From Gammaproteobacteria bacterium BRH_c0 (GTDB taxonomy: Bacteria > Pseudomonadota > Gammaproteobacteria > Pseudomonadales > Porticoccaceae), in NCBI GenBank assembly GCA_000961645.1, contig LADM01000133.1:1-64000 (forward strand): a stretch of 64,000 nucleotides of DNA. Direction: 5' to 3'. Shown here piece after piece: positions 1 to 64,000 of the stretch (position 1 is the stretch's first letter; each line of letters starts with the position of its first letter). Position numbers and translations under genes: made by a program. The notes beneath the pieces were generated by a model that did no database searches, was not told where the DNA came from, and saw only the letters and a program-made list of their open reading frames with translations.

Positions 1-94
1 CGGCGAGGCCAGGGCGCCGACCCTGATCATCGTCGGCCATGTGGTAGGGCTGCACCATAAACTCAACTGGTTTGGAGAACAGCATGGCGAGTGA
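1..94 (+). CDS. cobA: Uroporphyrinogen-III C-methyltransferase, 3' end only
   Basis: The frame beginning at base 2 is open and ends at the TGA at 92-94. It encodes a 30-residue tail with the run [20 protein letters not shown]. That resembles the C-terminus of SAM-dependent uroporphyrinogen-III methyltransferases (CobA or the CysG methylase domain), in which a PALIIVGEVV-like strand is followed by a short helix ending in WF. These enzymes make precorrin-2 for siroheme or cobalamin. The rest of the gene lies outside the window. It overlaps the next gene's ATG at 84 by 11 bases, so the two are probably co-transcribed. The identification rests on a short tail and is therefore moderate. Confidence 0.6.
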
Positions 95-1442
95 CCGCTA
101 CGATTACGACCTCTTTGTGATTGGCGCCGGGTCCGGTGGCGTGCGCGCTGCGCGCATGGCGGCGGGGCAGGGGGTCAAGGTGGCCATCGCTGAAGAACGC
201 TACCTGGGTGGCACCTGCGTCAATGTCGGCTGCGTGCCGAAAAAACTTTTTGTGTATGCGTCAGAATTCTCCCACGCCTTCCGCGATGCCGCCGGTTTTG
301 GCTGGACATTGCCGGAGGCGAGCTTTCACTGGCCCACCCTGCGGGATAACAAAACAAAAGAAATCGAGCGGCTTAACGGCATCTACGCCAACCTGCTCGA
401 CAATGCCGGGGTAACGCGCATGGAAGGCACCGCCACCATCGCCGGGCCCAACCGGGTGCGGATGGGCGATGCGGAATACAGCGCCCGCCATATCCTGCTG
501 GCTACCGGGGGCTGGCCATTTATTCCCGATTTTCCCGGCAGGGAACACGCCATTTCCTCCAACGAAGTGTTTTACCTCGACAGCTTTCCGCGCCGGGTGC
601 TGGTGGTGGGTGGCGGTTATATTGCTGTGGAATTTGCCGGTATCTTCCAGGGGCTGGGCGCCGAAACTCACGTGTCCTATCGCGGGCCGCTGTTTTTAAA
701 GGAGTTCGACCAGGATTTGCGCACCGGGCTGGCGCGCCAGATGGGCGAACAGGGAGTCAAACTGCATTTTGAAACCAATGTGCAAGCCATCAACAAAAAC
801 GCCGATGGCAGCCTGGATGTCAGCCTGAGCGACGGCCAGCAACTGAAGGTGGATTGCGTGATGTATGCCACCGGCAGAAATGCCAAGACAACAGGGCTCG
901 GCCTGGAAAACACGGCGGTTGAGCTGGCTGAAAACGGCGCCATTGTGGTGGACGAACAGTTCCGCACCGCAGAGCCTTCCATCTATGCCCTCGGTGATGT
1001 GATCGACCGGGTTCAACTGACCCCGGTAGCCATCGCCGAGGCCATGGTGCTGGTGGCCAATCTCTACAACGGCAGCGATGAGTCGATGGATTACGACACT
1101 ATTCCCACCGCCGTCTTCAGCCAGCCCACCATTGGCACCGTGGGCCTGACCGAGGCCCAGGCGCGGGAACAGTTTGCCGATGTCGCTATTTACCGCACAG
1201 AATTCCGCCCCATGAAGCAGACCCTCGCTGGCGGCAGCGATAAAATCCTCATGAAACTGGTGGTGGACAAGGCCAGCGACAGGGTGCTGGGCTGCCATAT
1301 GCTTGGGGAGGCGGCCGGGGAAATCATCCAGGGCCTGGGTATTGCCCTCAAGGCGGGCGCCACCAAGCGGGATTTTGACCGCACCGTAGGCATCCACCCG
1401 ACAGCGGCGGAAGAGTTTGTTACCATGCGCACCCCGATTTGA
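84..1442 (+). CDS. gor: Glutathione-disulfide reductase
   Basis: 452-residue FAD-dependent pyridine nucleotide-disulfide oxidoreductase that reduces oxidised glutathione with NADPH in the cytoplasm. Visible features in order: N-terminal FAD Rossmann motif [15 protein letters not shown], redox-active disulfide motif [13 protein letters not shown], second dinucleotide fold GGGYIAVE followed by basic residues ([10 protein letters not shown]) compatible with NADPH, the FAD-binding YALGDV motif, and the C-terminal dimer-interface motif [14 protein letters not shown] that supplies the catalytic His-Glu. The [10 protein letters not shown] form separates it from dihydrolipoamide dehydrogenase. The ATG at 84 follows GGAG at 74-77. 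A TTG at 72 is in frame but has no ribosome site. The start overlaps the upstream cobA-like gene. The stop abuts a heptamer-repeat element. Confidence 0.95.
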
Positions 1443-1566
1443 GTTACACGTTTCACGTTGCACGTAAAAGCCTTGCGGCCTTTGGCCGCCTGACCATCCG
1501 CTCTGCTTGGTCGGGTGCCTGGGTCAAACCTGCCGGTGGCACCCACGTGAAACGTGCAACTCATCA
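1443..1566. repeat. Heptamer-repeat hairpin element, copy A
   Basis: Directly after the gor stop lie three tandem 7-bp words, TTACACG, TTTCACG and TTGCACG (1444-1464), then TAAAAGC. About 75 bases later come two words in inverted orientation, CGTGAAA and CGTGCAA (1546-1559), then CTCATCA. The arms can pair through the shared CACGTTTCACGT-like core. The same layout recurs at 47.9 kb with nearly the same words and at 34.85 kb with different ones. It fills most of the gap between gor and the MoxR gene. The function is unknown; a mobile palindromic element or a 3'-end structure is possible. Confidence 0.75.
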
Positions 1567-1604
1567 ACATCACTACGTTAGCAAAGCCTAAGCCGAGACA
1601 AGCT

Positions 1605-2450
1605 ATGAACTTCAACGGAACAGAACGCTATGTGGCCACCGACGACCTGCGCATGGCCGTCAATGCCACCATCGCCCTCAAGCGCCCCCTGCTGATCAAG
1701 GGTGAGCCGGGCACCGGCAAAACCATGCTGGCGGAAGAAGTCGCCGCCTCCCTGGGGTTGCCCTTGATCGCCTGGCATATCAAATCCACCACCAAGGCGC
1801 AGCAGGGTTTGTACGAGTACGATGCGGTGTCGCGTCTGCGGGATTCCCAGCTTGGCGATGAAAAGGTCAACGACATTCGCAACTACCTGCGCAAGGGGAA
1901 ACTGTGGGAGGCGTTTGAATCCGAGGGCCAGTGCGTACTGCTGATCGACGAAGTGGACAAGGCGGATATCGAGTTTCCCAACGACCTGTTGCTGGAACTC
2001 GACCGCATGGAATTTCATGTGTACGAAACCGGCGAGACGATACGCGCCAAAAAGCGCCCCATTGTGATTATCACCAGCAACAATGAAAAGGAACTGCCTG
2101 ACGCCTTTTTGCGCCGCTGCTTTTTCCACTTCATCAAGTTTCCCAGCCGCAGCACCATGCAGGAAATCGTCGATGTGCACTTTCCCCAGATCAAGAAAAA
2201 CCTGGTGGATGAAGCGCTGGATGTATTTTTTGATCTGCGTCAGATTCCGGGCCTGAAGAAAAAGCCCTCCACCTCGGAGCTGATCGACTGGTTGAAGCTG
2301 TTGCTGTCCGATGATATCCCCGACGAAATCCTCAAGAACCGCGATCAAACCAAGGCTATTCCGCCCCTCTATGGCGCCCTGCTGAAAAACGAGCAGGACG
2401 TGCATTTGCTGGAACGGCTGGCCTTTATGGCGCGCCGGGAAGCTCGTTAA
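1605..2450 (+). CDS. MoxR-family AAA+ ATPase
   Basis: 281-residue AAA+ protein of the MoxR group, which usually acts as a chaperone-like ATPase with a von Willebrand A partner. Visible motifs: Walker A GEPGTGKTML near residue 34, Walker B LLIDEVDKAD, sensor-1 ITSNNEKELPDAFLRRC with the arginine finger, and a C-terminal lid region. The ATG at 1605 gives MNFNGTERY, which fits the family N-terminus. The frame extends upstream to 1554, but that would place residues inside the repeat element. The VWA gene starts at the base after the stop codon, so the two form a coupled pair. The substrate cannot be read from the sequence. Confidence 0.88.
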   Translation: MNFNGTERYVATDDLRMAVNATIALKRPLLIKGEPGTGKTMLAEEVAASLGLPLIAWHIKSTTKAQQGLYEYDAVSRLRDSQLGDEKVNDIRNYLRKGKLWEAFESEGQCVLLIDEVDKADIEFPNDLLLELDRMEFHVYETGETIRAKKRPIVIITSNNEKELPDAFLRRCFFHFIKFPSRSTMQEIVDVHFPQIKKNLVDEALDVFFDLRQIPGLKKKPSTSELIDWLKLLLSDDIPDEILKNRDQTKAIPPLYGALLKNEQDVHLLERLAFMARREAR

Positions 2451-3626
2451 ATGCTGCTGAGTTTTTTTGAAGGCCTGCGCAAGGCGGGCGTACCCGCAAC
2501 CCTGCAGGAGTTGCTGACCCTGATCTCTGCCATGGAGGAGCACCTGGCCTTTGCCAGCGTGGATGACTTTTACCTGCTGGCGCGCACCTGCATGGTCAAG
2601 GACGAAAAATACTACGACCGCTTTGACCGCGCTTTCGCCCTCTATTTCAAGGAACTGGAAAGTCTGGATGACTTTCTCGAAATGCTGATCCCCGAGGACT
2701 GGCTGCGGGAGGAATTTCGCAAGAGCCTCACCGATGAAGAAAAAGCCCAGATCGAAACACTGGGCGGCCTGGAAAAGCTGATCGAGGAATTCAAAAAGCG
2801 CCTGGATGAGCAAAAAGCCAAACACAAGGGCGGCAATAAGTGGGTAGGCACTGGCGGTTCTTCACCCTTTGGCAATGCGGGCTACCACCCTGAAGGCATC
2901 CGCGTCGGCGGCGAGAGCGAACAAAAGCGCGCCGCCAAAGTGTGGGAGCAGCGCGAGTACAAAAACCTCGACGACAGCGTCGAGCTGGGCACCCGCAATA
3001 TCAAGGTTGCCCTGCGGCGCCTGCGCCAGTTTGCCCGCACGGGCGCCGCTGACCAACTGGATATTGATGACACCATCAAGTCCACTGCCAAGAACGCTGG
3101 GCTGCTTGATATCAAGATGGTGCCGGAGCGGCACAACGCTGTAAAAGTGCTGATTTTTTTCGACGTGGGTGGCTCCATGGACACCTATGTGCGCACCTGC
3201 GAAGAGCTATTTTCCGCCGTGCGCACCGAGTTCAAGCACATGGAGTATTACTACTTTCACAACATGCTCTACGACTATGTGTGGCGCGACAATCACCTGC
3301 GCCATCAGGAACGTCTCAACACCTGGGATGTGCTCCACACCTACGGCTCGGACTACAAGGTGATTGTGGTGGGGGATGCCTCCATGTCGCCCTTTGAGAT
3401 CACCACCCCGGGCGGCAGCGTCGATTATTTCAACGAAGAGCCCGGCGCGGTGTGGATGCAGCGCCTTACCAATACCTACGAAAAGCTGGTGTGGCTCAAT
3501 CCCGTCAAGGAAAATTTCTGGGAGTACACCGCGTCGATCCGCCTGGTGAACCAGCTGGTGGCCAACCGCATGTACCCCCTGACCCTCGGCGGTCTTGAAG
3601 AGGCCATGAAGTACCTGTCACGGTAA
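2451..3626 (+). CDS. VWA domain protein, CoxE-like
   Basis: 391-residue protein with an N-terminal helical region and a C-terminal von Willebrand factor A domain, typical of CoxE-like partners of MoxR ATPases. The metal-site motif appears as FFDVGGSMD, where the classical form is DxSxS, so one serine is a glycine. This may be normal for the subfamily. A later VVVGDASMSPFEI segment fits the second half of the fold. Residues around 105-150 are lysine- and glycine-rich (KKRLDEQKAKHKGG). The start codon abuts the MoxR stop. In other systems such pairs assemble or activate protein complexes or metal centres; the client here is unknown. No signal peptide or membrane segment is visible. Confidence 0.85.
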   Translation: MLLSFFEGLRKAGVPATLQELLTLISAMEEHLAFASVDDFYLLARTCMVKDEKYYDRFDRAFALYFKELESLDDFLEMLIPEDWLREEFRKSLTDEEKAQIETLGGLEKLIEEFKKRLDEQKAKHKGGNKWVGTGGSSPFGNAGYHPEGIRVGGESEQKRAAKVWEQREYKNLDDSVELGTRNIKVALRRLRQFARTGAADQLDIDDTIKSTAKNAGLLDIKMVPERHNAVKVLIFFDVGGSMDTYVRTCEELFSAVRTEFKHMEYYYFHNMLYDYVWRDNHLRHQERLNTWDVLHTYGSDYKVIVVGDASMSPFEITTPGGSVDYFNEEPGAVWMQRLTNTYEKLVWLNPVKENFWEYTASIRLVNQLVANRMYPLTLGGLEEAMKYLSR

Positions 3627-3634
3627 ATGATGCC

Positions 3635-6600
3635 ATGACAGACGCGCGCAACAACCAATCCCGACATGCCCATTCCAGGAATAACCAGTCCCGCCACAAA
3701 CAGCCGAAAAATAACCGGCCCCGGCCCCGGCCCGACGCCGCCACAGAAGCCCTGTGGAACGACTGCCTGATAGAAGACCGGAAAGCATTTCGCAGCCAAT
3801 GGCAGGGCATCGAAGCGCGCCGCCGCCAGGGCAAGCCGGTTGATCAGAGCCTGGCCAAGCTGGATGCGGCGATCCAGCGCTCACGCCTGCGGGTGGAACA
3901 GCGCCGCCAGGCAGTGCCGGACATTACCTACCCCGACGACCTGCCCATTGCGCAAAAGCGCGAGGATATTATCGCCGCCCTCAACAGTTCCCAGGTGATC
4001 GTGGTGGCGGGAGAGACCGGCTCCGGCAAAACCACTCAGCTGCCGAAAATCTGCCTCGAGCTGGGTCGCGGTGTGACCGGCATGATCGGCCACACCCAGC
4101 CACGCCGAATTGCCGCCCGCACCGTGGCCCAGCGTATTGCCGAGGAGTTGCACACCACCCTCGGCGACAAGGTGGGCTACCAGGTGCGCTTTAACGAGCA
4201 GGTGGGTGAGAACAGTCATATCAAGCTGATGACCGATGGCATTTTGCTGGCGGAAATCCAGCATGACCGCTACCTGACCCGCTACGACACCCTGATCATC
4301 GACGAGGCCCACGAGCGCAGCCTCAATATTGATTTTCTGTTGGGCTATATCAAGCAGATCCTGCCCAAACGGCCTGATCTGAAAGTGATCATTACCTCCG
4401 CCACCATCGACCTGGAGCGCTTTTCAACGCATTTCGACAATGCCCCCATCGTCGAGGTGTCGGGACGCACCTATCCGGTGGAAGTGCTCTACCGCCCGCC
4501 GTTGGAGGCCGATGAAGATATCTATGGCGCCATTGTCAGTGCGGTGGAAGAACTGATGGCACTGCCGAAGCGCGGCGATATCCTGGTGTTTTTGAGCGGC
4601 GAGCGGGAAATCCGCGAGACCGCCAACGTGCTGCGCCGCGCCCAGCTGCGCGATACCGAAATTCTGCCCCTCTATGCTCGCCTCAGCCTCAACGATCAGA
4701 CCCGGGTGTTCCAGCCCCACAGGGGGCTGCGTATTATCCTCGCCACCAATGTGGCGGAAACCTCCATCACTGTGCCGGGTATCCGCTATGTGATCGACAC
4801 CGGCTACGCCCGTATCAGCCGTTACAGTTATCGCACCAAGGTGCAGCGCCTGCCGGTGGAGCCGATCTCCCAGGCCAGCGCCAACCAGCGCGCCGGGCGC
4901 TGTGGCCGGGTCAGCGATGGCGTCTGTGTGCGGCTGTACAGTGAGGAGGATTATCACAGCCGTCCGGGCTTTACCGACCCGGAGATCGTGCGCACCAATC
5001 TCGCCTCGGTGATTTTGCAGATGCTGCGTATGCGCATCGGCGATGTGCGGGATTTCCCCTTTGTCGACGCGCCGGATTCACGCCTGATCAGCGACGGTTT
5101 CCAGCTGCTGGGCGAACTGGGCGCGGTCAACGGCAAGGGCGAGTTGACGCCGCTGGGTATCCAGCTCAGCGGTTTGCCCCTCGATCCGCGCCTCGGGCGC
5201 ATGCTGCTGGCGGCCAGCAACGAAGGCGCACTGCGGGAAATGCTGGTGATCACCTCGGCCCTGAGTATCCAGGACCCGCGCGAGCGTCCCGCCGACAAAC
5301 GCCAGGCGGCGGATGAAAAACACCGCCAGTGGCAGGACAAGGATTCGGATTTCCAGTCGCTGCTGAATCTGTGGAACCATTTTGAGGAGCAGCGCCAGGC
5401 GCTTTCTCGCGGCAAGTTCAGCCAGTACTGTCACAGCCATTTTGTCTCCTACCTGCGTATGCGCGAATGGCGCGACTTGGAACACCAGTTGCGCCTTGCT
5501 GCCCGTCAGCTCAAGTTGCGCGACAATTCTCAACCTGCGGCCTACGACGCCATTCACCGATCACTGCTCAGCGGCCTGTTGAGCCATATTGGCTTTCGCC
5601 AGGACGAGCGGGAATTTCTCGGCGCCCGCAATCGCAAGTTCCATATCTTTCCCGGTTCCGGGCTGTTCAAAAAGCCGCCCAAATGGGTGATGGCGGCGGA
5701 GATGATCGAAACCACGCGGCTCTACGCCCACCAGGCGGCGCGTATCGACCCTGACTGGCTGCCCGCCCTGGCCGGTCATCTGGTGCGCAAAAGCCATCTC
5801 GAACCCTATTACGATGCGCGGCGCGGCCAGGTGATGGCCTATGAGAAGCAGACCCTTTTTGGCCTGACGATTCTCGATCGCAAGCCGGTGGCCTTCAGCC
5901 ATATCGACCCGGTGATCGCCCGGCAGATTTTTATCCAGGGCGCCCTGGTGGAAAACCGCTACAGGGGCAAGGGGCCTTTTGCCCGTCACAACCAGCAATT
6001 GCTCAAGGAGCTGGAAGGCCTGGAAGACCGCCTGCGGCGCCGCGATATTGTTATCGACGACAGCGCCATCTACCGCTTCTATGACGAGCGGGTGCCCGCC
6101 CATATCAACGGTCTGACCAGCTTTGAAACCTGGCGCAAGGAACAGGAACGGGACAATCCACGCCTGTTGTATCTGGATCGCGCCACCGTACTCGACAGCG
6201 CCGATGTGCATGAAGCGGAGGAGCAGTTCCCCAAAACGGTCCATTGGCAGGGTACGGATTATCGTCTCAGTTACCGCTTTGAGCCGGGGCATGTGAACGA
6301 CGGTGTCAGCGTGCATATCCCGGCGCCGCTGATTCACCAGGTCCCCGCCCACCTGTTCGAGTGGCTGGTGCCGGGGCTGTTGCGGGACAAATGCATCGCC
6401 CTGGTGAAAGCCCTGCCCAAGCAGCTGCGCAAGCAATTTGTACCGGTGCCGGACTATGTGGACAAGGCCCTGAGCACCATGATTCCCGACAATCGTCCGC
6501 TCGGCGTGGTGCTCGGCGAACATCTCAAAAAGCACACCGCCGTGGCCATCCCTCCCGATGCCTGGCGGGAGGACAGTCTTGAACCGTTCTACCGTATCAG

Positions 6601-7597
6601 CTATCTGCTGGAGGACGATAACCGACAGCTAGTGGATCAGGGAAAGGATCTGGCCGCCCTCAAGGACGGGCACCGCGAAACGGTGCAAAGCGCCATTCGC
6701 GAGGGCAGTGGCAGCGTCGAGGAACAAACAGGGCTGACGCGCTGGAACTTCGGGCGCCTCGAACAAAAGGCCAGGGTGAAAAAGGGCAAGCTGGAGATTG
6801 AGGCGTTCCCGGCGCTGGTGGACGAAGGCCAGAGCGTAGCCCTGCAACTGTTTGATAATGCCGCTGAAGCAGCCAGGGCATCCATTCACGGCGTAGTGCG
6901 GTTGCTGGAGCTGCATCATCCGGAGCCTGCCCGCTACCTGCGCAAGCAGCTGTTGAAAGGCCGCGAACTGGCGATTGTCGGGGCCGGCATCACCGACCTG
7001 GCACAGCTGCGGGAAGATATGATCGCCAGCGCCTACCGTCTGGCGTGCCTGGATGGCAAGCCGCTGCCTGGCAACGAGGCGGAGTTCAAGCAGTGTCTGG
7101 AGCAGGGCAGGGGGCAGATTGTCAGTCAGGCTCAGGCTCTGGAACAGGTGGTGGTCGCACTCTTTGAACCCTTGAAGGGCATCCGCGCCCTGCTCAAGCA
7201 GTACGGCACTCGCTTTGAGCCCTCGACACAAGATGTCAGCCAGCAGCTCGACTACCTGTTGCGACCGGGTTTTGTGTTCGATACATCGGGCTACTGGCTG
7301 CAGCAATACCCGCGCTACCTGAAAGCAGTCCTGGCCAGGCTGGAGAAGTTGCCGGGCCAGCCGGAACGGGATGCCGCCTTTGCCGCCGAAACCGCACAGC
7401 AGCTGGCACAGTGGCGCCAGCTCGCCAGCGGCAGCAAGGCCATTTCCCCTGAATGTGGGCAGGAACTGGAAAAATGCCGTTTTATGATCGAGGAGTACCG
7501 GGTATCGTTTTTTGCCCAGGTACTGAAAACGGTGTTGCCTGTCTCCCCCAAGCGCATTGATGCCCAGCTGGACAAAATAAAAGCGCTGTTGCCATAA
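3635..7597 (+). CDS. hrpA: ATP-dependent RNA helicase HrpA
   Basis: 1320-residue DEAH-box RNA helicase, the usual length for bacterial HrpA, which in E. coli acts in mRNA processing and ribosome rescue. Visible motifs: Walker A GETGSGKTTQLPK, motif Ia TQPRRIAAR, DEAH box DEAHERSLNIDFLLG, motif III SATID, motif V TNVAETSITVPG and motif VI QRAGRCGR. The long helicase-associated, OB-fold and HrpA-specific C-terminal regions follow. The first 35 residues are basic and contain RNNQSRH twice, an imperfect duplication that looks like a disordered RNA-binding tail. The start lies eight bases after the VWA stop, so it may share that transcript. Confidence 0.96.
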   Translation: MTDARNNQSRHAHSRNNQSRHKQPKNNRPRPRPDAATEALWNDCLIEDRKAFRSQWQGIEARRRQGKPVDQSLAKLDAAIQRSRLRVEQRRQAVPDITYPDDLPIAQKREDIIAALNSSQVIVVAGETGSGKTTQLPKICLELGRGVTGMIGHTQPRRIAARTVAQRIAEELHTTLGDKVGYQVRFNEQVGENSHIKLMTDGILLAEIQHDRYLTRYDTLIIDEAHERSLNIDFLLGYIKQILPKRPDLKVIITSATIDLERFSTHFDNAPIVEVSGRTYPVEVLYRPPLEADEDIYGAIVSAVEELMALPKRGDILVFLSGEREIRETANVLRRAQLRDTEILPLYARLSLNDQTRVFQPHRGLRIILATNVAETSITVPGIRYVIDTGYARISRYSYRTKVQRLPVEPISQASANQRAGRCGRVSDGVCVRLYSEEDYHSRPGFTDPEIVRTNLASVILQMLRMRIGDVRDFPFVDAPDSRLISDGFQLLGELGAVNGKGELTPLGIQLSGLPLDPRLGRMLLAASNEGALREMLVITSALSIQDPRERPADKRQAADEKHRQWQDKDSDFQSLLNLWNHFEEQRQALSRGKFSQYCHSHFVSYLRMREWRDLEHQLRLAARQLKLRDNSQPAAYDAIHRSLLSGLLSHIGFRQDEREFLGARNRKFHIFPGSGLFKKPPKWVMAAEMIETTRLYAHQAARIDPDWLPALAGHLVRKSHLEPYYDARRGQVMAYEKQTLFGLTILDRKPVAFSHIDPVIARQIFIQGALVENRYRGKGPFARHNQQLLKELEGLEDRLRRRDIVIDDSAIYRFYDERVPAHINGLTSFETWRKEQERDNPRLLYLDRATVLDSADVHEAEEQFPKTVHWQGTDYRLSYRFEPGHVNDGVSVHIPAPLIHQVPAHLFEWLVPGLLRDKCIALVKALPKQLRKQFVPVPDYVDKALSTMIPDNRPLGVVLGEHLKKHTAVAIPPDAWREDSLEPFYRISYLLEDDNRQLVDQGKDLAALKDGHRETVQSAIREGSGSVEEQTGLTRWNFGRLEQKARVKKGKLEIEAFPALVDEGQSVALQLFDNAAEAARASIHGVVRLLELHHPEPARYLRKQLLKGRELAIVGAGITDLAQLREDMIASAYRLACLDGKPLPGNEAEFKQCLEQGRGQIVSQAQALEQVVVALFEPLKGIRALLKQYGTRFEPSTQDVSQQLDYLLRPGFVFDTSGYWLQQYPRYLKAVLARLEKLPGQPERDAAFAAETAQQLAQWRQLASGSKAISPECGQELEKCRFMIEEYRVSFFAQVLKTVLPVSPKRIDAQLDKIKALLP

Positions 7598-7714
7598 GCC
7601 GTTTATTACTGGCATGGCAGAAACTAACCTGAGACAGGAATGTCACACAAGGCTGTAATAATGCGCGCATTGGCGCGACCAACCACTGACACCATCCACC
7701 ACGAGGTTATCTCC

Positions 7715-8098
7715 ATGTCCAAACAGGCTTTCAAACCCCTTGCTTCTGCCGCAGGCGCGGCCTTTGTCGCTTCTCTGGCGATGTCTTCACTGGCTCTTGC
7801 GGCTGAAAATCCTTTCCAGGCATCTGAGCTGTCCAGCGGCTATCAAGTGGCCCAGGCGGAAAAGGATGGCGAGGGCAAATGTGGTGAGGGCAAGTGTGGC
7901 GAAGGCAAGTGTGGCGAAGGCATGGGTGCCGAGGGTGATGCCAAGGCCGCATGCGAAGGCAAGTGTGGTGAAGGTAAATGTGGCGAAGAGAAGTGTTCTG
8001 AGCATGGAGATAAGGCCCGGGGCGAGGGCAAATGTGGCGAGGGCAAGTGCGGGGCAGACGAAGCAAACGCTAGCCCTGCTGATCACAGCGGCCATTGA
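7715..8098 (+). CDS. hvfA: HvfA/BufA-type Cys-rich RiPP precursor (oxazolin/bufferin class)
   Basis: 127-residue exported low-complexity protein. An N-terminal signal peptide (basic start, hydrophobic core about residues 8-28, cleavage probably near ALAA-ENPF) is followed by nine cysteines at 56, 61, 66, 80, 84, 89, 94, 107 and 112. Seven of them sit in exact EGKCG repeats and one in EEKCS; the tail is His-containing (DHSGH). In the HvfA/bufferin family, EGKCG cysteines are converted to thiooxazole-type heterocycles by the MNIO enzyme and partner encoded next door, giving copper-binding peptides secreted to the periplasm. The ATG at 7715 follows GAGG at 7703-7706 and gives a normal signal peptide; an in-frame start at 7640 would spoil it. 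Modification and copper binding are inferred from the family. Confidence 0.9.
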   Translation: MSKQAFKPLASAAGAAFVASLAMSSLALAAENPFQASELSSGYQVAQAEKDGEGKCGEGKCGEGKCGEGMGAEGDAKAACEGKCGEGKCGEEKCSEHGDKARGEGKCGEGKCGADEANASPADHSGH

Positions 8099-8112
8099 TC
8101 AGGGGCCGCTGA

Positions 8113-8988
8113 GTGAACAAACACTATCCCGTTAATGGCGCGGGCCTGGGGCTGCGCCGTTCCCTGCTGGAGCCGTTGCGGGATCTTGATGCCGATGCCG
8201 TGGATTTTATGGAAGTGGCGCCGGAGAACTGGATCGGTCTTGGCGGCAGGCTGGGCAAGCAGTTTCGCGCCTATACCGAGCGCTACCCCTTCGTCTGCCA
8301 CGGCCTGTCCCTTTCCATCGGTTCTGCCGATCCCCTCGACTGGTCGCTGCTCGCGGATATCCGCGATTTTATCCGCGAGCACAATATCCGCTGTTTTTCC
8401 GAGCACCTGAGTTATTGCAGTGACCATGGCCATCTCTACGATCTGATGCCGATTCCATTTACGGAGGAGGCTGCCCGGTACACGGCAGACCGCATCTGCC
8501 AGGTACAGGACTTTCTCGGCCAGCGCATCGCTCTGGAAAATGTCTCTTACTATGCGGCGCCACAGCAGCAAATGCGCGAGATAGACTTCCTCAATGCAGT
8601 GCTTGAAGAGTCGGATTGCCTGTTGCTGCTCGACGTCAACAATATCCACGTTAACAGCGTCAACCATCGCTATGATCCTGTGGAGTTTCTTCATGCCCTG
8701 CCTGGGCACCGCATTGCCTATGCCCACGTTGCCGGGCATTTCAACGAGGCCGAAGACCTGTTGGTGGATACTCACGGTTCAGCCGTGATCGACCCGGTAT
8801 GGGCTTTGCTTGACGAGGCCTACCGCCATTTCGGGGTGCTGCCAACATTGCTTGAGCGGGATTTTAATATCCCGCCACTGGTGGAACTGCTGGCGGAGGT
8901 CAGCCATATTCAGACTCTGCAGCAGGCCCACTTGCCATCCCCTCCGTCGCGACGGGGTGACACCTTTGCCGGGTTGATGCGGCGCTGA
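8113..8988 (+). CDS. hvfB: DUF692/MNIO family multinuclear iron oxidase, HvfB
   Basis: 291-residue TIM-barrel enzyme of the DUF692 (MNIO) family, related to MbnB of methanobactin synthesis, expected to oxidise precursor cysteines in the cytoplasm. Expected metal-ligand motifs are all present: His63 (CHGLSLS), Glu97/His98 (EHLSY), Glu142 (ALENVSYY), Asp174 to His179 (DVNNIH), His205 and His209 (AHVAGH), the DTHGS motif near 219, and Glu248/Asp250 (ERDFNIP). The start is GTG at 8113 behind AGGGG at 8101-8105. It lies 14 bases after the precursor gene, an arrangement that links enzyme and substrate. The last 25 residues look disordered. Confidence 0.92.
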   Translation: MNKHYPVNGAGLGLRRSLLEPLRDLDADAVDFMEVAPENWIGLGGRLGKQFRAYTERYPFVCHGLSLSIGSADPLDWSLLADIRDFIREHNIRCFSEHLSYCSDHGHLYDLMPIPFTEEAARYTADRICQVQDFLGQRIALENVSYYAAPQQQMREIDFLNAVLEESDCLLLLDVNNIHVNSVNHRYDPVEFLHALPGHRIAYAHVAGHFNEAEDLLVDTHGSAVIDPVWALLDEAYRHFGVLPTLLERDFNIPPLVELLAEVSHIQTLQQAHLPSPPSRRGDTFAGLMRR

Positions 8989-9004
8989 TGGTGCAGGACA
9001 GCTG

Positions 9005-9769
9005 ATGGTACAGGGCAGTCCGCCAAAGGATTTCCAGCGCACCCAGCAAGCTTTTGCCGACCATTTGCGCGATCCAGACCGTTCCCTGGCTCCCGCTGGT
9101 ATCGAGGCGCGACGGATGGCCATCTACCGCGATCTTGTCTACAACAATATCGAATCGTTTCTCGCCAAGGGTTTCCCGGTATTGCGCGCCATCACCGATG
9201 ATCAGCGCTGGCACGCCATGGCCCGCGATTTTGTTCGCCGCCACGTGTGCCAGAGCCCGTACTTTCTGGATATCGGCAAGGAGTTTCTTGCCTATCTGGA
9301 GCACGAAAGGGTGGATGTTGCCGGTGACGTGCCTTTTCTGCTGGAATTGGCCCATTACGAGTGGGTGGAACTGGCGCTGGATATTGCCACGGCCAGCGTG
9401 CCTGATGGCCCGTTAACCGCTGGCAATTTTCTCGACCATTATTTCCAGGTGTCTCCCCTGGCCTGGAGTCTCTCCTATCACTATCCCGTGCACCGCATTT
9501 GTGCAGATTTTCAACCCGCCGAGCCGCCGGATAAGCTGACTTTTCTGGTGGTCTATCGCAACCGGGAAGACAGGGTGCGGTTTCTGGAAATCAACGCGGT
9601 AACAGCCCGACTCCTGCAATTGCTGGAAGAGGGTGATTGCAGTGGGCTGGAGGTTCTCACCCTGCTTTCCTCCGAGCTGGGTTACAGTGATTCACGGCAC
9701 CTTGTACAGTCTGGTGAAGCGCTTTTGCAAAAATTGTTTGGCCTGTCGATTATCTATCTGGCGGAGTAG
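9005..9769 (+). CDS. hvfC: DUF2063 partner protein, HvfC
   Basis: 254-residue protein with the DUF2063 N-terminal fold (FQRTQQAFADHLRDP, then IYRDLVYNNIESFLAKGFPVLRAI). This is the usual partner of DUF692 enzymes and is thought to bind the precursor leader and present the cysteines to the MNIO active site, as MbnC does for MbnB. The C-terminal half carries a LTFLVVYRNREDRVRFLEIN segment typical of HvfC proteins in Gammaproteobacteria. It starts 16 bases after hvfB with AGGA at 8995-8998, so hvfA-hvfB-hvfC form one operon. No DoxX-type membrane gene or ECF sigma gene follows, unlike several related loci. Little more can be read from sequence. Confidence 0.9.
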   Translation: MVQGSPPKDFQRTQQAFADHLRDPDRSLAPAGIEARRMAIYRDLVYNNIESFLAKGFPVLRAITDDQRWHAMARDFVRRHVCQSPYFLDIGKEFLAYLEHERVDVAGDVPFLLELAHYEWVELALDIATASVPDGPLTAGNFLDHYFQVSPLAWSLSYHYPVHRICADFQPAEPPDKLTFLVVYRNREDRVRFLEINAVTARLLQLLEEGDCSGLEVLTLLSSELGYSDSRHLVQSGEALLQKLFGLSIIYLAE

Positions 9770-9797
9770 TCTCTTTTCGCCTCCAACCTCGCCCTAA

Positions 9798-9868
9798 CTG
9801 TCATCTGTGCGTCACAAGAAAGTCATTCCTCCGTCATTTAAATGTCATGACTGTCATCTTTTTGTCAC
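9798..9868 (+). promoter_or_regulatory. PhoB-box array upstream of the porin
   Basis: Seven GTCAT/GTCAC half-sites face the same way at 9798, 9809, 9820, 9831, 9842, 9851 and 9862. Spacing is 11 bp except for one 9-bp step. The classic Pho box is two CTGTCAT repeats at 11-bp spacing, with PhoB dimers binding in tandem. CTGTCAT itself occurs at 9798 and 9851. The last half-site would replace the -35 element, with the -10 near 9879-9885. This predicts strong phosphate-starvation induction of the porin. Confidence 0.85.
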
Positions 9869-9951
9869 AATCTTCTTCGATGATTCTCCCGGTGTTGGTC
9901 ACAGGCCAAACATTCAGCTCACAGACTTTATCCACACAAAGGGGAACACTG

Positions 9952-11148
9952 ATGAAAAAAGCTGCCATTGCACTCGCGATTGGATCTATTTGTGCCGGAG
10001 CTGTTCAGGCGGGTACTGTCACTTCAGACGGTGCTGATATTGTGCTCAAGACAAAAGGTGGCTTTGAAGCGGCAACCACAGATGGTGACTACTCTTTCAA
10101 GTTGGGTGGCCGTATTCAGGCTGACTACAACAATTACGATGGCGTGATCAATGCTGTCCCCGGTGAGGATGGCAGCGATTTCTTTTTCCGCCGCGCACGT
10201 CTGGAGATTAAGGGCCACGCCAAGGATTGGGGCTATGAGATGTCCTACAACCTCACCGGCAGTGGCTCCATCGACCAGTTGCACACCACCTACATGGGCT
10301 GGGGCAAAATGGCCAATCTGACGGTCGGTCAGCAGAAAGAAAACTTTGGCATGGATGATACCGGCAGCTCAAAGTGGACTTCCGCGATTGAGCGTGCGAT
10401 GCCTGCCAATGCCTTCGATACTGGCAACAATCTGGGCGTCAAGCTGCACGGCGCCAACAACCTGGTCACCTACAGCGTCGGCGCCTACAAAACCGCCATT
10501 GACTCTGACAACGATCTGGACACGGCCCTGACTGGTCGCTTGGTGGTACGCCCGCTGATGGATGGTGCCAACCTGATTCACCTGGGCGCCGGTATCACTG
10601 ATCGCAGCGGTGTTGCCGCTGACTACAACTCCCGTCTGGGCGCCCGTGGCGGCGAGGATGGCACCGGTGTCAGTCGTGTCCGCGCGCGTATTTCAAATGC
10701 TCTGGGAGATCGTCGCGACTACAACCTGGAAGCCGCTGCGAATTTTGGCCCCCTGCATGTGATGGCTGAATACTTCAATGGCGAAACCGATGTGGACAAT
10801 ACCTCCTACACCATTGAAGCCGATGGTTACTATCTGCAAGCAGGCTGGATCATCACTGGCGAAAGTCGCGGCTACAAGACTGATATCGCAGCATTCGATG
10901 GAGTCAAGCCCGCTGGTTCCGGCGGTGCCTGGGAGCTGATTGCCCGTTTTGATGCCCTTGATGTGGCCAATTCTGCCCCAATCTCCGTGACCGGTGAGAA
11001 GGCCGACAGCATCACCGTTGGCGTCAACTGGTATATGAACTCTCTGGTCAAGCTGTCGATGAACTATGTCAACGTCAGTACCGACCAGCCAATTGGTGGT
11101 GAAGACGATGGTGATGCCCTGGTGGCTCGCCTCCAGATCGCATTCTGA
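9952..11148 (+). CDS. OprP/OprO-type phosphate-selective porin
   Basis: 398-residue outer-membrane beta-barrel of the OprO/OprP family. A clear signal peptide (MKKAAIALAIGSICAGAVQA) precedes the barrel. Visible family features are KLGGRIQADYNNYD, the FFFRRARLEIKGHAKDWGYEM strand pair, the VGQQKENFGMDD loop, and a C-terminal strand ending in phenylalanine (LVARLQIAF). These porins form trimers that pass phosphate or polyphosphate into the periplasm during starvation. The PhoB array upstream supports that role here. The ATG at 9952 follows AAGGGG; the frame extends upstream to 9847, but that would run through the promoter. A strong terminator follows. Specificity for phosphate versus pyrophosphate cannot be told. 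Confidence 0.9.
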   Translation: MKKAAIALAIGSICAGAVQAGTVTSDGADIVLKTKGGFEAATTDGDYSFKLGGRIQADYNNYDGVINAVPGEDGSDFFFRRARLEIKGHAKDWGYEMSYNLTGSGSIDQLHTTYMGWGKMANLTVGQQKENFGMDDTGSSKWTSAIERAMPANAFDTGNNLGVKLHGANNLVTYSVGAYKTAIDSDNDLDTALTGRLVVRPLMDGANLIHLGAGITDRSGVAADYNSRLGARGGEDGTGVSRVRARISNALGDRRDYNLEAAANFGPLHVMAEYFNGETDVDNTSYTIEADGYYLQAGWIITGESRGYKTDIAAFDGVKPAGSGGAWELIARFDALDVANSAPISVTGEKADSITVGVNWYMNSLVKLSMNYVNVSTDQPIGGEDDGDALVARLQIAF

Positions 11149-11176
11149 TTGGCATATGACTTGATCTGTACAAGGA

Positions 11177-11204
11177 AAGCCCTGCACCAGTGCAGGGCTT
11201 TTTT
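11177..11204 (+). terminator. Rho-independent terminator of the porin gene
   Basis: A perfect 10-bp stem (AAGCCCTGCA with TGCAGGGCTT) around the loop CCAG, followed by four more T residues, 28 bases after the porin stop. Confidence 0.95.
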
Positions 11205-11412
11205 GATGGTTTCCACTGTTGCCAGCCGCTTTCGCAATTTCAACCCCGGATTGTGCTAAACAGCACATAACCGGCCAGAAAAATCGCTCCGCTGCGCTGT
11301 TGTGGCTATACTTGCGCCAGTGGTACTCCCCGCATCGTGCTATATCATCCCCGTTGCAGGTTCGCTAAAATGGCCGCCGATGGATGGGGCCACCCTGGAT
11401 GCAAAGGAAATC

Positions 11413-12165
11413 ATGAAACAGATCATCAATCTGATACAAGCAGCAGTTGTGGCTGTTGTCTTTATGTCGTCACCGACCTGGGGCGAAGATCAGACCAATG
11501 TTGACCCGCTCGAATCGTTGAATCGCAAAGTGTTTGCCTTCAACGACTTTGCCGATAGCTATGTCTTGCGACCTGTGGCCAAGGGTTATCAGGCAGTGAC
11601 CCCCGACCGGGTTGAAAAGGCTGTGTTTCGGGCCTTTGGCAATGCTCGTGAGGTCAATAGCGCCGTCAACAGTGTGTTGCAGGCGAAGTTCGGTCAGGCG
11701 GCCCATCATTCCGGTCGTTTCCTGGTCAATACTACCTTTGGTATTGCCGGTTTCTTTGATGTGGCCACCCCCCTTGGGCTGGAAGTCATCAATGCTGAGG
11801 ATTTTGGCCAGACCCTGGCGGTATGGGGTGTCGGCTCCGGCCCCTATATTGTTTTGCCACTGTTGGGCTCCAGTACCCTCAGAGATACCCCCTCGCGCTA
11901 TGTTGATGGGGTTTTTGATCCCATTAACCAGGTGGAGCATATACCTACTCGCAATTCGATCCATGGTACAGGGCTTATCTCTGGGCGTGCCGAATTGCTC
12001 AAGGCGGAGAGCCTGATCAGTGGCGACAAATACGTATTTACCCGGGAGATCTATCTGCAGCGTCGCGCCTACCTGATCAACGACGGTACTGAGGAAGATT
12101 TTTTTGGTGATGAGTATGGCGACTACGATCAGGACGGCAGCGAGAGTGATTACGGTGAGTACTGA
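11413..12165 (+). CDS. mlaA: MlaA (VacJ) family phospholipid-transport protein
   Basis: 250-residue MlaA/VacJ-family protein, the outer-membrane component that draws mislocalised phospholipids from the outer leaflet and hands them to MlaC. Visible signatures: NVDPLESLNRKVFAFNDFAD, VNSVLQAKFGQAAHHSGRFLVNTTFGIAGFFDVA, and the GPYIVLPLLGSSTLRDTPSRYVD region. The ATG at 11413 follows AAGGAAA. The signal sequence ends near PTWGED and has no lipobox cysteine, whereas E. coli MlaA is a lipoprotein; this one may be cleaved by signal peptidase I. The C-terminal 20 residues are very acidic (EEDFFGDEYGDYDQDG). It sits just before a receiver-phosphatase and STAS pair, an association I recall near vacJ in Pseudomonas. 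Confidence 0.92.
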   Translation: MKQIINLIQAAVVAVVFMSSPTWGEDQTNVDPLESLNRKVFAFNDFADSYVLRPVAKGYQAVTPDRVEKAVFRAFGNAREVNSAVNSVLQAKFGQAAHHSGRFLVNTTFGIAGFFDVATPLGLEVINAEDFGQTLAVWGVGSGPYIVLPLLGSSTLRDTPSRYVDGVFDPINQVEHIPTRNSIHGTGLISGRAELLKAESLISGDKYVFTREIYLQRRAYLINDGTEEDFFGDEYGDYDQDGSESDYGEY

Positions 12166-12212
12166 TTTTCTGTGTCACTGTTCCAGCGCAGCAAATATCC
12201 CCAAGTCGACCA

Positions 12213-13454
12213 GTGGTGCGGAATCTCGCTCCCCATTCCTTGCGGGAACTGTTGTCGCCGGATGACCTTGTGAATATTTCTTCCAAACGCATCCTGTTGA
12301 TTATTCCAGAGGTGGCAACCACCCATCATCTGCGGGATTTGTTGCTCGAACAGAGCTGGGAGGTGGATCAGCGTTCGGTGATGGAAGCATTCCCCCTGGC
12401 TGATTGCGGGTCTTACGAAGTGGTCGCTATCGAACCGGGCCTGGACGGTGAAGCAGAGATACTGTCAATCCTCGAGCACTGCCCTGAATACAACTCGGCT
12501 CTGGTGTTGCCCATCTTGCGTGAACCCACACCCCAGGGCGTTATCAATCTGATCCGCATGGGTGTTGTGGATGTATTGATCACCCCCTTTTCAGACCATG
12601 AATTTATAGAGACGGTTAACCGCGTAGCGGGGCATAAAAACCTCTATCTGGAAAACCTCGCCTACAGCGATGAACTCGAAAAAGCCAACCGCGACCTGCG
12701 GGAAAGCCTCGATATTCTCCGCATGGATCAGCTTGCCGGCAGGCAGGTGCAGAAGAGTTTGCTGCCCAGCTCTCCTCTTCAGCATGGCGATTACCTGGTA
12801 TCCCACCGCATTATCCCTTCCCTGTACCTCAGTGGGGATTTTGTCGGCTATAACGTGGTCCTTGACCGCTTTCTGATTTTTTACCTGGCAGATGTTTCCG
12901 GTCACGGGGCATCATCAGCGTTTGTGACCATACTCCTGCGTTTTATTCTCAAGCGGATTTTGCGTCGCCATACCTACAATAATGACCTCAAGGCCCTGTC
13001 CCGTGCCCCCGAGGGCTTTATGGAGCACGTCAACCGGCAAATGATGGCCACTGGCCTGGACAAGCATCTCACCATGTTTGCCGGCTCCATTGATCTGGAA
13101 ACCAATATGTTGCGCTACTCGGTCGCCGCGCAAATGCCGATGCCGGTTTTTCTGGTTGGCCACGATGCCCGCTTTTTACCGGGTCGGGGAAAACCTATTG
13201 GCCTGTTTGAAGAGGCCAAATGGGAAGTGGAAGAAATTGCCCTGCCGGAAACATTTTCCCTGCACATGGTATCCGACGGGTTGCTGGAAACACTGCCCGG
13301 CAAGACATTCGATGATAAAGAGGCATTCTTGCAGCGCATGTCAGCAGAATTCGGTGACGACCATGAGTTGCTGTGTGAAAAGCTGGGCATCAACAATATT
13401 CGTGAGGCCTCGGATGATGTATCCATCCTCAGTGTGACCCGGGGTAAGCAGTGA
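12213..13454 (+). CDS. Receiver-like/PP2C (SpoIIE) phosphatase, HsbR-like
   Basis: 413-residue signalling protein. Residues about 25-145 form a receiver-like domain, then a coiled-coil linker (LAYSDELEKANRDLRESLDIL), then a PP2C/SpoIIE phosphatase domain with metal-binding motifs SGDFVGY, LADVSGHG, SDGLLE and ASDDVSILS. Such proteins dephosphorylate STAS anti-anti-sigma factors, and the next gene encodes one. The receiver is degenerate: where the phospho-acceptor Asp should be the sequence reads VAIEPGLDG, and the usual Lys of KPF is Thr (LITPFS). It may not be phosphorylated. The GTG at 12213 gives the full frame; a GTG at 12270 giving MNISSKRILLI is also plausible, and neither has a strong ribosome site. 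Confidence 0.85.
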   Translation: MVRNLAPHSLRELLSPDDLVNISSKRILLIIPEVATTHHLRDLLLEQSWEVDQRSVMEAFPLADCGSYEVVAIEPGLDGEAEILSILEHCPEYNSALVLPILREPTPQGVINLIRMGVVDVLITPFSDHEFIETVNRVAGHKNLYLENLAYSDELEKANRDLRESLDILRMDQLAGRQVQKSLLPSSPLQHGDYLVSHRIIPSLYLSGDFVGYNVVLDRFLIFYLADVSGHGASSAFVTILLRFILKRILRRHTYNNDLKALSRAPEGFMEHVNRQMMATGLDKHLTMFAGSIDLETNMLRYSVAAQMPMPVFLVGHDARFLPGRGKPIGLFEEAKWEVEEIALPETFSLHMVSDGLLETLPGKTFDDKEAFLQRMSAEFGDDHELLCEKLGINNIREASDDVSILSVTRGKQ

Positions 13455-13945
13455 GTAGCGGCAGAATTCTTGTAGCTCAGCAGGGCGGTGTTTATCTACT
13501 CAAGTTGACAGGTGATGTGCGGGTGACTCTCTGCGCCTCTGTGACTGACTATATCAACCAGATTTTCAGTGGGCCGCCCGCAACCGATGTCTACGTGGAT
13601 TTGCTCGAAGCGGAGGGAATCGACAGCACCATGCTGGGGATGCTGGCCAAGCTGGCGGTGCACTGCATTGATGAACTCCATATCAAGGCCAGGATGCTGT
13701 GTGTCAACCGCAATATTTTGCGGGTTCTCGAATCCATGGAACTCGATGAGCTGTTTGAAATTCTGGGGCTGCCCACCTCACCCGATATGCCGGTTACGGA
13801 TATCACCCCGGACAGTGAGCAGGAGCCCGAACTCGATACGCTGCGTCAGCAGGTACTCGAAGCCCACAAACTGCTGGTCAAACTCAATCCCAAGCTGATG
13901 GGTGACTTTGTTGCCCTTATCAACACTCTTGAAGGCGATTGCTAG
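13451..13945 (+). CDS. STAS-domain anti-anti-sigma factor, HsbA-like
   Basis: 164-residue protein with a STAS domain in residues 1-115 and an extra C-terminal helical tail. The likely phosphorylation site is Ser59 in EGIDSTMLGML, matching the DSxxLG site of SpoIIAA-type proteins. Its GTG start overlaps the phosphatase stop in GTGA, so the pair is translationally coupled and the phosphatase almost certainly acts on it. In Pseudomonas the HsbR/HsbA partner switch frees or binds an anti-sigma factor (FlgM) and a diguanylate cyclase. No kinase or anti-sigma gene is in this cluster, so the downstream partner is unknown. Confidence 0.85.
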   Translation: MSSGRILVAQQGGVYLLKLTGDVRVTLCASVTDYINQIFSGPPATDVYVDLLEAEGIDSTMLGMLAKLAVHCIDELHIKARMLCVNRNILRVLESMELDELFEILGLPTSPDMPVTDITPDSEQEPELDTLRQQVLEAHKLLVKLNPKLMGDFVALINTLEGDC

Positions 13946-13978
13946 GCTTCACTGGCCACGGGGGAGAGTGGCAGGAGA

Positions 13979-15010
13979 TTAGCCTGCTTCCTTCACCTCG
14001 GACTCCGCAGCCCATGATTCCATCAGGCTGATTGCCTCTCGCAACAGATTGCTGTCTCCCTGCCGCGTTGGCGCATTTTCGCTCAGAAAGCGGCGGAATT
14101 TGCGCGCCCCGGGCTGGCCGTTGTAAAGCCCGAGGATATGGCGGGTCATATGGCCTAGACGTACACCCTTGTTGATTTCCTGCTCCGCAAAGGGAATAAA
14201 CGCCTCAAGAATATCCTCCCGGGTTGTTGATCCAGCATCGGCACCGTAAAAGCGCCGGTCGATATCGGCCAGCAGCCAGGGGTTGTGATAGGCCTCGCGA
14301 CCGATCATCACCCCATCCACATGGTCGAGCTGGGTCGCCATCTCATCAAGGGTGGTGATGCCGCCATTGATGATGATCTCCAGGGCGGGGAAATCCCTTT
14401 TCAGGCGATGAACCAGCGGATATTGCAGGGGCGGGATTTCCCGGTTTTGCTTGGGGCTCAAACCCTTGAGCCAGGCCTTGCGGGCGTGGATGATAAAGGT
14501 ACGGCAACCCCGTTCACTGATGGTGCCGACAAAATCCCGCAGATAGTCGTAGGAGTCCATCTCGTCAACCCCGATCCGGTTCTTGACGGTCACGGGAATC
14601 GACGTGGCATCCGCCATGGCCGCCACCGCATCTGCCACCAGTTGGGGTGTTTTCATCAAACAGGCGCCAAAACTGCCCGTTTGTACCCGGTCGCTGGGGC
14701 AGCCGCAGTTGAGGTTCACCTCATCGTACCCGGCCTCGCCAGCCATACGGGCGCAGCTCGCCAGGGCATCCCGGTCACTGCCGCCCAGTTGCAGGGCAAG
14801 GGGATGCTCGGTAGCGTCGTAGGCCAGGAAGCGCTGGCTGTCGCCATGGAGCAGGGCGCCAGTGGTGACCATCTCCGTGTACAGCAACGTATGCTTGCTG
14901 ATAAGACGGAGAAAAAACCGGCAAAAGCGGTCAGTGTAATCCATCATGGGCGCCACGCTGACGCGCCGGTCGACCTGGCTGGGGATTTGATAGGGGGCTG
15001 GTGCGTTCAA
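13979..15010 (-). CDS. dusA: tRNA-dihydrouridine synthase A
   Basis: 343-residue FMN enzyme that reduces uridines in the tRNA D-loop (positions 20/20a in E. coli) with NADPH. Visible motifs: SVAPMMDYTDRFCRFFLRL at the N-terminus, NCGCPSDRVQTGSFGACLM with the catalytic cysteine, TVKNRIGVDEMDSY, FIIHARKAWLKGLSPKQNR, and the FMN-phosphate segment INGGITTLDE then GVMIGREAYHNPW. The length and the HARKAWLKGLSPKENR-type motif are specific to DusA. The start is taken as TTG at 15010 because no in-frame ATG precedes the conserved domain and the E. coli protein has a short leader there; it lacks a clear ribosome site. It converges on the STAS gene. Confidence 0.93.
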   Translation of the reverse strand: MNAPAPYQIPSQVDRRVSVAPMMDYTDRFCRFFLRLISKHTLLYTEMVTTGALLHGDSQRFLAYDATEHPLALQLGGSDRDALASCARMAGEAGYDEVNLNCGCPSDRVQTGSFGACLMKTPQLVADAVAAMADATSIPVTVKNRIGVDEMDSYDYLRDFVGTISERGCRTFIIHARKAWLKGLSPKQNREIPPLQYPLVHRLKRDFPALEIIINGGITTLDEMATQLDHVDGVMIGREAYHNPWLLADIDRRFYGADAGSTTREDILEAFIPFAEQEINKGVRLGHMTRHILGLYNGQPGARKFRRFLSENAPTRQGDSNLLREAISLMESWAAESEVKEAG

Positions 15011-15142
15011 GATAATTCAGGAATTTGCATGAGTAACGGATTATAACCCGGAACAAAGTCTGAGATGAGTACCAGTATCCATCCGCTTATCCATCGTCAA
15101 TTGAGTCAGGTAGAAGCGGTTCATTAACCGCTTGCTGGCGCC

Positions 15143-15148
15143 TATAAT
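15143..15148 (+). promoter_or_regulatory. -10 element for gltX
   Basis: A perfect TATAAT lies 41 bases before the gltX start. Seventeen bases upstream is TTCATT (15120-15125), a weak -35, so this is probably the gltX promoter. Confidence 0.55.
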
Positions 15149-15189
15149 GGCGGCCCATTGTCCCCTTACGCCAAAATTCGGAATCGATC

Positions 15190-16704
15190 ATGACCGTACG
15201 CACCCGTATTGCGCCGTCCCCCACGGGCGATCCCCATGTGGGCACAGCCTACATTGCCCTCTTTAACCTGTGTTTTGCCCGTCAGCACGGAGGCCAGTTT
15301 ATCCTCCGCGTTGAAGATACCGACCAGGTGCGCAGTACTGCTGAGTCTGAACAGATGATTCTCGATTCCCTGCGCTGGCTGGGGCTGGACTGGGATGAAG
15401 GTCCGGATGTGGGCGGCCCCCATGGCCCCTACCGGCAGAGTGAGCGCTTGGCGATTTATCAGGATCATGCAGCGAAGCTGCTGGCGGACGGCCATGCCTT
15501 CTACTGCTTCGCCACCGCGCAGGAGCTGGATGACATGCGCCGCGAGCAGATGGCCAGGAGCGAAACCCCCAGATACGATGGCCGCGGTCTGCTCCTGACC
15601 CAGGAAGAGGTGCGCTCACGGCTGGAATCCGGCACCCCTCATGTGATTCGCATGAAAGTGCCGGAGCAGGGCGTCTGCATCATCAATGATCGCCTGCGGG
15701 GTGAGATCGAAATCCCCTGGCAACAGGTCGACATGCAGGTATTGTTGAAGGCGGATGGCATGCCCACCTATCACCTCGCCAATGTGGTGGACGATCATTT
15801 GATGGGCATTACCCATGTCATTCGTGGCGAGGAGTGGATTAACTCGGCGCCCAAGCACAAGCTGCTGTACCAGTATTTTGGCTGGGAAATGCCTGAAATG
15901 TGCCATATGCCGCTGCTGCGCAACCCCGACAAGAGCAAGCTCAGCAAACGCAAGAACCCCACCAGCATCAATTTTTACAAGGCCATGGGCTATATGCCCG
16001 AGGGGATGCTCAATTACCTGGGGCGCATGGGCTGGTCGATGCCGGACGAGGCGGAAAAATTCACCCTCGAGCAGATGATCGCCAATTTCAATCTCGACAA
16101 TGTACATCTCGGTGGCCCGGTCTTTGACCGCGAAAAGCTCGACTGGCTCAACGGCTGCTGGATTCGCGAAAACCTCGATGCCGATCAGTTCGCCGACCGG
16201 GTCGCTGACTGGGCGCTTAATCGCGACAATCTCAAGCGCATCATCCCGCTTATCAAGGAGAGGGTGGAAAAATTCAGTGATATAGCACCACTGACCGGTT
16301 TTTTGTTTTCCGGCATGCCGGCGATCAGTGCCGAGAGTTTTGCTCACAACAAACTGGATGGCGAGACGGTGCAGAAGATCCTTCAGTTCAGCAGCTGGCG
16401 CCTGGATACCTTGCGCACCTGGGCGCGGGATGATCTGTATGCCGAGCTGAACCAGATTGCCGGGCAGATGGGCATCAAGCTCAAGGATTTTCTGGCGCCT
16501 CTGTTCGTGGCTGTGGCGGGGTCATCCTCGGCCCCGCCACTGTTTGATGCCATGGCGATTCTGGGTGCCGATATGGTCCGTGCCCGGGTGCGTCACGGCC
16601 TTGATATTGCCGGTGCCCCGTCAAAAAAACAGTTGAAAAATCTTGAGCGTGAGTACCAGCAAATCAGTGCGGAAAGATTGTCGAATCCGGCGGAAGAGGG
16701 TTGA
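15190..16704 (+). CDS. gltX: Glutamyl-tRNA synthetase
   Basis: 504-residue class I aminoacyl-tRNA synthetase that charges tRNA-Glu. The HIGH-type signature is present as [14 protein letters not shown] at residues 8-21, and the KMSKS loop as [23 protein letters not shown] gives the glutamate-binding Arg and acidic residues. The C-terminal anticodon-binding domain is full length. ATG at 15190 follows GGAA; a -10 box is at 15143. A tRNA-Ala gene follows, not a tRNA-Glu gene. No truncation is visible. Confidence 0.97.
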
Positions 16705-16744
16705 CAGTATAGGGCGTCGTGCTTAAACTGCGCGCCTCAACTTT

Positions 16745-16820
16745 GGGGCTATAGCTCAGCTGGGAGAGCGCAACACTGGCAGTGTTGAGGTCAGCGGTTC
16801 GATCCCGCTTAGCTCCACCA
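16745..16820 (+). tRNA. tRNA-Ala (anticodon GGC)
   Basis: A 76-base cloverleaf with the CCA end encoded. The acceptor stem pairs GGGGCTA with TAGCTCC (one G-T pair). The D-arm has AGCTCAGCTGGGAGAGC. The anticodon stem ACACT/AGTGT encloses the anticodon GGC. The T-arm is GCGGTTCGATCCCGC. A terminator follows at once, so this is a single-tRNA unit. Confidence 0.97.
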
Positions 16821-16826
16821 AAACGA

Positions 16827-16860
16827 AATCCCCCGCACGCCAGTGCGGGGGATTTTTTTT
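16827..16860 (+). terminator. Rho-independent terminator after tRNA-Ala
   Basis: A 12-bp stem (AATCCCCCGCAC with GTGCGGGGGATT) around the loop GCCA, followed by six T residues. It starts seven bases after the tRNA CCA end. Confidence 0.95.
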
Positions 16861-17107
16861 GTGCTTGCGACAGGACATCAGCTTTCTGCCTGAATAGCTC
16901 ACTGTTCCGTCCAGACAATGAGCGTCTGTAACGGCCATTTGTTCACTCAAGCCGCTTTCAATCTTGCACTCACTTGCTCACCACCTGCCTGCATATCCAG
17001 CAACCTCGCTCCCTGTGCCATACCTGGTAACCCCCTGGTGAAGTACACCTGAATGAAATACTGCTAGGCTTATACTCAATAGCCAGTCATCGCAGTTGGG
17101 GGAAGTT

Positions 17108-20100
17108 GTGGATCATAGAGAGAAAGAGCACTTTTTCAGTCTCCTTGAGGGTGAATTCCATTCGCGGAATAAGGCTCAGGCTGGAGGGCAGGGAGAAGCC
17201 GGATCGCCAGCCGACCACTATGAAGAATTCCCCTTGCTGGACTTTGCCCGCAAAATCTTTGCCCTGACGCCAGTCGAGGAACTCACCGCTGAGCCGGTAG
17301 CAGATATTGCCGGATTGCTGGCTTCATTGCGGGATTTTATGCTCAAGCCGTCTGGTTCCGAGGCAAAAATACGCTGTTTCAATCCCAGCCAGGAAGAGGA
17401 TGGCTGGGTGCATCGCCACACCCAGATTTTTGTGCTGCAACGGGATATGCCCTTTCTGGTGGATTCGATACGCATGATTCTGAACCGGAAAAAAATAGGC
17501 ATTCACGCCGTCAACAGCACAGTGTTCAATGTTGTTCGTGATCGGGACGGCACCCTGGTCAGCATCAGTGATCGGGTAACAGATGACAGGGAAGCGTTGA
17601 TCCTTGTACAGATTGATCGTTCATCCAGCGAGGACGAACGCGCCAGCCTGGTGAGGGAGATTGCCAGGTCTCTGGTTGCCGTGGAGGTCGTCACCGATGA
17701 TCATCGGCCCATGCTTGCGGCGCTGAGCGGGGTGATTGCTGCAGCCAGGGAAAATTTCCCGGCACTGTCTGACGAATCTCTGAATGAATATATTGCGTTT
17801 CTTGAGTGGGTAAAGGACAACCATTTTACCTTTCTGGCATACAGCTATTACCAGGTCAGCGCTGGATCGGACCCGCAGATTTCACCTGTCAAAGACAGAC
17901 AGTTGGGTCTGTTCCGTATTTCCGAACGGGAAATTGAACCACAGCGAATTTCCAGCCTTGCAGCGGGGTATCGCCTGTTTCATGAGGGTAATGAATTCTT
18001 GACGCTGGCAAGGTCATCGCTACGCTCAACTGTTCACCGCGATGCCTACTGTGACTATATTGTTATCAAGGATTACAACAGCGACGGCCTGGTGATAGGT
18101 GAACACCGGTTTTCGGGGCTCTATACCAATGCGCTGGCCTATTCCCAAAGTCCCTTTACCATTCCCTATATCCGCCAAAAGCTGGTCAGGGTTTTTGCCC
18201 TGTCGGGCCTGTCGCCATCGAGCCACGATGGCAAGGCTTTCAGGGCGGTTATGGAAACCCATCCCCGTGAAGAGCTGTTTCACGCCACCGAGCAGCAACT
18301 TTACGATACCTTGATCGCCATCTGGCAGATTCAGGAGCGTCGCCAGGTAAGGCTGTTTATCCGCCCCGATACTTTTGAAAAATTTATCAGTTGTATTCTG
18401 TATTTCCCTAAGGACACCTACCGCACTGAAATCCGCGAGAAAACCCAGGCAATCCTGATGGACAGGCTGGATGCCAGTGAAAGCCAGTTCACCACCTATT
18501 TCACGGAATCGCTGCTGGTGCGGACCTATTTTGTGTTGCGCATCAACTCGGATCGCTACAGCACAGTGGATCAGCGACAGCTTGAGCAGGAAATCAACAC
18601 CTTCACCCACGATTGGCGCGACGACCTGAAAGCGGCTATTTTCCAGCATTGGGGAGAGGAGCAGGGCCAGGTGTTGGTTCGCAGTTACTATGAGGCGTTT
18701 CCCGTCAGCTACCGTGAGCATTTTTCGCCGCGCGAGGCTGTGCAGGATATCGGCCTGCTGCATGAGCTGGAAAATGAGCAGCAGATAGCCATGTGCACCT
18801 ATCAGTCGCCGGGGGCAGAGCACAATGTTATTCGCTTCAAGATCTTTCACCCCAATACTGAACTGTTGCTTTCAGATATTGTGCCGATCCTGGAAAATCT
18901 CGGCTTTATCGTCAGGGGCGAACATCCCTACACCATTTCGCGTGCCGACCGGCCGCCGGTTTGGCTGCATGAATTCAGCCTGCAATTTACCCTCGATATC
19001 GCCATTGATGTGCCTGGCGTCAGACAAAATTTTCAGGAGGCATTTGCGGCTATTTGGCAGCGCAGGATCGACGATGATTCCTTTAACCGCCTGGTGGTAG
19101 GAGCGCGACTTGACTGGCGCTCGGTAGCGATTATCCGCCTCTATGCCCACTATATGAAACAGCTTGGCTTGCCCATCAGCCAGGGTTTTATTGCCCAGAC
19201 ATTTTCTGCAAACCTCGATATAACCCGCAACCTTGTCGCGCTGTTTAAAACCCGCTTTGACCCGAAAGTTGTCCAGCACGAAGCTGACAAGGGCGAGCGC
19301 AGTAAACGGCTGGAGAGCAAGATTGTCGAATCCCTGGATAAAATTGCCAACCTCAATGAGGATCAGGTATTGCGCAATTACCTGCAGCTGATTTGTGCCA
19401 CAGTGCGCACCAATTTTTTTCAAAAGGACAGTGCTGGCCAGCCGAAGGATTATGTCTCTGTCAAACTACAGCCGCGCTCCGTGTTGCTGGTGCCAGAACC
19501 GAGACCGGAGTATGAAGTGTTCGTGTATTCCCCCCGGGTAGAAGGTGTGCACTTGCGGGCTGGAAAAATCGCTCGCGGCGGGATTCGGTGGTCCGATCGG
19601 GTTGAGGATTACCGCACTGAAATTCTGGGCCTGGTAAAAGCCCAGCAGGTAAAAAATGCGGTGATCGTGCCTACCGGCGCCAAGGGCGGATTTATCGCCA
19701 AAAAAATACCAGTGGCGGCCAATCGCGATCAGGTACAGGCCGAAGGCATCGAGTGCTACAAGATTTTTATGCAAGGCTTGCTGGATGTGACCGACAACAT
19801 TGTGGGCGGCGACATAGTTCCCCCCGATGATGTGGTGCGGCACGATGCTGATGACGCCTATCTGGTGGTGGCTGCGGATAAGGGGACTGCCAGTTTTTCC
19901 GATATAGCCAACACAATTTCCGAGCGCAACCGCCACTGGTTGGGCGATGCGTTCGCCTCTGGTGGCAGCCATGGTTACGATCACAAGAAAATGGCGATCA
20001 CTGCCCGTGGAGCCTGGGTGGCTGTGCAGCGTCATTTCCGTGAACTTGGGCTCAACACCCAGGAGGATGATTTCACGGTGGTGGGCATTGGCGATATGTC

Positions 20101-22009
20101 CGGTGATGTGTTTGGCAATGGCATGTTGCTGTCGCCACACATCAAGCTGGTGGCGGCCTTTAATCATCAGTCAATCTTTATTGACCCTGAGCCGGATGCC
20201 GCAGCCAGTTTTAACGAGCGTTCAAGACTGTTCAATCTGCCGCGCTCAAGTTGGGATGACTATAACCGGGCGCTGATTTCAAAGGGCGGCGGTATTTACT
20301 CGCGCGCGGCCAAGGCGATACCCCTTTCGGAGCAGGCGAGGGCACTTTTCGGCATTGAGCAACAGAGTCTGACGCCTGCCCAGCTGGTTAACTACCTGCT
20401 AAAGGCGCCTGTGGATCTGCTCTGGAATGGCGGCGTCGGAACCTATGTGAAAAGCCGCTTGCAGTCCCATGCTGATGTGGGTGACAAGGCCAATGACGAG
20501 GTGCGCATCAACGGTAGTGAATTGCGCTGCCGGGTGGTGGGCGAGGGCGGCAATCTCGGCATGACCCAATTGGGCCGGATCGAATATGCCCTCAATGGTG
20601 GCGCCTGCAACACTGATTTTATCGACAATATGGGTGGTGTTGCCTGTTCCGATATTGAGGTCAATATCAAGATCGTGCTGAACCAGCTGGTCGCTGATGA
20701 GGATCTTACAATCAAGCAACGCAATGCTTTTCTCGCTGACATGACGGATGAAGTCACTGAGTTGGTATTGCACCGCAGCTACCGGCAGACACAGGGCATT
20801 TCCCTCGCCAAATTGCGCTGTGATGCGAATTTGTCGGAATTCTGGCATTGCCTCAGCGATTGGTCAGAAGCCGGCATGCTAAACCGTGACCTTGAGCAGC
20901 TACCCCACGATGATGCGCTGCTGGAGCGGGAAAAGACCGGCAAGGGACTGGCGCGGCCTGAGCTGTCGATTCTGGTATCCCACAGCAAAATCATGTTCAA
21001 GGCGCAGTTGCTCAATTCAGACGCTCTCGATGATCCCTGGATAGCGAAAGCGTTGATGCAGGCATTCCCACCGGCCATGACCCAACGCTTTGCCGATAAG
21101 GTGGCGAGTCATCCTCTCAGCAAGGAGATCATCGCCAATTATCTGACCAATGAAATTGTTGATGTCATGGGCTTGAGTTTTACCCATCGCCTGATGAAGT
21201 CGACCGGGGCAGATGCGGGGCAACTGGTGCGAGCCTATATCATCATGCGCGATGCCCTGAAGCTTGATACGGTGTGGGCTGAAATTGAAGCGCTGGATTA
21301 CCAGCTGGATGCGTCACAGCAGTTAAAACTGTTCGCCGGTTTGATGCGTCTTGGGCGTCGAACCACGCGCTGGATTATTCGCAACCGGCGCTCGTGCCAA
21401 AATACCGGTGCTGAAATTGCGCGCCTGGAACCGCTGTTGTCGGAAATGCTCAATGCGGGTATCGCCAATTACCAGGCGGCTGCGCCTGAAGAGGAATCGG
21501 ATATTTCCCGCTGGTTGTCGATGGGGCTCAACCACTATGCGGCAATACTGATCGACTCCGCCAACGATCTGTTTTTTGCTTTTGGCATGGCGGATGTGTC
21601 TGTGCGCACCGGGGTCTCCCTTGATCTTGTCAGCGAGGCTTACAGGCAGCTGGAGGCGAAGCTGAATATCGACTGGTTCTCGACCCAGATTATCCAGTTG
21701 CCCACCGCTTCCCGTTGGGACGATTACGCCCGTGAATCCTTTATGGATGAGCTGGAAAGTCTGTACCGGGCAATGGCGGTGGCAATGCTGGAGAATATCG
21801 GTAGCGAGGAATCCATTGCCGAGCGAATCGATCAGTGGCAGGCACAACACAAGGCACCGTTTGAACGCTGGCAGGACATGGTGCGCGAATTAAACCTGTC
21901 GCCGCAGCGTAATTACGCCATGTTTTCCGTTGCATTGCGCGAGCTGAAGGACCTGGTGGAAACCATCGGCCAGCCAGTCAAGCTGGCTGAGGTATGCAGT
22001 CTGGGCTGA
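17108..22009 (+). CDS. gdhB: NAD-specific glutamate dehydrogenase, large (180-kDa) class
   Basis: 1633-residue cytoplasmic enzyme of the large L_180 class, which deaminates glutamate to 2-oxoglutarate and ammonia with NAD. The first 700 or so residues are the long regulatory region. The catalytic core includes ARGGIRWSDRVEDYRTEILGL, the lysine-containing VPTGAKGGFIAKK, the NAD-binding GIGDMSGDVFGNGML, and NGGVGTYVK followed by GEGGNLGMTQLGRIEYA. The start chosen is GTG at 17108 behind GGGGGA at 17098-17103; the frame also opens at a TTG at 17096 with no separate ribosome site. It converges on gltA across a two-way terminator, next to the TCA genes that use its product. Length matches the family, and no frameshift is visible. 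Confidence 0.95.
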   Translation: MDHREKEHFFSLLEGEFHSRNKAQAGGQGEAGSPADHYEEFPLLDFARKIFALTPVEELTAEPVADIAGLLASLRDFMLKPSGSEAKIRCFNPSQEEDGWVHRHTQIFVLQRDMPFLVDSIRMILNRKKIGIHAVNSTVFNVVRDRDGTLVSISDRVTDDREALILVQIDRSSSEDERASLVREIARSLVAVEVVTDDHRPMLAALSGVIAAARENFPALSDESLNEYIAFLEWVKDNHFTFLAYSYYQVSAGSDPQISPVKDRQLGLFRISEREIEPQRISSLAAGYRLFHEGNEFLTLARSSLRSTVHRDAYCDYIVIKDYNSDGLVIGEHRFSGLYTNALAYSQSPFTIPYIRQKLVRVFALSGLSPSSHDGKAFRAVMETHPREELFHATEQQLYDTLIAIWQIQERRQVRLFIRPDTFEKFISCILYFPKDTYRTEIREKTQAILMDRLDASESQFTTYFTESLLVRTYFVLRINSDRYSTVDQRQLEQEINTFTHDWRDDLKAAIFQHWGEEQGQVLVRSYYEAFPVSYREHFSPREAVQDIGLLHELENEQQIAMCTYQSPGAEHNVIRFKIFHPNTELLLSDIVPILENLGFIVRGEHPYTISRADRPPVWLHEFSLQFTLDIAIDVPGVRQNFQEAFAAIWQRRIDDDSFNRLVVGARLDWRSVAIIRLYAHYMKQLGLPISQGFIAQTFSANLDITRNLVALFKTRFDPKVVQHEADKGERSKRLESKIVESLDKIANLNEDQVLRNYLQLICATVRTNFFQKDSAGQPKDYVSVKLQPRSVLLVPEPRPEYEVFVYSPRVEGVHLRAGKIARGGIRWSDRVEDYRTEILGLVKAQQVKNAVIVPTGAKGGFIAKKIPVAANRDQVQAEGIECYKIFMQGLLDVTDNIVGGDIVPPDDVVRHDADDAYLVVAADKGTASFSDIANTISERNRHWLGDAFASGGSHGYDHKKMAITARGAWVAVQRHFRELGLNTQEDDFTVVGIGDMSGDVFGNGMLLSPHIKLVAAFNHQSIFIDPEPDAAASFNERSRLFNLPRSSWDDYNRALISKGGGIYSRAAKAIPLSEQARALFGIEQQSLTPAQLVNYLLKAPVDLLWNGGVGTYVKSRLQSHADVGDKANDEVRINGSELRCRVVGEGGNLGMTQLGRIEYALNGGACNTDFIDNMGGVACSDIEVNIKIVLNQLVADEDLTIKQRNAFLADMTDEVTELVLHRSYRQTQGISLAKLRCDANLSEFWHCLSDWSEAGMLNRDLEQLPHDDALLEREKTGKGLARPELSILVSHSKIMFKAQLLNSDALDDPWIAKALMQAFPPAMTQRFADKVASHPLSKEIIANYLTNEIVDVMGLSFTHRLMKSTGADAGQLVRAYIIMRDALKLDTVWAEIEALDYQLDASQQLKLFAGLMRLGRRTTRWIIRNRRSCQNTGAEIARLEPLLSEMLNAGIANYQAAAPEEESDISRWLSMGLNHYAAILIDSANDLFFAFGMADVSVRTGVSLDLVSEAYRQLEAKLNIDWFSTQIIQLPTASRWDDYARESFMDELESLYRAMAVAMLENIGSEESIAERIDQWQAQHKAPFERWQDMVRELNLSPQRNYAMFSVALRELKDLVETIGQPVKLAEVCSLG

Positions 22010-22061
22010 GGCGCAACGGTTTTTGCGTTCTATACCCTGCTGTGAGTTTATCAGCAGACAC

Positions 22062-22089
22062 AAAAAAGCAGCCTTGTGGCTGCTTTTTT
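22062..22089. terminator. Bidirectional terminator between gdhB and gltA
   Basis: A 12-bp perfect stem (AAAAAAGCAGCC with GGCTGCTTTTTT) around TTGT. A and T tracts flank it, so it can end transcription from both convergent genes. Confidence 0.93.
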
Positions 22090-22130
22090 GTAATCAAAAT
22101 ATCAACGGCTATCAAGCCCGGGTTAATGCC

Positions 22131-23414
22131 TTATTTGGCAGGATATTCCCGCGCAGTATGACCGCGATAAAGCTGGCGTGGGCGCCCGATTCGATAGGGC
22201 TTGCTGAGCATTTCATTCCACTGGGAAATCCAGCCAACAGTGCGACCGGTGGCGAAAATAACCGTGAACATTTCGCTGGGAATGCCGATCGCTTTCATGA
22301 TGATGCCGGAATAGAAATCCACGTTGGGATAGAGTTTTTTCTCAACAAAGTACTCGTCTTCCAGGGCGATTTCTTCAAGACGCTTGGCGATTTTAAGCAG
22401 TGGATCGTTTTCGAGGCCAAGCACGCCGAGCACTTCATCGCAGGTTTGTTTCATGACCTTGGCGCGCGGATCAAAGTTCTTGTAGACGCGGTGTCCAAAG
22501 CCCATCAGGCGGAAGGGGTCATCCTTGTCCTTGGCGCGCTTGACGAATTCGTCGATGCGCTTCACATCGCCAATTTCCTTCAGCATCTCCAGTACGGCCT
22601 GGTTGGCGCCGCCATGGGCTGGGCCCCACAGGGCAGCAATGCCAGCGGAAATACAGGAGAAGGGGTTGGCGCCGGAGGAGCCTGCGAGTCTGACGGTGGA
22701 GGTCGAGGCGTTCTGCTCGTGATCGGCATGAAGCAGGAAAATCAGGTCCATGGCCTTGGCCAATACCGGATTGATGGGCTTGTTCCTGTCGCAGGGCGTG
22801 CCGAACATCATGTGCAGGAAGTTTTCGGAATAGCTCAGGGAGTTGTCCGGATACATGTAGGGCTGTCCGACAAAATGCTTGTGGCACATGGCGGCCAGGG
22901 TGGGCATTTTGGCAATCAGACGGTGGGCGGTGATCATGCGGTGCTGGGGGTCATTGATGTCCATGGAGTCGTGGTAGAACGACGACAGGGCGCCAACAAC
23001 ACCGCACAGCATGGCCATGGGGTGAGCGTCGTAGCGGAAGCCATGGAAGAAGCTCTCGATGGAGCGGTTGACCATGGTGTGCATGCGAATAATTTCTTCG
23101 AATTCGGCTTTTTCTCCGGCATTGGGCAGCTCGCCGTTGAGCAGCAGATAGCAGGTTTCAAGGTAATCAGAATGCTCTGCCAGTTGCTCAATAGGGTAGC
23201 CGCGATGCAGCAGGATGCCCTTGGCGCCATCGATATAGGTGATATCACTTTCGGAGGCAGCAGTGGTGCCGTAGCCGGGGTCATAGGTGAAATAGTTTTT
23301 TGCCAGCAGCGGTGAAACATCGATGACGTCCTGCCCCAGCGTACTCTCGAGGATGTTGAGTTCAAGCGGGGTGTCGTCCCCGTCAATCGTGAGGTAGGCT
23401 TTTCTGTTGCTCAT
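22131..23414 (-). CDS. gltA: Citrate synthase
   Basis: 427-residue type II (hexameric, Gram-negative) citrate synthase that condenses oxaloacetate and acetyl-CoA at the entry of the TCA cycle. Visible motifs: N-terminal [20 protein letters not shown], the catalytic His in SFYHDSMDI and in [45 protein letters not shown], and the catalytic Asp region [13 protein letters not shown]. The ATG at 23414 follows GGAGAT; an upstream in-frame TTG at 23429 lacks a ribosome site. It is transcribed away from sdhC, the standard order in Pseudomonas relatives, and the two share the 411-base control region. Confidence 0.97.
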
Positions 23415-23825
23415 GGAGATCTCCAACATGTCCGGCAGGTAAGGAAGCCGAAACGGCTCCCGATTAGAAGTGAGGCGTCAAACTATAGCCAGAATAATGT
23501 CATTGTCAATTTGGCTCGGCAAAAGAGGTTTTTTTCCTGTCGGGAGGTTGATAGCGTGCAGTTTGTTCTATAATCACCCCCCGTCGAAAGATTAGACACC
23601 TTTTCCAGTTTGCCTTTGTTTGCCCCCCCCGGGTTAATGATGACCCGGAGGCAAAAATAACCACCCCGCAATGATGCGCAGATACCCACCCGAATTGTAA
23701 TTAAGGGGCAAGGCCCCTATAATTCTGGCCGTTTTCGAGAGAGGGAAGACCGGTTGCCAATGACCGGTCATTTTGTTGTTTTAACCGCACTCCATGTCCC
23801 GTTCGGGCGAAGAGGACAATCAACT
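23415..23825. promoter_or_regulatory. Divergent control region between gltA and sdhC
   Basis: This 411-base gap holds no convincing gene. For gltA (minus strand) a TTGACA (complement of 23504-23509) and TATAGT (complement of 23482-23487) are 16 bp apart. For sdhC (plus strand) TTGTAA (23695-23700) and TATAAT (23718-23723) are 17 bp apart. A second TATAAT lies at 23569-23574. A short palindrome GGGGCAAGGCCCC lies between the -35 and -10 of the sdh promoter, and CCGGGT/ACCCGG flank 23635. No activator site was recognised with confidence. Confidence 0.7.
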
Positions 23826-24200
23826 GTGACCACCAAAAGACCTGTTAATCTGGATATAGGAACGATCAAGCTTCCTATTACCGCTATCGTTTCCATCTTG
23901 CACCGGGTATCAGGCGTCGTCCTGTTCGGTGTTGTCGCTATCCTGCTGTGGATGCTGGATATCAGTCTCTCCGGGCCAGAAGGTTTTGACAGCATCCGTG
24001 ATTGTCTGACCAGCCCTGTCGCCAAGGTAATCCTGTGGGCGTCTCTGGCAGCCCTGGCCTACCATCTGGTGGCCGGCATTCGCCACCTCATTATGGACAT
24101 GGGGATTGGTGAATCCCTTGAAGGCGGTCGCCTGGGAGCCAAGCTGGCGCTGGTTGGTGCAGTTATTCTGATTATTCTTGCGGGGGTGTGGGTATGGTAA
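23826..24200 (+). CDS. sdhC: Succinate dehydrogenase cytochrome b556 subunit
   Basis: 124-residue inner-membrane subunit with three transmembrane helices, near residues 28-48, 65-90 and 103-124. It anchors the SdhAB dimer and, with SdhD, binds heme b and ubiquinone. His80 in YHLVAGIRHLIMD matches the heme ligand, and Ser23/Arg27 in SILHRVSG match the quinone-site residues of E. coli SdhC. GTG at 23826 is chosen, with GAGGA about ten bases upstream; the longer open frame from 23754 would add an unrelated leader. The stop overlaps the sdhD start. Confidence 0.94.
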   Translation: MTTKRPVNLDIGTIKLPITAIVSILHRVSGVVLFGVVAILLWMLDISLSGPEGFDSIRDCLTSPVAKVILWASLAALAYHLVAGIRHLIMDMGIGESLEGGRLGAKLALVGAVILIILAGVWVW

Positions 24201-24562
24201 CCAATGTTACGAGTTTTGGTCGTAGCGGCCTTTCCGATTGGCTGGTGCAGCGTGTCAGCGCCGTTGTGCTTGCCGCCTACACTATATTCATTGTCGTCTA
24301 CCTGCTGTGCAATAGCGATTTGACCCACGCCCAATGGCTGGCGCTCAATCAGCACATTGCCATGAAAATGTTCAGCCTCGCTGCCGTCTTGTCCGTTGCC
24401 GCCCACGCCTGGATAGGCCTGTGGTCAGTGCTGACCGATTATGTGACAGTGCGCCTGATGGGGCCAAAGGCCACACCGCTGCGCATTGTGCTTCAGCTGG
24501 GCATGATTACAGTCACCCTGGCCTATGTGGTCTGGGCAATCGATATTCTTTGGGGAATCTGA
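24194..24562 (+). CDS. sdhD: Succinate dehydrogenase hydrophobic membrane anchor
   Basis: 122-residue three-helix membrane subunit, partner of SdhC. His71 (heme ligand), Asp82 and Tyr83 (quinone site) occur in [14 protein letters not shown] at the same residue numbers as in E. coli SdhD. ATG at 24194 overlaps the sdhC stop by seven bases, so translation is coupled. A GTG two codons earlier is less likely. Confidence 0.94.
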
Positions 24563-24566
24563 ATCC

Positions 24567-26339
24567 ATGGCTAACGTTAGAACCATTTCATTCGACGGTG
24601 TTATCGTGGGTGGCGGTGGCGCCGGTATGCGTGCAGCCATTCAGCTGGCCCAGTCAGGCTACAAGACTGCGGTGATATCCAAGGTTTTTCCTACTCGCTC
24701 ACACACTGTATCCGCCCAGGGCGGCATCACCTGCGCCATCGCCAGCGATGATCCGCAGGATCAGTGGCAGTGGCATATGTATGACACCGTCAAGGGCTCC
24801 GACTACATCGGCGACCAGGATGCCATTGAATATATGTGCTCGGTAGGGCCTGAAGCCGTCTTCGAGCTGGAGCATATGGGCCTGCCCTTTTCCCGCACTG
24901 AAGAAGGCCGTATCTACCAGCGCCCCTTCGGCGGCCAGTCGAAAAACTTTGGTGAAGGCGGTCAGGCTGCCCGCACCTGTGCCGCAGCCGACCGCACCGG
25001 TCACGCCCTGCTGCACACCCTCTATCAGACCAACCTGAAGAACAACACCGTCTTCCTCAATGAATGGTTCGCCGTTGATATCGTCAAGAACCAGGACGGT
25101 GTGGTGGTGGGTGTGATCGCCATCAATATTGAAACGGGCGAAACCGTTTATGTGAAGTCCAAGGCGACTGTGTTCGCCACTGGCGGGGCAGGGCGCATCT
25201 ACGCCTCCACCACCAATGCCCACATCAACACCGGCGACGGTGTTGGCATGGCCCTGCGGGCCGGTTTCCCGGTGCAGGACATTGAAATGTGGCAGTTCCA
25301 CCCCACCGGTATTGCCGGTGCCGGCACCCTGGTGACTGAAGGCTGTCGCGGTGAAGGTGGTTACCTGGTCAACAAGGATGGTGAGCGCTTTATGGAGCGT
25401 TATGCCCCCAACGCCAAGGATCTGGCGGGCCGCGATGTGGTGGCTCGCTCCATGGTGCTGGAAATCCTCGAAGGTCGCGGCTGCGGTCCCAACGGTGACT
25501 ATGTCCATCTCAAGCTGGATCACCTGGGTGAAGAAGTGCTGCACAGCCGTCTGCCTGGTATCTGTGAACTCTCTATTACCTTTGCCCATGCCGACCCGGT
25601 CAAGGAACCCATTCCGGTGGTTCCCACCTGCCACTATATGATGGGCGGTATACCCACCAACGTGAATGGCCAGGCGCTGACAATCGACGCCAACGGCAAT
25701 GAGCAGGTCATCCCCGGCCTCTATGCCTGTGGCGAAGTGGCCTGTGTGTCGGTGCACGGCGCCAACCGCCTGGGTGGCAACTCGCTGCTGGATCTGGTGG
25801 TGTTTGGCCGCGCTTCCGGTCTCTTTATCGAAAAAGCCCTGCGCGAAGGTATCGAGTACCGCGATGCCAGCGAGGGCGATATTGACGCCGCCATGGCGCG
25901 CCTCAACAAGATCAACGGTTCCAGTTCCGGCGAAGAGGCCTCCGTGCTGCGCAAGGAGCTGCAAACCATCATGCAGAACTACTTCGGCGTATTCCGTCGC
26001 GGCGACTACATGCAGGAAGGCATCAAGAAGCTGGCCGAACTGCGTCCCCGCATTGAAGGCGTCTACCTGCAGGACAAGAGCAGTGTCTTCAACACTGCCC
26101 GCATTGAAGCGCTCGAGCTGCAAAACCTGCTGGAGGTGGCTGAAGCTACTGCCATTGCGGCCGAAACCCGCACCGAGAGCCGCGGCGCCCACGCCCGTGA
26201 GGACTACACCGAGCGCGATGATGTCAACTGGCTGTGTCACTCCATGTACTTCCCGTCGGACAAGTCCATTGGCAAGCGCAAGGTCAATTTTGAGCCCGTA
26301 ACCCGCCCGGCTTTCGAACCGAAAGCCCGCACCTACTGA
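24567..26339 (+). CDS. sdhA: Succinate dehydrogenase flavoprotein subunit
   Basis: 590-residue catalytic subunit that oxidises succinate to fumarate. It contains the FAD-binding [11 protein letters not shown] motif, His46 in [10 protein letters not shown] for covalent FAD attachment, the active-site segments [21 protein letters not shown] and [13 protein letters not shown], and [21 protein letters not shown] at 24567 follows GGGGAA and comes four bases after the sdhD stop. It is part of the sdhCDAB-sucAB-lpdA-sucCD cluster. Length and motifs are normal. Confidence 0.97.
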
Positions 26340-26359
26340 TTGTCAGGGGAACATTTCCT

Positions 26360-27064
26360 ATGTTGAAAGTAAGTGTTTATCGATACAACCCTGATGTGGA
26401 TGCCACCCCACGTATGCAGGACTACGACATTGACACCGGCGGCAAGGACCTGATGGTTCTGGATGTGCTGGAGCTGCTCAAGGCCAAGGATACGACCCTG
26501 GCCTATCGTCGCTCCTGCCGCGAAGGTGTGTGCGGTTCCGACGGCATGAATATCGCTGGCAAGAACGGCCTGGCCTGTATCACGCCGCTGTCTGCCTGTG
26601 TGAAGAACAACCGCCTGGTGCTGCGCCCGCTGCCGGGTCTTCCCGTGGTGCGCGATCTGGTGGTTGATATGGGCCAGTTCTACGCCCAGTACGAAAAAAT
26701 CCAGCCCTATCTGCTGAACAATACCCCCGCACCTGCCATTGAACGCCTGCAAACGCCTGAAGAGCGCGAGAAGCTCGACGGCCTGTATGAATGTATCCTG
26801 TGTGCTTGCTGTTCAACCAGTTGCCCGTCGTTCTGGTGGAACCCGGACAAGTTTATCGGCCCGGCTGGCTTGCTCCAGGCCTATCGCTTCCTGGCCGACA
26901 GTCGTGATACCGCGACCGATGAGCGCCTCGCCAAACTGGATGATCCATTCAGCGTCTTCCGCTGCCATGGTATCCAGAATTGTGTGGCGGTGTGCCCCAA
27001 GGGTCTCAACCCAACCCGCGCTATTGGCCATATTCGCAACATGCTGCTGAGAAGTGGTACCTGA
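26360..27064 (+). CDS. sdhB: Succinate dehydrogenase iron-sulfur subunit
   Basis: 234-residue subunit that passes electrons from SdhA to the quinone site. The N-terminal ferredoxin domain has the [2Fe-2S] ligands in SCREGVCGSDGMNI and LACI. The C-terminal domain has the [4Fe-4S] and [3Fe-4S] ligands in CILCACCSTSCPSFWWN and CHGIQNCVAVCPKGLNP. AGGGGA at 26345-26350 precedes the ATG. The gene sits between sdhA and sucA in the operon. Confidence 0.97.
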   Translation: MLKVSVYRYNPDVDATPRMQDYDIDTGGKDLMVLDVLELLKAKDTTLAYRRSCREGVCGSDGMNIAGKNGLACITPLSACVKNNRLVLRPLPGLPVVRDLVVDMGQFYAQYEKIQPYLLNNTPAPAIERLQTPEEREKLDGLYECILCACCSTSCPSFWWNPDKFIGPAGLLQAYRFLADSRDTATDERLAKLDDPFSVFRCHGIQNCVAVCPKGLNPTRAIGHIRNMLLRSGT

Positions 27065-27143
27065 TGGCATCTGTCTGACTTTCTTGTTCGTTAAGATTGT
27101 CATCAAGTGCGTTTAACACATTGAAAAATATTGGGAAGTAACG

Positions 27144-29978
27144 ATGCAAGACGGCATCATGGAGCATTTTTACCGGACTTCGCTTTTCTCTGGTTCCAAT
27201 GCCGGGTATATCGAAGATCTTTATGAGATCTATCTGCATGATGCCAATGCAGTCTCGGAACAGTGGCGTACCTTCTTTGACGCCCTGCCCAGGGTTAACG
27301 GGGTTGCCACTGATGTCTCCCATGAGACGATCCGCAATCATTTCGAACTTCTCGGGCGCCGTCGCGCGCGACCTATCCCGGCGCCCGGCTCCGGTGGTAT
27401 TAACATCGAGCATGAGCGCAAGCAGGTCAAGGTACTTCAGCTGATCAGCGCTTACCGGGGCCGCGGTCACAAGCGCGCCAAGCTTGATCCTCTCGGTATC
27501 ATGGTGCGCGATGCGGTGCCCGATTTGAGTCTCCAGTTCCACGGTCTTACCGATGCGGACCTCGATACCACCTTCCAGGCCAGCACCCTCTATATCGGCA
27601 AGGAAGAGGCCACCCTGCAGGAAATCATTGATGCACTGGAGTCCACCTACTGTAGTCATGTGGGTGCAGAGTTCATGCACATCACCTCCTTTGACGAGAT
27701 CCAGTGGTTGCAGCAGCGGGTCGAGAGTGTGCGCTCGCGCCCTTCCTACAGTGATCGCGAGCGAATCGAAGTGTTGCAGCGGCTCACTGCGGCGGAAGGG
27801 CTGGAAAAACACCTGGATTCAAAATTTCCCGGCACCAAGCGTTTCGGCCTTGAGGGCGGCGAAAGCCTGATCCCCATGCTCGACGGTCTGATCGACCGTG
27901 CCGGTACTTACGGCGCCAAGGAAGTGGTGCTGGGGATGGCCCACCGCGGTCGCCTCAATGTGCTGATCAATATCATGGGCAAAAACCCGGCGGAGTTGTT
28001 TGACGAGTTTGCCGGCAAGCGCCTGATCAATACCTCCGGTGATGTCAAATACCACCAGGGGTTTTCCTCCAACCGTTTGACGCCGGGCGGCGAACTCCAC
28101 CTGGCGCTGGGCTTCAACCCGTCTCACCTGGAGATTGTCTCGCCAGTGGTGATCGGCTCGGCACGCGCTCGCCAGGACCGTCGCGATGATGTACAGCACG
28201 AGCAGGTTGTCCCGATTATCATCCACGGCGACGCGGCATTTGCCGGTCAGGGTGTGGTGATGGAAACCTTCCAGCTGTCCCAGACCCGCGCCTACAAAAC
28301 CGGTGGCACCGTCCATATTGTGCTCAATAACCAGGTGGGCTTTACCACCAGCCGCCAGGAAGATTCGCGCTCGACGGAATACTGTACCGATGTGGCAAAA
28401 ATGGTCCAGGCGCCGATTTTCCACGTCAATGGCGATGATCCCGATGCGGTGATGTTTGTTACCCTGCTGGCCATGGATTACCGCTACCAGTTCAAAAAGG
28501 ATGTGGTGATCGATCTCGTCTGCTACCGGCGACGCGGTCACAATGAAACCGATGAGCCTTCCACTACCCAGCCGGTGATGTACCAGCGCATCCGCCAGCA
28601 CAAGTCCACCCGTACCTTGTACGCCGAAAAACTGATTGCCGAGCAGGTCATCAGCGTCGATGAATCCAATGCTTTCCTCGACAGTTATCGCGACAGCCTG
28701 GATCGCGGTGAATATGTGGTCAATAAGCGGGTGTCCGAGCCGGACAACCAGCTGTTTGTCGACTGGACGCCGTATCTCGGTCACGACTGGAATATTCCGG
28801 CAGACACCACTTACGATCTGCACAAGCTCCAGGAAGTCGGCTACAAAATCGCCAGGATTCCCGACGGCCTGGTGCCCCAGAAGCAGGTCGAAAAGATCTA
28901 CGAAGACCGCCGTAAAATGGCAGCTGGTGCGCTTCCGCTAAACTGGGGGATGGCGGAACTGCTGGCATACGGCACCTTGCTGGAGGAGGGTTACCCGATC
29001 CGCATGACCGGCCAGGACAGCGGACGTGGCACCTTTTCCCACCGCCATGCGGTGCTCCACAACCAGAAAGACGGCACAGACTTCACCCCTCTTCAGCATC
29101 TGTACGAAGGGCAGCCAGAGTTCGATCTCTATGACTCCCTGCTGTCAGAGGAGGCAGTGCTCGCCTTTGAATACGGCTATGCCACCACTGCACCCCAGGG
29201 GCTGGTTATCTGGGAAGCGCAATTCGGGGATTTTGCCAACGGCGCCCAGGTGGTGATCGACCAGTTTATTACCAGTGGTGAGCACAAGTGGGGTCGGCTC
29301 TGCGGCCTGACCATGATGCTGCCCCATGGCTATGAAGGGCAGGGGCCTGAGCACTCGTCAGCACGGCTCGAGCGCTTCTTGCAGTTGTGTGCCGAGCACA
29401 ATATCCAGGTGTGTATCCCCACCACCCCGGCACAGATGTTTCACATGATGCGCCGCCAGGCGATTCGTCCCATGCGCAGGCCCCTGGTCATCATGAGTCC
29501 CAAGTGGATTTTGCGTCACAAGCTGGCCACCTCGACCATTGAAGAGCTGGCCCAGGGCAGCTTCCAGACCGTGCTGGCCGATACCGAAATGGAGCCGAAT
29601 AAAGTCAAGCGGGTGATCCTCTGTACAGGTAAGGTTTACTATCACCTCTACGAAGAACGCCAGGCTAGGGAAATAGACAATATCGCGATTATCCGTATCG
29701 AACAGCTTTACCCCTTCGACGATGCCGGTCTTGTCCAGGCGCTGGCACCCTACAAGAAGCTCAAGGATGTGCTGTGGTGTCAGGAAGAACCCATCAATCA
29801 GGGCGTGTGGTACAGCAGCCAGCACCATATGCGCAAGGCTCTGGCTGCGCATGATTCCCGACTGATGCTTTCCTATGTGGGCCGCGAAGCTTCTGCTGCC
29901 CCGGCAGGCGGGTATATGTCGGTGCATATTGAAGAACAAAACAGATTTATCGACGAAGCGCTAACGTTAGCCAAATAG
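27144..29978 (+). CDS. sucA: 2-oxoglutarate dehydrogenase E1 component
   Basis: 944-residue thiamine-diphosphate enzyme that decarboxylates 2-oxoglutarate and passes the succinyl group to SucB lipoyl arms. Visible segments: N-terminal YIEDLYEIYLHDANAVSEQW, ISAYRGRGHKRAKLDPLG, MAHRGRLNVLINIMGK, the ThDP-binding region ending in YRRGHNETDEP, and the transketolase-like domain with GQDSGRGTFSHRHAVLHNQ and LPHGYEGQGPEHSSARLERFLQ. The length agrees with E. coli SucA (933). The start is ATG at 27144 after GGGAAG; ATG at 27159 is an alternative five codons in. It lies 79 bases after sdhB with no terminator seen. Confidence 0.97.
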   Translation: MQDGIMEHFYRTSLFSGSNAGYIEDLYEIYLHDANAVSEQWRTFFDALPRVNGVATDVSHETIRNHFELLGRRRARPIPAPGSGGINIEHERKQVKVLQLISAYRGRGHKRAKLDPLGIMVRDAVPDLSLQFHGLTDADLDTTFQASTLYIGKEEATLQEIIDALESTYCSHVGAEFMHITSFDEIQWLQQRVESVRSRPSYSDRERIEVLQRLTAAEGLEKHLDSKFPGTKRFGLEGGESLIPMLDGLIDRAGTYGAKEVVLGMAHRGRLNVLINIMGKNPAELFDEFAGKRLINTSGDVKYHQGFSSNRLTPGGELHLALGFNPSHLEIVSPVVIGSARARQDRRDDVQHEQVVPIIIHGDAAFAGQGVVMETFQLSQTRAYKTGGTVHIVLNNQVGFTTSRQEDSRSTEYCTDVAKMVQAPIFHVNGDDPDAVMFVTLLAMDYRYQFKKDVVIDLVCYRRRGHNETDEPSTTQPVMYQRIRQHKSTRTLYAEKLIAEQVISVDESNAFLDSYRDSLDRGEYVVNKRVSEPDNQLFVDWTPYLGHDWNIPADTTYDLHKLQEVGYKIARIPDGLVPQKQVEKIYEDRRKMAAGALPLNWGMAELLAYGTLLEEGYPIRMTGQDSGRGTFSHRHAVLHNQKDGTDFTPLQHLYEGQPEFDLYDSLLSEEAVLAFEYGYATTAPQGLVIWEAQFGDFANGAQVVIDQFITSGEHKWGRLCGLTMMLPHGYEGQGPEHSSARLERFLQLCAEHNIQVCIPTTPAQMFHMMRRQAIRPMRRPLVIMSPKWILRHKLATSTIEELAQGSFQTVLADTEMEPNKVKRVILCTGKVYYHLYEERQAREIDNIAIIRIEQLYPFDDAGLVQALAPYKKLKDVLWCQEEPINQGVWYSSQHHMRKALAAHDSRLMLSYVGREASAAPAGGYMSVHIEEQNRFIDEALTLAK

Positions 29979-29993
29979 AAACAGGAATGACTG

Positions 29994-31223
29994 ATGACCA
30001 TCGAAATCAAAGCGCCCTCTTTCCCGGAATCAGTTCAGGAAGGATCCATTGCCACCTGGCATAAAAAGCCTGGTGAGGCCGTTTCCCGGGATGAACTGCT
30101 GGTGGATATCGAGACTGATAAAGTGGTTCTCGAAGTTGTCGCCCCCTCTGACGGCACCTTGAGCAGCGTTCTCAAAAATGAGGGCGACACCGTTCTCAGC
30201 AACGAGGTCATTGCCATTTTGGAAGCCCGCAAGGTAGAAGCAGCGGCTTCCCCTTCGACTCCTGCTGAGCCAGAAGCGGCCAGTGATGCGCCCGAATCAG
30301 AAGCTATCGCCAGTCCGGCAGCCCGTAAAATGGCTGCCGAGAAAGGTATTGCCCTTGAATCAGTGCAGGGTACCGGGCGGGATGGCCGCATTACCCGCGA
30401 GGATGTCGCGTCCCATGAATCCCCCGCGTCGCCAGCCGCGCCCGGCAAGTCGGCTTCCCAGCCTGCCGCCGCTCCTGCTGCGGAGCCCGCGTTCCAGGCG
30501 TTGAGTTCAGCTTCCGGCGATCGCGTTGAAAAACGGGTTCCCATGACCCGCATGCGGGTGCGAATTGCCGAGCGCCTCAATCAGGTTATCCAGAATACCG
30601 CCATGCTCACCACCTTCAACGAAGTGGACATGCACCGGGTAATGGGGCTGCGCAGTGAATTCAAGGACCAGTTTGCCAAAATGCATGGCGGAACCCGCCT
30701 GGGCTTTATGGGATTTTTCGTCAAGGCAGCCGTTGAGGCACTCAAGCGTTTCCCTGCGGTGAACGCCTCCATTGATGGCAAGGATATTGTCTATCACGGC
30801 TACCAGGATATTGGTGTTGCTGTGTCGACCGAGAAGGGGTTGGTGGTGCCGGTATTGCGCAATGCCGATCAGATGGGTATTGCTGCCATTGAGTCTGGTA
30901 TTGTCGAGTTCGGCGCCAAGGCCAAAGAGGGTAAGCTGACCATTGAGGATATGACCGGTGGCACCTTCACCATCACCAATGGCGGTGTGTTCGGTTCGCT
31001 CCTGTCCACGCCCATCCTCAATCCGCCGCAAACCGCTATCCTGGGTATGCACAAGATTCAGGAGCGACCCATCGCCGAGAACGGCCAGGTAGTGATTCGC
31101 CCCATGATGTATCTGGCGCTGTCCTATGACCACCGCTTGATCGATGGCAAGGAAGCAGTTCAGTTCCTCGTTGCCATCAAGGAAATGGTCGAGAATCCAG
31201 CCAAGATTTTGCTTGAGATATAA
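29994..31223 (+). CDS. sucB: 2-oxoglutarate dehydrogenase E2, dihydrolipoyl succinyltransferase
   Basis: 409-residue core of the 2-oxoglutarate dehydrogenase complex. A single N-terminal lipoyl domain carries Lys43 in [12 protein letters not shown]. An Ala/Pro-rich linker (about 80-100) leads to the peripheral subunit-binding domain ([20 protein letters not shown]). A second Ala/Pro linker leads to the catalytic acyltransferase domain, with the catalytic motif [16 protein letters not shown]. It starts 15 bases after sucA with AGGA as ribosome site. One lipoyl domain is usual for SucB. Confidence 0.97.
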
Positions 31224-31252
31224 ATCTTAAGCTGTTGAAAAGGATAAAGTAG

Positions 31253-32704
<1,452 letters not shown>

Positions 32705-32744
32705 CGGGAATTTCTTTAACAACAGTCAGTTATAGGTTTGATCT

Positions 32745-33905
32745 ATGAATTTACATGAATATCAGGGCAAGCAGCTGTTTGCTGAGTATGGCCTGCCGGT
32801 ATCCAAAGGCTATGCCTGCGAAACTGCTGAAGAAGCTGTTATCGCAGCAGACAAGATCGGTGGTACTGAGTGGGTTATCAAGGCTCAGGTGCATGCCGGT
32901 GGTCGTGGCAAGGCGGGTGGTGTGAAGCTGGTCAAAACCAAGGACGAAATCCGCGATTTCGCCCACAAGTGGCTCGGTCAGCGCCTGGTGACTTACCAGA
33001 CAGATGCCAGCGGTCAGCCCGTCAACAAGATTCTGGTTGAATCCTGCACTGATATTGCCAGGGAGTTGTACCTGGGTGCGGTGGTGGATCGTTCCAGCCA
33101 GCGCATTGTGTTCATGGCATCCACCGAAGGCGGCGTGGAGATTGAAAAGGTTGCCCACGAAACCCCTGAGAAAATCCTCAAGGCTATCGTCGACCCGCTG
33201 GTTGGCCCGATGCCATACCAGGGCCGCGAGCTGGCCTTCCAGCTTGGCCTCGAAGGCCCGCAAATCAAGCAGTTCGTCGATATTTTTGTCGGTCTGGGTA
33301 ACCTCTTCAAGGACTACGACCTGGCCCTGCTGGAAGTCAATCCGCTGGTCATCAAGGCCGATGGCAACCTGCATTGCCTGGATGCCAAGATCAACATCGA
33401 TGCCAACGCCATGTACCGTCAGCCCAAGCTGCAGGAAATGCATGATCCGTCCCAGGATGACCCCCGCGAAGCGCACGCAGCGCGCTGGGAACTGAACTAC
33501 GTTGCCCTCGAAGGCAATATCGGTTGCATGGTCAACGGTGCCGGTCTTGCCATGGGCACTATGGATATCGTCAACCTGCACGGCGGCAAGCCTGCCAACT
33601 TCCTCGATGTGGGCGGCGGCGCCACCAAGGAGCGGGTTACCGAAGCGTTCAAGATCATTCTCTCCGACAGCAACGTCAAGGCGGTTCTGGTCAACATTTT
33701 CGGCGGTATCGTGCGCTGCGACATGATCGCGGAAGGCATTATCGGTGCCGTCAAGGAAGTGGGCGTGAAAGTGCCGGTCGTTGTGCGCCTTGAAGGCAAC
33801 AACGCCGATCTGGGCAGAAAAGTGCTGGCTGACTCCGGCCTCAACATTATCGCCGCCACCAGTCTGACCGATGCTGCACAGCAAGTCGTCAAAGCAGCGG
33901 GCTAA
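32745..33905 (+). CDS. sucC: Succinyl-CoA synthetase beta subunit
   Basis: 386-residue ATP-grasp subunit that binds nucleotide and succinate in succinyl-CoA + NDP + Pi = succinate + CoA + NTP. It begins [17 protein letters not shown]. It carries the ATP-grasp [28 protein letters not shown], the C-terminal segment [22 protein letters not shown], and [15 protein letters not shown]. It is followed 18 bases later by sucD, its obligate partner. Length matches E. coli (388). Confidence 0.97.
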
Positions 33906-33923
33906 GCCGAAGGAATTTTTGAA

Positions 33924-34796
33924 ATGAGCATATTGATCGACAAAAACACCAAAGTGATTTGCCAGGGTTTTACCGGCAAGCAAGGCACCTTTCACTCTGA
34001 ACAGGCTATCGACTACGGCACCCAGATGGTTGGCGGCGTAGCGCCTGGCAAGGGCGGCACCACGCACCTGGGCCTGCCTGTGTTCAACACCGTAAAGGAT
34101 GCAGTTGCAGCCACTGGCGCCGATGCTTCCGTGATCTACGTGCCTGCACCGGGCTGTAAGGATGCCATCCTGGAAGCCGCTGAAGCGGGCATCAAGCTGA
34201 TTGTGTGTATTACCGAAGGCGTTCCGGCCCTCGACATGCTCGACGTCAAGGTTCGCATCGACGAACTGGGCGTGCGCATGATCGGCCCCAACTGCCCCGG
34301 TGTGATCACCCCCGGCGAGTGCAAAATCGGCATCATGCCCGGCCACATTCACCTGCCCGGCAAGGTGGGTATCGTGTCCCGTTCCGGCACCCTGACCTAT
34401 GAAGCGGTCAAGCAGACCACTGATGCCGGTTTCGGACAGTCCTCCTGCATCGGTATCGGTGGTGATCCCATCCCCGGCTCCAACTTCATCGATATCCTGA
34501 AGTTGTTCCAGGAAGATCCCAAGACTGAAGCCATTGTGATGATCGGCGAGATTGGCGGCAGCGCTGAAGACGAAGCCGCTGAGTACATCAAGGCTCACGT
34601 CACCAAGCCTGTGGTGTCCTACATTGCCGGTGTTACCGCACCTGCCGGCAAGCGCATGGGTCACGCTGGCGCCATCATTTCCGGCGGCAAGGGCACGGCT
34701 GATGAGAAGTTCGCTGCCCTGGAAGCAGCCGGTGTCAAAACTGTGCGCAGCCTGGCGGATATCGGCGAGGCACTGAAGGAAGTTACGGGCTGGTAA
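33924..34796 (+). CDS. sucD: Succinyl-CoA synthetase alpha subunit
   Basis: 290-residue CoA-binding subunit carrying the phosphohistidine. Motifs: [22 protein letters not shown] for CoA, CITEGVP, the glutamate loop [20 protein letters not shown], and the active-site His in [20 protein letters not shown]. It is the last gene of the sdh-suc cluster and is followed by a terminator 24 bases downstream. Confidence 0.97.
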
Positions 34797-34820
34797 TTGC
34801 GCCGCTGGTGAGTAACAGAG

Positions 34821-34846
34821 AAGGCAGCTTTCGGGCTGCCTTTTTT
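34821..34846 (+). terminator. Rho-independent terminator of the sdh-suc cluster
   Basis: An 8-bp stem AAGGCAGC/GCTGCCTT around TTTCGG, with a T-tract to 34846, directly after sucD. Confidence 0.93.
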
Positions 34847-34851
34847 ATTGG

Positions 34852-34958
34852 TCTGAAGTCGGAAGTCTGAAGCAAAAGCAAAAAGCCAGAGTGGTCAGAG
34901 CTATCCAAGCGCTTCTGTCTTCTTGGCGTCCGACTCCCGACTTCAGACTTCAGGCGCC
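34852..34958. repeat. Heptamer-repeat hairpin element, copy C (different words)
   Basis: Three tandem 7-bp words TCTGAAG, TCGGAAG, TCTGAAG (34852-34872) are followed by CAAAAGC and AAAAAGC. After about 45 bases come inverted words CGACTCC, CGACTTC, AGACTTC (34931-34951). The arms are imperfectly complementary. The layout, including the AAAAGC word after the left arm, equals that of copies A and B, but the repeated word is different. It occupies most of the gap between the sucD terminator and htpG. Confidence 0.75.
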
Positions 34959-35041
34959 CCCCAAAGTCACAGCCCTTGAAATTCCCCCGCGCAACCCCAT
35001 TTATGACCCACTAACCGGCAATTCCGCAAGGAGGAAAATAA

Positions 35042-36943
35042 ATGACTGCAGCAGCAAAACCGGAAACCCTGGGGTTCCAGACCGAAGCCCGCCAGATTCT
35101 CCACCTGATGATCCATTCGATCTACAGCAACAAGGAGATATTCCTGCGTGAGCTTATCTCCAACGCCTCGGACGCCTGCGACAAGCTGCGTTTTGAAGCC
35201 CTGAATGCCCCTGAGCTGCACGAGAACGACAGCAACCCGGGTATTCGCATCAGCATTGATGAAGACGCGGGAACCATTACCCTGGCCGACAACGGCATCG
35301 GTATGTCCCGCGACGAGGTGATCGACAATCTCGGTACCATTGCCCGCTCCGGCACAGCAAAATTCCTCGAAAACCTCAGCGGCGACCAGAAAAAGGATGC
35401 CCAGCTGATCGGCCAGTTTGGTGTCGGTTTTTATTCCTCCTTTATCGTTGCCGACCGGGTGGTGGTGGAAACCCGTCGCGCCGGACTTGCCCCCGATCAG
35501 GCGGTGCGCTGGAGTTGTGCCGGTGAGGCGGAATACCAGCTGGAAGCCATCAGCAAGGGGGAGCGCGGCACCACCATCACCCTCCATCTCAAGGAGGAAG
35601 AAAAGGAGTTCGCCAATGCCTGGCGCCTGCGCACCATCATCAAGAAATATTCCGATCACATCATGATCCCCATTTCCATGGTCAAGCCAGCCCCCGCCAA
35701 GGCGGAGGAAGGCGCTGAGCAGGAAGTGGAATGGGAGGTGGTGAACAAGGCCTCGGCACTGTGGACCCGCCCCCGCAGCGATATCAGCGACGAGGATTAC
35801 AAGGCCTTTTACCAGCATGTGTCCCACGATTTCCGCGACCCGCTGGTGTGGAGCCACAACCGGGTGGAGGGCAAGTACGACTACACCAGTCTGCTCTATA
35901 TTCCCTCCGAGCCGCCCTTTGATCTCTACCAGCGCGATACCCCGCGTGGCGTCAAACTCTATGTGCAGCGCACTTTTATCATGGATGATGCGGAGCAGTT
36001 TTTGCCGCTCTACCTGCGCTTTGTCAAAGGGGTTATCGACTCCAGCGATCTGCCGCTGAACGTATCCCGTGAACTACTGCAGAACAGCCCGGCGGTCAGT
36101 TCCATTCGCAGCGCCCTGACCAAGCGGGTTCTGGATATGCTGGAAAAAATGGCCACTGACAATCCCGAAGATTACAAAACATTCTGGGCGGCATTTGGTT
36201 CGGTGCTGAAAGAAGGCATGGCAGAAGATTTCGCCAACCGGGAAAAAATTGCCGAACTGTTGCGCTTCACAAGTACAGCCGCCGACAAGGATCAGAAGAT
36301 CTCCCTGGCGGATTACGTCGCCCGTATCAAGCCCTCCCAGGACAAGATTCACTATCTGATTGCCGACAGCTACGAAGCCGCCATCAATAGTCCCTACCTG
36401 GAAATTTTCCGCAAGCACGGTATCGAAGTGTTGTTGCTGACGGATCGCATCGACGAGTGGCTGATGAGCCATCTGACCGAATTCCAGGGTGTGCAACTGC
36501 GCAATATTGCCAAGGGTGAGCTGGACCTGGGTGAGCTTGAGGACGACAAGTCCGACGGAAAATCTGACGACCCGGAGCAGGATAAAGCCGATACCAGCGA
36601 GCTGACAGAAAAAATTGCCGGCATCCTGGGCGACAAGGTGGAAGGAGTCAGGATTTCCCGCCGTCTGACGGACTCACCAGCCTGCCTGGTGGTCGGCGAA
36701 CATGAACTGGGCGTGCAGATGCGGCGTATTCTGGAGGCGGCAGGTCAGCCGGTTCCCGATAGCAAACCGGTGCTGGAGATCAATCCGGACCACCCCTTGT
36801 TGAGCAAATTCAGTGATGGTGGCGACTCTGCCATTGAGGATCTGGCCTGGGTTGTCTACCGCCAGGCGCTGATTCTGTCTGGGGATGACCTCGATAATCC
36901 GGGCGAGTTTATCCGCCAGCTCAATCGCCTGCTGATTGCCTGA
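35042..36943 (+). CDS. htpG: Chaperone protein HtpG (Hsp90)
   Basis: 633-residue cytoplasmic Hsp90 that remodels client proteins with DnaK. The N-terminal GHKL ATPase domain shows [37 protein letters not shown] and [13 protein letters not shown]. The middle domain shows [11 protein letters not shown] with the catalytic-loop arginine and glutamine. The C-terminal dimerisation domain is complete. A charged linker near residue 220 ([14 protein letters not shown]) is present. A strong AAGGAGG precedes the ATG at 35042. Length is standard. Confidence 0.97.
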
Positions 36944-37007
36944 TGGCTGCAAGCGGAGCTTCTGCAAGCACTTTTGCAGGATGAATAAAAAGTGGCAGGG
37001 CAGGGGA

Positions 37008-37038
37008 TTGGCACTAGCCGGTCCCTTGCCCCTATAAT
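37008..37038 (+). promoter_or_regulatory. Probable gpsA promoter
   Basis: TTGGCA at 37008-37013 and TATAAT at 37033-37038, separated by 19 bp (rather long), 38 bases before the gpsA ATG. Confidence 0.55.
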
Positions 37039-37075
37039 CGCCGCACCCTTAATCCTTTGGCAAAAGCTGTACCTT

Positions 37076-38110
37076 ATGAGTAAAACCACCAAAATCACGG
37101 TGCTGGGCGGCGGCAGCTTTGGCACTGCCATTGCCAATATGATTGCCCACAATGGCTACCCGGTGACCCTCTGGATGCGCGACAGTGACAATGCCGAGCA
37201 GTGTCGCACCAGCCGCGAAAACAGCCGTTATCTGCCTGGCTATCACCTTGAGCAATCCCTCAATATCAGCAGCGATATGGCTGAAGCCCTGGCGGGAGCT
37301 GAGGTGGTTTTTTTCTCCATTCCGAGTAAATCCTTCCGCGCAGTGGCCAGGGCTGCAGCTTCGTTTCTGGCGCCGGGAACCATCGCCATCAGCACCGCCA
37401 AGGGTATCGAGGAAGACGGCTTCAAGCTGATGAGCCAGGTGCTGGAAGAAGAGCTGGAATCGCCCCGGGTGGGCGTGATCAGCGGCCCCAACCTGGCGCG
37501 GGAGATTGCCCAGAAGCAGATTACCGCGACAGTGATAGCCAGTGCCGACAACTTGCTGTGCCATCGGGTGCAGGTGTTGCTGGCCACCAGCTACTTCCGC
37601 GTCTACGCCAACCACGATCGCTTCGGCGTTGAGTTGGCCGGGGCGCTGAAGAATATCTATGCTATTGAGGCGGGTATTGCTTCTGCCCTCGGGGTAGGCC
37701 AGAACACCCTCAGTGTGTTGATTACCCGCAGCCTGGCGGAAATGACCCGTTTTGCTGCGCGCCTTGGTGCCAATCCCATGACCTTCCTCGGCCTCAGTGG
37801 CGTCGGGGATCTGTTTGTGACCTGTACTTCGCCCCTGAGCCGCAATTTCCGCGTCGGCGAAGCTATCGGCAGGGGCATGAGCATCGATGAAGCAGTTGCC
37901 GATGTGGGGCAGGTGGCGGAAGGTGTCAAGACTACCCGTATCGTCAAGCTCAAGGCCGATGAGTTGGATGTCTACATGCCGCTGGCGTCGGCCCTGGACG
38001 ACATCCTGTTTCACGGTAAATCCCTGCACACCGTATTGCGCGATATGATGTTGTCGGAGCAAAGTGAAGACGTTGAATTCAGAGTGAGGAATGACAGCAA
38101 TGAGCAATAA
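37076..38110 (+). CDS. gpsA: Glycerol-3-phosphate dehydrogenase [NAD(P)+]
   Basis: 344-residue cytoplasmic enzyme reducing dihydroxyacetone phosphate to sn-glycerol-3-phosphate for phospholipid synthesis. It has the dinucleotide motif [15 protein letters not shown], the segment [11 protein letters not shown], the catalytic lysine region [26 protein letters not shown], and [22 protein letters not shown]. The ATG at 37076 gives the normal N-terminus; the open frame upstream to 36992 runs through the -10 box. The stop overlaps the next gene by 11 bases. Confidence 0.96.
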
Positions 38111-38483
38111 CAGTACGGCCCGGTTTGGTGATGCAGATCTGTGGATTCGTCTGGTCTACATGATTTTGTTTGCCTTTTTGAGCGTGGTGTCGCGCTTTGT
38201 CATCTGCCTGACAGGCCTGGTGCAGTTTGTACTGGTGCTGTTCAGCGGGGAAGATAATTACCGGCTGCGCAGCTTTGGCAACAGCCTGTCCCGCTGGACC
38301 TATGATGCCTACCGTTTCATCACCTTTAACAGTGAGCAAAAGCCGTTTCCCTTTATGGATTGGCCGGAGGAAGCGAGCACGGTGGTTGAAACCGCAGCCG
38401 ATCCACAGGCCGATGTGCCAACCGTGACCGATGTGATTGCTGCTGAAGAGAATGAGCACCCCGATCAGGAACCCAAGGCTTGA
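38100..38483 (+). CDS. DUF4389 membrane protein
   Basis: 127-residue small membrane protein. One long or two short hydrophobic stretches lie at residues 16-52 ([20 protein letters not shown], then a glycine-containing [12 protein letters not shown]), followed by [31 protein letters not shown], the hallmark of DUF4389 proteins, and an acidic tail. The function is unknown. GAGGA at 38086-38090 favours the ATG at 38100 over the one at 38091. It overlaps gpsA upstream and sixA downstream, so the three genes are translationally coupled. Confidence 0.82.
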
Positions 38484-38968
38484 ATGCACCGTTCAGGCTT
38501 TATCTTGTCCGCCATGGCGAGGCGGGCAGTGCCGTACAGGATAGCCAGCGGGAGCTGACCGCGCGGGGCCGGGCGCAAACACAATCACTCTGTGAGCAGG
38601 TGGCCTCGCAACTGCCGGACATACCACAGACCCTGCTGGTGAGCCCCTATACCAGAGCTGTGCAGACCGCTGACATTGTTCGTTCTGTACTGATGCCGGA
38701 TGTGACTGATCCGGCCAGTTATCGATTGGCCCCGTGCCTCACTCCCAATGAGTATCCTGAAAAGGTAGCGGCCTTTCTTGACGCGCAATCTTCATTGGTC
38801 TGGCCTGTGGTGATGGTAGGGCACCAACCCCTGCTGGGTGAAATCCTCGCATGGTTGACTGACCGCCCCGAGTTGGCCCACGGGGTTGCGACCTCCTCCA
38901 TCAGTGCCCTTGATCTTGCGACCTTTGCCCGTGGTTGTGGCACCCTGAGCTGGCAGCGCGCTCCCTGA
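38480..38968 (+). CDS. sixA: Phosphohistidine phosphatase SixA
   Basis: 162-residue histidine-phosphatase-superfamily protein. The catalytic RHG motif is in YLVRHGEAGSA (His12) and the second histidine in VVMVGHQPLLGEILAWL. SixA removes phosphate from phosphohistidine proteins; in E. coli the nitrogen phosphotransferase protein NPr is a target. The start is TTG at 38480, overlapping the DUF4389 stop as TTGA, because [14 protein letters not shown] gives the proper domain start. Confidence 0.9.
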   Translation: MNAPFRLYLVRHGEAGSAVQDSQRELTARGRAQTQSLCEQVASQLPDIPQTLLVSPYTRAVQTADIVRSVLMPDVTDPASYRLAPCLTPNEYPEKVAAFLDAQSSLVWPVVMVGHQPLLGEILAWLTDRPELAHGVATSSISALDLATFARGCGTLSWQRAP

Positions 38969-39025
38969 TGACTTCAGAGTGAACAGCCTTTTCTGCAAAA
39001 GTTTTCTTTGTGAGTAGCTCTCTCT

Positions 39026-39892
39026 GTGAATAATCCCTCGGCAAATGACCCCCGGGAACTGACATTCCGCGTGTTCGGCAAGGAATTTGCCGCGCGCAGC
39101 TGGGGCAACCCGACTGGCAAGCCGGTGCTGGCACTGCACGGCTGGCGCGACAACTGCGCCAGCTTTGATTTTCTCGCGCCTCTGCTGGACGAATGCCAGG
39201 TAGTGGCGCCGGATCTGGCCGGACACGGGCTGAGCGATTCCCGCTCCGCAGATGCCGCCTACAATATCTGGCAGGATGTGGGTGAGCTGTGCGGGATTGC
39301 CGATCAGCTGGGCTGGCAGCAATTCACCCTCCTGGGGCATTCCCGGGGTGCTGCCGTCGCGACCCTGATGGCCGCGTCACACCAGCAACGGGTAACCGGA
39401 TTGATACTGCTGGATGCCCTGTTTGCCGCCCTCGGCAGCAGTGAAAATGCGCCGCTGCAACTGGCCCAGTCGATTCGCGACAGGGTGCAGTTATCTGCTC
39501 GCCAGCCGCGCCTGTTCGCCTCGTTTGAAGAGGCAGTGGAGGCGCGCCTGAGTGGCTCGCTGGCGCTGCCCACGGCTGCGGCGCAGGCACTGGCGGCAAG
39601 AGGCGTGGAGCAGCTGGCGGATGGTTTTGTGTGGCGCGGCGATCCGCGCTTGAGTGGTGCTTCCGAAGTCAAACTCACCTGGCAGCATGCCGAGGCGTTT
39701 GTGCGGGCGCTGGCCTGTCCTGTGCTGGTGCTGCTGGGGGCTGAGAGCATCATCAACCGCGTTGACGATATCCGCCGTCTGGCCCTGTTGAATGAGCGCG
39801 TCCGCATCGAGACCGTGCCCGGCGGCCACCATCTGCATATGGATCACGGTCTGGCGGAAACCGCGCGACTGATCGGAGAATTTTTGGGTTGA
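39026..39892 (+). CDS. Alpha/beta-hydrolase fold protein
   Basis: 288-residue hydrolase of unknown substrate. The fold is shown by LALHGWRDNCASFDFL (oxyanion hole), VAPDLAGHGLSD, the nucleophile elbow GHSRG, an acid near the ESIINRVDDIRRL segment, and the final His in VPGGHHLHMDHG. The start is taken as GTG at 39026, giving MNNPSANDPRELTF. It lies 57 bases after sixA in the same direction and converges on folE. No signal peptide is visible. Confidence 0.85.
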   Translation: MNNPSANDPRELTFRVFGKEFAARSWGNPTGKPVLALHGWRDNCASFDFLAPLLDECQVVAPDLAGHGLSDSRSADAAYNIWQDVGELCGIADQLGWQQFTLLGHSRGAAVATLMAASHQQRVTGLILLDALFAALGSSENAPLQLAQSIRDRVQLSARQPRLFASFEEAVEARLSGSLALPTAAAQALAARGVEQLADGFVWRGDPRLSGASEVKLTWQHAEAFVRALACPVLVLLGAESIINRVDDIRRLALLNERVRIETVPGGHHLHMDHGLAETARLIGEFLG

Positions 39893-39945
39893 AGCGGTGA
39901 ACGGCGAGAACGGGCGCCTGAAGGCAGCCCGTCTGCGCTCTGTAG

Positions 39946-40482
39946 TCAGATAAGTGCCAGAAACTCGTTGCGGGTCGCCTGGTTGGAGCGGAATGAGCCG
40001 AGCATGGCGGACGATTTCATCACCGAATTCTGCTTTTCGACACCGCGCATCATCATGCACAGGTGGCGCGCTTCAATGATCACTGCAACACCCAGAGCGC
40101 CGGTGACCTGTTCCATGGTGGTGGCGATCTGCATCACCAGGTTTTCCTGAATCTGCAGGCGACGGGCGTACATGTCGACGATGCGCGCCACTTTCGACAG
40201 CCCCAGCACCTTGCCGTTGGGAATGTAGGCCACATGGCATTTGCCGATAAAGGGCAGCAGATGGTGCTCACACAACGAGTACAGTTCGATATCCTTGACG
40301 ATGACCATCTCGCTGGAATCACTGGGGAAAAGTGCATTGTTGATCACTTCCTCGAGATTCTGGTGGTAACCGCGGGTAATGAATTCAAAGGCCTTGGCAG
40401 CCCGCTTCGGGGTATCTACAAGACCTGGACGTTCCAGATCTTCCCCAACACTTTTAATAATGGTGGCAAATGCTTCGATCAT
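39946..40482 (-). CDS. folE: GTP cyclohydrolase I
   Basis: 178-residue enzyme, first step of tetrahydrofolate synthesis (GTP to dihydroneopterin triphosphate). Zinc-site and catalytic motifs are visible: the Cys and His in [23 protein letters not shown], then [22 protein letters not shown], and the second zinc cysteine in [17 protein letters not shown]. It is somewhat shorter at the N-terminus than the E. coli enzyme, which is common. It is divergent from prmB across a 111-base gap. Confidence 0.95.
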
Positions 40483-40593
40483 TTCAATACCCTAAAGCGG
40501 TCAGATTAGGGCGCTAACCCTAAGACAGGCAAAAATAAAGGTAAAGCGATTTTTGCCAAGGGTCGTTACAATACGCGCTTTTGCGGCGGCGCT

Positions 40594-41541
40594 ATGGTTC
40601 AGCAATTAAGTGTTCAGGAATTAAGTGTTCAGCAATCAGACATTATCACCAGTCTTGAAACGGTGCGGGATTTCCAGCGCTGGGCCGTCAGCCGTTTTCG
40701 TGAGCACGGTCTGTATTTTGGTCACGGTACCGACAACCCCTGGGATGAAGCCGGGATCCTGCTGATGCATGCCCTGCATCTGCCCGCTGGCGGCGATCCG
40801 CGTTTTCTCGATGCGAAGCTGACAGTACAGGAAAAGCGCGCCGTGCTGGCACTGCTGGAAAAGCGCATTCAGTCGCGCCTGCCCGCACCCTATCTCACTG
40901 GTGAGGCCTGGTTTGCCGGTCTGCCCTTTAGCATTGATGAGCGGGTGCTTATTCCCCGTTCACCCCTGGCGGAGCTGATCGAGAAATACTTCGAGCCCTG
41001 GTTGCCCCAGGTGCCGCAGTCAATTCTCGACCTCTGTACCGGCAGCGGCTGTATTGGTATCGCCTGCGCCTACGCCTTTGAGGACGCGCAAGTGGTGCTC
41101 AGTGATATTTCGCCGGATGCCCTGGAAGTCGCCCGTCTCAATATTGAACGCCATGAACTGGCGGAGCAGGTGAGGGCGGTTGAGTCCGATCTGTTCAGTG
41201 GCTTGGCAGGCGAGCGTTTTGACCTGATTGTCAGCAACCCTCCCTATGTGGATGAAAGGGATTACCGGGAAATGCCGGCGGAATATCACCATGAGCCGGC
41301 GCTGGCCCTGGCTTCGGGCCACGACGGGCTGGATTTCACCCGTCGCCTGTTGCACGAGGCCGCTGATCACCTGACCGACAACGGCATACTGATCGTGGAA
41401 GTCGGCAATTCCTGGGTTGCCCTCGAAGAAGCGTTTCCCGAGCTTCCCTTCACCTGGCTGGAACTGGAGCGCGGTGGCCACGGGGTATTCCTGCTGCACC
41501 GCGATGACTTGCCAGTCCAGGCCCAATCAGCGGTAAACTAA
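40594..41541 (+). CDS. prmB: Ribosomal protein L3 N5-glutamine methyltransferase
   Basis: 315-residue SAM-dependent methyltransferase that modifies a glutamine of ribosomal protein L3. The PrmB-type N-terminal domain is followed by [31 protein letters not shown], the SAM motif [13 protein letters not shown], and the catalytic [29 protein letters not shown], which separates it from PrmC. The first codons contain a 15-base tandem duplication (AATTAAGTGTTCAGG/C), giving [11 protein letters not shown]. It lies 23 bases before aroC, a common gammaproteobacterial pairing. Confidence 0.94.
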
Positions 41542-41564
41542 ACCATTTTCAAGAGGGTACAGCG

Positions 41565-42632
41565 TTGTCCGGTAATACCTTTGGCAAACTCTTCACCGTT
41601 ACCAGCTTTGGCGAAAGCCATGGCCCCGCTCTGGGCTGCATTGTCGACGGTTGTCCCCCCGGCCTGGAATTGTGCGAGGCTGATTTGCAGATTGACCTGG
41701 ATCGTCGCAAGCCGGGCCAGTCGCGCTATACCACCCAGCGCCGCGAAGAAGACCAGGTAAAAATCCTGTCCGGCGTTTTCGAGGGCAAGACCACCGGCAC
41801 GCCGATCGGCATGATCATTGAAAACATGGATCAGCGCTCCAAGGATTATTCAAAAATTCAGGATCAGTTCCGCCCCGCCCACGCCGACTACACCTACCAG
41901 AAAAAGTACGGTTTCCGCGACTATCGCGGCGGCGGTCGCTCCTCCGCCCGGGAAACCAGTATGCGGGTGGCCGCTGGCGGCATCGCCAAAAAATACCTGA
42001 AAACCCGCTACGGCGTGGAGATTTTCGGCTACCTGAGTCAACTCGGACCCATCGAGCTGGATTTTGTCGAGCGTGCAGAAATTGAAAACAATGCCTTTTT
42101 CTGTGCTGATCCGGCCAAAGTGCCGCAGCTTGAAGACTATATGCAGGCCCTGATCAAGGAGGGTGATTCCATCGGTGCAAAAGTCAGTGTCTGTGCGACC
42201 GGTGTGCCCGTCGGCTGGGGAGAGCCGGTATTCGATCGTCTGGATGCGGATATTGCCCATGCCCTGATGGGCATCAATGCGGTCAAGGGTGTGGAGATCG
42301 GTGCCGGTTTTGCCGCTGTTGCCCAGAAGGGTACTGAACACCGTGATGAGATGACGCCGCAGGGATTCCTCTCCAATCACGCCGGTGGCGTGCTGGGTGG
42401 TATCTCCAGCGGCCAGGATATTGTTGCCCATCTGGCCCTAAAGCCCACATCAAGTCTGCGCATTCCGGGCCGCTCCATTGATATCCATGGCAATCCCATT
42501 GAAGTGGTCACCACTGGTCGCCACGATCCCTGTGTGGGCATTCGCGCTACGCCCATCGCCGAGGCGATGCTGGCGCTGGTGCTGATGGATCACGCCCTGC
42601 GCCATCGCGGGCAGAACGCCGATATTCTCTAA
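41565..42632 (+). CDS. aroC: Chorismate synthase
   Basis: 355-residue FMN-dependent enzyme making chorismate from EPSP, the last step of the shikimate pathway. It begins [19 protein letters not shown] and has [28 protein letters not shown], the [24 protein letters not shown] phosphate and flavin region, and [20 protein letters not shown]. The start is TTG at 41565 behind AAGAGGG; the family N-terminus begins exactly there. Confidence 0.96.
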
Positions 42633-42704
42633 CACAGGGTTGTCAGAGCGGCATAAATCGAGGGTTGTGCCTGTTTTGCCCTTCACTTGGTGCGGAGGGG
42701 CAGG

Positions 42705-43361
42705 CTACAGCGCTTGAAGGGGCCTGTGGGTGGCAATTGTACCGGCAAATTCGCTGGCAACGGACACTGCCTGGTTGATGGCCTTGTCGCCAACCCCCAG
42801 CCCGCGCAGGGTCAAGCCCAGCAATTCCTTTACGTGATCTTCCGCGACTCTGCCCGCCAGCAAGTGGCAGAGGATGTTGTTCGACATGCCCTCCATGTAG
42901 ATGCGGGCACTGGTAAAAGATACCCTGTCGCCACACAGCTGTAACAGTGCATTGTCTATTCTGGCAAAGCCGCTGTGGGGTTCTTCGTCGGCCTTTACCC
43001 AGGGGCTGAAACCACCAATGCGCAGCAGCGTTGCACCGATATGGCGGGCATCGTGGCAAAACTGAACGTAGCCGAACAGCATGCAGGCGACAATATGTTC
43101 CGCAGGCAACTCGGCAGGGATGAATTCAACCACTTCACAGATCAGGGTTTGCTGGATTTCACGGCTTACCGCGTGGAGGACGTCATCGCGGCACTGAAAG
43201 TAATTGTAGAAGGTGCCGCGCGCCATGCCGGCGGTCGCCATCAGGTCGTCGATGCTGCTGGATTCGAGGCCTTTTTCCGCAATCAGGGTAATGGCCGCGT
43301 TGACAATGGCAGTGCGGGTTCTCTCCCGCTTGCCAGGAGAGGCAGTGGTGGTTGCCTGCAT
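42705..43361 (-). CDS. TetR-family repressor, divergent from RND efflux genes
   Basis: 218-residue TetR-type regulator. The N-terminal helix-turn-helix is seen in AAITLIAEKGLESSSIDDLMATAGMARGTFYNYF (about residues 22-56). The C-terminal two thirds is the helical ligand-binding region. It is transcribed away from the efflux operon, and three palindromes lie between them, so it most likely represses the efflux genes and itself until a ligand binds. It converges on aroC. Confidence 0.9.
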   Translation of the reverse strand: MQATTTASPGKRERTRTAIVNAAITLIAEKGLESSSIDDLMATAGMARGTFYNYFQCRDDVLHAVSREIQQTLICEVVEFIPAELPAEHIVACMLFGYVQFCHDARHIGATLLRIGGFSPWVKADEEPHSGFARIDNALLQLCGDRVSFTSARIYMEGMSNNILCHLLAGRVAEDHVKELLGLTLRGLGVGDKAINQAVSVASEFAGTIATHRPLQAL

Positions 43362-43403
43362 GGTGGCCCCTTTATTGCCTGTTAATTCTCGTAATTTTTT
43401 CGC

Positions 43404-43466
43404 AGTGTAATCATTCTGACACTAATGTCAATATTGACGGTAACGTCATATATGACGATAATGTCA
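43404..43466. promoter_or_regulatory. Triple TetR-type operator with overlapping divergent promoters
   Basis: Three 14-bp palindromes, TGACACTAATGTCA (43417-43430), TGACGGTAACGTCA (43435-43448) and TGACGATAATGTCA (43453-43466), are separated by exactly 4 bp (ATAT, TATA), an 18-bp period. On the plus strand TTGACG (43434-43439) and GATAAT (43457-43462) are 17 bp apart. On the minus strand TTGACA (complement of 43426-43431) and TACACT (complement of 43404-43409) are 16 bp apart. A repressor bound here would block both promoters. Confidence 0.85.
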
Positions 43467-43537
43467 GCCTATTCAGCAAGAGATGCCTTGCCAATAGTCT
43501 CTTGCCAGCCCCCAGGAACAGGTATCAGGACGTCACC

Positions 43538-44770
43538 ATGTACCCCTCTCGTTTTATTCAAAATCGCCCGCTCCGCAGTTTCCTCCTGATGGTTGCTGTA
43601 GCCTTGCTGGCCGCCTGTGATGGCGGCGAAGTCGCTGCACCCCAGGATGCAGCTCCAGCGGTGGGGGTGATCACGGTTGAACCCCAGCTGGTGATGGTGA
43701 CATCGGAGCTCTCGGGTCGCCTCGAACCCTGGCGAATTGCCGAAGTTCGCGCCCAGGTGTCCGGCATTGTCCAGTCGCGGGATTTTGTCGAAGGTCGTGA
43801 TGTAAAGGCAGGGGACAAGCTGTTCCAGATAGATCCCTCACCCTATCTGGCTTCCATGCATCAGGCTGAATCCGCGCTGGCGGTAGCCCGTGCCAATCTG
43901 CTGAAAGCAAAAGCGCAATATGACCGCTTTGCTGCCCTGGGCAAGGTCAAGGCGGTTAGCGAGCTGGATGAAATCACTGCCCAAGCCACCTTCAAGCAGG
44001 CAGAAGCCGAGGTTGCCGCAGCCCAGGCGGGAGTGGAAGCCGCCCGCATCAATCTTGAATACGCCACTGTCAGAGCGCCGATCAGTGGTCGTGTTGGTCG
44101 CTCCCTGGTGACCGAGGGTGCGCTGGTGGGTGAGGGTGAAGCTACCCATCTCACTACCATTCAGCAGATCGAACCCATCTACGCCAGTTTTACCCAGACT
44201 GTGGCCGATGCCCTCAAATTGCGCAGCTCCTACGCCAACAAGACACTGGATCTCACCGGCGACAATGTCATTCCGGTACGCCTCATTCTTGAGGATGGCA
44301 GTCGCTACCCCCATGAAGGCCGCCTGCTGTTCGGTGAACTCAATGTTGAGCCGGGCACCGGGTTGATCAATTTTCGGGCTGAAATGCCCAACCCCGAGCG
44401 TATGTTACTGCCGGGTATGTATGTGCGGGTCGTGGTGGAACAGGCGCGTTATCCCGACGGATTTCTGATTCCCCAGCAAGCCATTACCCGCAGCGAGAAC
44501 GGCGATACCCTGCTGTTGGTGGGGCCGGATAATGTGGTGGGAGTGCGGGCAGTGACCATAGCCGGTTCCCGCGACAATGACTGGATCGTCACCGAGGGGC
44601 TTGAGGCCGGTGAGCAGGTGATGGTGGACGGCTTTTTCAAGGCACAGCCCGGTGCCAAAGTGAATCCGGTCGCAGCCAAGGGTTCGTTCAGCGAGCAGCC
44701 GCCCAGCGCCAATAATCAGCCCCTGATAGCCAAGGATCAACAGGCTAACGATCAACAGGCTGGAGACTAA
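43538..44770 (+). CDS. RND efflux periplasmic adaptor (AcrA/MexA type)
   Basis: 410-residue lipoprotein adaptor of a tripartite efflux pump. The signal peptide ends in the lipobox LLAAC with DGG after the cysteine. Next come the barrel-sandwich half SGRLEPWRIAEVRAQVSGIV, a helical hairpin (HQAESALAVARANLLKAKAQYDRF to AAAQAGVEAARINLEYATV), APISGRVGRSLVTEGALVG, and the membrane-proximal domain. The Gln/Asn-rich tail ends IAKDQQANDQQAGD. ATG at 43538 follows AGGA. The upstream open frame back to 43352 runs through the operators and is not coding. It is coupled to the RND gene three bases later. Confidence 0.93.
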   Translation: MYPSRFIQNRPLRSFLLMVAVALLAACDGGEVAAPQDAAPAVGVITVEPQLVMVTSELSGRLEPWRIAEVRAQVSGIVQSRDFVEGRDVKAGDKLFQIDPSPYLASMHQAESALAVARANLLKAKAQYDRFAALGKVKAVSELDEITAQATFKQAEAEVAAAQAGVEAARINLEYATVRAPISGRVGRSLVTEGALVGEGEATHLTTIQQIEPIYASFTQTVADALKLRSSYANKTLDLTGDNVIPVRLILEDGSRYPHEGRLLFGELNVEPGTGLINFRAEMPNPERMLLPGMYVRVVVEQARYPDGFLIPQQAITRSENGDTLLLVGPDNVVGVRAVTIAGSRDNDWIVTEGLEAGEQVMVDGFFKAQPGAKVNPVAAKGSFSEQPPSANNQPLIAKDQQANDQQAGD

Positions 44771-44773
44771 CAG

Positions 44774-47700
44774 ATGGCCCGCTTTTTTATCGACAGGCCC
44801 ATCTTTGCCTGGGTAATTGCCCTGTTTATCAGCGTCGCCGGTGTGATCGCCATCAATCAGCTGCCGGTGGCCTACTATCCGCAGGTGGCGCCCCCTGCCA
44901 TCAGCATCACCGCCAATTACCCCGGTGCTTCGCCGAGCATGGTCGAGGAGTCGGTGGTCAATATCATCGAGAACGAGCTCAACGGTGTCGACAACCTGAT
45001 GTATATGGAGTCGGCCAGTGAGTCCTATGGTCGCGCCCTGATTACCCTGACCTTTGAGCCCGGTACCGACCCGGACATGGCGCAGGTCGAGGTCCAGAAC
45101 CAGCTCTCCAGAGCCATGCCGCGCTTGCCCCAGGCCGTGAACCAGCAGGGCATCATTGTCGAAAAGACCAACGCCAACATCCTGATGATTGCCATCCTCA
45201 CTTCCAGTGATCCGGAATTCACCGAGGTGATGCTGGGGGATTACGTGTCGCGCTATGTGCTGCCGGAAGTGCAGCGCCTTGAAGGGGTGGGTTCCGCCGG
45301 TCTCTATGGCACCGAGCATGCGATGCGCATCTGGCTCGACATGGACAAGCTGATCAGCCTCAATCTGACTCCCAGGGATGTCAATGAGGCCATTGCCGCG
45401 CAGAATGTCCAGGTCTCATCGGGCAGTATTGGCGACCGACCCAATCCGGCAGACCAGACCATTACCGCCATGGTGGTGGTCGGCGGCCAGCTGACCAGTG
45501 AAGAGGAATTTGGCGATATTATCCTGCGCGCCAATATCGATGGTTCCACGGTGCGCCTCAGGGATGTGGCCCGCATCGAACTGGGCGCCAAGCAATACAC
45601 CCGTATAGCGCGCAGCAATGGCGCTGGCGCTGCTGTGGGTATCGCCGTGCAGACCGCTCCCGGCAGCAATGCCGTCAATACCGCCCTCGGTGTGCGCGCC
45701 AAGCTCGATGAGCTGTCGCGCTTCCTGCCCGATGGGGTCAACTATTTTGTGCCCCTCGACACCTCGCTGTTTGTCAGTATTTCCATCCAGAAAGTGGTGG
45801 TAACCCTGGTGGAGGCAGTGATCCTGGTGTTTGTGGTGATGCTGCTGTTCCTGCAAAACCTGCGCTACACGCTGATTCCCACCCTGGTGGTGCCCGTGGC
45901 GCTGCTGGGTACTTTTGCGCTGCTCTATGGCTTCGGGTTCTCCATCAATGTGCTGACCATGTTTGCCATGGTGCTGGTGATCGGTATTCTGGTGGATGAC
46001 GCCATTGTGGTGGTGGAAAACGTCGAGCGCCTGATGGCCCAGGAGGGGTTGTCACCGCGCGAAGCTACCATCAAGGCCATGAGGCAGATTACCGGCGCGA
46101 TTATTGGTATCACGGTGGTGCTGGTATCGGTGTTTATTCCGATGGCCTTTTTCAGTGGCTCGGTGGGCAATATCTACCGCCAGTTTGCCGTTACCATGGC
46201 GGTATCCATCCTTTTTTCAGCGTTTCTGGCTCTGTCCCTCACGCCCGCCCTGTGCGCCACCCTGCTCAAGCCCATCGACAGTGACGCGCACCACAACAGG
46301 AAGGGCATCTACCGCTGGTTCAACCTGCTGTTCAATCGCAGTGCCATGGGTTACCAGAGCCTGGTTGCCAGGGTGGTTACCCGTACCGGGCGATTCCTGC
46401 TGCTGTACGGGATCATTATTGGCGCGGTGATTTTCCTGTTTATCAACCTGCCCACCTCGTTTCTTCCCGACGAGGACCAGGGCCAGCTGTTTGCTGTCCA
46501 GCAGTTACCGCCGGGCGCTACCGCCAGCCGCTCCCTGGAGGTGGTCAAGCAGGTGGAAGATTATTTCCTCGCCCAGCCGGAGGTAGAAAACATTACCACG
46601 GTGGTGGGGATCAACTTTTTTACCACCGGGCAGAATACCGCCAACTCCTTTATCAAACTCAAGCCCTGGGATGAACGCAAGGGGGAAGAGCACACGGCAG
46701 CGGCAGTGGCGCAGCGGGCGAGCATCGCCTTCGGTGCGGTCCGCGAGGCGATGATCCTCCCCCTGACGCCACCTTCCATACCTGAATTGGGTACCGGTTC
46801 GGGCTTTGGTTTCCGGCTCCAGGACCGCGGTGGTCTCGGCCAGGAGGCGATGCTTGAGGCTACCAACAAGCTGGCTGCCCTGGCGGGTGAGTCGCCCGTC
46901 ATCGGTTCGATTCGCATTGAGGGAGCCGGTGATGCGCCCCAGCTGCACGTGGATATCGACCGCCAGAAAGCCTACGCCCTGGGGATAGATTTTGCCGATG
47001 TCAGCTCCTTGCTGTCGACCACCCTGGGTTCAAGTTACGTCAACGATTTCCCCAATCAGGGACGCATGCAGCGGGTGATGGTGCAGGCGGATGCGCGTTT
47101 CCGCATGCAACCGGAGCACCTGATGGCGATGCAGGTCCGCAACAAGCGGGATGAGATGGTGCCCTTGACGGCCTTTGCCACCACCAGCTGGAAATCAGGC
47201 CCGGTCATGCTGCCGCGCTACAACGGCTACCCGGCAGTGCGCATGGCCGGTACTGCGGCCGATGGCTACAGTACCGGTGAAGCCATGGCGGAGCTGGAAA
47301 GTCTGATGGAGCAGCTGCCGAATCAGGTCAATCTGGAGTGGCACGCCTCGAGCCGTGAGGAGAAACTTTCCCAGGGCCAGATGCCGCTGTTGCTGGGCCT
47401 GTCCCTGTTGGCTGTTTTCCTCAGCCTGGCGGCGCTTTATGAGAGCTGGTCTGTGCCCTTTGCCGTACTGCTGGTGGTGCCACTTGGTGTATTTGGCTCT
47501 CTGCTGGGCGCCCTGATCGCAGGCATGCCCAACGATGTGTACTTCAAGGTGGGTTTGATTGCCATTATTGGTCTGTCTGCCAAGAATGCGATCTTGATCA
47601 TCGAATTTGCCCGCAGCCTGCAGCAGCAGGGTAAGGGGTTGATTGAGGCTACCCTGACCGCCTGCCGCCTGCGCTTCAGGCCAATCCTGATGACCTCCCT

Positions 47701-47887
47701 GGCATTTACCATGGGTGTACTGCCGCTGGTGCTGGCTACTGGCGCCGGTTCCGCCGGTCAGCGCGCCGTGGGTACCGGCGTGATGGGCGGGATGATCTCC
47801 GCTACCGTGCTGGCGATATTTTTGGTGCCCGTGTTTTTTATTGTGGTGCGCAAGGTGTTCAAGGGTGGGGTTTCGCGCAGCTCTTGA
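44774..47887 (+). CDS. RND multidrug efflux transporter (AcrB/MexB type)
   Basis: 1037-residue inner-membrane proton antiporter of the HAE1 family. It starts MARFFIDRPIFAWVIALFISVAGV (TM1). It shows the porter domains, FLQNLRYTLIPTLVVPVALLG, the proton-relay double aspartate in ILVDDAIVVVENVER, and a second half with KVGLIAIIGLSAKNAILIIEFA. Such pumps export hydrophobic drugs, dyes, bile salts or solvents. No outer-membrane channel gene is in the operon, so a TolC-like protein encoded elsewhere is needed. Its stop abuts repeat copy B. Confidence 0.95.
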   Translation: MARFFIDRPIFAWVIALFISVAGVIAINQLPVAYYPQVAPPAISITANYPGASPSMVEESVVNIIENELNGVDNLMYMESASESYGRALITLTFEPGTDPDMAQVEVQNQLSRAMPRLPQAVNQQGIIVEKTNANILMIAILTSSDPEFTEVMLGDYVSRYVLPEVQRLEGVGSAGLYGTEHAMRIWLDMDKLISLNLTPRDVNEAIAAQNVQVSSGSIGDRPNPADQTITAMVVVGGQLTSEEEFGDIILRANIDGSTVRLRDVARIELGAKQYTRIARSNGAGAAVGIAVQTAPGSNAVNTALGVRAKLDELSRFLPDGVNYFVPLDTSLFVSISIQKVVVTLVEAVILVFVVMLLFLQNLRYTLIPTLVVPVALLGTFALLYGFGFSINVLTMFAMVLVIGILVDDAIVVVENVERLMAQEGLSPREATIKAMRQITGAIIGITVVLVSVFIPMAFFSGSVGNIYRQFAVTMAVSILFSAFLALSLTPALCATLLKPIDSDAHHNRKGIYRWFNLLFNRSAMGYQSLVARVVTRTGRFLLLYGIIIGAVIFLFINLPTSFLPDEDQGQLFAVQQLPPGATASRSLEVVKQVEDYFLAQPEVENITTVVGINFFTTGQNTANSFIKLKPWDERKGEEHTAAAVAQRASIAFGAVREAMILPLTPPSIPELGTGSGFGFRLQDRGGLGQEAMLEATNKLAALAGESPVIGSIRIEGAGDAPQLHVDIDRQKAYALGIDFADVSSLLSTTLGSSYVNDFPNQGRMQRVMVQADARFRMQPEHLMAMQVRNKRDEMVPLTAFATTSWKSGPVMLPRYNGYPAVRMAGTAADGYSTGEAMAELESLMEQLPNQVNLEWHASSREEKLSQGQMPLLLGLSLLAVFLSLAALYESWSVPFAVLLVVPLGVFGSLLGALIAGMPNDVYFKVGLIAIIGLSAKNAILIIEFARSLQQQGKGLIEATLTACRLRFRPILMTSLAFTMGVLPLVLATGAGSAGQRAVGTGVMGGMISATVLAIFLVPVFFIVVRKVFKGGVSRSS

Positions 47888-47894
47888 GATGGGC

Positions 47895-48034
47895 GTTGCA
47901 CGTAACACGTTTCACGTAAAAGCAAAGATTCTCGTTCCCATGCTCCTGTGTGTGAACAGATCATAGTAGCGAGGATGGGCAGTATCGCTCCTACGTGAAA
48001 CGTGTTACGTGCAACTCATCGAATTACGCGCAAC
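47895..48034. repeat. Heptamer-repeat hairpin element, copy B
   Basis: Left arm words TTGCACG, TAACACG, TTTCACG (47896-47916), then TAAAAGC. Right arm words CGTGAAA, CGTGTTA, CGTGCAA (47994-48014), then CTCATCG, and a further CGCGCAA at 48027-48033. The arms are a perfect 24-bp inverted repeat (47895-47918 with 47992-48015) separated by 73 bases. The element fills the gap between two convergent genes; the oxidoreductase stop codon lies in the last CTCAAG word. Confidence 0.85.
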
Positions 48035-48955
48035 TCAAGAACGCCCCGCAACATCAGCCACAGCGCTGCGCATCTCCTCCAGTCCGCGGATATGCTCATC
48101 CACATCGAAAAAGGCGGCATTCATTGCCACCAGTGACAGATGGGTGGCGCCGGCATCCCTGAACAACTCGGCATTGCGGTGCCAGTCCTCTGCTGTCTGC
48201 TTGAAGTAGCTCAGTCGACATTCAATGCCAATCGTAGCGGGATCGCGCCCGGCGGCGCGGGCAAGGCTGCGCATGCGCTCAAACATCTGTGCTGGTTCTT
48301 CTTCGGTGCTGAGAGTGCGTGACATTCCTGGCTCGAGTTGCTTGAACAGCGGCATCCAGCCATCGCCGGTTGCGGCAACGCGACGTATGACCTGCTCATT
48401 GGTGCCGCCAAACCAGATGGGGATTGGCCGCTGCACGGGGAGGGGATTGATACCTGCATCCGGCACCTGATGAAAATCCCCGTCATAATCCACCAGTGGC
48501 TTTGTCCACAGCTCTCTCAACAGGCTGACCTGTTCATCCAGACGTTTGCCGCGACCCGCAAAGGGCACGCCCAGGGATGTGTATTCCACATCATTCCAGC
48601 CAGTGCCGACCCCAAGACGAAGACGCCCGCCGCTGAGTATATCCACCTGTGTCGCCTGTTTGGCGACCAGCACGGTCTGGCGCTGGGGCAGCACCAGCAC
48701 GCTGGTGACAAATTCGATACGCCTGGTGAGGCCCGCCAGATAGCCGAACAGTACCAGGGGTTCGTGGAACATGTGCTCTTCGCGATAGGGCCCTTTCAGG
48801 CGCTGCCGGTCATAGCTGGCGGCGCTGGCGCCCACCACATGGTCGTAGGCCAGCAGGTGATCGTAGCCGAGATCTTCCACTGCCTGGGCAAAGGCCTTGA
48901 TCGCGCCCGGGTCTGCCCCAATTTCGTTCTGGGGGAATACAACGCCAATTTTCAT
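48035..48955 (-). CDS. Luciferase-like (LLM class) flavin-dependent oxidoreductase
   Basis: 306-residue TIM-barrel protein of the bacterial-luciferase superfamily, resembling F420-type LLM oxidoreductases. Segments: KIGVVFPQNEIGADPGAIKAFAQAVEDLGYDHLLAYDHV, FVTSVLVLPQRQTVLVAKQATQVDILSGGRLRLGVGTGWNDVEY, and IPIWFGGTNEQVIRRVAATGDGWMP. The cofactor (FMN or F420) cannot be settled; FMN is likelier in a gammaproteobacterium. ATG at 48955 follows GGAGC; the frame extends eleven codons upstream with no ribosome site. The substrate is unknown. Confidence 0.88.
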   Translation of the reverse strand: MKIGVVFPQNEIGADPGAIKAFAQAVEDLGYDHLLAYDHVVGASAASYDRQRLKGPYREEHMFHEPLVLFGYLAGLTRRIEFVTSVLVLPQRQTVLVAKQATQVDILSGGRLRLGVGTGWNDVEYTSLGVPFAGRGKRLDEQVSLLRELWTKPLVDYDGDFHQVPDAGINPLPVQRPIPIWFGGTNEQVIRRVAATGDGWMPLFKQLEPGMSRTLSTEEEPAQMFERMRSLARAAGRDPATIGIECRLSYFKQTAEDWHRNAELFRDAGATHLSLVAMNAAFFDVDEHIRGLEEMRSAVADVAGRS

Positions 48956-49595
48956 GATGAGCTCCGCTGGAAACAGGGTATTTATCACCGTCGCTATTAA
49001 TAACAGTCGCTATTATTGATGCGGGACGAATTAAAGGTGAATGCCGTTCGGCCTGAGCCTGTCGAAGGCCTTGGCGACAGTGCTTCGACAGGCTCAGCAC
49101 GAACGGACTCTCAAGCTCAGCACGAACGGACTCTCAAGCTCAGCACGGACGCAGTCTCGAATAAAACGCACCGCATCAATAATCACAGTCGGCATTAATA
49201 ACAGCAGGCCGGTTGATGATCTCCTATCTTTCGTCGTGCCAGCAGACCGGTAAAGGAACCCCGGTGGCATTTTTCAAGGCATTCTGCTAGCTTGCAAGAG
49301 GATAACCTGCACCCGTAGTTCACACTGTCATTGCAACGGCACCGCAGGTTTATACCCGGATTGCACCATATTGATGAGCAAGGGCAGGGGATGGGTGAAT
49401 TGCATAATCGAAAAAGCCCAGATCAGTCAGGTTCCATGATGTTGGGCCATTTTTTGCCACCTTATTTTCTTCAAGGCGATTGCTCTCTATCTCATGGCTG
49501 CCCATGTCATCGCTCTCGAGGTGATGTTTCTACAGGCGCCAGCCAACCAGCTTCTGGACTGGCCACCTTCACTGTCTGCCACGAGTTGAATATCC
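48956..49595. other. 640-base gap between divergent genes, mostly non-coding
   Basis: No convincing gene was found; the short open frames here match no family I know and lack ribosome sites. It contains the repeat cluster at 49044-49160. The rest should hold the promoters of the oxidoreductase (minus strand) and the first hybrid kinase (plus strand), but no clear -35/-10 pair was recognised. Confidence 0.6.
49044..49160. repeat. Inverted repeat plus three 23-bp tandem units
   Basis: Arms at 49044-49067 and 49083-49106 match in 22 of 24 positions when inverted; the core is CTTCGACAGGCTCAGCACGA. The right arm runs into tandem 23-bp units at 49092-49114 and 49115-49137 (identical, each starting GCTCAGCACGAACGG) and a diverged third at 49138-49160. 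The CGACAGGCTCAGCACGAACG motif is, to my knowledge, a widespread intergenic repeat word in many bacterial genomes. There is no cas gene and no unique spacer, so it is not CRISPR. Confidence 0.85.
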
Positions 49596-52500
49596 ATGGA
49601 TAACGATTCTCCCCGCGAGCAAGCGCCATGTATTCCTTCTGGCAGCGCTATTCTATCCACTATTCCAGGCAATATTGCACTCCTCGATAACGCTGGTGTG
49701 ATCGTTCAGGTCAATGAACAGTGGCACCATTTTGCCCGGGATAACGCTTTCCAGTGTGGCGTTCACGGTGTCGGCAGCAATTATCTGAGTGTCTGCGACA
49801 GGGCTACGGGCAACTGTGCTCATCTGGCCCGCGAGGCAGGTGCGGGCATCCGCGCTGTGTTACGCGGCGACACTGCTGATTTTCGCCTCGAATATCCCTG
49901 CCACTCACCGACAGCCCAGCGCTGGTTCCTGATGATGGTGACGGCTCTGGAGCCTGGTGGCTTCCAGGGTGCCGTGGTGATGAATATCGATATCAGCGAT
50001 CGTGTCAAGGCTGAGAGTCGGGTTGCTCGCAACGCCAGTCATCTGGCTGCTCTGGTGGATTTTCACCGGCAACTGCTCGATTTCACTGGCAGCAGTGCAG
50101 GGCTGCAGGACAGGGTCGCCAACATGGCCCGAGAACTCTACGGTGGTGATGGTGCGGTGTTGCTGAGAAAAAACAGTGATCATCTGGTGTGCCGTGCCGT
50201 TGCAGGAATCGCAGCACCGGCCCTGGGGATGCAATTTTCTGTCGATAACAGCTTGACCGGCGAGGCGATCCTCAGCCAGTCAGTGTTGTCCTGTGGCAAC
50301 ACGGGTGAAGACGCGCGGGTCGATTGCCAGGCCTTCCATGTACTTGAGGCGGGTTCCATGATGGCGGCCCCCATTACCGAGAGCGGGCAGGTGATCGGCG
50401 CGATCATGATCCTGGCGCGGGATATCAACCACTTCGACAAGGGCGATACCAGTTCGCTGGCACTGGTGGCGGCGTCACTGAGCAACACGGCCCAGCGCCA
50501 CAGAAACACTGATCAGTTACAAACCTCCGAGCGCCAGTACCGACTGCTGTTCGACAACAATCCCCAGCCCATGTGGGCCTATGATCTTGAAACCCTGGAG
50601 TTTCTCACAGTCAATAATGCTGCCATCAGTCACTACGGTTACAGCCGTGCTGAATTTCTCACCATGACCATCGCCGATATTCGCCCGGCGGCAGAGCTGC
50701 CACGACTGCTGGACAATATTGCCGGTGTGAGTGAAGGCATTGATAGAGCAGGCGTGTGGACTCACCGCAAGAAAGACGGCTCATTGATCGACGTTGAAAT
50801 TGTCTCTCACGCCATGACGCTCGATGGCCGACGGGCAGAGATGGTGCTGATCAACGATGTAACCCAACAGCGCGAGGCCCAGCGTGAGCTGTTGCGTGTC
50901 AGTCGTGCCCAGAAGATGCTCAGTGACTGCAATGAGGTGCTGTTTCGCGCCAGCAGTGAAGAAAACCTGTTGAATGATATCGCCTCGATTGCCGTCACCA
51001 GCGGTGACTACCTGTTTGCCTGGGTGGGGTTTGCGGAGCAGGATCACACCCGCAGCATCTCCCTGGCGGCGTTCGCAGGGGCTGACAGATTTCGGGATTT
51101 TCTCAGCGATATGGACCTCAGCTGGGATGATGATGCGGCCAATGGCCAGGGTATTTCAGGCCAGACCATCAGGAATGCCAAACCCATGATCTGCGAAGAC
51201 CTGTCACTGGCGCCGGGCGCAAGCAAGGCGGTGTCGGTGGCCGGTCAAATGGGTGTTCACAGCCTGCTCAGCTTGCCGTTGATGGGGCGCGATGGTGTCT
51301 TTGGTCTGCTCGCCCTGTACTCCGCCGAGACTGGCGGCTTTCCCGAAGATGAAGTCAACCTGTGCCAGAAACTGGCCGACAATCTGGCGTTTGGCATCGA
51401 GCATTTACGCGAAGTCAAAGAGCGCGAGCGCCTTGAATCCGCAGTCATCAAGGTGGCCTCCGGTGTATCTTCCGCCACCGGGCCGGTGTTTTTTGAACAT
51501 CTGGCCCGCAGCGTGGCCGATACTCTCGGTGCCGATGTGTGTTTTATCGCCCGCATGTTGCCTGGCGAGCAGCTCCAGGCCCGCACCCTGGCCGGGGTGT
51601 TCGATGGCCACTTGCTTGACCCCATCACTTACACTCTCAACGGCACACCCTGCCTGGCTCTGGTGGAGCAGGGGGAGTCGGTGATCGAAGCCAGTGTCCG
51701 CACTTTGTACCCCGATTATGTCGCTTTCCAAAGGATGAACGCCGAGGCCTATGTAGGCGTGCGATTGCAAAACAGCGCCGGGGCCTTTACCGGCATCCTT
51801 TTTGTGGTATATCGCAAACCCCTCCAGCAGCGCAATTTTGTCCTCTCAACGTTGCGAATCTTTGCCGCACGCGCCGCTTCTGAACTGGAGCGCCAGGATG
51901 GCGATGCCCATATCTATGAGCAGGCCGCGCTGCTCGACAAGGCCCATGATGCCATTGTGGTCAGCGATCTCGCAGGCCGCATCCGCTACTGGAACAAGGC
52001 GGCGGAACGCCTTTATGGCTGGAGTGCTGACGAAGCGCTGGGCCGTCTATCCCCTGATCTGATCCTCGTTGAACCAGACCAGCTGGACGCGCCCAGCCGC
52101 CAGCTGCTCGACAGCGGCGAATGGTCAGGGCGCCTGCAACAGCGCCGCAAGGATGGCAGCTCTTTTACCGTTGAAGCGCACTGGAGCCTGGTCAGCGATG
52201 AAGAGGGTAATCCCAGCGCCGTATTTGGCATCAGCACCGATATCACGGATCGCCTGGCTCTGGAGGATCAGCTGCGTCAGGCCCAGCGCCTGGAATCCCT
52301 GGGCCAGCTCACGGGTGGTGTGGCCCATGATTTCAACAACCTGCTGACGGTGATACAGGGCAACGCCGAACTGCTTGAGGAAGAACTCGATGGACAGCAG
52401 CGCCTGAGCAAACTGGCAGAGATGATCCGCAAGGCTTCCCAGCGCGGTGCGGAACTGACCCACCGCTTGCTCGCCATCGCCCGGCGCCAGGTGCTCGAAC

Positions 52501-53429
52501 CCCGTGCGACGGATGTCAACCATCTGTTGCGCGACATGGGTGATCTGTTGCTGCGCACCTTCAACGAGAATATCGCGATCAAGCTGGTTTGCCCAACCAA
52601 TGCCTGGATGGCACTGGTGGACCCTGGCCAGCTGGAAAGTGCCGTGCTCAACCTGTGCATCAATTCCCGCGATGCCATGCCTGATGGCGGCAAGCTCACC
52701 ATTGAGACCGCCAATTGTGTGCTCGATGAGCACTATGTGCGCAACGAACCAGAGCTGCTACCCGGTGATTACCTGATGGTGGCCATCTCGGATACGGGCA
52801 GCGGGGTGCCGCAAGAGTATATTGAACGCATCTTTGACCCTTTCTTTACCACCAAGGAAAAAGGCAAGGGCACCGGTCTGGGTTTGAGTATGGTGTACGG
52901 TTTTGTCAAACAAAGTCGCGGCCACATTGTTATTTCTTCTGAGCAGGGTTTGGGCACGGTAGTGAAGATTTATCTGCCCCGCGCGACGGAAGCCAACAGA
53001 ACAGGCACAAACGCCAAAGCTATAATGCCGCCCCTGCCGGGGCAGGGGGGCGAAACCATCCTGCTGGTGGAGGATGATGAGATGGTGCGGCTGATGGCCC
53101 ACGATATGCTCACTGCTGCAGGCTACCGGGTCTTGAACGCAGAAAATGGCCCCAGCGCCCTTGAGTGTCTCAAATACCGCAACGATATCGAGCTGCTGTT
53201 TACTGATGTGATCATGCCCGGCGGCATGAATGGCCCGCAGCTGGTACAAAAAGCATTGGAAATACGTCCCGGATTGAAGGTGTTATACACCTCGGGTTAT
53301 ACCGAAAACGCTATTATTGATCAGGGGCAGCTCAATCCCGGTGTCCAGTTATTGAACAAGCCTTACCGCCAGGCGGACCTGCTGGAAAAGATCCGTCTCG
53401 TACTTGGCTGGGGTTTACAGCGAAACTAA
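49596..53429 (+). CDS. Multi-sensor hybrid histidine kinase (PAS/GAF, HisKA, HATPase, REC)
   Basis: 1277-residue soluble hybrid kinase. Order, approximately: PAS (20-140), GAF (160-305), PAS (315-430), GAF (445-605), a GAF-like domain (620-775), PAS (780-895), HisKA with phospho-acceptor His911 in GGVAHDFNNLLTV, HATPase with NSRDAMPDGG, DTGSGVP and KGKGTGLGLSMVYG, and a C-terminal receiver with Asp1204 in LLFTDVIMPGGMNG. No transmembrane segment is seen, so it senses a cytoplasmic signal. The first PAS has two cysteines (SVCDRATGNC). The core and receiver closely resemble those of the next kinase and of the one at 57.4 kb. No separate output regulator is adjacent. Confidence 0.93.
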   Translation: MDNDSPREQAPCIPSGSAILSTIPGNIALLDNAGVIVQVNEQWHHFARDNAFQCGVHGVGSNYLSVCDRATGNCAHLAREAGAGIRAVLRGDTADFRLEYPCHSPTAQRWFLMMVTALEPGGFQGAVVMNIDISDRVKAESRVARNASHLAALVDFHRQLLDFTGSSAGLQDRVANMARELYGGDGAVLLRKNSDHLVCRAVAGIAAPALGMQFSVDNSLTGEAILSQSVLSCGNTGEDARVDCQAFHVLEAGSMMAAPITESGQVIGAIMILARDINHFDKGDTSSLALVAASLSNTAQRHRNTDQLQTSERQYRLLFDNNPQPMWAYDLETLEFLTVNNAAISHYGYSRAEFLTMTIADIRPAAELPRLLDNIAGVSEGIDRAGVWTHRKKDGSLIDVEIVSHAMTLDGRRAEMVLINDVTQQREAQRELLRVSRAQKMLSDCNEVLFRASSEENLLNDIASIAVTSGDYLFAWVGFAEQDHTRSISLAAFAGADRFRDFLSDMDLSWDDDAANGQGISGQTIRNAKPMICEDLSLAPGASKAVSVAGQMGVHSLLSLPLMGRDGVFGLLALYSAETGGFPEDEVNLCQKLADNLAFGIEHLREVKERERLESAVIKVASGVSSATGPVFFEHLARSVADTLGADVCFIARMLPGEQLQARTLAGVFDGHLLDPITYTLNGTPCLALVEQGESVIEASVRTLYPDYVAFQRMNAEAYVGVRLQNSAGAFTGILFVVYRKPLQQRNFVLSTLRIFAARAASELERQDGDAHIYEQAALLDKAHDAIVVSDLAGRIRYWNKAAERLYGWSADEALGRLSPDLILVEPDQLDAPSRQLLDSGEWSGRLQQRRKDGSSFTVEAHWSLVSDEEGNPSAVFGISTDITDRLALEDQLRQAQRLESLGQLTGGVAHDFNNLLTVIQGNAELLEEELDGQQRLSKLAEMIRKASQRGAELTHRLLAIARRQVLEPRATDVNHLLRDMGDLLLRTFNENIAIKLVCPTNAWMALVDPGQLESAVLNLCINSRDAMPDGGKLTIETANCVLDEHYVRNEPELLPGDYLMVAISDTGSGVPQEYIERIFDPFFTTKEKGKGTGLGLSMVYGFVKQSRGHIVISSEQGLGTVVKIYLPRATEANRTGTNAKAIMPPLPGQGGETILLVEDDEMVRLMAHDMLTAAGYRVLNAENGPSALECLKYRNDIELLFTDVIMPGGMNGPQLVQKALEIRPGLKVLYTSGYTENAIIDQGQLNPGVQLLNKPYRQADLLEKIRLVLGWGLQRN

Positions 53430-53439
53430 AGGATTCATA

Positions 53440-56100
53440 GTGAAATTATCTGATCTGGATGATTTGTCCGGCAGCATATCCGACAGATTTGGGCCGCACG
53501 GTATGCCGGTGTCTATCCCCTGGCTACTGTTGCTGGTGGTGTTTGCCACAGACCGTTTTACCCAGCTGGGTTTCGCCCATGGCCTGCTCTATTCACCACT
53601 GATCCTGGTAACCCTGTTTACTGGCCGTAGCGGCACGCTGGTGGCTGTTGCCATCTGTGCGGCCATCCTGACAGTGGCGGGCCTGTTTATCTCGCCGCCC
53701 CAGCCGGTGGGATTTGTCTATGTCTATGTTCTGCTCAATCGAGCACTGGCCATTCTTGCCATTGGACTGAGCACGGCCCTGTGCCTGTCTATCCTGCGCA
53801 ATATCGCGCGCCTGGAGACTCTCAATCAAAAGCTCAGTGACACCCGCCAGGAGCTACAGCGCAACACTGAGTTGCTGCATCTGGCGGGTGAAATCGGCAA
53901 GGTGGGGGGGTGGACCCTTGATGTGCGCAGCAACAGGGTTGAGCTGTCAGAGCAGGTTGCCCGCCTCCACGGCGTCGAGCCGGGTGTGAGCTACAAACCC
54001 AATAAAGGCATTGAACTCTATGCACCGGAGGATCGGCCCCGCGTCAATAGGCTTCTCCAAGAATGTATTGAGCATGGTACGCCCTTTGACGAAGAGATGA
54101 GAATCCTCCACAGCGATGAAGTGCGCTGGGTACGCACCATCGGCAGGGCGGTGCGGGATGATAGCGGTCAGGTAATCCTGGTGCAGGGTGCAGTGCAGGA
54201 TATTTCTGACTGGAAAGCGGCTCAGGATTCACTCGTGCACAGCGAACGCAGTTTCCGCGAACTGGCGGATGCAATGCCGATGATTGTCTGGACAGCGGAC
54301 CCGGATGGGAGCGCAGACATGTCCAACAGGGCGATGTACGACTATGCCGGATATCCCCCGGATCAGCCACTTTCTGCGCAAGACCGCCGCTTGCTTAACC
54401 ACCCCGACGATCAGCAGCGCGTGCTGGATGCCTGGGCGAAATCTGCCGCGACAGGCGAGCCCATGAGTGTTGAGGTCCGCCTGCGCCGCCACGACGGTGT
54501 TTATCGCTGGCACATTATCCGCGCCCACCTGGTGCGGGATGAAGACGGTCAGCCCCTGAAGTGGTACGGTACCACCATTGATGTGGACGACGAGCGCTGT
54601 CGGGCAAAGGAAGTCGAACGCCTCGCGCAGCGCCTGAATATCACCATGGAGAGCATCACCGATGGGTTTCTCACGGTGGATTGCGACTGGCGTTTTACAT
54701 TCCTCAACGATCAGGCCGAGCGCATTATTCAGCAGCGCCGCGAGGACATACTCGGCAAATCTCTGTGGGAAGTGCTGCCAGAGGCGGTTGGCACTGTGTT
54801 TGAGGAAAAATACCGCCACGCCATGGCGCATCAGGTATCCACCAGTTTTGAAGGCTATTACCAGCCCCTTGATCTGTGGGCAGATATTAAAGCCTACCCG
54901 TCAGAGGAGGGGCTGGCAATTTACTTCCAGGATATCTCCCTGCGTCGCAAGCTCGAACAACAGCTGCGCGAATCCCAGCGTCTGGAAGCAGTCGGTCATC
55001 TCACGGGCGGCATGGCCCATGACTTTAACAATCTCCTGACAGTGATTGTCGGTAACGCAGAAACGCTGACCCAGGAGCTGCGGGATCAGCGTCTGCAGTC
55101 GCTGGCCGAGATGATTACCAGCGCAGCCCTGCGTGGTGCCGAGTTGACCCAGCGACTGTTAGCCTTTGCCCGCCGCCAGGCACTCGAGCCGGTTGCTGTG
55201 GATGTCAACCAGCTGGTGAGCAATTTTGATGGTCTCCTGCGCCGCACCCTCGGTGCACCTATTGATATCCAGTGGGTGCGCGCGCCGGGCTTGTGGCCGG
55301 CCATGGTCGATCCGGCCCAGCTGGAAAGCGCCCTGCTAAACCTCGCCATTAACGCCCGCGATGCCATGCCCGACGGTGGGCGGCTGACCATTGAAACCGC
55401 CAATACCCGCATTGATGACGATTATGCCCGCCAGCATGCCGAGTTGAATCCCGGTCAGTATGTGCTGGTGGCGGTATCTGATACGGGTACAGGCATCGAA
55501 GCGGATGACCTGCCACAGGTATTCGATCCCTTTTTTACCACCAAGGAGACAGGCAAGGGAACAGGCCTGGGCCTGAGTATGGTGTTCGGGTTTATCAAGC
55601 AGTCTGGGGGGCAAATCAATATCTATTCTGAAGTGGGCGAAGGGACTACCGTCAGAATGTACCTGCCCCGCGCAACGGGGCAGAGTGAATTGCTCCCGCC
55701 CGCGATACAGTCATCCGCCAGCGAAGGTGGCAGTGAAACCATCTTGTTGGTGGAGGACGATGATTTGGTTCGTCACTATGCCAGCGAGCAGTTGCGCGAG
55801 GCCGGTTATGATGTGCTGTGTGCCGAGAACGGTCCGGCGGCACTGGTGATACTGCAGAGCAGGGAGGATATCCAGCTGCTGTTTACCGATGTGGTGATGC
55901 CGGGCGGCATGAGTGGCAGTGAACTGGCAGAAAGGGCACTACTGCTGCAGCCGGATCTGAAAGTACTGTACACCTCTGGCTACACCGAAAATGCCATAGT
56001 CCACCATGGACGTCTGGACCCCGGACTACAGTTGTTGGGCAAGCCCTACCGACGTAGAGACTTACTGGAAAAAGTGCGGAAAGTGCTGGCAGGAAGCTGA
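53440..56100 (+). CDS. Membrane-anchored PAS hybrid histidine kinase
   Basis: 886-residue hybrid kinase. The first 120 residues contain about three to four hydrophobic segments (IPWLLLLVVFATDRF, LLYSPLILVTLF, LVAVAICAAILTVAGLFI, LNRALAILAIGLSTALCLSIL), a membrane anchor. A short coiled coil, then three PAS domains follow. HisKA has His527 in GGMAHDFNNLLTVI. HATPase shows NARDAMPDGG, DTGTGIE and GKGTGLGLSMVFG. The receiver has Asp817 in LLFTDVVMPGGMSG. The start is GTG at 53440 with AAGGA upstream, 10 bases after the previous kinase stop, so the two kinases are co-transcribed. Confidence 0.93.
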   Translation: MKLSDLDDLSGSISDRFGPHGMPVSIPWLLLLVVFATDRFTQLGFAHGLLYSPLILVTLFTGRSGTLVAVAICAAILTVAGLFISPPQPVGFVYVYVLLNRALAILAIGLSTALCLSILRNIARLETLNQKLSDTRQELQRNTELLHLAGEIGKVGGWTLDVRSNRVELSEQVARLHGVEPGVSYKPNKGIELYAPEDRPRVNRLLQECIEHGTPFDEEMRILHSDEVRWVRTIGRAVRDDSGQVILVQGAVQDISDWKAAQDSLVHSERSFRELADAMPMIVWTADPDGSADMSNRAMYDYAGYPPDQPLSAQDRRLLNHPDDQQRVLDAWAKSAATGEPMSVEVRLRRHDGVYRWHIIRAHLVRDEDGQPLKWYGTTIDVDDERCRAKEVERLAQRLNITMESITDGFLTVDCDWRFTFLNDQAERIIQQRREDILGKSLWEVLPEAVGTVFEEKYRHAMAHQVSTSFEGYYQPLDLWADIKAYPSEEGLAIYFQDISLRRKLEQQLRESQRLEAVGHLTGGMAHDFNNLLTVIVGNAETLTQELRDQRLQSLAEMITSAALRGAELTQRLLAFARRQALEPVAVDVNQLVSNFDGLLRRTLGAPIDIQWVRAPGLWPAMVDPAQLESALLNLAINARDAMPDGGRLTIETANTRIDDDYARQHAELNPGQYVLVAVSDTGTGIEADDLPQVFDPFFTTKETGKGTGLGLSMVFGFIKQSGGQINIYSEVGEGTTVRMYLPRATGQSELLPPAIQSSASEGGSETILLVEDDDLVRHYASEQLREAGYDVLCAENGPAALVILQSREDIQLLFTDVVMPGGMSGSELAERALLLQPDLKVLYTSGYTENAIVHHGRLDPGLQLLGKPYRRRDLLEKVRKVLAGS

Positions 56101-56169
56101 AAAGTCGATAGCGTTGCCAACATTGTCTGATCGCTATGCGCGCTTCATCGCGTGTCCCGTTGCAGCCTG

Positions 56170-57390
56170 TTAAGCGCTGCGGTCTTTTATCCACGCAACA
56201 ATGTTCTCGCCCCACATGGGGCGAGCGATATGGTAGCCCTGGGCGAGATCGCAGCCCTGCTCCATGAGAAATTCAAGAGTATTGCTATTCTCTACCCCCT
56301 CTGCCGTCACTTTTAGCCCCAGGCTTTGCCCCAGATCGACGATGGAACTGATTACAGTGCGGGATTCCTTCGATTCCATGGCGTTCATGACAAAGGATTT
56401 ATCCACTTTTATCTCGGAAAAGGGCAGGCGCACCAGCTGGATCATCGACGAGAATCCGGTACCAAAATCGTCGATGGAAAGATTGAATCCCTTCATGCGC
56501 AACCGGGTGAGCAGGTCGAGAGAGATCACCGGATCTTCCATGGCACTGGTTTCCGTCACTTCGAAAATCACCTGGCGGGTATCAATACCGGTGTGCTGAC
56601 ACACCCGCGCCATCCGATCGGCCAGCTCGGTTTCATGGAGACTGCGGGCCGAGAGGTTGATGGACAGGGTGATCGCCGACATGTCCACAGCAGCGTTGCC
56701 CAGGGATAGCCCTACCTCCCTGTCACGCTGGAATGAGGTGAACCAGCGCAGGGATTGCTCCAGCACGGCATCGGTGAGGCCGCTGATCAGGCCGTTTTCC
56801 TCGGCAAACGGCACAAAATTGTCGGGCATGATAATGCCGTGCTGGGGGTGATCCCAGCGCACCAGGGCTTCAAAGCCCGAGAGTTTGCCAGTGGCGCATT
56901 CAATCTTCGGTTGGTAGGCCATGACCAGCTGCTGATTGGCAATGGCCTCCTCCAGTTCGGGGATTGTTGCCTTGAACCTGCTCAAGGCTGAAGGCAGATG
57001 AACGGCGGGTTTGATCGTTTCAGTACTGGTCAGCATGGTGCGCAGGGTTGACGGCGAAAAAGGCTTGGAGAGAACCCCGATGATATTGAGGCCATGCTCC
57101 GCAGCCGAGCGTCCGGCGGCATCCAGGATACGACTGCCCACGCCACTGGTGATAATAATCTGGGCCTTGCACTGGCGCTGGGCCAGTTCCGCTATTACCT
57201 CCACCCCGTCCATTTGCGGCATCACCAGGTCGAGGGCAATATGGGTCGGTTGCCAGTCAGTCAGCAAGCGGAAGAACTCCTCCGGCTCCTGGGTGGCGAT
57301 GGATTCGAGGCTGACACCTTCAGCAATGAACTGTATGGTCTGGCCAATCTGGGGATCGTCATCCAGTATTAACAGGCGCCTGTCCGTCAT
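56170..57390 (-). CDS. Receiver-EAL c-di-GMP phosphodiesterase
   Basis: 406-residue response regulator. The receiver domain (1-125) has acidic residues DDD at 10-12, phospho-acceptor Asp54 in HIALDLVMPQMDG, and a lysine in LSKPFSP. The EAL domain (140-400) keeps the catalytic set: GFEALVRW, SINLSARSL, FEVTETSA, SIDDFGTGFSS, KVDKSFV and TAEGVEN. It should hydrolyse cyclic di-GMP when phosphorylated, perhaps by one of the adjacent kinases. It is transcribed in the same direction as the following kinase gene (33 bases apart on the minus strand) and converges on the kinase pair. It is the only obvious output protein in the cluster. Confidence 0.93.
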   Translation of the reverse strand: MTDRRLLILDDDPQIGQTIQFIAEGVSLESIATQEPEEFFRLLTDWQPTHIALDLVMPQMDGVEVIAELAQRQCKAQIIITSGVGSRILDAAGRSAAEHGLNIIGVLSKPFSPSTLRTMLTSTETIKPAVHLPSALSRFKATIPELEEAIANQQLVMAYQPKIECATGKLSGFEALVRWDHPQHGIIMPDNFVPFAEENGLISGLTDAVLEQSLRWFTSFQRDREVGLSLGNAAVDMSAITLSINLSARSLHETELADRMARVCQHTGIDTRQVIFEVTETSAMEDPVISLDLLTRLRMKGFNLSIDDFGTGFSSMIQLVRLPFSEIKVDKSFVMNAMESKESRTVISSIVDLGQSLGLKVTAEGVENSNTLEFLMEQGCDLAQGYHIARPMWGENIVAWIKDRSA

Positions 57391-57423
57391 TGTGCTGCTC
57401 CTTGGTTGTACTCTGCCATCTTT

Positions 57424-59976
57424 TTACACCGACCCATCAAGTACTGTGCGGATTTTCTTTGCCAGTTCTGCACGCCGATAAGGCTTGCTCAGCAAGCTTA
57501 CGCCCTTTTCCAGACGACCATTATGCACGATTGTCTGTTCAGTATAACCGGAGGTGAACAGGACTTTCAGGCCTGGACGCAGGTCGCAGGCAATCTGCGC
57601 CAATTCCCGGCCATTCATGCCTGAAGGCATGATGATATCGGTAAACAACAGGTCGATATCCCCAGCCTGGCGAATAATGTCCACTGCCTGATGACCATTT
57701 GTTGCAACCAGGACATTGTAGCCCAGGCTGTGGAGCAGGTTGGCCACATGTGAACGCACCAGGTCGTTATCTTCCACCATCAGGATCGTTTCACTGCCGG
57801 TTGTGGACTCGGTCTGCTGCCGCTCTGGTGCTACCCGGCTGTGTTCAGAATCTGCCACCGGAAGGTAGATGTGTACCCTGGTGCCAACACCTTCCTCGGA
57901 ATGGATCCCAATGTGACCATTGGACTGTTTGATGAACCCGTACACCATGCTCAGGCCAAGGCCTGTGCCCTTGCCCTTTTCCTTGGTGGTGAAAAAAGGA
58001 TCAAACACTCTGGGAAGAACATCCTGCGCTATACCCTTGCCGGTATCCGCGAGGGTCAGCAGCACATAGCGGCCTGGTGTAACCTCCTCCCTGTCGATTG
58101 CGTATCCCTCATCAAGCTCTATGTTCGCGGTTTCAACAGTCAGGCGTCCCCCCTCAGGCATGGCATCGCGGGCATTAAGGACGAGGTGTAGCAGGGCGCT
58201 TTCCAGCTGGGCAGCGTCTGCCAGAGCACTCCACAGGTCTTTACCCTGTACCAGTTGCAGATCGATATTTGGCGTGAGTGAGTGTCGCAGGAGTCCTTTC
58301 ACATTATCGATCAGATGGTTGATATCGACCGCTACGGGATCGAGCGCCTGGCGACGGGCAAAGGCGAGCAAATAACTTGTCAGGTCGGCGCCGCGCTGGG
58401 CGGCAGTGCTGGACATCTGCGCCAGCGTCTTGAGGTGGGGATTGTCCTCCAGTTCCTCCTCCAGCAGCTGGCTGTTGCCAATAATCACGGTCAGTAAATT
58501 ATTGAAATCGTGAGCCACGCCACCGGTGAGCTGGCCCAGTGCTTCCAGTCGCTGGGATTGCTGCAGGCGCTCCTGTACCAGCAGCTCCTGACTGATATCG
58601 GTCATGCCGCCGAGAATGCGCAGGGCAAGGCCACTATCGTCGCGCACGATATAGCCGCGGGCGCGAACGTTGATGACAGTGCTGTCCGGGCGCACAAAGC
58701 GGTATTGTGCTTCCCAGTGGTTAGCAGAATGCTTGATACTGTCCTGAAAAGAATCCAGCACCCTGTCCCTGTCATCAGGGTGGATGCCGCTGGTCCACAG
58801 CGACTGGGTTTCGCTGCTGCTATTGGTGGGTGTTAGCCCCAGCAGAGCCTGGATACCTTCATTCCACCAGGTGTCGCCACTGACGAGATTGATATCCCAC
58901 AGGGCATCGTGGGAGGCATTGGCGATGTAGTGCAAGCGCTCGGCGTTGAAATGTGCCCGCTCCTGTTGCTTCATGCGCTCACTGATGTCGGAGAAAGTAA
59001 TGACCGCGCCGGTTGTGGCGTTGGCGCTGTGCAGGCGCTGAATACTCCAGGATACCGGGAAGCTGGTGCCATCGTGGCGCTGGAACCAGTCCTCGCTGAC
59101 CCGCAAGGATTCACCCGGCGGTTTGGCGGATAACCCGGTTATGTGGCACAACGGGCACTGCTGCTGTGCACAGCCCGGGTGCAGAAGGTTGTGCATCTCC
59201 ACCCCAATCAGCGCTTCAGTGCTGGCTCCCAGCATTGATGCGCCAGAGCGATTGATGAAATTGCAGCGGCCACGGGCGTCGATCCCGAAGATGCCCTCGG
59301 AAGTTGCTTCGAGGATCAGCGCCTTTTCACTGTGCATGTCTGCCAGTTGCGCTTCATACCATTTTTGCTGGCTGATATCGCTGATAAATCCATCCAGGAT
59401 CAAGGTTCCATCGTGGTCCTTGTGGCTGGAAAAACCCTGCTCCAGAACCCACTTGATAGCGCCGCTGCGGGTTTTGATCCGGTAGGCAAGGCGGTATATC
59501 TGTTGCGTGGCAAGAGCAGCCTGGACCTTGTCCCACACCTGTTGGCGATCATCGGGGTGTATCAGTTCGGCGAATGATTGTTGCTGGCTGCCGGTCAGCA
59601 TATCTGCGCTGTAACCGCTGAGCTCCTCGGCACCGGCGCTGACAAACAGCATGGTCCAGTTGCGGTCGTTGCGGCAGCGGTAGGCCATTCCAGGCAAATT
59701 GTTGATCAGCATCTCAAGTGAATGGGCCGTGGCTGCCTGGTCGGCAGTCAGGCTCTGCTCGGCGGCCAGTTGTTGCAGGAGGTTATGACCAGGATGATCT
59801 TCGGACGCAACATCCCCGAACAGCACAAGCCCCGGCCTGTGCTGGTGCGCAAGTGCAAGGGCGGATTCTTCCGAAGTGGCTGATATCACCTCATAGCCCG
59901 CCGCTGTCAGCGTGCGCAGGGCGGGGGAGTCTGATGCAGTACCGTTGATTAACAGAATCGGTGGGGAATTGGGCAT
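57424..59976 (-). CDS. Hybrid histidine kinase with degenerate N-terminal receiver
   Basis: 850-residue soluble kinase. Residues 1-70 resemble a receiver, but the acceptor region reads GLVLFGDVASED and the fold is short. Three PAS domains follow (about 85-205, 215-330, 345-465). The second contains a cysteine cluster, HPGCAQQQCPLCH. HisKA has His489 in GGVAHDFNNLLTVI. HATPase shows NARDAMPEGG and KGKGTGLGLSMVYG. The C-terminal receiver has Asp780 in LLFTDIIMPSGMNG. It precedes the receiver-EAL gene on the same strand, so it is the best candidate partner kinase. Confidence 0.92.
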   Translation of the reverse strand: MPNSPPILLINGTASDSPALRTLTAAGYEVISATSEESALALAHQHRPGLVLFGDVASEDHPGHNLLQQLAAEQSLTADQAATAHSLEMLINNLPGMAYRCRNDRNWTMLFVSAGAEELSGYSADMLTGSQQQSFAELIHPDDRQQVWDKVQAALATQQIYRLAYRIKTRSGAIKWVLEQGFSSHKDHDGTLILDGFISDISQQKWYEAQLADMHSEKALILEATSEGIFGIDARGRCNFINRSGASMLGASTEALIGVEMHNLLHPGCAQQQCPLCHITGLSAKPPGESLRVSEDWFQRHDGTSFPVSWSIQRLHSANATTGAVITFSDISERMKQQERAHFNAERLHYIANASHDALWDINLVSGDTWWNEGIQALLGLTPTNSSSETQSLWTSGIHPDDRDRVLDSFQDSIKHSANHWEAQYRFVRPDSTVINVRARGYIVRDDSGLALRILGGMTDISQELLVQERLQQSQRLEALGQLTGGVAHDFNNLLTVIIGNSQLLEEELEDNPHLKTLAQMSSTAAQRGADLTSYLLAFARRQALDPVAVDINHLIDNVKGLLRHSLTPNIDLQLVQGKDLWSALADAAQLESALLHLVLNARDAMPEGGRLTVETANIELDEGYAIDREEVTPGRYVLLTLADTGKGIAQDVLPRVFDPFFTTKEKGKGTGLGLSMVYGFIKQSNGHIGIHSEEGVGTRVHIYLPVADSEHSRVAPERQQTESTTGSETILMVEDNDLVRSHVANLLHSLGYNVLVATNGHQAVDIIRQAGDIDLLFTDIIMPSGMNGRELAQIACDLRPGLKVLFTSGYTEQTIVHNGRLEKGVSLLSKPYRRAELAKKIRTVLDGSV

Positions 59977-60192
59977 TTCTCTTGACTCTCGATGTGCTTG
60001 CCCGGTATTGGGGTGACGGCAAAGGTCTGCAAACGATATCAGTATGCCTGCCTGTGATTGTGACTGTAAATCGGCGGTTTTACCTTGCGTCGCACTTTAG
60101 GGTCTTTTAATCGGAGAGCACAAAAGTGCTGAGCTTGCTGAAGGCTATTCGCTGTCAACCCTGTGGCAAAAGCAACTGCAGCTGCGTGGATG

Positions 60193-60221
60193 AAAAAAGG
60201 GCCGTCACAATGACGGCCCTT
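60193..60221 (-). terminator. Rho-independent terminator of the TonB-dependent receptor gene
   Basis: On the minus strand an 11-bp stem AAGGGCCGTCA/TGACGGCCCTT around a 3-base loop is followed by a run of T residues (complement of 60193-60196). It lies about 35 bases after the receptor stop. Confidence 0.93.
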
Positions 60222-60256
60222 GCTGGGTGGATAGAACAATAGCCATTTAGCTGCGG

Positions 60257-62773
60257 CTATTTCTGCTCATCTGCACCAAACCGGTAGCGCAACTGCAAGC
60301 CGTAGGTGCGCGGCTCATTCCAGGTGTTGGTCTGGAAGCCGAGGGCGTCGATTAACGAGTTCGAGCCAACAATCCACTCGTCGTCCATGGCATTGCGTAC
60401 ATAGAGACTGGCATCGAATGAGCTGCCCATTGCATTGGTCCAGTCTATCCTCAGGTTGACGTTGTCATAACTCTCTTGGTAGCCCGTTCTGCGAGGAAAT
60501 GAGACCAGCGACTCATCGTCAAGCCAGACACCGCTTTGGCGGTAGTACTCTCCATAGAGAGATAAACTGCCATACGCCTGATCCATGGGGACTATATAAC
60601 GAACTCCAATTGTGGCCTGGTGTTCCGGTGTGCCAATGAAGGGTGACTTTGTATTTGGAAGCATCACGCCATCAATGGTTTCAGTAAATCCTGGCCACTT
60701 GGTATAGCGTGCATCCGTCCAAGTGTAGTTGATAAACATCTGCACTTGTTCATTAAAGACGAACTGGTGCTCCATCTCCACGCCAGTAATCTCTGCAGCG
60801 GCTGTATTGTTGATCTGGGTAATCACCCCGCCACTGGGGGTGGGAACAACTTCACTGCGTTGTACATCCTCATACCAGCTGTTGTAAAACGCCACATTGC
60901 TACGGCCAGAGACACTGCCCAATTGCCAGTCTGCCTTGATACCGACTTCAATATCATCCAGGGTCTCAGGGTCATAGGTGTCTCTTGATCCAGGAATGCC
61001 TGCCGCTGCCGAGGTGCCATTGATACCACCCGGTTTGAAACCACGGCGATGGGCAAGATAGACCAGTACATCGGGATTGATCTGGTAATCCAGAGTGGCC
61101 GTCCAGCTGGGGGCTGATTCGCTGAATTTCAGGGGGTTGATCAATGGTCCAACGGTAAACCCGTTCGGTCCTGGTATCAGCTGGTAGGTTTCCTGGGTAT
61201 TTTTGCTCTCTGTGCGGCGATAGCCAGCGGTAAATTTCAGTCCATCAAGTAGCATATCCGACAGGTCAACGGTGAACTGACCGAAGATACCGGTTTGTTC
61301 GTTGACGCTGGCCGACGTACTGGGGAACAGGAAGGTGGTATTGCCGATAGGAACCTGAAAAGCATTGTTAAAGGTCAGGAAAACTGGCGGAGGGTTGTAG
61401 GCACTTTCCACTTCCTCATTGAAGTAACCCAGTATCCAGCTATGTTTGCCGTTTATATCGCCAAGGATCTGGTATTCCTGAGTAAAATCATCGCCGAAAC
61501 TTGTTTTTTGGTTGCCAAAAGGGGCAATTTGCTGGGGGAAACCTACCAGATCATAACCGTTAATCACAACACCGTGGGAGTACTGGGTTGCGCCAAATTC
61601 CCGTATTGAGGTTGAACGGGTAATCCGGTTGACACCCAAAATAGTTTTCAGACTGACATCGCCCAGAAAACTCATTTTGCCAATATCGATGGTGGTTGTA
61701 TTGATAATCTGTTGGCTGCGTCCCTTAACAGCGCCATCAATGGCAGTAAGATTTTTGCGGATTGAGCCGCCACCTTCTACGCGGGCCAATTCTGTATCCA
61801 GATCATTTTTTAGTTGATCTATAAGTCCAAGACGCTGTGTGCTACAGCTCTGGTACCCGGCGAGATTCCCCGGGTTGATAGCCCAGCAAAGACCACCGTT
61901 TTCTAGGCCTGGGAATGGTAATGGAGGAGCGGCAATCCCAAACCAGCCAGCGCCCTGCAAGGGTGTAGTATTGAATAGGGCGAAATTATCGTTGACTGAC
62001 GCCAGCACCGCACCGGTGGGACCTTCATCCACATTGTTATGTTGCAGTAACGTGTAGTTTTCCAGCCATTCAACCGGTTTGAAGTTGATGCCCAGCCGGT
62101 AGGTTTCGCGGTGGCGATCATCCTGGTCCTGGCCAGTGCTCTGGCTCTCGGTAAAGCCGTCACGTCTCTGTATATTGATGGCACCTCTGACAGACAGCTT
62201 GTCTTCCCAAAGGGGTAAATTCAGGGCTGCGGAGACCTCTTGGGTGCCCAGATTGCCCACCTTGGTGTCCACATAGCCACCGAATTCGTCGGTGGGTTTC
62301 TGGGGTGCAAACAGCACGGCGCCACCTGTACTGCTGCGGCCAAACAGGGTTCCTTGTGGTCCTTTCAGTACCTGTACCGATTCAAGATCAAACAATTGCA
62401 GATTGCTGCCAGCTAAGCCTACGCCCTTGAGGGGTACCTCCCCGTAGTAGACCACAACACCGGATGCGCTGCCGAAGGTGGCACCCTGCCCACGAATAAA
62501 GTAGTCCACAGCGGTGCGGGTGGCGCTGCCCTGGCGTACAGTCATGCCGGGTACATGAAGTGTCAGGTCGTAGGGGTTTTCAATGGATTTTTCCCGCAGG
62601 GAATCAGTATCAATGGCCGTGACCGAGATCGGTACACTTTGCAGGCTTTCTTCGCGTTTCCGCGCTGTGACGATAATTTCTTCAATTTGGGACATCGCCG
62701 GAGCTGAGAAAAACGCGGTGCTGGTGGTTAATGTGATGGGCAGGATCAGTGTTGATAATAGCTGACGTTTCAT
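60257..62773 (-). CDS. TonB-dependent receptor
   Basis: 838-residue outer-membrane receptor. The signal peptide (MKRQLLSTLILPITLTTSTA, cleavage near PAMSQ) precedes IEEIIVTARKREESLQSVPISVTAID, the TonB-box and plug start. The plug continues with the RGQGATFGSASGVVVYYGEVPLKG and LFGRSSTGGAVLFAPQKPT segments. The beta-barrel ends in TYGLQLRYRF plus a short GADEQK tail. The VTARKREE form is typical of large receptor families in marine and sphingomonad bacteria that import plant- or sterol-like compounds; the substrate is unknown. ATG at 62773 is preferred, with AGAAGGG upstream, over a TTG at 62806. The tannase-family gene upstream on the same strand suggests uptake of aromatic esters. Confidence 0.93.
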   Translation of the reverse strand: MKRQLLSTLILPITLTTSTAFFSAPAMSQIEEIIVTARKREESLQSVPISVTAIDTDSLREKSIENPYDLTLHVPGMTVRQGSATRTAVDYFIRGQGATFGSASGVVVYYGEVPLKGVGLAGSNLQLFDLESVQVLKGPQGTLFGRSSTGGAVLFAPQKPTDEFGGYVDTKVGNLGTQEVSAALNLPLWEDKLSVRGAINIQRRDGFTESQSTGQDQDDRHRETYRLGINFKPVEWLENYTLLQHNNVDEGPTGAVLASVNDNFALFNTTPLQGAGWFGIAAPPLPFPGLENGGLCWAINPGNLAGYQSCSTQRLGLIDQLKNDLDTELARVEGGGSIRKNLTAIDGAVKGRSQQIINTTTIDIGKMSFLGDVSLKTILGVNRITRSTSIREFGATQYSHGVVINGYDLVGFPQQIAPFGNQKTSFGDDFTQEYQILGDINGKHSWILGYFNEEVESAYNPPPVFLTFNNAFQVPIGNTTFLFPSTSASVNEQTGIFGQFTVDLSDMLLDGLKFTAGYRRTESKNTQETYQLIPGPNGFTVGPLINPLKFSESAPSWTATLDYQINPDVLVYLAHRRGFKPGGINGTSAAAGIPGSRDTYDPETLDDIEVGIKADWQLGSVSGRSNVAFYNSWYEDVQRSEVVPTPSGGVITQINNTAAAEITGVEMEHQFVFNEQVQMFINYTWTDARYTKWPGFTETIDGVMLPNTKSPFIGTPEHQATIGVRYIVPMDQAYGSLSLYGEYYRQSGVWLDDESLVSFPRRTGYQESYDNVNLRIDWTNAMGSSFDASLYVRNAMDDEWIVGSNSLIDALGFQTNTWNEPRTYGLQLRYRFGADEQK

Positions 62774-62954
62774 CTTGGTTACCCTTCTTGTTATCGACGA
62801 TGTCAACGTCCATATTTAATCGTCTGTTGTGTTTGGTTAGTTTTTATCGTCTATCCAACAGAGATTGTTCAGGGTTTTTTCTATGGCTCTCCTTTGTGAG
62901 TGATAGTTTCGATAGTTGATGAATAGTGACTGCCTTGCACAGCTATCAGCAGTC

Positions 62955-62993
62955 TTTTTTGTGCAGAACCCATGTGGGTAACTGCACAAAAAA
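62955..62993. repeat. 12-bp inverted repeat between receptor and esterase genes
   Basis: TTTTTTGTGCAG (62955-62966) and CTGCACAAAAAA (62982-62993) are perfectly complementary. The 15-base loop contains ACCCATGTGGGT. The T-run is on the 5' side on either strand, so it is not a normal terminator. It could be a regulator site or an mRNA processing hairpin between the two minus-strand genes. Confidence 0.75.
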
Positions 62994-63011
62994 GTTTGCC
63001 AGACTTCGCGC

Positions 63012-64000
63012 TCAAGACGACTGGCAGGACCAGTTTTCCGCGTCCGCCTCACCGCCTTTTTTGCCATTGAAGACAGATTTTTGCGGGTAGGGGCAGAGCA
63101 GGAAGTCGCGCGGGCTGCCTGCTGACGGGGGCACCACAACCCCGGAGACTGTGCCGGTATCAGGGTCAGAGAAAGACAATTCCGCCCTGTCGCCGCGATG
63201 GGTAACGATCTCCGCCGGTGGTTTGCCGTTTTCCACCCAGTCGATCAGGGCGTTGAGCATTTTGTCTGGAGCATCCTGAGGGCCGGTACCAGCGCCGCAA
63301 TGGGCCATGCCGGGGATGCGGTAGAAGCGTGTGAAGGCTGCCATTTTATCCATGCCGCCGAGGGTTGCACCGGCATCGTTGTAGTACTTGACCAACTCCT
63401 TGTCGATACAACAGGGATCGCTGACACCATTCCAGAAGATAATTTTGCCACCGGCTTTGCTGACGCCACTGATATCGGTGGACATGGAATAACCGTAGCC
63501 GAGTTCTTCTGCCGCTGCCCACCAGGCGTCGAGCTGTTCCTGGTTGTTGAAATCGAAATCAGTAAGTCCCTTGAAGTCCTTGCCAAAATAGGCCTGGGCC
63601 AGGGTGTTGCCGATCATGTAACCGGCGGAGGCCTGGTGGAAGTTTTCCCGGGTAATGGTTTCCGGCCAGGGTGGGGCGCCTTGGCCGAGGAACAGGCTCC
63701 AGGAACTCATGTTGGAAATCGGGAAGCCGGATTTGATCCGGCCTTGAGGCCCATGGGGGCCACGTAGCAGGGCGTCAATCGTGCGGATCTCCGGGGCTGT
63801 CAGGCAGTCCGGGCCATCAGCGCTCTGGCATTGCAGTTGCTTGAAGTCGTAGCTGCAGACTTCGTGTTCCCAGATGATGCCATCGGTTGCGCCGTCGAGG
63901 GCATCACAGGCCTGGGTGACATGGTTTTCTGCCATGGCCAGCTTGGCGGGCGAGACCCAGGCGCCGGGTTCGCGGTGCATTTGCTGGGCGGCGTAGATGA
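63012..64000 (-). CDS. Tannase/feruloyl esterase family protein, 5' end outside window
   Basis: At least 329 residues of a tannase-family alpha/beta hydrolase, which cleaves ester bonds of gallate, ferulate or related aromatic acids, usually exported. Family features: ACDALDGATDGIIWEHEVCSYDF with the calcium-loop-like DALDG, CLTAPEIRTIDALLRGP, the acid-bearing GKIIFWNGVSDPCCID, and the histidine in YRIPGMAHCGAGTGPQDAPDKMLNALIDWVENGKPP. The CC pair and the cysteine near the His fit the disulfide that links catalytic residues in this family. The frame stays open to base 64000, so the nucleophile serine and signal peptide are beyond the window. It lies upstream of the TonB-dependent receptor on the same strand, 238 bases apart. 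Confidence 0.88.
   Translation of the reverse strand, partial: IYAAQQMHREPGAWVSPAKLAMAENHVTQACDALDGATDGIIWEHEVCSYDFKQLQCQSADGPDCLTAPEIRTIDALLRGPHGPQGRIKSGFPISNMSSWSLFLGQGAPPWPETITRENFHQASAGYMIGNTLAQAYFGKDFKGLTDFDFNNQEQLDAWWAAAEELGYGYSMSTDISGVSKAGGKIIFWNGVSDPCCIDKELVKYYNDAGATLGGMDKMAAFTRFYRIPGMAHCGAGTGPQDAPDKMLNALIDWVENGKPPAEIVTHRGDRAELSFSDPDTGTVSGVVVPPSAGSPRDFLLCPYPQKSVFNGKKGGEADAENWSCQSS

Follow-up and report, generated by a model that had tools for sequence, protein, structure and literature searches.

The hvfABC genes analyzed here are of the EGKCG "captophorin" type, which has already been characterized as oxazolin, fontiphorin, gonophorin and bulbicupramide and which belongs among the largest RiPP classes. 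In the oxazolin system of Haemophilus influenzae, the enzyme HvfB requires its partner HvfC, the signal peptide of the precursor acts in a leader-like manner and the active state is a mixed-valent di-iron center (PMC13419390). The homologous operon of this bacterium is described as dependent on the ECF sigma factor RpoE2, which is held by the 67-aa ZAS anti-sigma factor HrsE, and as induced by HOCl (PMC7907618). The FonBC pair of the fontiphorin system puts in seven 5-thiooxazoles (PMC13097082). In the double-variant panel described in the same paper, every post-cysteine substitution except Ala stopped turnover, and FonBC did not process those natural motifs in which Cys is followed by a charged residue; the Cys-Tyr motif LVHCY, which was modified once, is a counter-example to a strict rule.

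In Microbulbifer the operon is kept by every strain studied and the MmrA precursors have five to eight EGKCG cysteines, while the homologous proteins are reported as not detected whether copper was added or not, and the authors are reluctant to assign a copper-protection role (PMC12538549). Precursors located away from MNIO genes have been described as well, with modification from another locus offered as one possibility (PMC12452194). The chemistry, the Cu(I) binding, the requirement for HvfC and the sigma control in Haemophilus are taken below from such papers on homologues.

Gene Content and Setting of the hvfABC Locus

The window (the whole analyzed stretch of 64,000 nucleotides) contains hvfA, hvfB and hvfC as a three-gene operon with spacers of 14 and 16 bases, and all three ORFs and both gaps given in the first-pass annotation were recovered at the same positions. 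The features of the locus, all on the plus strand, are as follows.

7620..7644 (+): ECF-type promoter, -35 GAAACT (7620-7625), 16-base spacer, -10 core GTC (7642-7644); from conserved spacing and weight matrix
7715..8098 (+): hvfA, precursor peptide, 127 aa, 9 Cys, from the ATG at 7715 to the stop; from ORF, NCBIfam and motif counts
7715..7801 (+): likely Sec signal peptide, residues 1-29, with cleavage near LALA-AENPF; from a hydrophobic stretch, by eye
7808..7843 (+): conserved leader motif NPF...LSSGY, residues 32-43; from xPF..GY in 85/93 precursors
7871..8053 (+): core with seven EGKCG and one EEKCS, residues 53-113; from motif count
7952..7954 (+): Cys80, not part of a KCG motif, next residue Glu, predicted unmodified; from family comparison and FonBC data
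7985..7999 (+): EEKCS unit, modification doubtful; single KCS among 93 precursors
8113..8988 (+): hvfB, MNIO (DUF692/PF05114) maturase, 291 aa, GTG start; from NCBIfam, specificity residues and tree
9005..9769 (+): hvfC, PME1 partner (DUF2063 and NGO1945_C domain), 254 aa, ATG start; from NCBIfam, Pfam and PDB match

Gene identity, motifs, specificity residues and promoter conservation were observed directly in this work. HvfA passed the NCBIfam HvfA-family domain model NF050137 (45.5 bits, cut-off 19.5) and missed the narrow HvfA equivalog NF050188 (51 bits, cut-off 95), so that the claim made here is one of family membership and not of equivalence in the narrow NCBIfam sense; the Pfam scan of HvfA gave no match. 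The DUF692 enzyme and DUF2063 partner named in the annotation were confirmed: HvfB passed the NCBIfam HvfB-family MNIO model (437.7, cut-off 360) and matched PF05114 at 348.4, and HvfC passed the HvfC family NF050145 (312.6, cut-off 142) and matched PF09836 and PF22106, which gives it the DUF2063 and RRE-type domains of a PME1 partner. The nearest solved structures by sequence were 3BWW for HvfB (E=7.5e-75) and 3DEE for HvfC (E=1.6e-14).

The order hrpA-hvfABC-mlaA-rssB is common to many relatives. Among 86 loci examined, two of which come from the same sister genome, hrpA was present in at least 32, mlaA in at least 34 and rssB in at least 26, these counts being lower bounds because of limited flanks. 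With such shared surroundings hvfABC looks like an old chromosomal resident of the group. The downstream porin gene was rejected as a part of the operon: an upstream region of its own precedes it, where Pho-box-like repeats were noted (by eye), and just 5 of the 86 loci gave a match to a porin, two being the same sister genome and one having the opposite orientation. In the window, hvfX does not adjoin hvfABC.

We read the locus as a captophorin (EGKCG/oxazolin-type) operon whose HvfA product would become a thiooxazole-containing, Cu(I)-binding peptide of the periplasm and whose transcription by an ECF sigma factor is probable, and we put the probability of this reading at about 0.88. The family, enzyme class and expected thiooxazole chemistry proposed in the first-pass annotation are supported by the family models, the tree and the specificity residues. 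We infer from the homologues that their chemistry, Cu(I) binding and regulation would also hold in this organism, and the same applies to the sigma factor involved and to the role in vivo.

The Putative ECF-Type Promoter of hvfA

The sequence before hvfA includes the pattern GAAACT-N16-GTC, which we take to resemble an ECF sigma promoter. It was present in 41 of 90 hvfA upstream regions including that of the window (93 precursors less three without a usable start), while any other spacing from 8 to 26 bases occurred in no more than 5 of the 90; control stretches 400-660 bases into the operon had none (0/90), and 50 shuffles gave a mean of 0.08 and a highest count of 1. A stricter form was found in 24 of 75 upstream regions of a smaller locus set, against a shuffle mean of 0.1. 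With a weight matrix made from 40 other loci, the site in the window (7618-7648) scored 18.5, and the second-highest score among 127,940 positions of the window was 10.3. The motif was absent in 49 of the 90 loci, including the sister species (locus L019) and 10 out of 10 Microbulbifer loci, one of which has the same HvfB as a named Microbulbifer. In the 3.5-Mb genome the strict pattern occurred twice, against 15 occurrences in the reversed control, so that the pattern alone predicts little and the case rests on position and spacing.

Between 7500 and 10000 no sigma-70 promoter was found (1.2 expected from shuffles), and the single terminator match in this interval, located inside hvfB, was below the shuffle mean of 2.3. 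The second strict promoter match of the genome, on contig C136, scored 11.1 with the first matrix; a sigma gene with weak similarity to TIGR02943 is about 470 bases away.

The fixed-spacing, ECF-type promoter of hvfA suggests that the operon may be under envelope-stress control, as in Haemophilus. An ECF sigma factor would probably start transcription at the 7620 promoter, with envelope oxidative or thiol stress, and not copper itself, as the likely trigger. Copper sequestration in vivo, which had been proposed in the first-pass annotation, and copper-induced transcription are assumptions for this organism. The conserved stress-type promoter before hvfABC is one of the two newer points of this work, and, being shared at a fixed spacing by 41 of the 90 loci, it makes the trigger of a captophorin directly testable in this lineage.

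The same promoter bears on an alternative in which the modified peptide would serve mainly as a sink for thiols or oxidants within the envelope stress response (to hypochlorite and the like), with copper binding being secondary. Such a role would be in line with the ECF-type promoter, with the HOCl-induced, RpoE2-dependent operon of H. influenzae (PMC7907618) and with the Microbulbifer homologue described as unseen under copper (PMC12538549), although the Microbulbifer loci have no promoter motif. However, Cu(I) is bound by relatives in purified form, and excess copper or gold, as well as oxidative stress, is reported to induce thiooxazole pathways in other bacteria (PMC13097082); moreover, we know of no oxidant-scavenging assay for a thiooxazole peptide of this type. 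We regard a predominant oxidant-sink function as somewhat unlikely, albeit as a serious competitor to the Cu(I)-binding captophorin preferred here.

The Precursor Peptide and Its Predicted Modification

The nine cysteines of HvfA are located at residues 56, 61, 66, 80, 84, 89, 94, 107 and 112, with EGKCG units starting at 53, 58, 63, 81, 86, 104 and 109 and EEKCS at 91, and the recount agreed with the seven EGKCG, one EEKCS and separate Cys80 annotated earlier in the 127-aa protein. Repeated EGKCG behind a signal peptide (here read by eye) are what defines a captophorin precursor. The seven EGKCG units are written in seven different DNA spellings, which points to selection on the peptide and not to recent copying; recent tandem duplication of the repeats is unsupported on the same grounds.

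For a family comparison, MNIO matches were obtained in 43 of 58 genomes searched (own genome included) and the best 80 loci were taken from public genomes, the nearest named relatives among the matches listed including Porticoccaceae, Cellvibrionaceae and Microbulbifer. After removal of 7 repeats from 111 loci, 104 distinct HvfB loci remained. An upstream Cys-repeat ORF with a leader was present in 93 of these; in a further five it was cut by the contig end or masked, in one (L087) the Cys-repeat match is probably spurious, and five were without such an ORF, one of them cut by the contig end. The precursor of locus L074 is 2.4 kb away from hvfB, while the other credible precursors end at most about 330 bases from the start of the HvfB match.

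Together with that of the window, which is counted among them, the 93 precursors have 716 cysteines, 609 of which are held by EGKCG. The residue after Cys is Gly in 702 cases, Ala in 9, Ser in 2 and Glu, Asp and Thr in one each; HvfA of the window has both the only Cys-Glu and the only KCS of this set. The xPF...GY motif follows the signal peptide in 85 of the 93. Cysteines vary from 4 to 17 per precursor and their grouping is variable, indicating that the 3+3+2 arrangement of KC runs in the window is ordinary variation without a sign of special function. The earlier statement that this arrangement and Cys80 are specific to this precursor stands in the sense that, among the 93 precursors compared, the exact 3+3+2 pattern was not repeated and Cys80 is the one cysteine before Glu; the arrangement loses weight since number and grouping vary so freely.

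From the specificity of FonBC, seven EGKCG sites are expected to be modified in HvfA, while modification would be doubtful at EEKCS and unlikely at Cys80. The first-pass estimate of up to eight modified sites is therefore optimistic, its seven EGKCG sites being predicted here as well. In the mechanism that we propose, the RRE domain of HvfC would bind the N-terminal part of HvfA (signal peptide and NPF...SGY leader) and present it to HvfB, an MNIO that would work with a mixed-valent di-iron center. HvfB would remove four hydrogens per EGKCG cysteine and join the latter to the carbonyl of the preceding Lys, giving a 5-thiooxazole. The modified HvfA would then be exported by Sec and bind Cu(I) in the periplasm. 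Seven modified sites are expected, for a predicted shift of about -28 Da; EEKCS may add an eighth (-32 Da), while Cys80 would probably stay free.

An alternative in which the precursor stays unmodified or partly modified and acts like any Cys-rich protein that binds metal or buffers redox state might draw on the two of nine HvfA cysteines in unusual contexts and on the Microbulbifer proteins, which were undetected under the conditions tried (PMC12538549). It is very improbable, given that EGKCG is conserved beside an intact enzyme pair and that a Microbulbifer precursor was modified at all six cysteines on co-expression (PMC12538549).

Class of the HvfB Enzyme

The His, Asp, Glu and Asn positions examined were invariant in 104 HvfB-like ORFs, except for E97, which is Asp in one. 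These positions include the site-3 equivalents N177, D219 and H221 of the window enzyme, matched by motif to N175, D242 and H244 of HvfB (site 3, PMC13419390). The claim that all expected metal ligands are in place is thus borne out for the positions examined, which are conserved in 103-104 of the 104 ORFs. The enzyme has R15, R16, D250 and F251, as do MNIOs of the Lys-Cys type. Arg16 and Phe250 of FonB mark this class (PMC13097082), and R16 and F251 were taken as their equivalents; they are present in 103 and 102 of the 104 ORFs, respectively, while other residues prevail at these places in the 15 second-copy MNIOs of relatives.

In a tree of 71 enzymes, 14 of the 15 second-copy MNIOs were split from the HvfB clade by a branch with 100/100 support and the window enzyme was sister to an enzyme of the same genus (97/86), although the bootstrap had not settled, one second copy (L122) fell with HvfB and several branches were long. 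This DUF692 phylogeny, suggested as a check along with the earlier annotation, set the window enzyme in the HvfB clade and not in the bufferin clade. Eight of ten second copies scanned passed the BufB model, while L122 (nearer to HvfB) and L123 (nearer to BufB) passed neither model. Model score (437.7 against 360), residues and tree thus agree on an HvfB-type MNIO. An enzyme of the methanobactin MbnB type was rejected (TIGR04159, 35.2 against a cut-off of 325), and the Buf2 (6/12-Cys) family did not come up in the NCBIfam and Pfam scans of HvfA.

A true bufferin (Buf1/Buf2) operon, with a BufB-like enzyme and a bufferin precursor, is the least probable of the alternatives, a very slim chance: it shares with our reading the MNIO mega-cluster, the partner type and the thiooxazole chemistry (PMC12452194, PMC13097082), but HvfB scored 264.8 in the BufB model (cut-off 310) and was above its own cut-off, HvfA had no Pfam match and hence no DUF2282 of a Buf1 precursor, R16 and F251 are those of Lys-Cys MNIOs and differ from most of the 15 second copies, eight of the ten second copies scanned passed BufB with two passing neither model, and the tree sets the HvfB clade apart.

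A Second Precursor Gene Without Its Own Enzymes

HvfB is the sole PF05114 match and HvfC the sole PF09836 match in their own genome (93.7% complete, 140 contigs). Against this single MNIO and single DUF2063 protein stand two EGKCG precursors, the second (HvfA2; C133:3522-3857) having 111 aa, six EGKCG and an HvfA-family domain (76.9, cut-off 19.5). Next after its gene on contig C133 come, in this order, hvfX (144.6, cut-off 80), arsS (442.8, cut-off 300), a large protein with a MerA-like C-terminal part under the cut-off (377 against 454) and two arsenosugar-type glycosyltransferases (265.1 and 197.6, cut-offs 182 and 134). Divergently oriented are an ECF sigma gene (TIGR02943, 247.8, cut-off 162.2), encoding the sole sigma factor above this cut-off in the genome, ArsM-like and ArsC-like genes, both under their cut-offs, and a small protein with the ZAS pattern C-X25-H-X3-C-X2-C (by eye; pattern from PMC7907618). 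The locus has no MNIO.

A common promoter for hvfA and hvfA2 was unsupported: the best matrix score between the C133 sigma gene and hvfA2 was -3.2 against 18.5 in the window, and no 7620-type site was found upstream of the sigma gene itself, at three orphan-precursor loci of another genus (best score 1.1) or in the sigma/hvfX stretch of the sister species (0.2). A shared regulon is therefore unproven. The matching locus of the sister species has the sigma gene, an anti-sigma-like ORF, hvfX (66% identity) and arsS, but is without a precursor; near both loci is a gene that we take to be recA.

Another genus of the family contributes three genomes (G015, G024, G032) in which a precursor, on a different contig from hvfABC or far from it, has as neighbors a partial DoxX-like match (E ~5e-10 to 7e-10) and a match to an ECF-like sigma factor; two of these genomes have one MNIO match and G024 has two. 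Altogether, at least four of the 58 searched genomes have an enzyme-less precursor. In three more genomes (G008, G036, G039) two contigs have repeats at their ends, which may be one gene cut in two.

HvfX-like matches were near hvfB in 8 of the 111 HvfB loci, within the flanks covered. ArsS was present in 26 of the 58 genomes, with an adjoining HvfX-like match in the own and sister genomes only (flanks of about 1.5 kb a side, some cut), and no ArsS was found within the flanks of 21 HvfX loci from a scan of 369 genomes of the class, of which 21 (own included) gave a match. Adjacency of hvfX and arsS was thus rejected as a general rule. A literature text search gave, among the matches listed, no link of arsenosugar genes with MNIO, bufferin or DoxX, and "arsen" has 0 occurrences in the main text of PMC12452194.

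The second peptide gene without its own enzymes is the other newer point of this work, and one HvfBC pair may serve both precursors. More tentatively, the captophorin system of this genus might be both split and stress-controlled: the single HvfBC would modify HvfA and, in trans, HvfA2 from the arsenosugar-type locus with hvfX and a sigma/anti-sigma (ZAS) pair of the RpoE2/HrsE kind, and the thiooxazole peptides would serve an envelope thiol-stress response, possibly arsenic-linked, and not copper stress alone. We consider this extended scheme speculative and unlikely to be right in full. The enzyme-less HvfA2 offers a test case for the suggestion that precursors are modified by enzymes encoded elsewhere (PMC12452194).

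Comparison with Known Systems

The mmrABC/bulbicupramide system of Microbulbifer, a member of the same order, shares with the window the A-B-C gene set, a conserved leader and EGKCG repeats of variable number (PMC12538549), and the Microbulbifer loci also have the hrpA/mlaA/rssB neighborhood. In contrast, the window precursor has 9 Cys in 3+3+2 runs with one EEKCS and a lone Cys80, and its gene is preceded by an ECF-type promoter that was lacking in all ten Microbulbifer loci examined. The fonABC/fontiphorin system of Fontimonas thermophila is likewise a minimal ABC cluster with seven EGKCG-type sites and the specificity residues Arg15, Arg16, Asp and Phe (PMC13097082), while two additional atypical cysteines are present in the window precursor, FonA being compared here by its published description.

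Similarly to the window, the hvfABCX/oxazolin system of H. influenzae includes a signal-peptide precursor with EGKCG, HvfB and HvfC (PMC13419390), and its control by an ECF sigma factor (PMC7907618) has a counterpart in the ECF-type promoter found here. The narrow HvfA equivalog was, however, missed by the window precursor, and hvfX, which belongs to the operons of Haemophilus and Neisseria, is here on another contig beside the second precursor. The bufferins Buf1 (DUF2282) and Buf2 have in common with the window an MNIO with a PME1 partner, a signal peptide and copper-binding thiooxazoles (PMC12452194), in contrast to a different precursor family and a different MNIO clade. Overall, hvfABC is an ordinary member of a widespread, known family, and the lasting value of this locus is in its promoter and the split precursor arrangement, both of which are testable.

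Promoter pattern and porin gene around hvfABC

Besides the window copy before hvfA, a pattern search of the whole genome found the strict ECF-type promoter pattern GAAACT-N16-GTC only at L258:2541 (G000:C136:47042), and a sigma-factor gene with weak resemblance to TIGR02943 is located near this match. Downstream of hvfABC, the following was recognized by eye:

9798–9872, Pho-box-like repeats CTGTCAT/TTGTCAC, 5′ of the OprO/OprP-type porin gene at 9952

These repeats suggest that the porin gene may be under phosphate control.

Precursors and MNIO enzymes elsewhere

The second EGKCG precursor of the genome is encoded together with hvfX at L149:3522-4463 (contig G000:C133), an arsenosugar-type locus without an MNIO gene, adjoined by an ECF sigma factor and a ZAS-like small protein. 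In another genus, three genomes (G015, G024 and G032) each carried an orphan EGKCG precursor (L187, L188 and L189, respectively) apart from hvfABC, with a DoxX-like and an ECF-like sigma gene close by.

Among the HvfB loci of relatives, the examined stretch upstream of the HvfB gene contained no recognizable Cys-repeat precursor in L023, L045, L048 and L103, while the sole upstream candidate in L087 was doubtful. The MNIO ORFs of L120 and L121 (587–589 aa) had a long C-terminal extension; the first part of the latter scored over the BufB model cut-off in a profile scan. In the precursors of L044, L060, L078, L086 and L106, which adjoin HvfB-type enzymes, EGSCG or EGNCG replaced EGKCG in many units. 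Finally, an EF-hand-like insert separated the EGKCG groups in the HvfA-type precursors of L098 and L099; a fusion type joining EGKCG and EF-hand is on record in PMC12452194.
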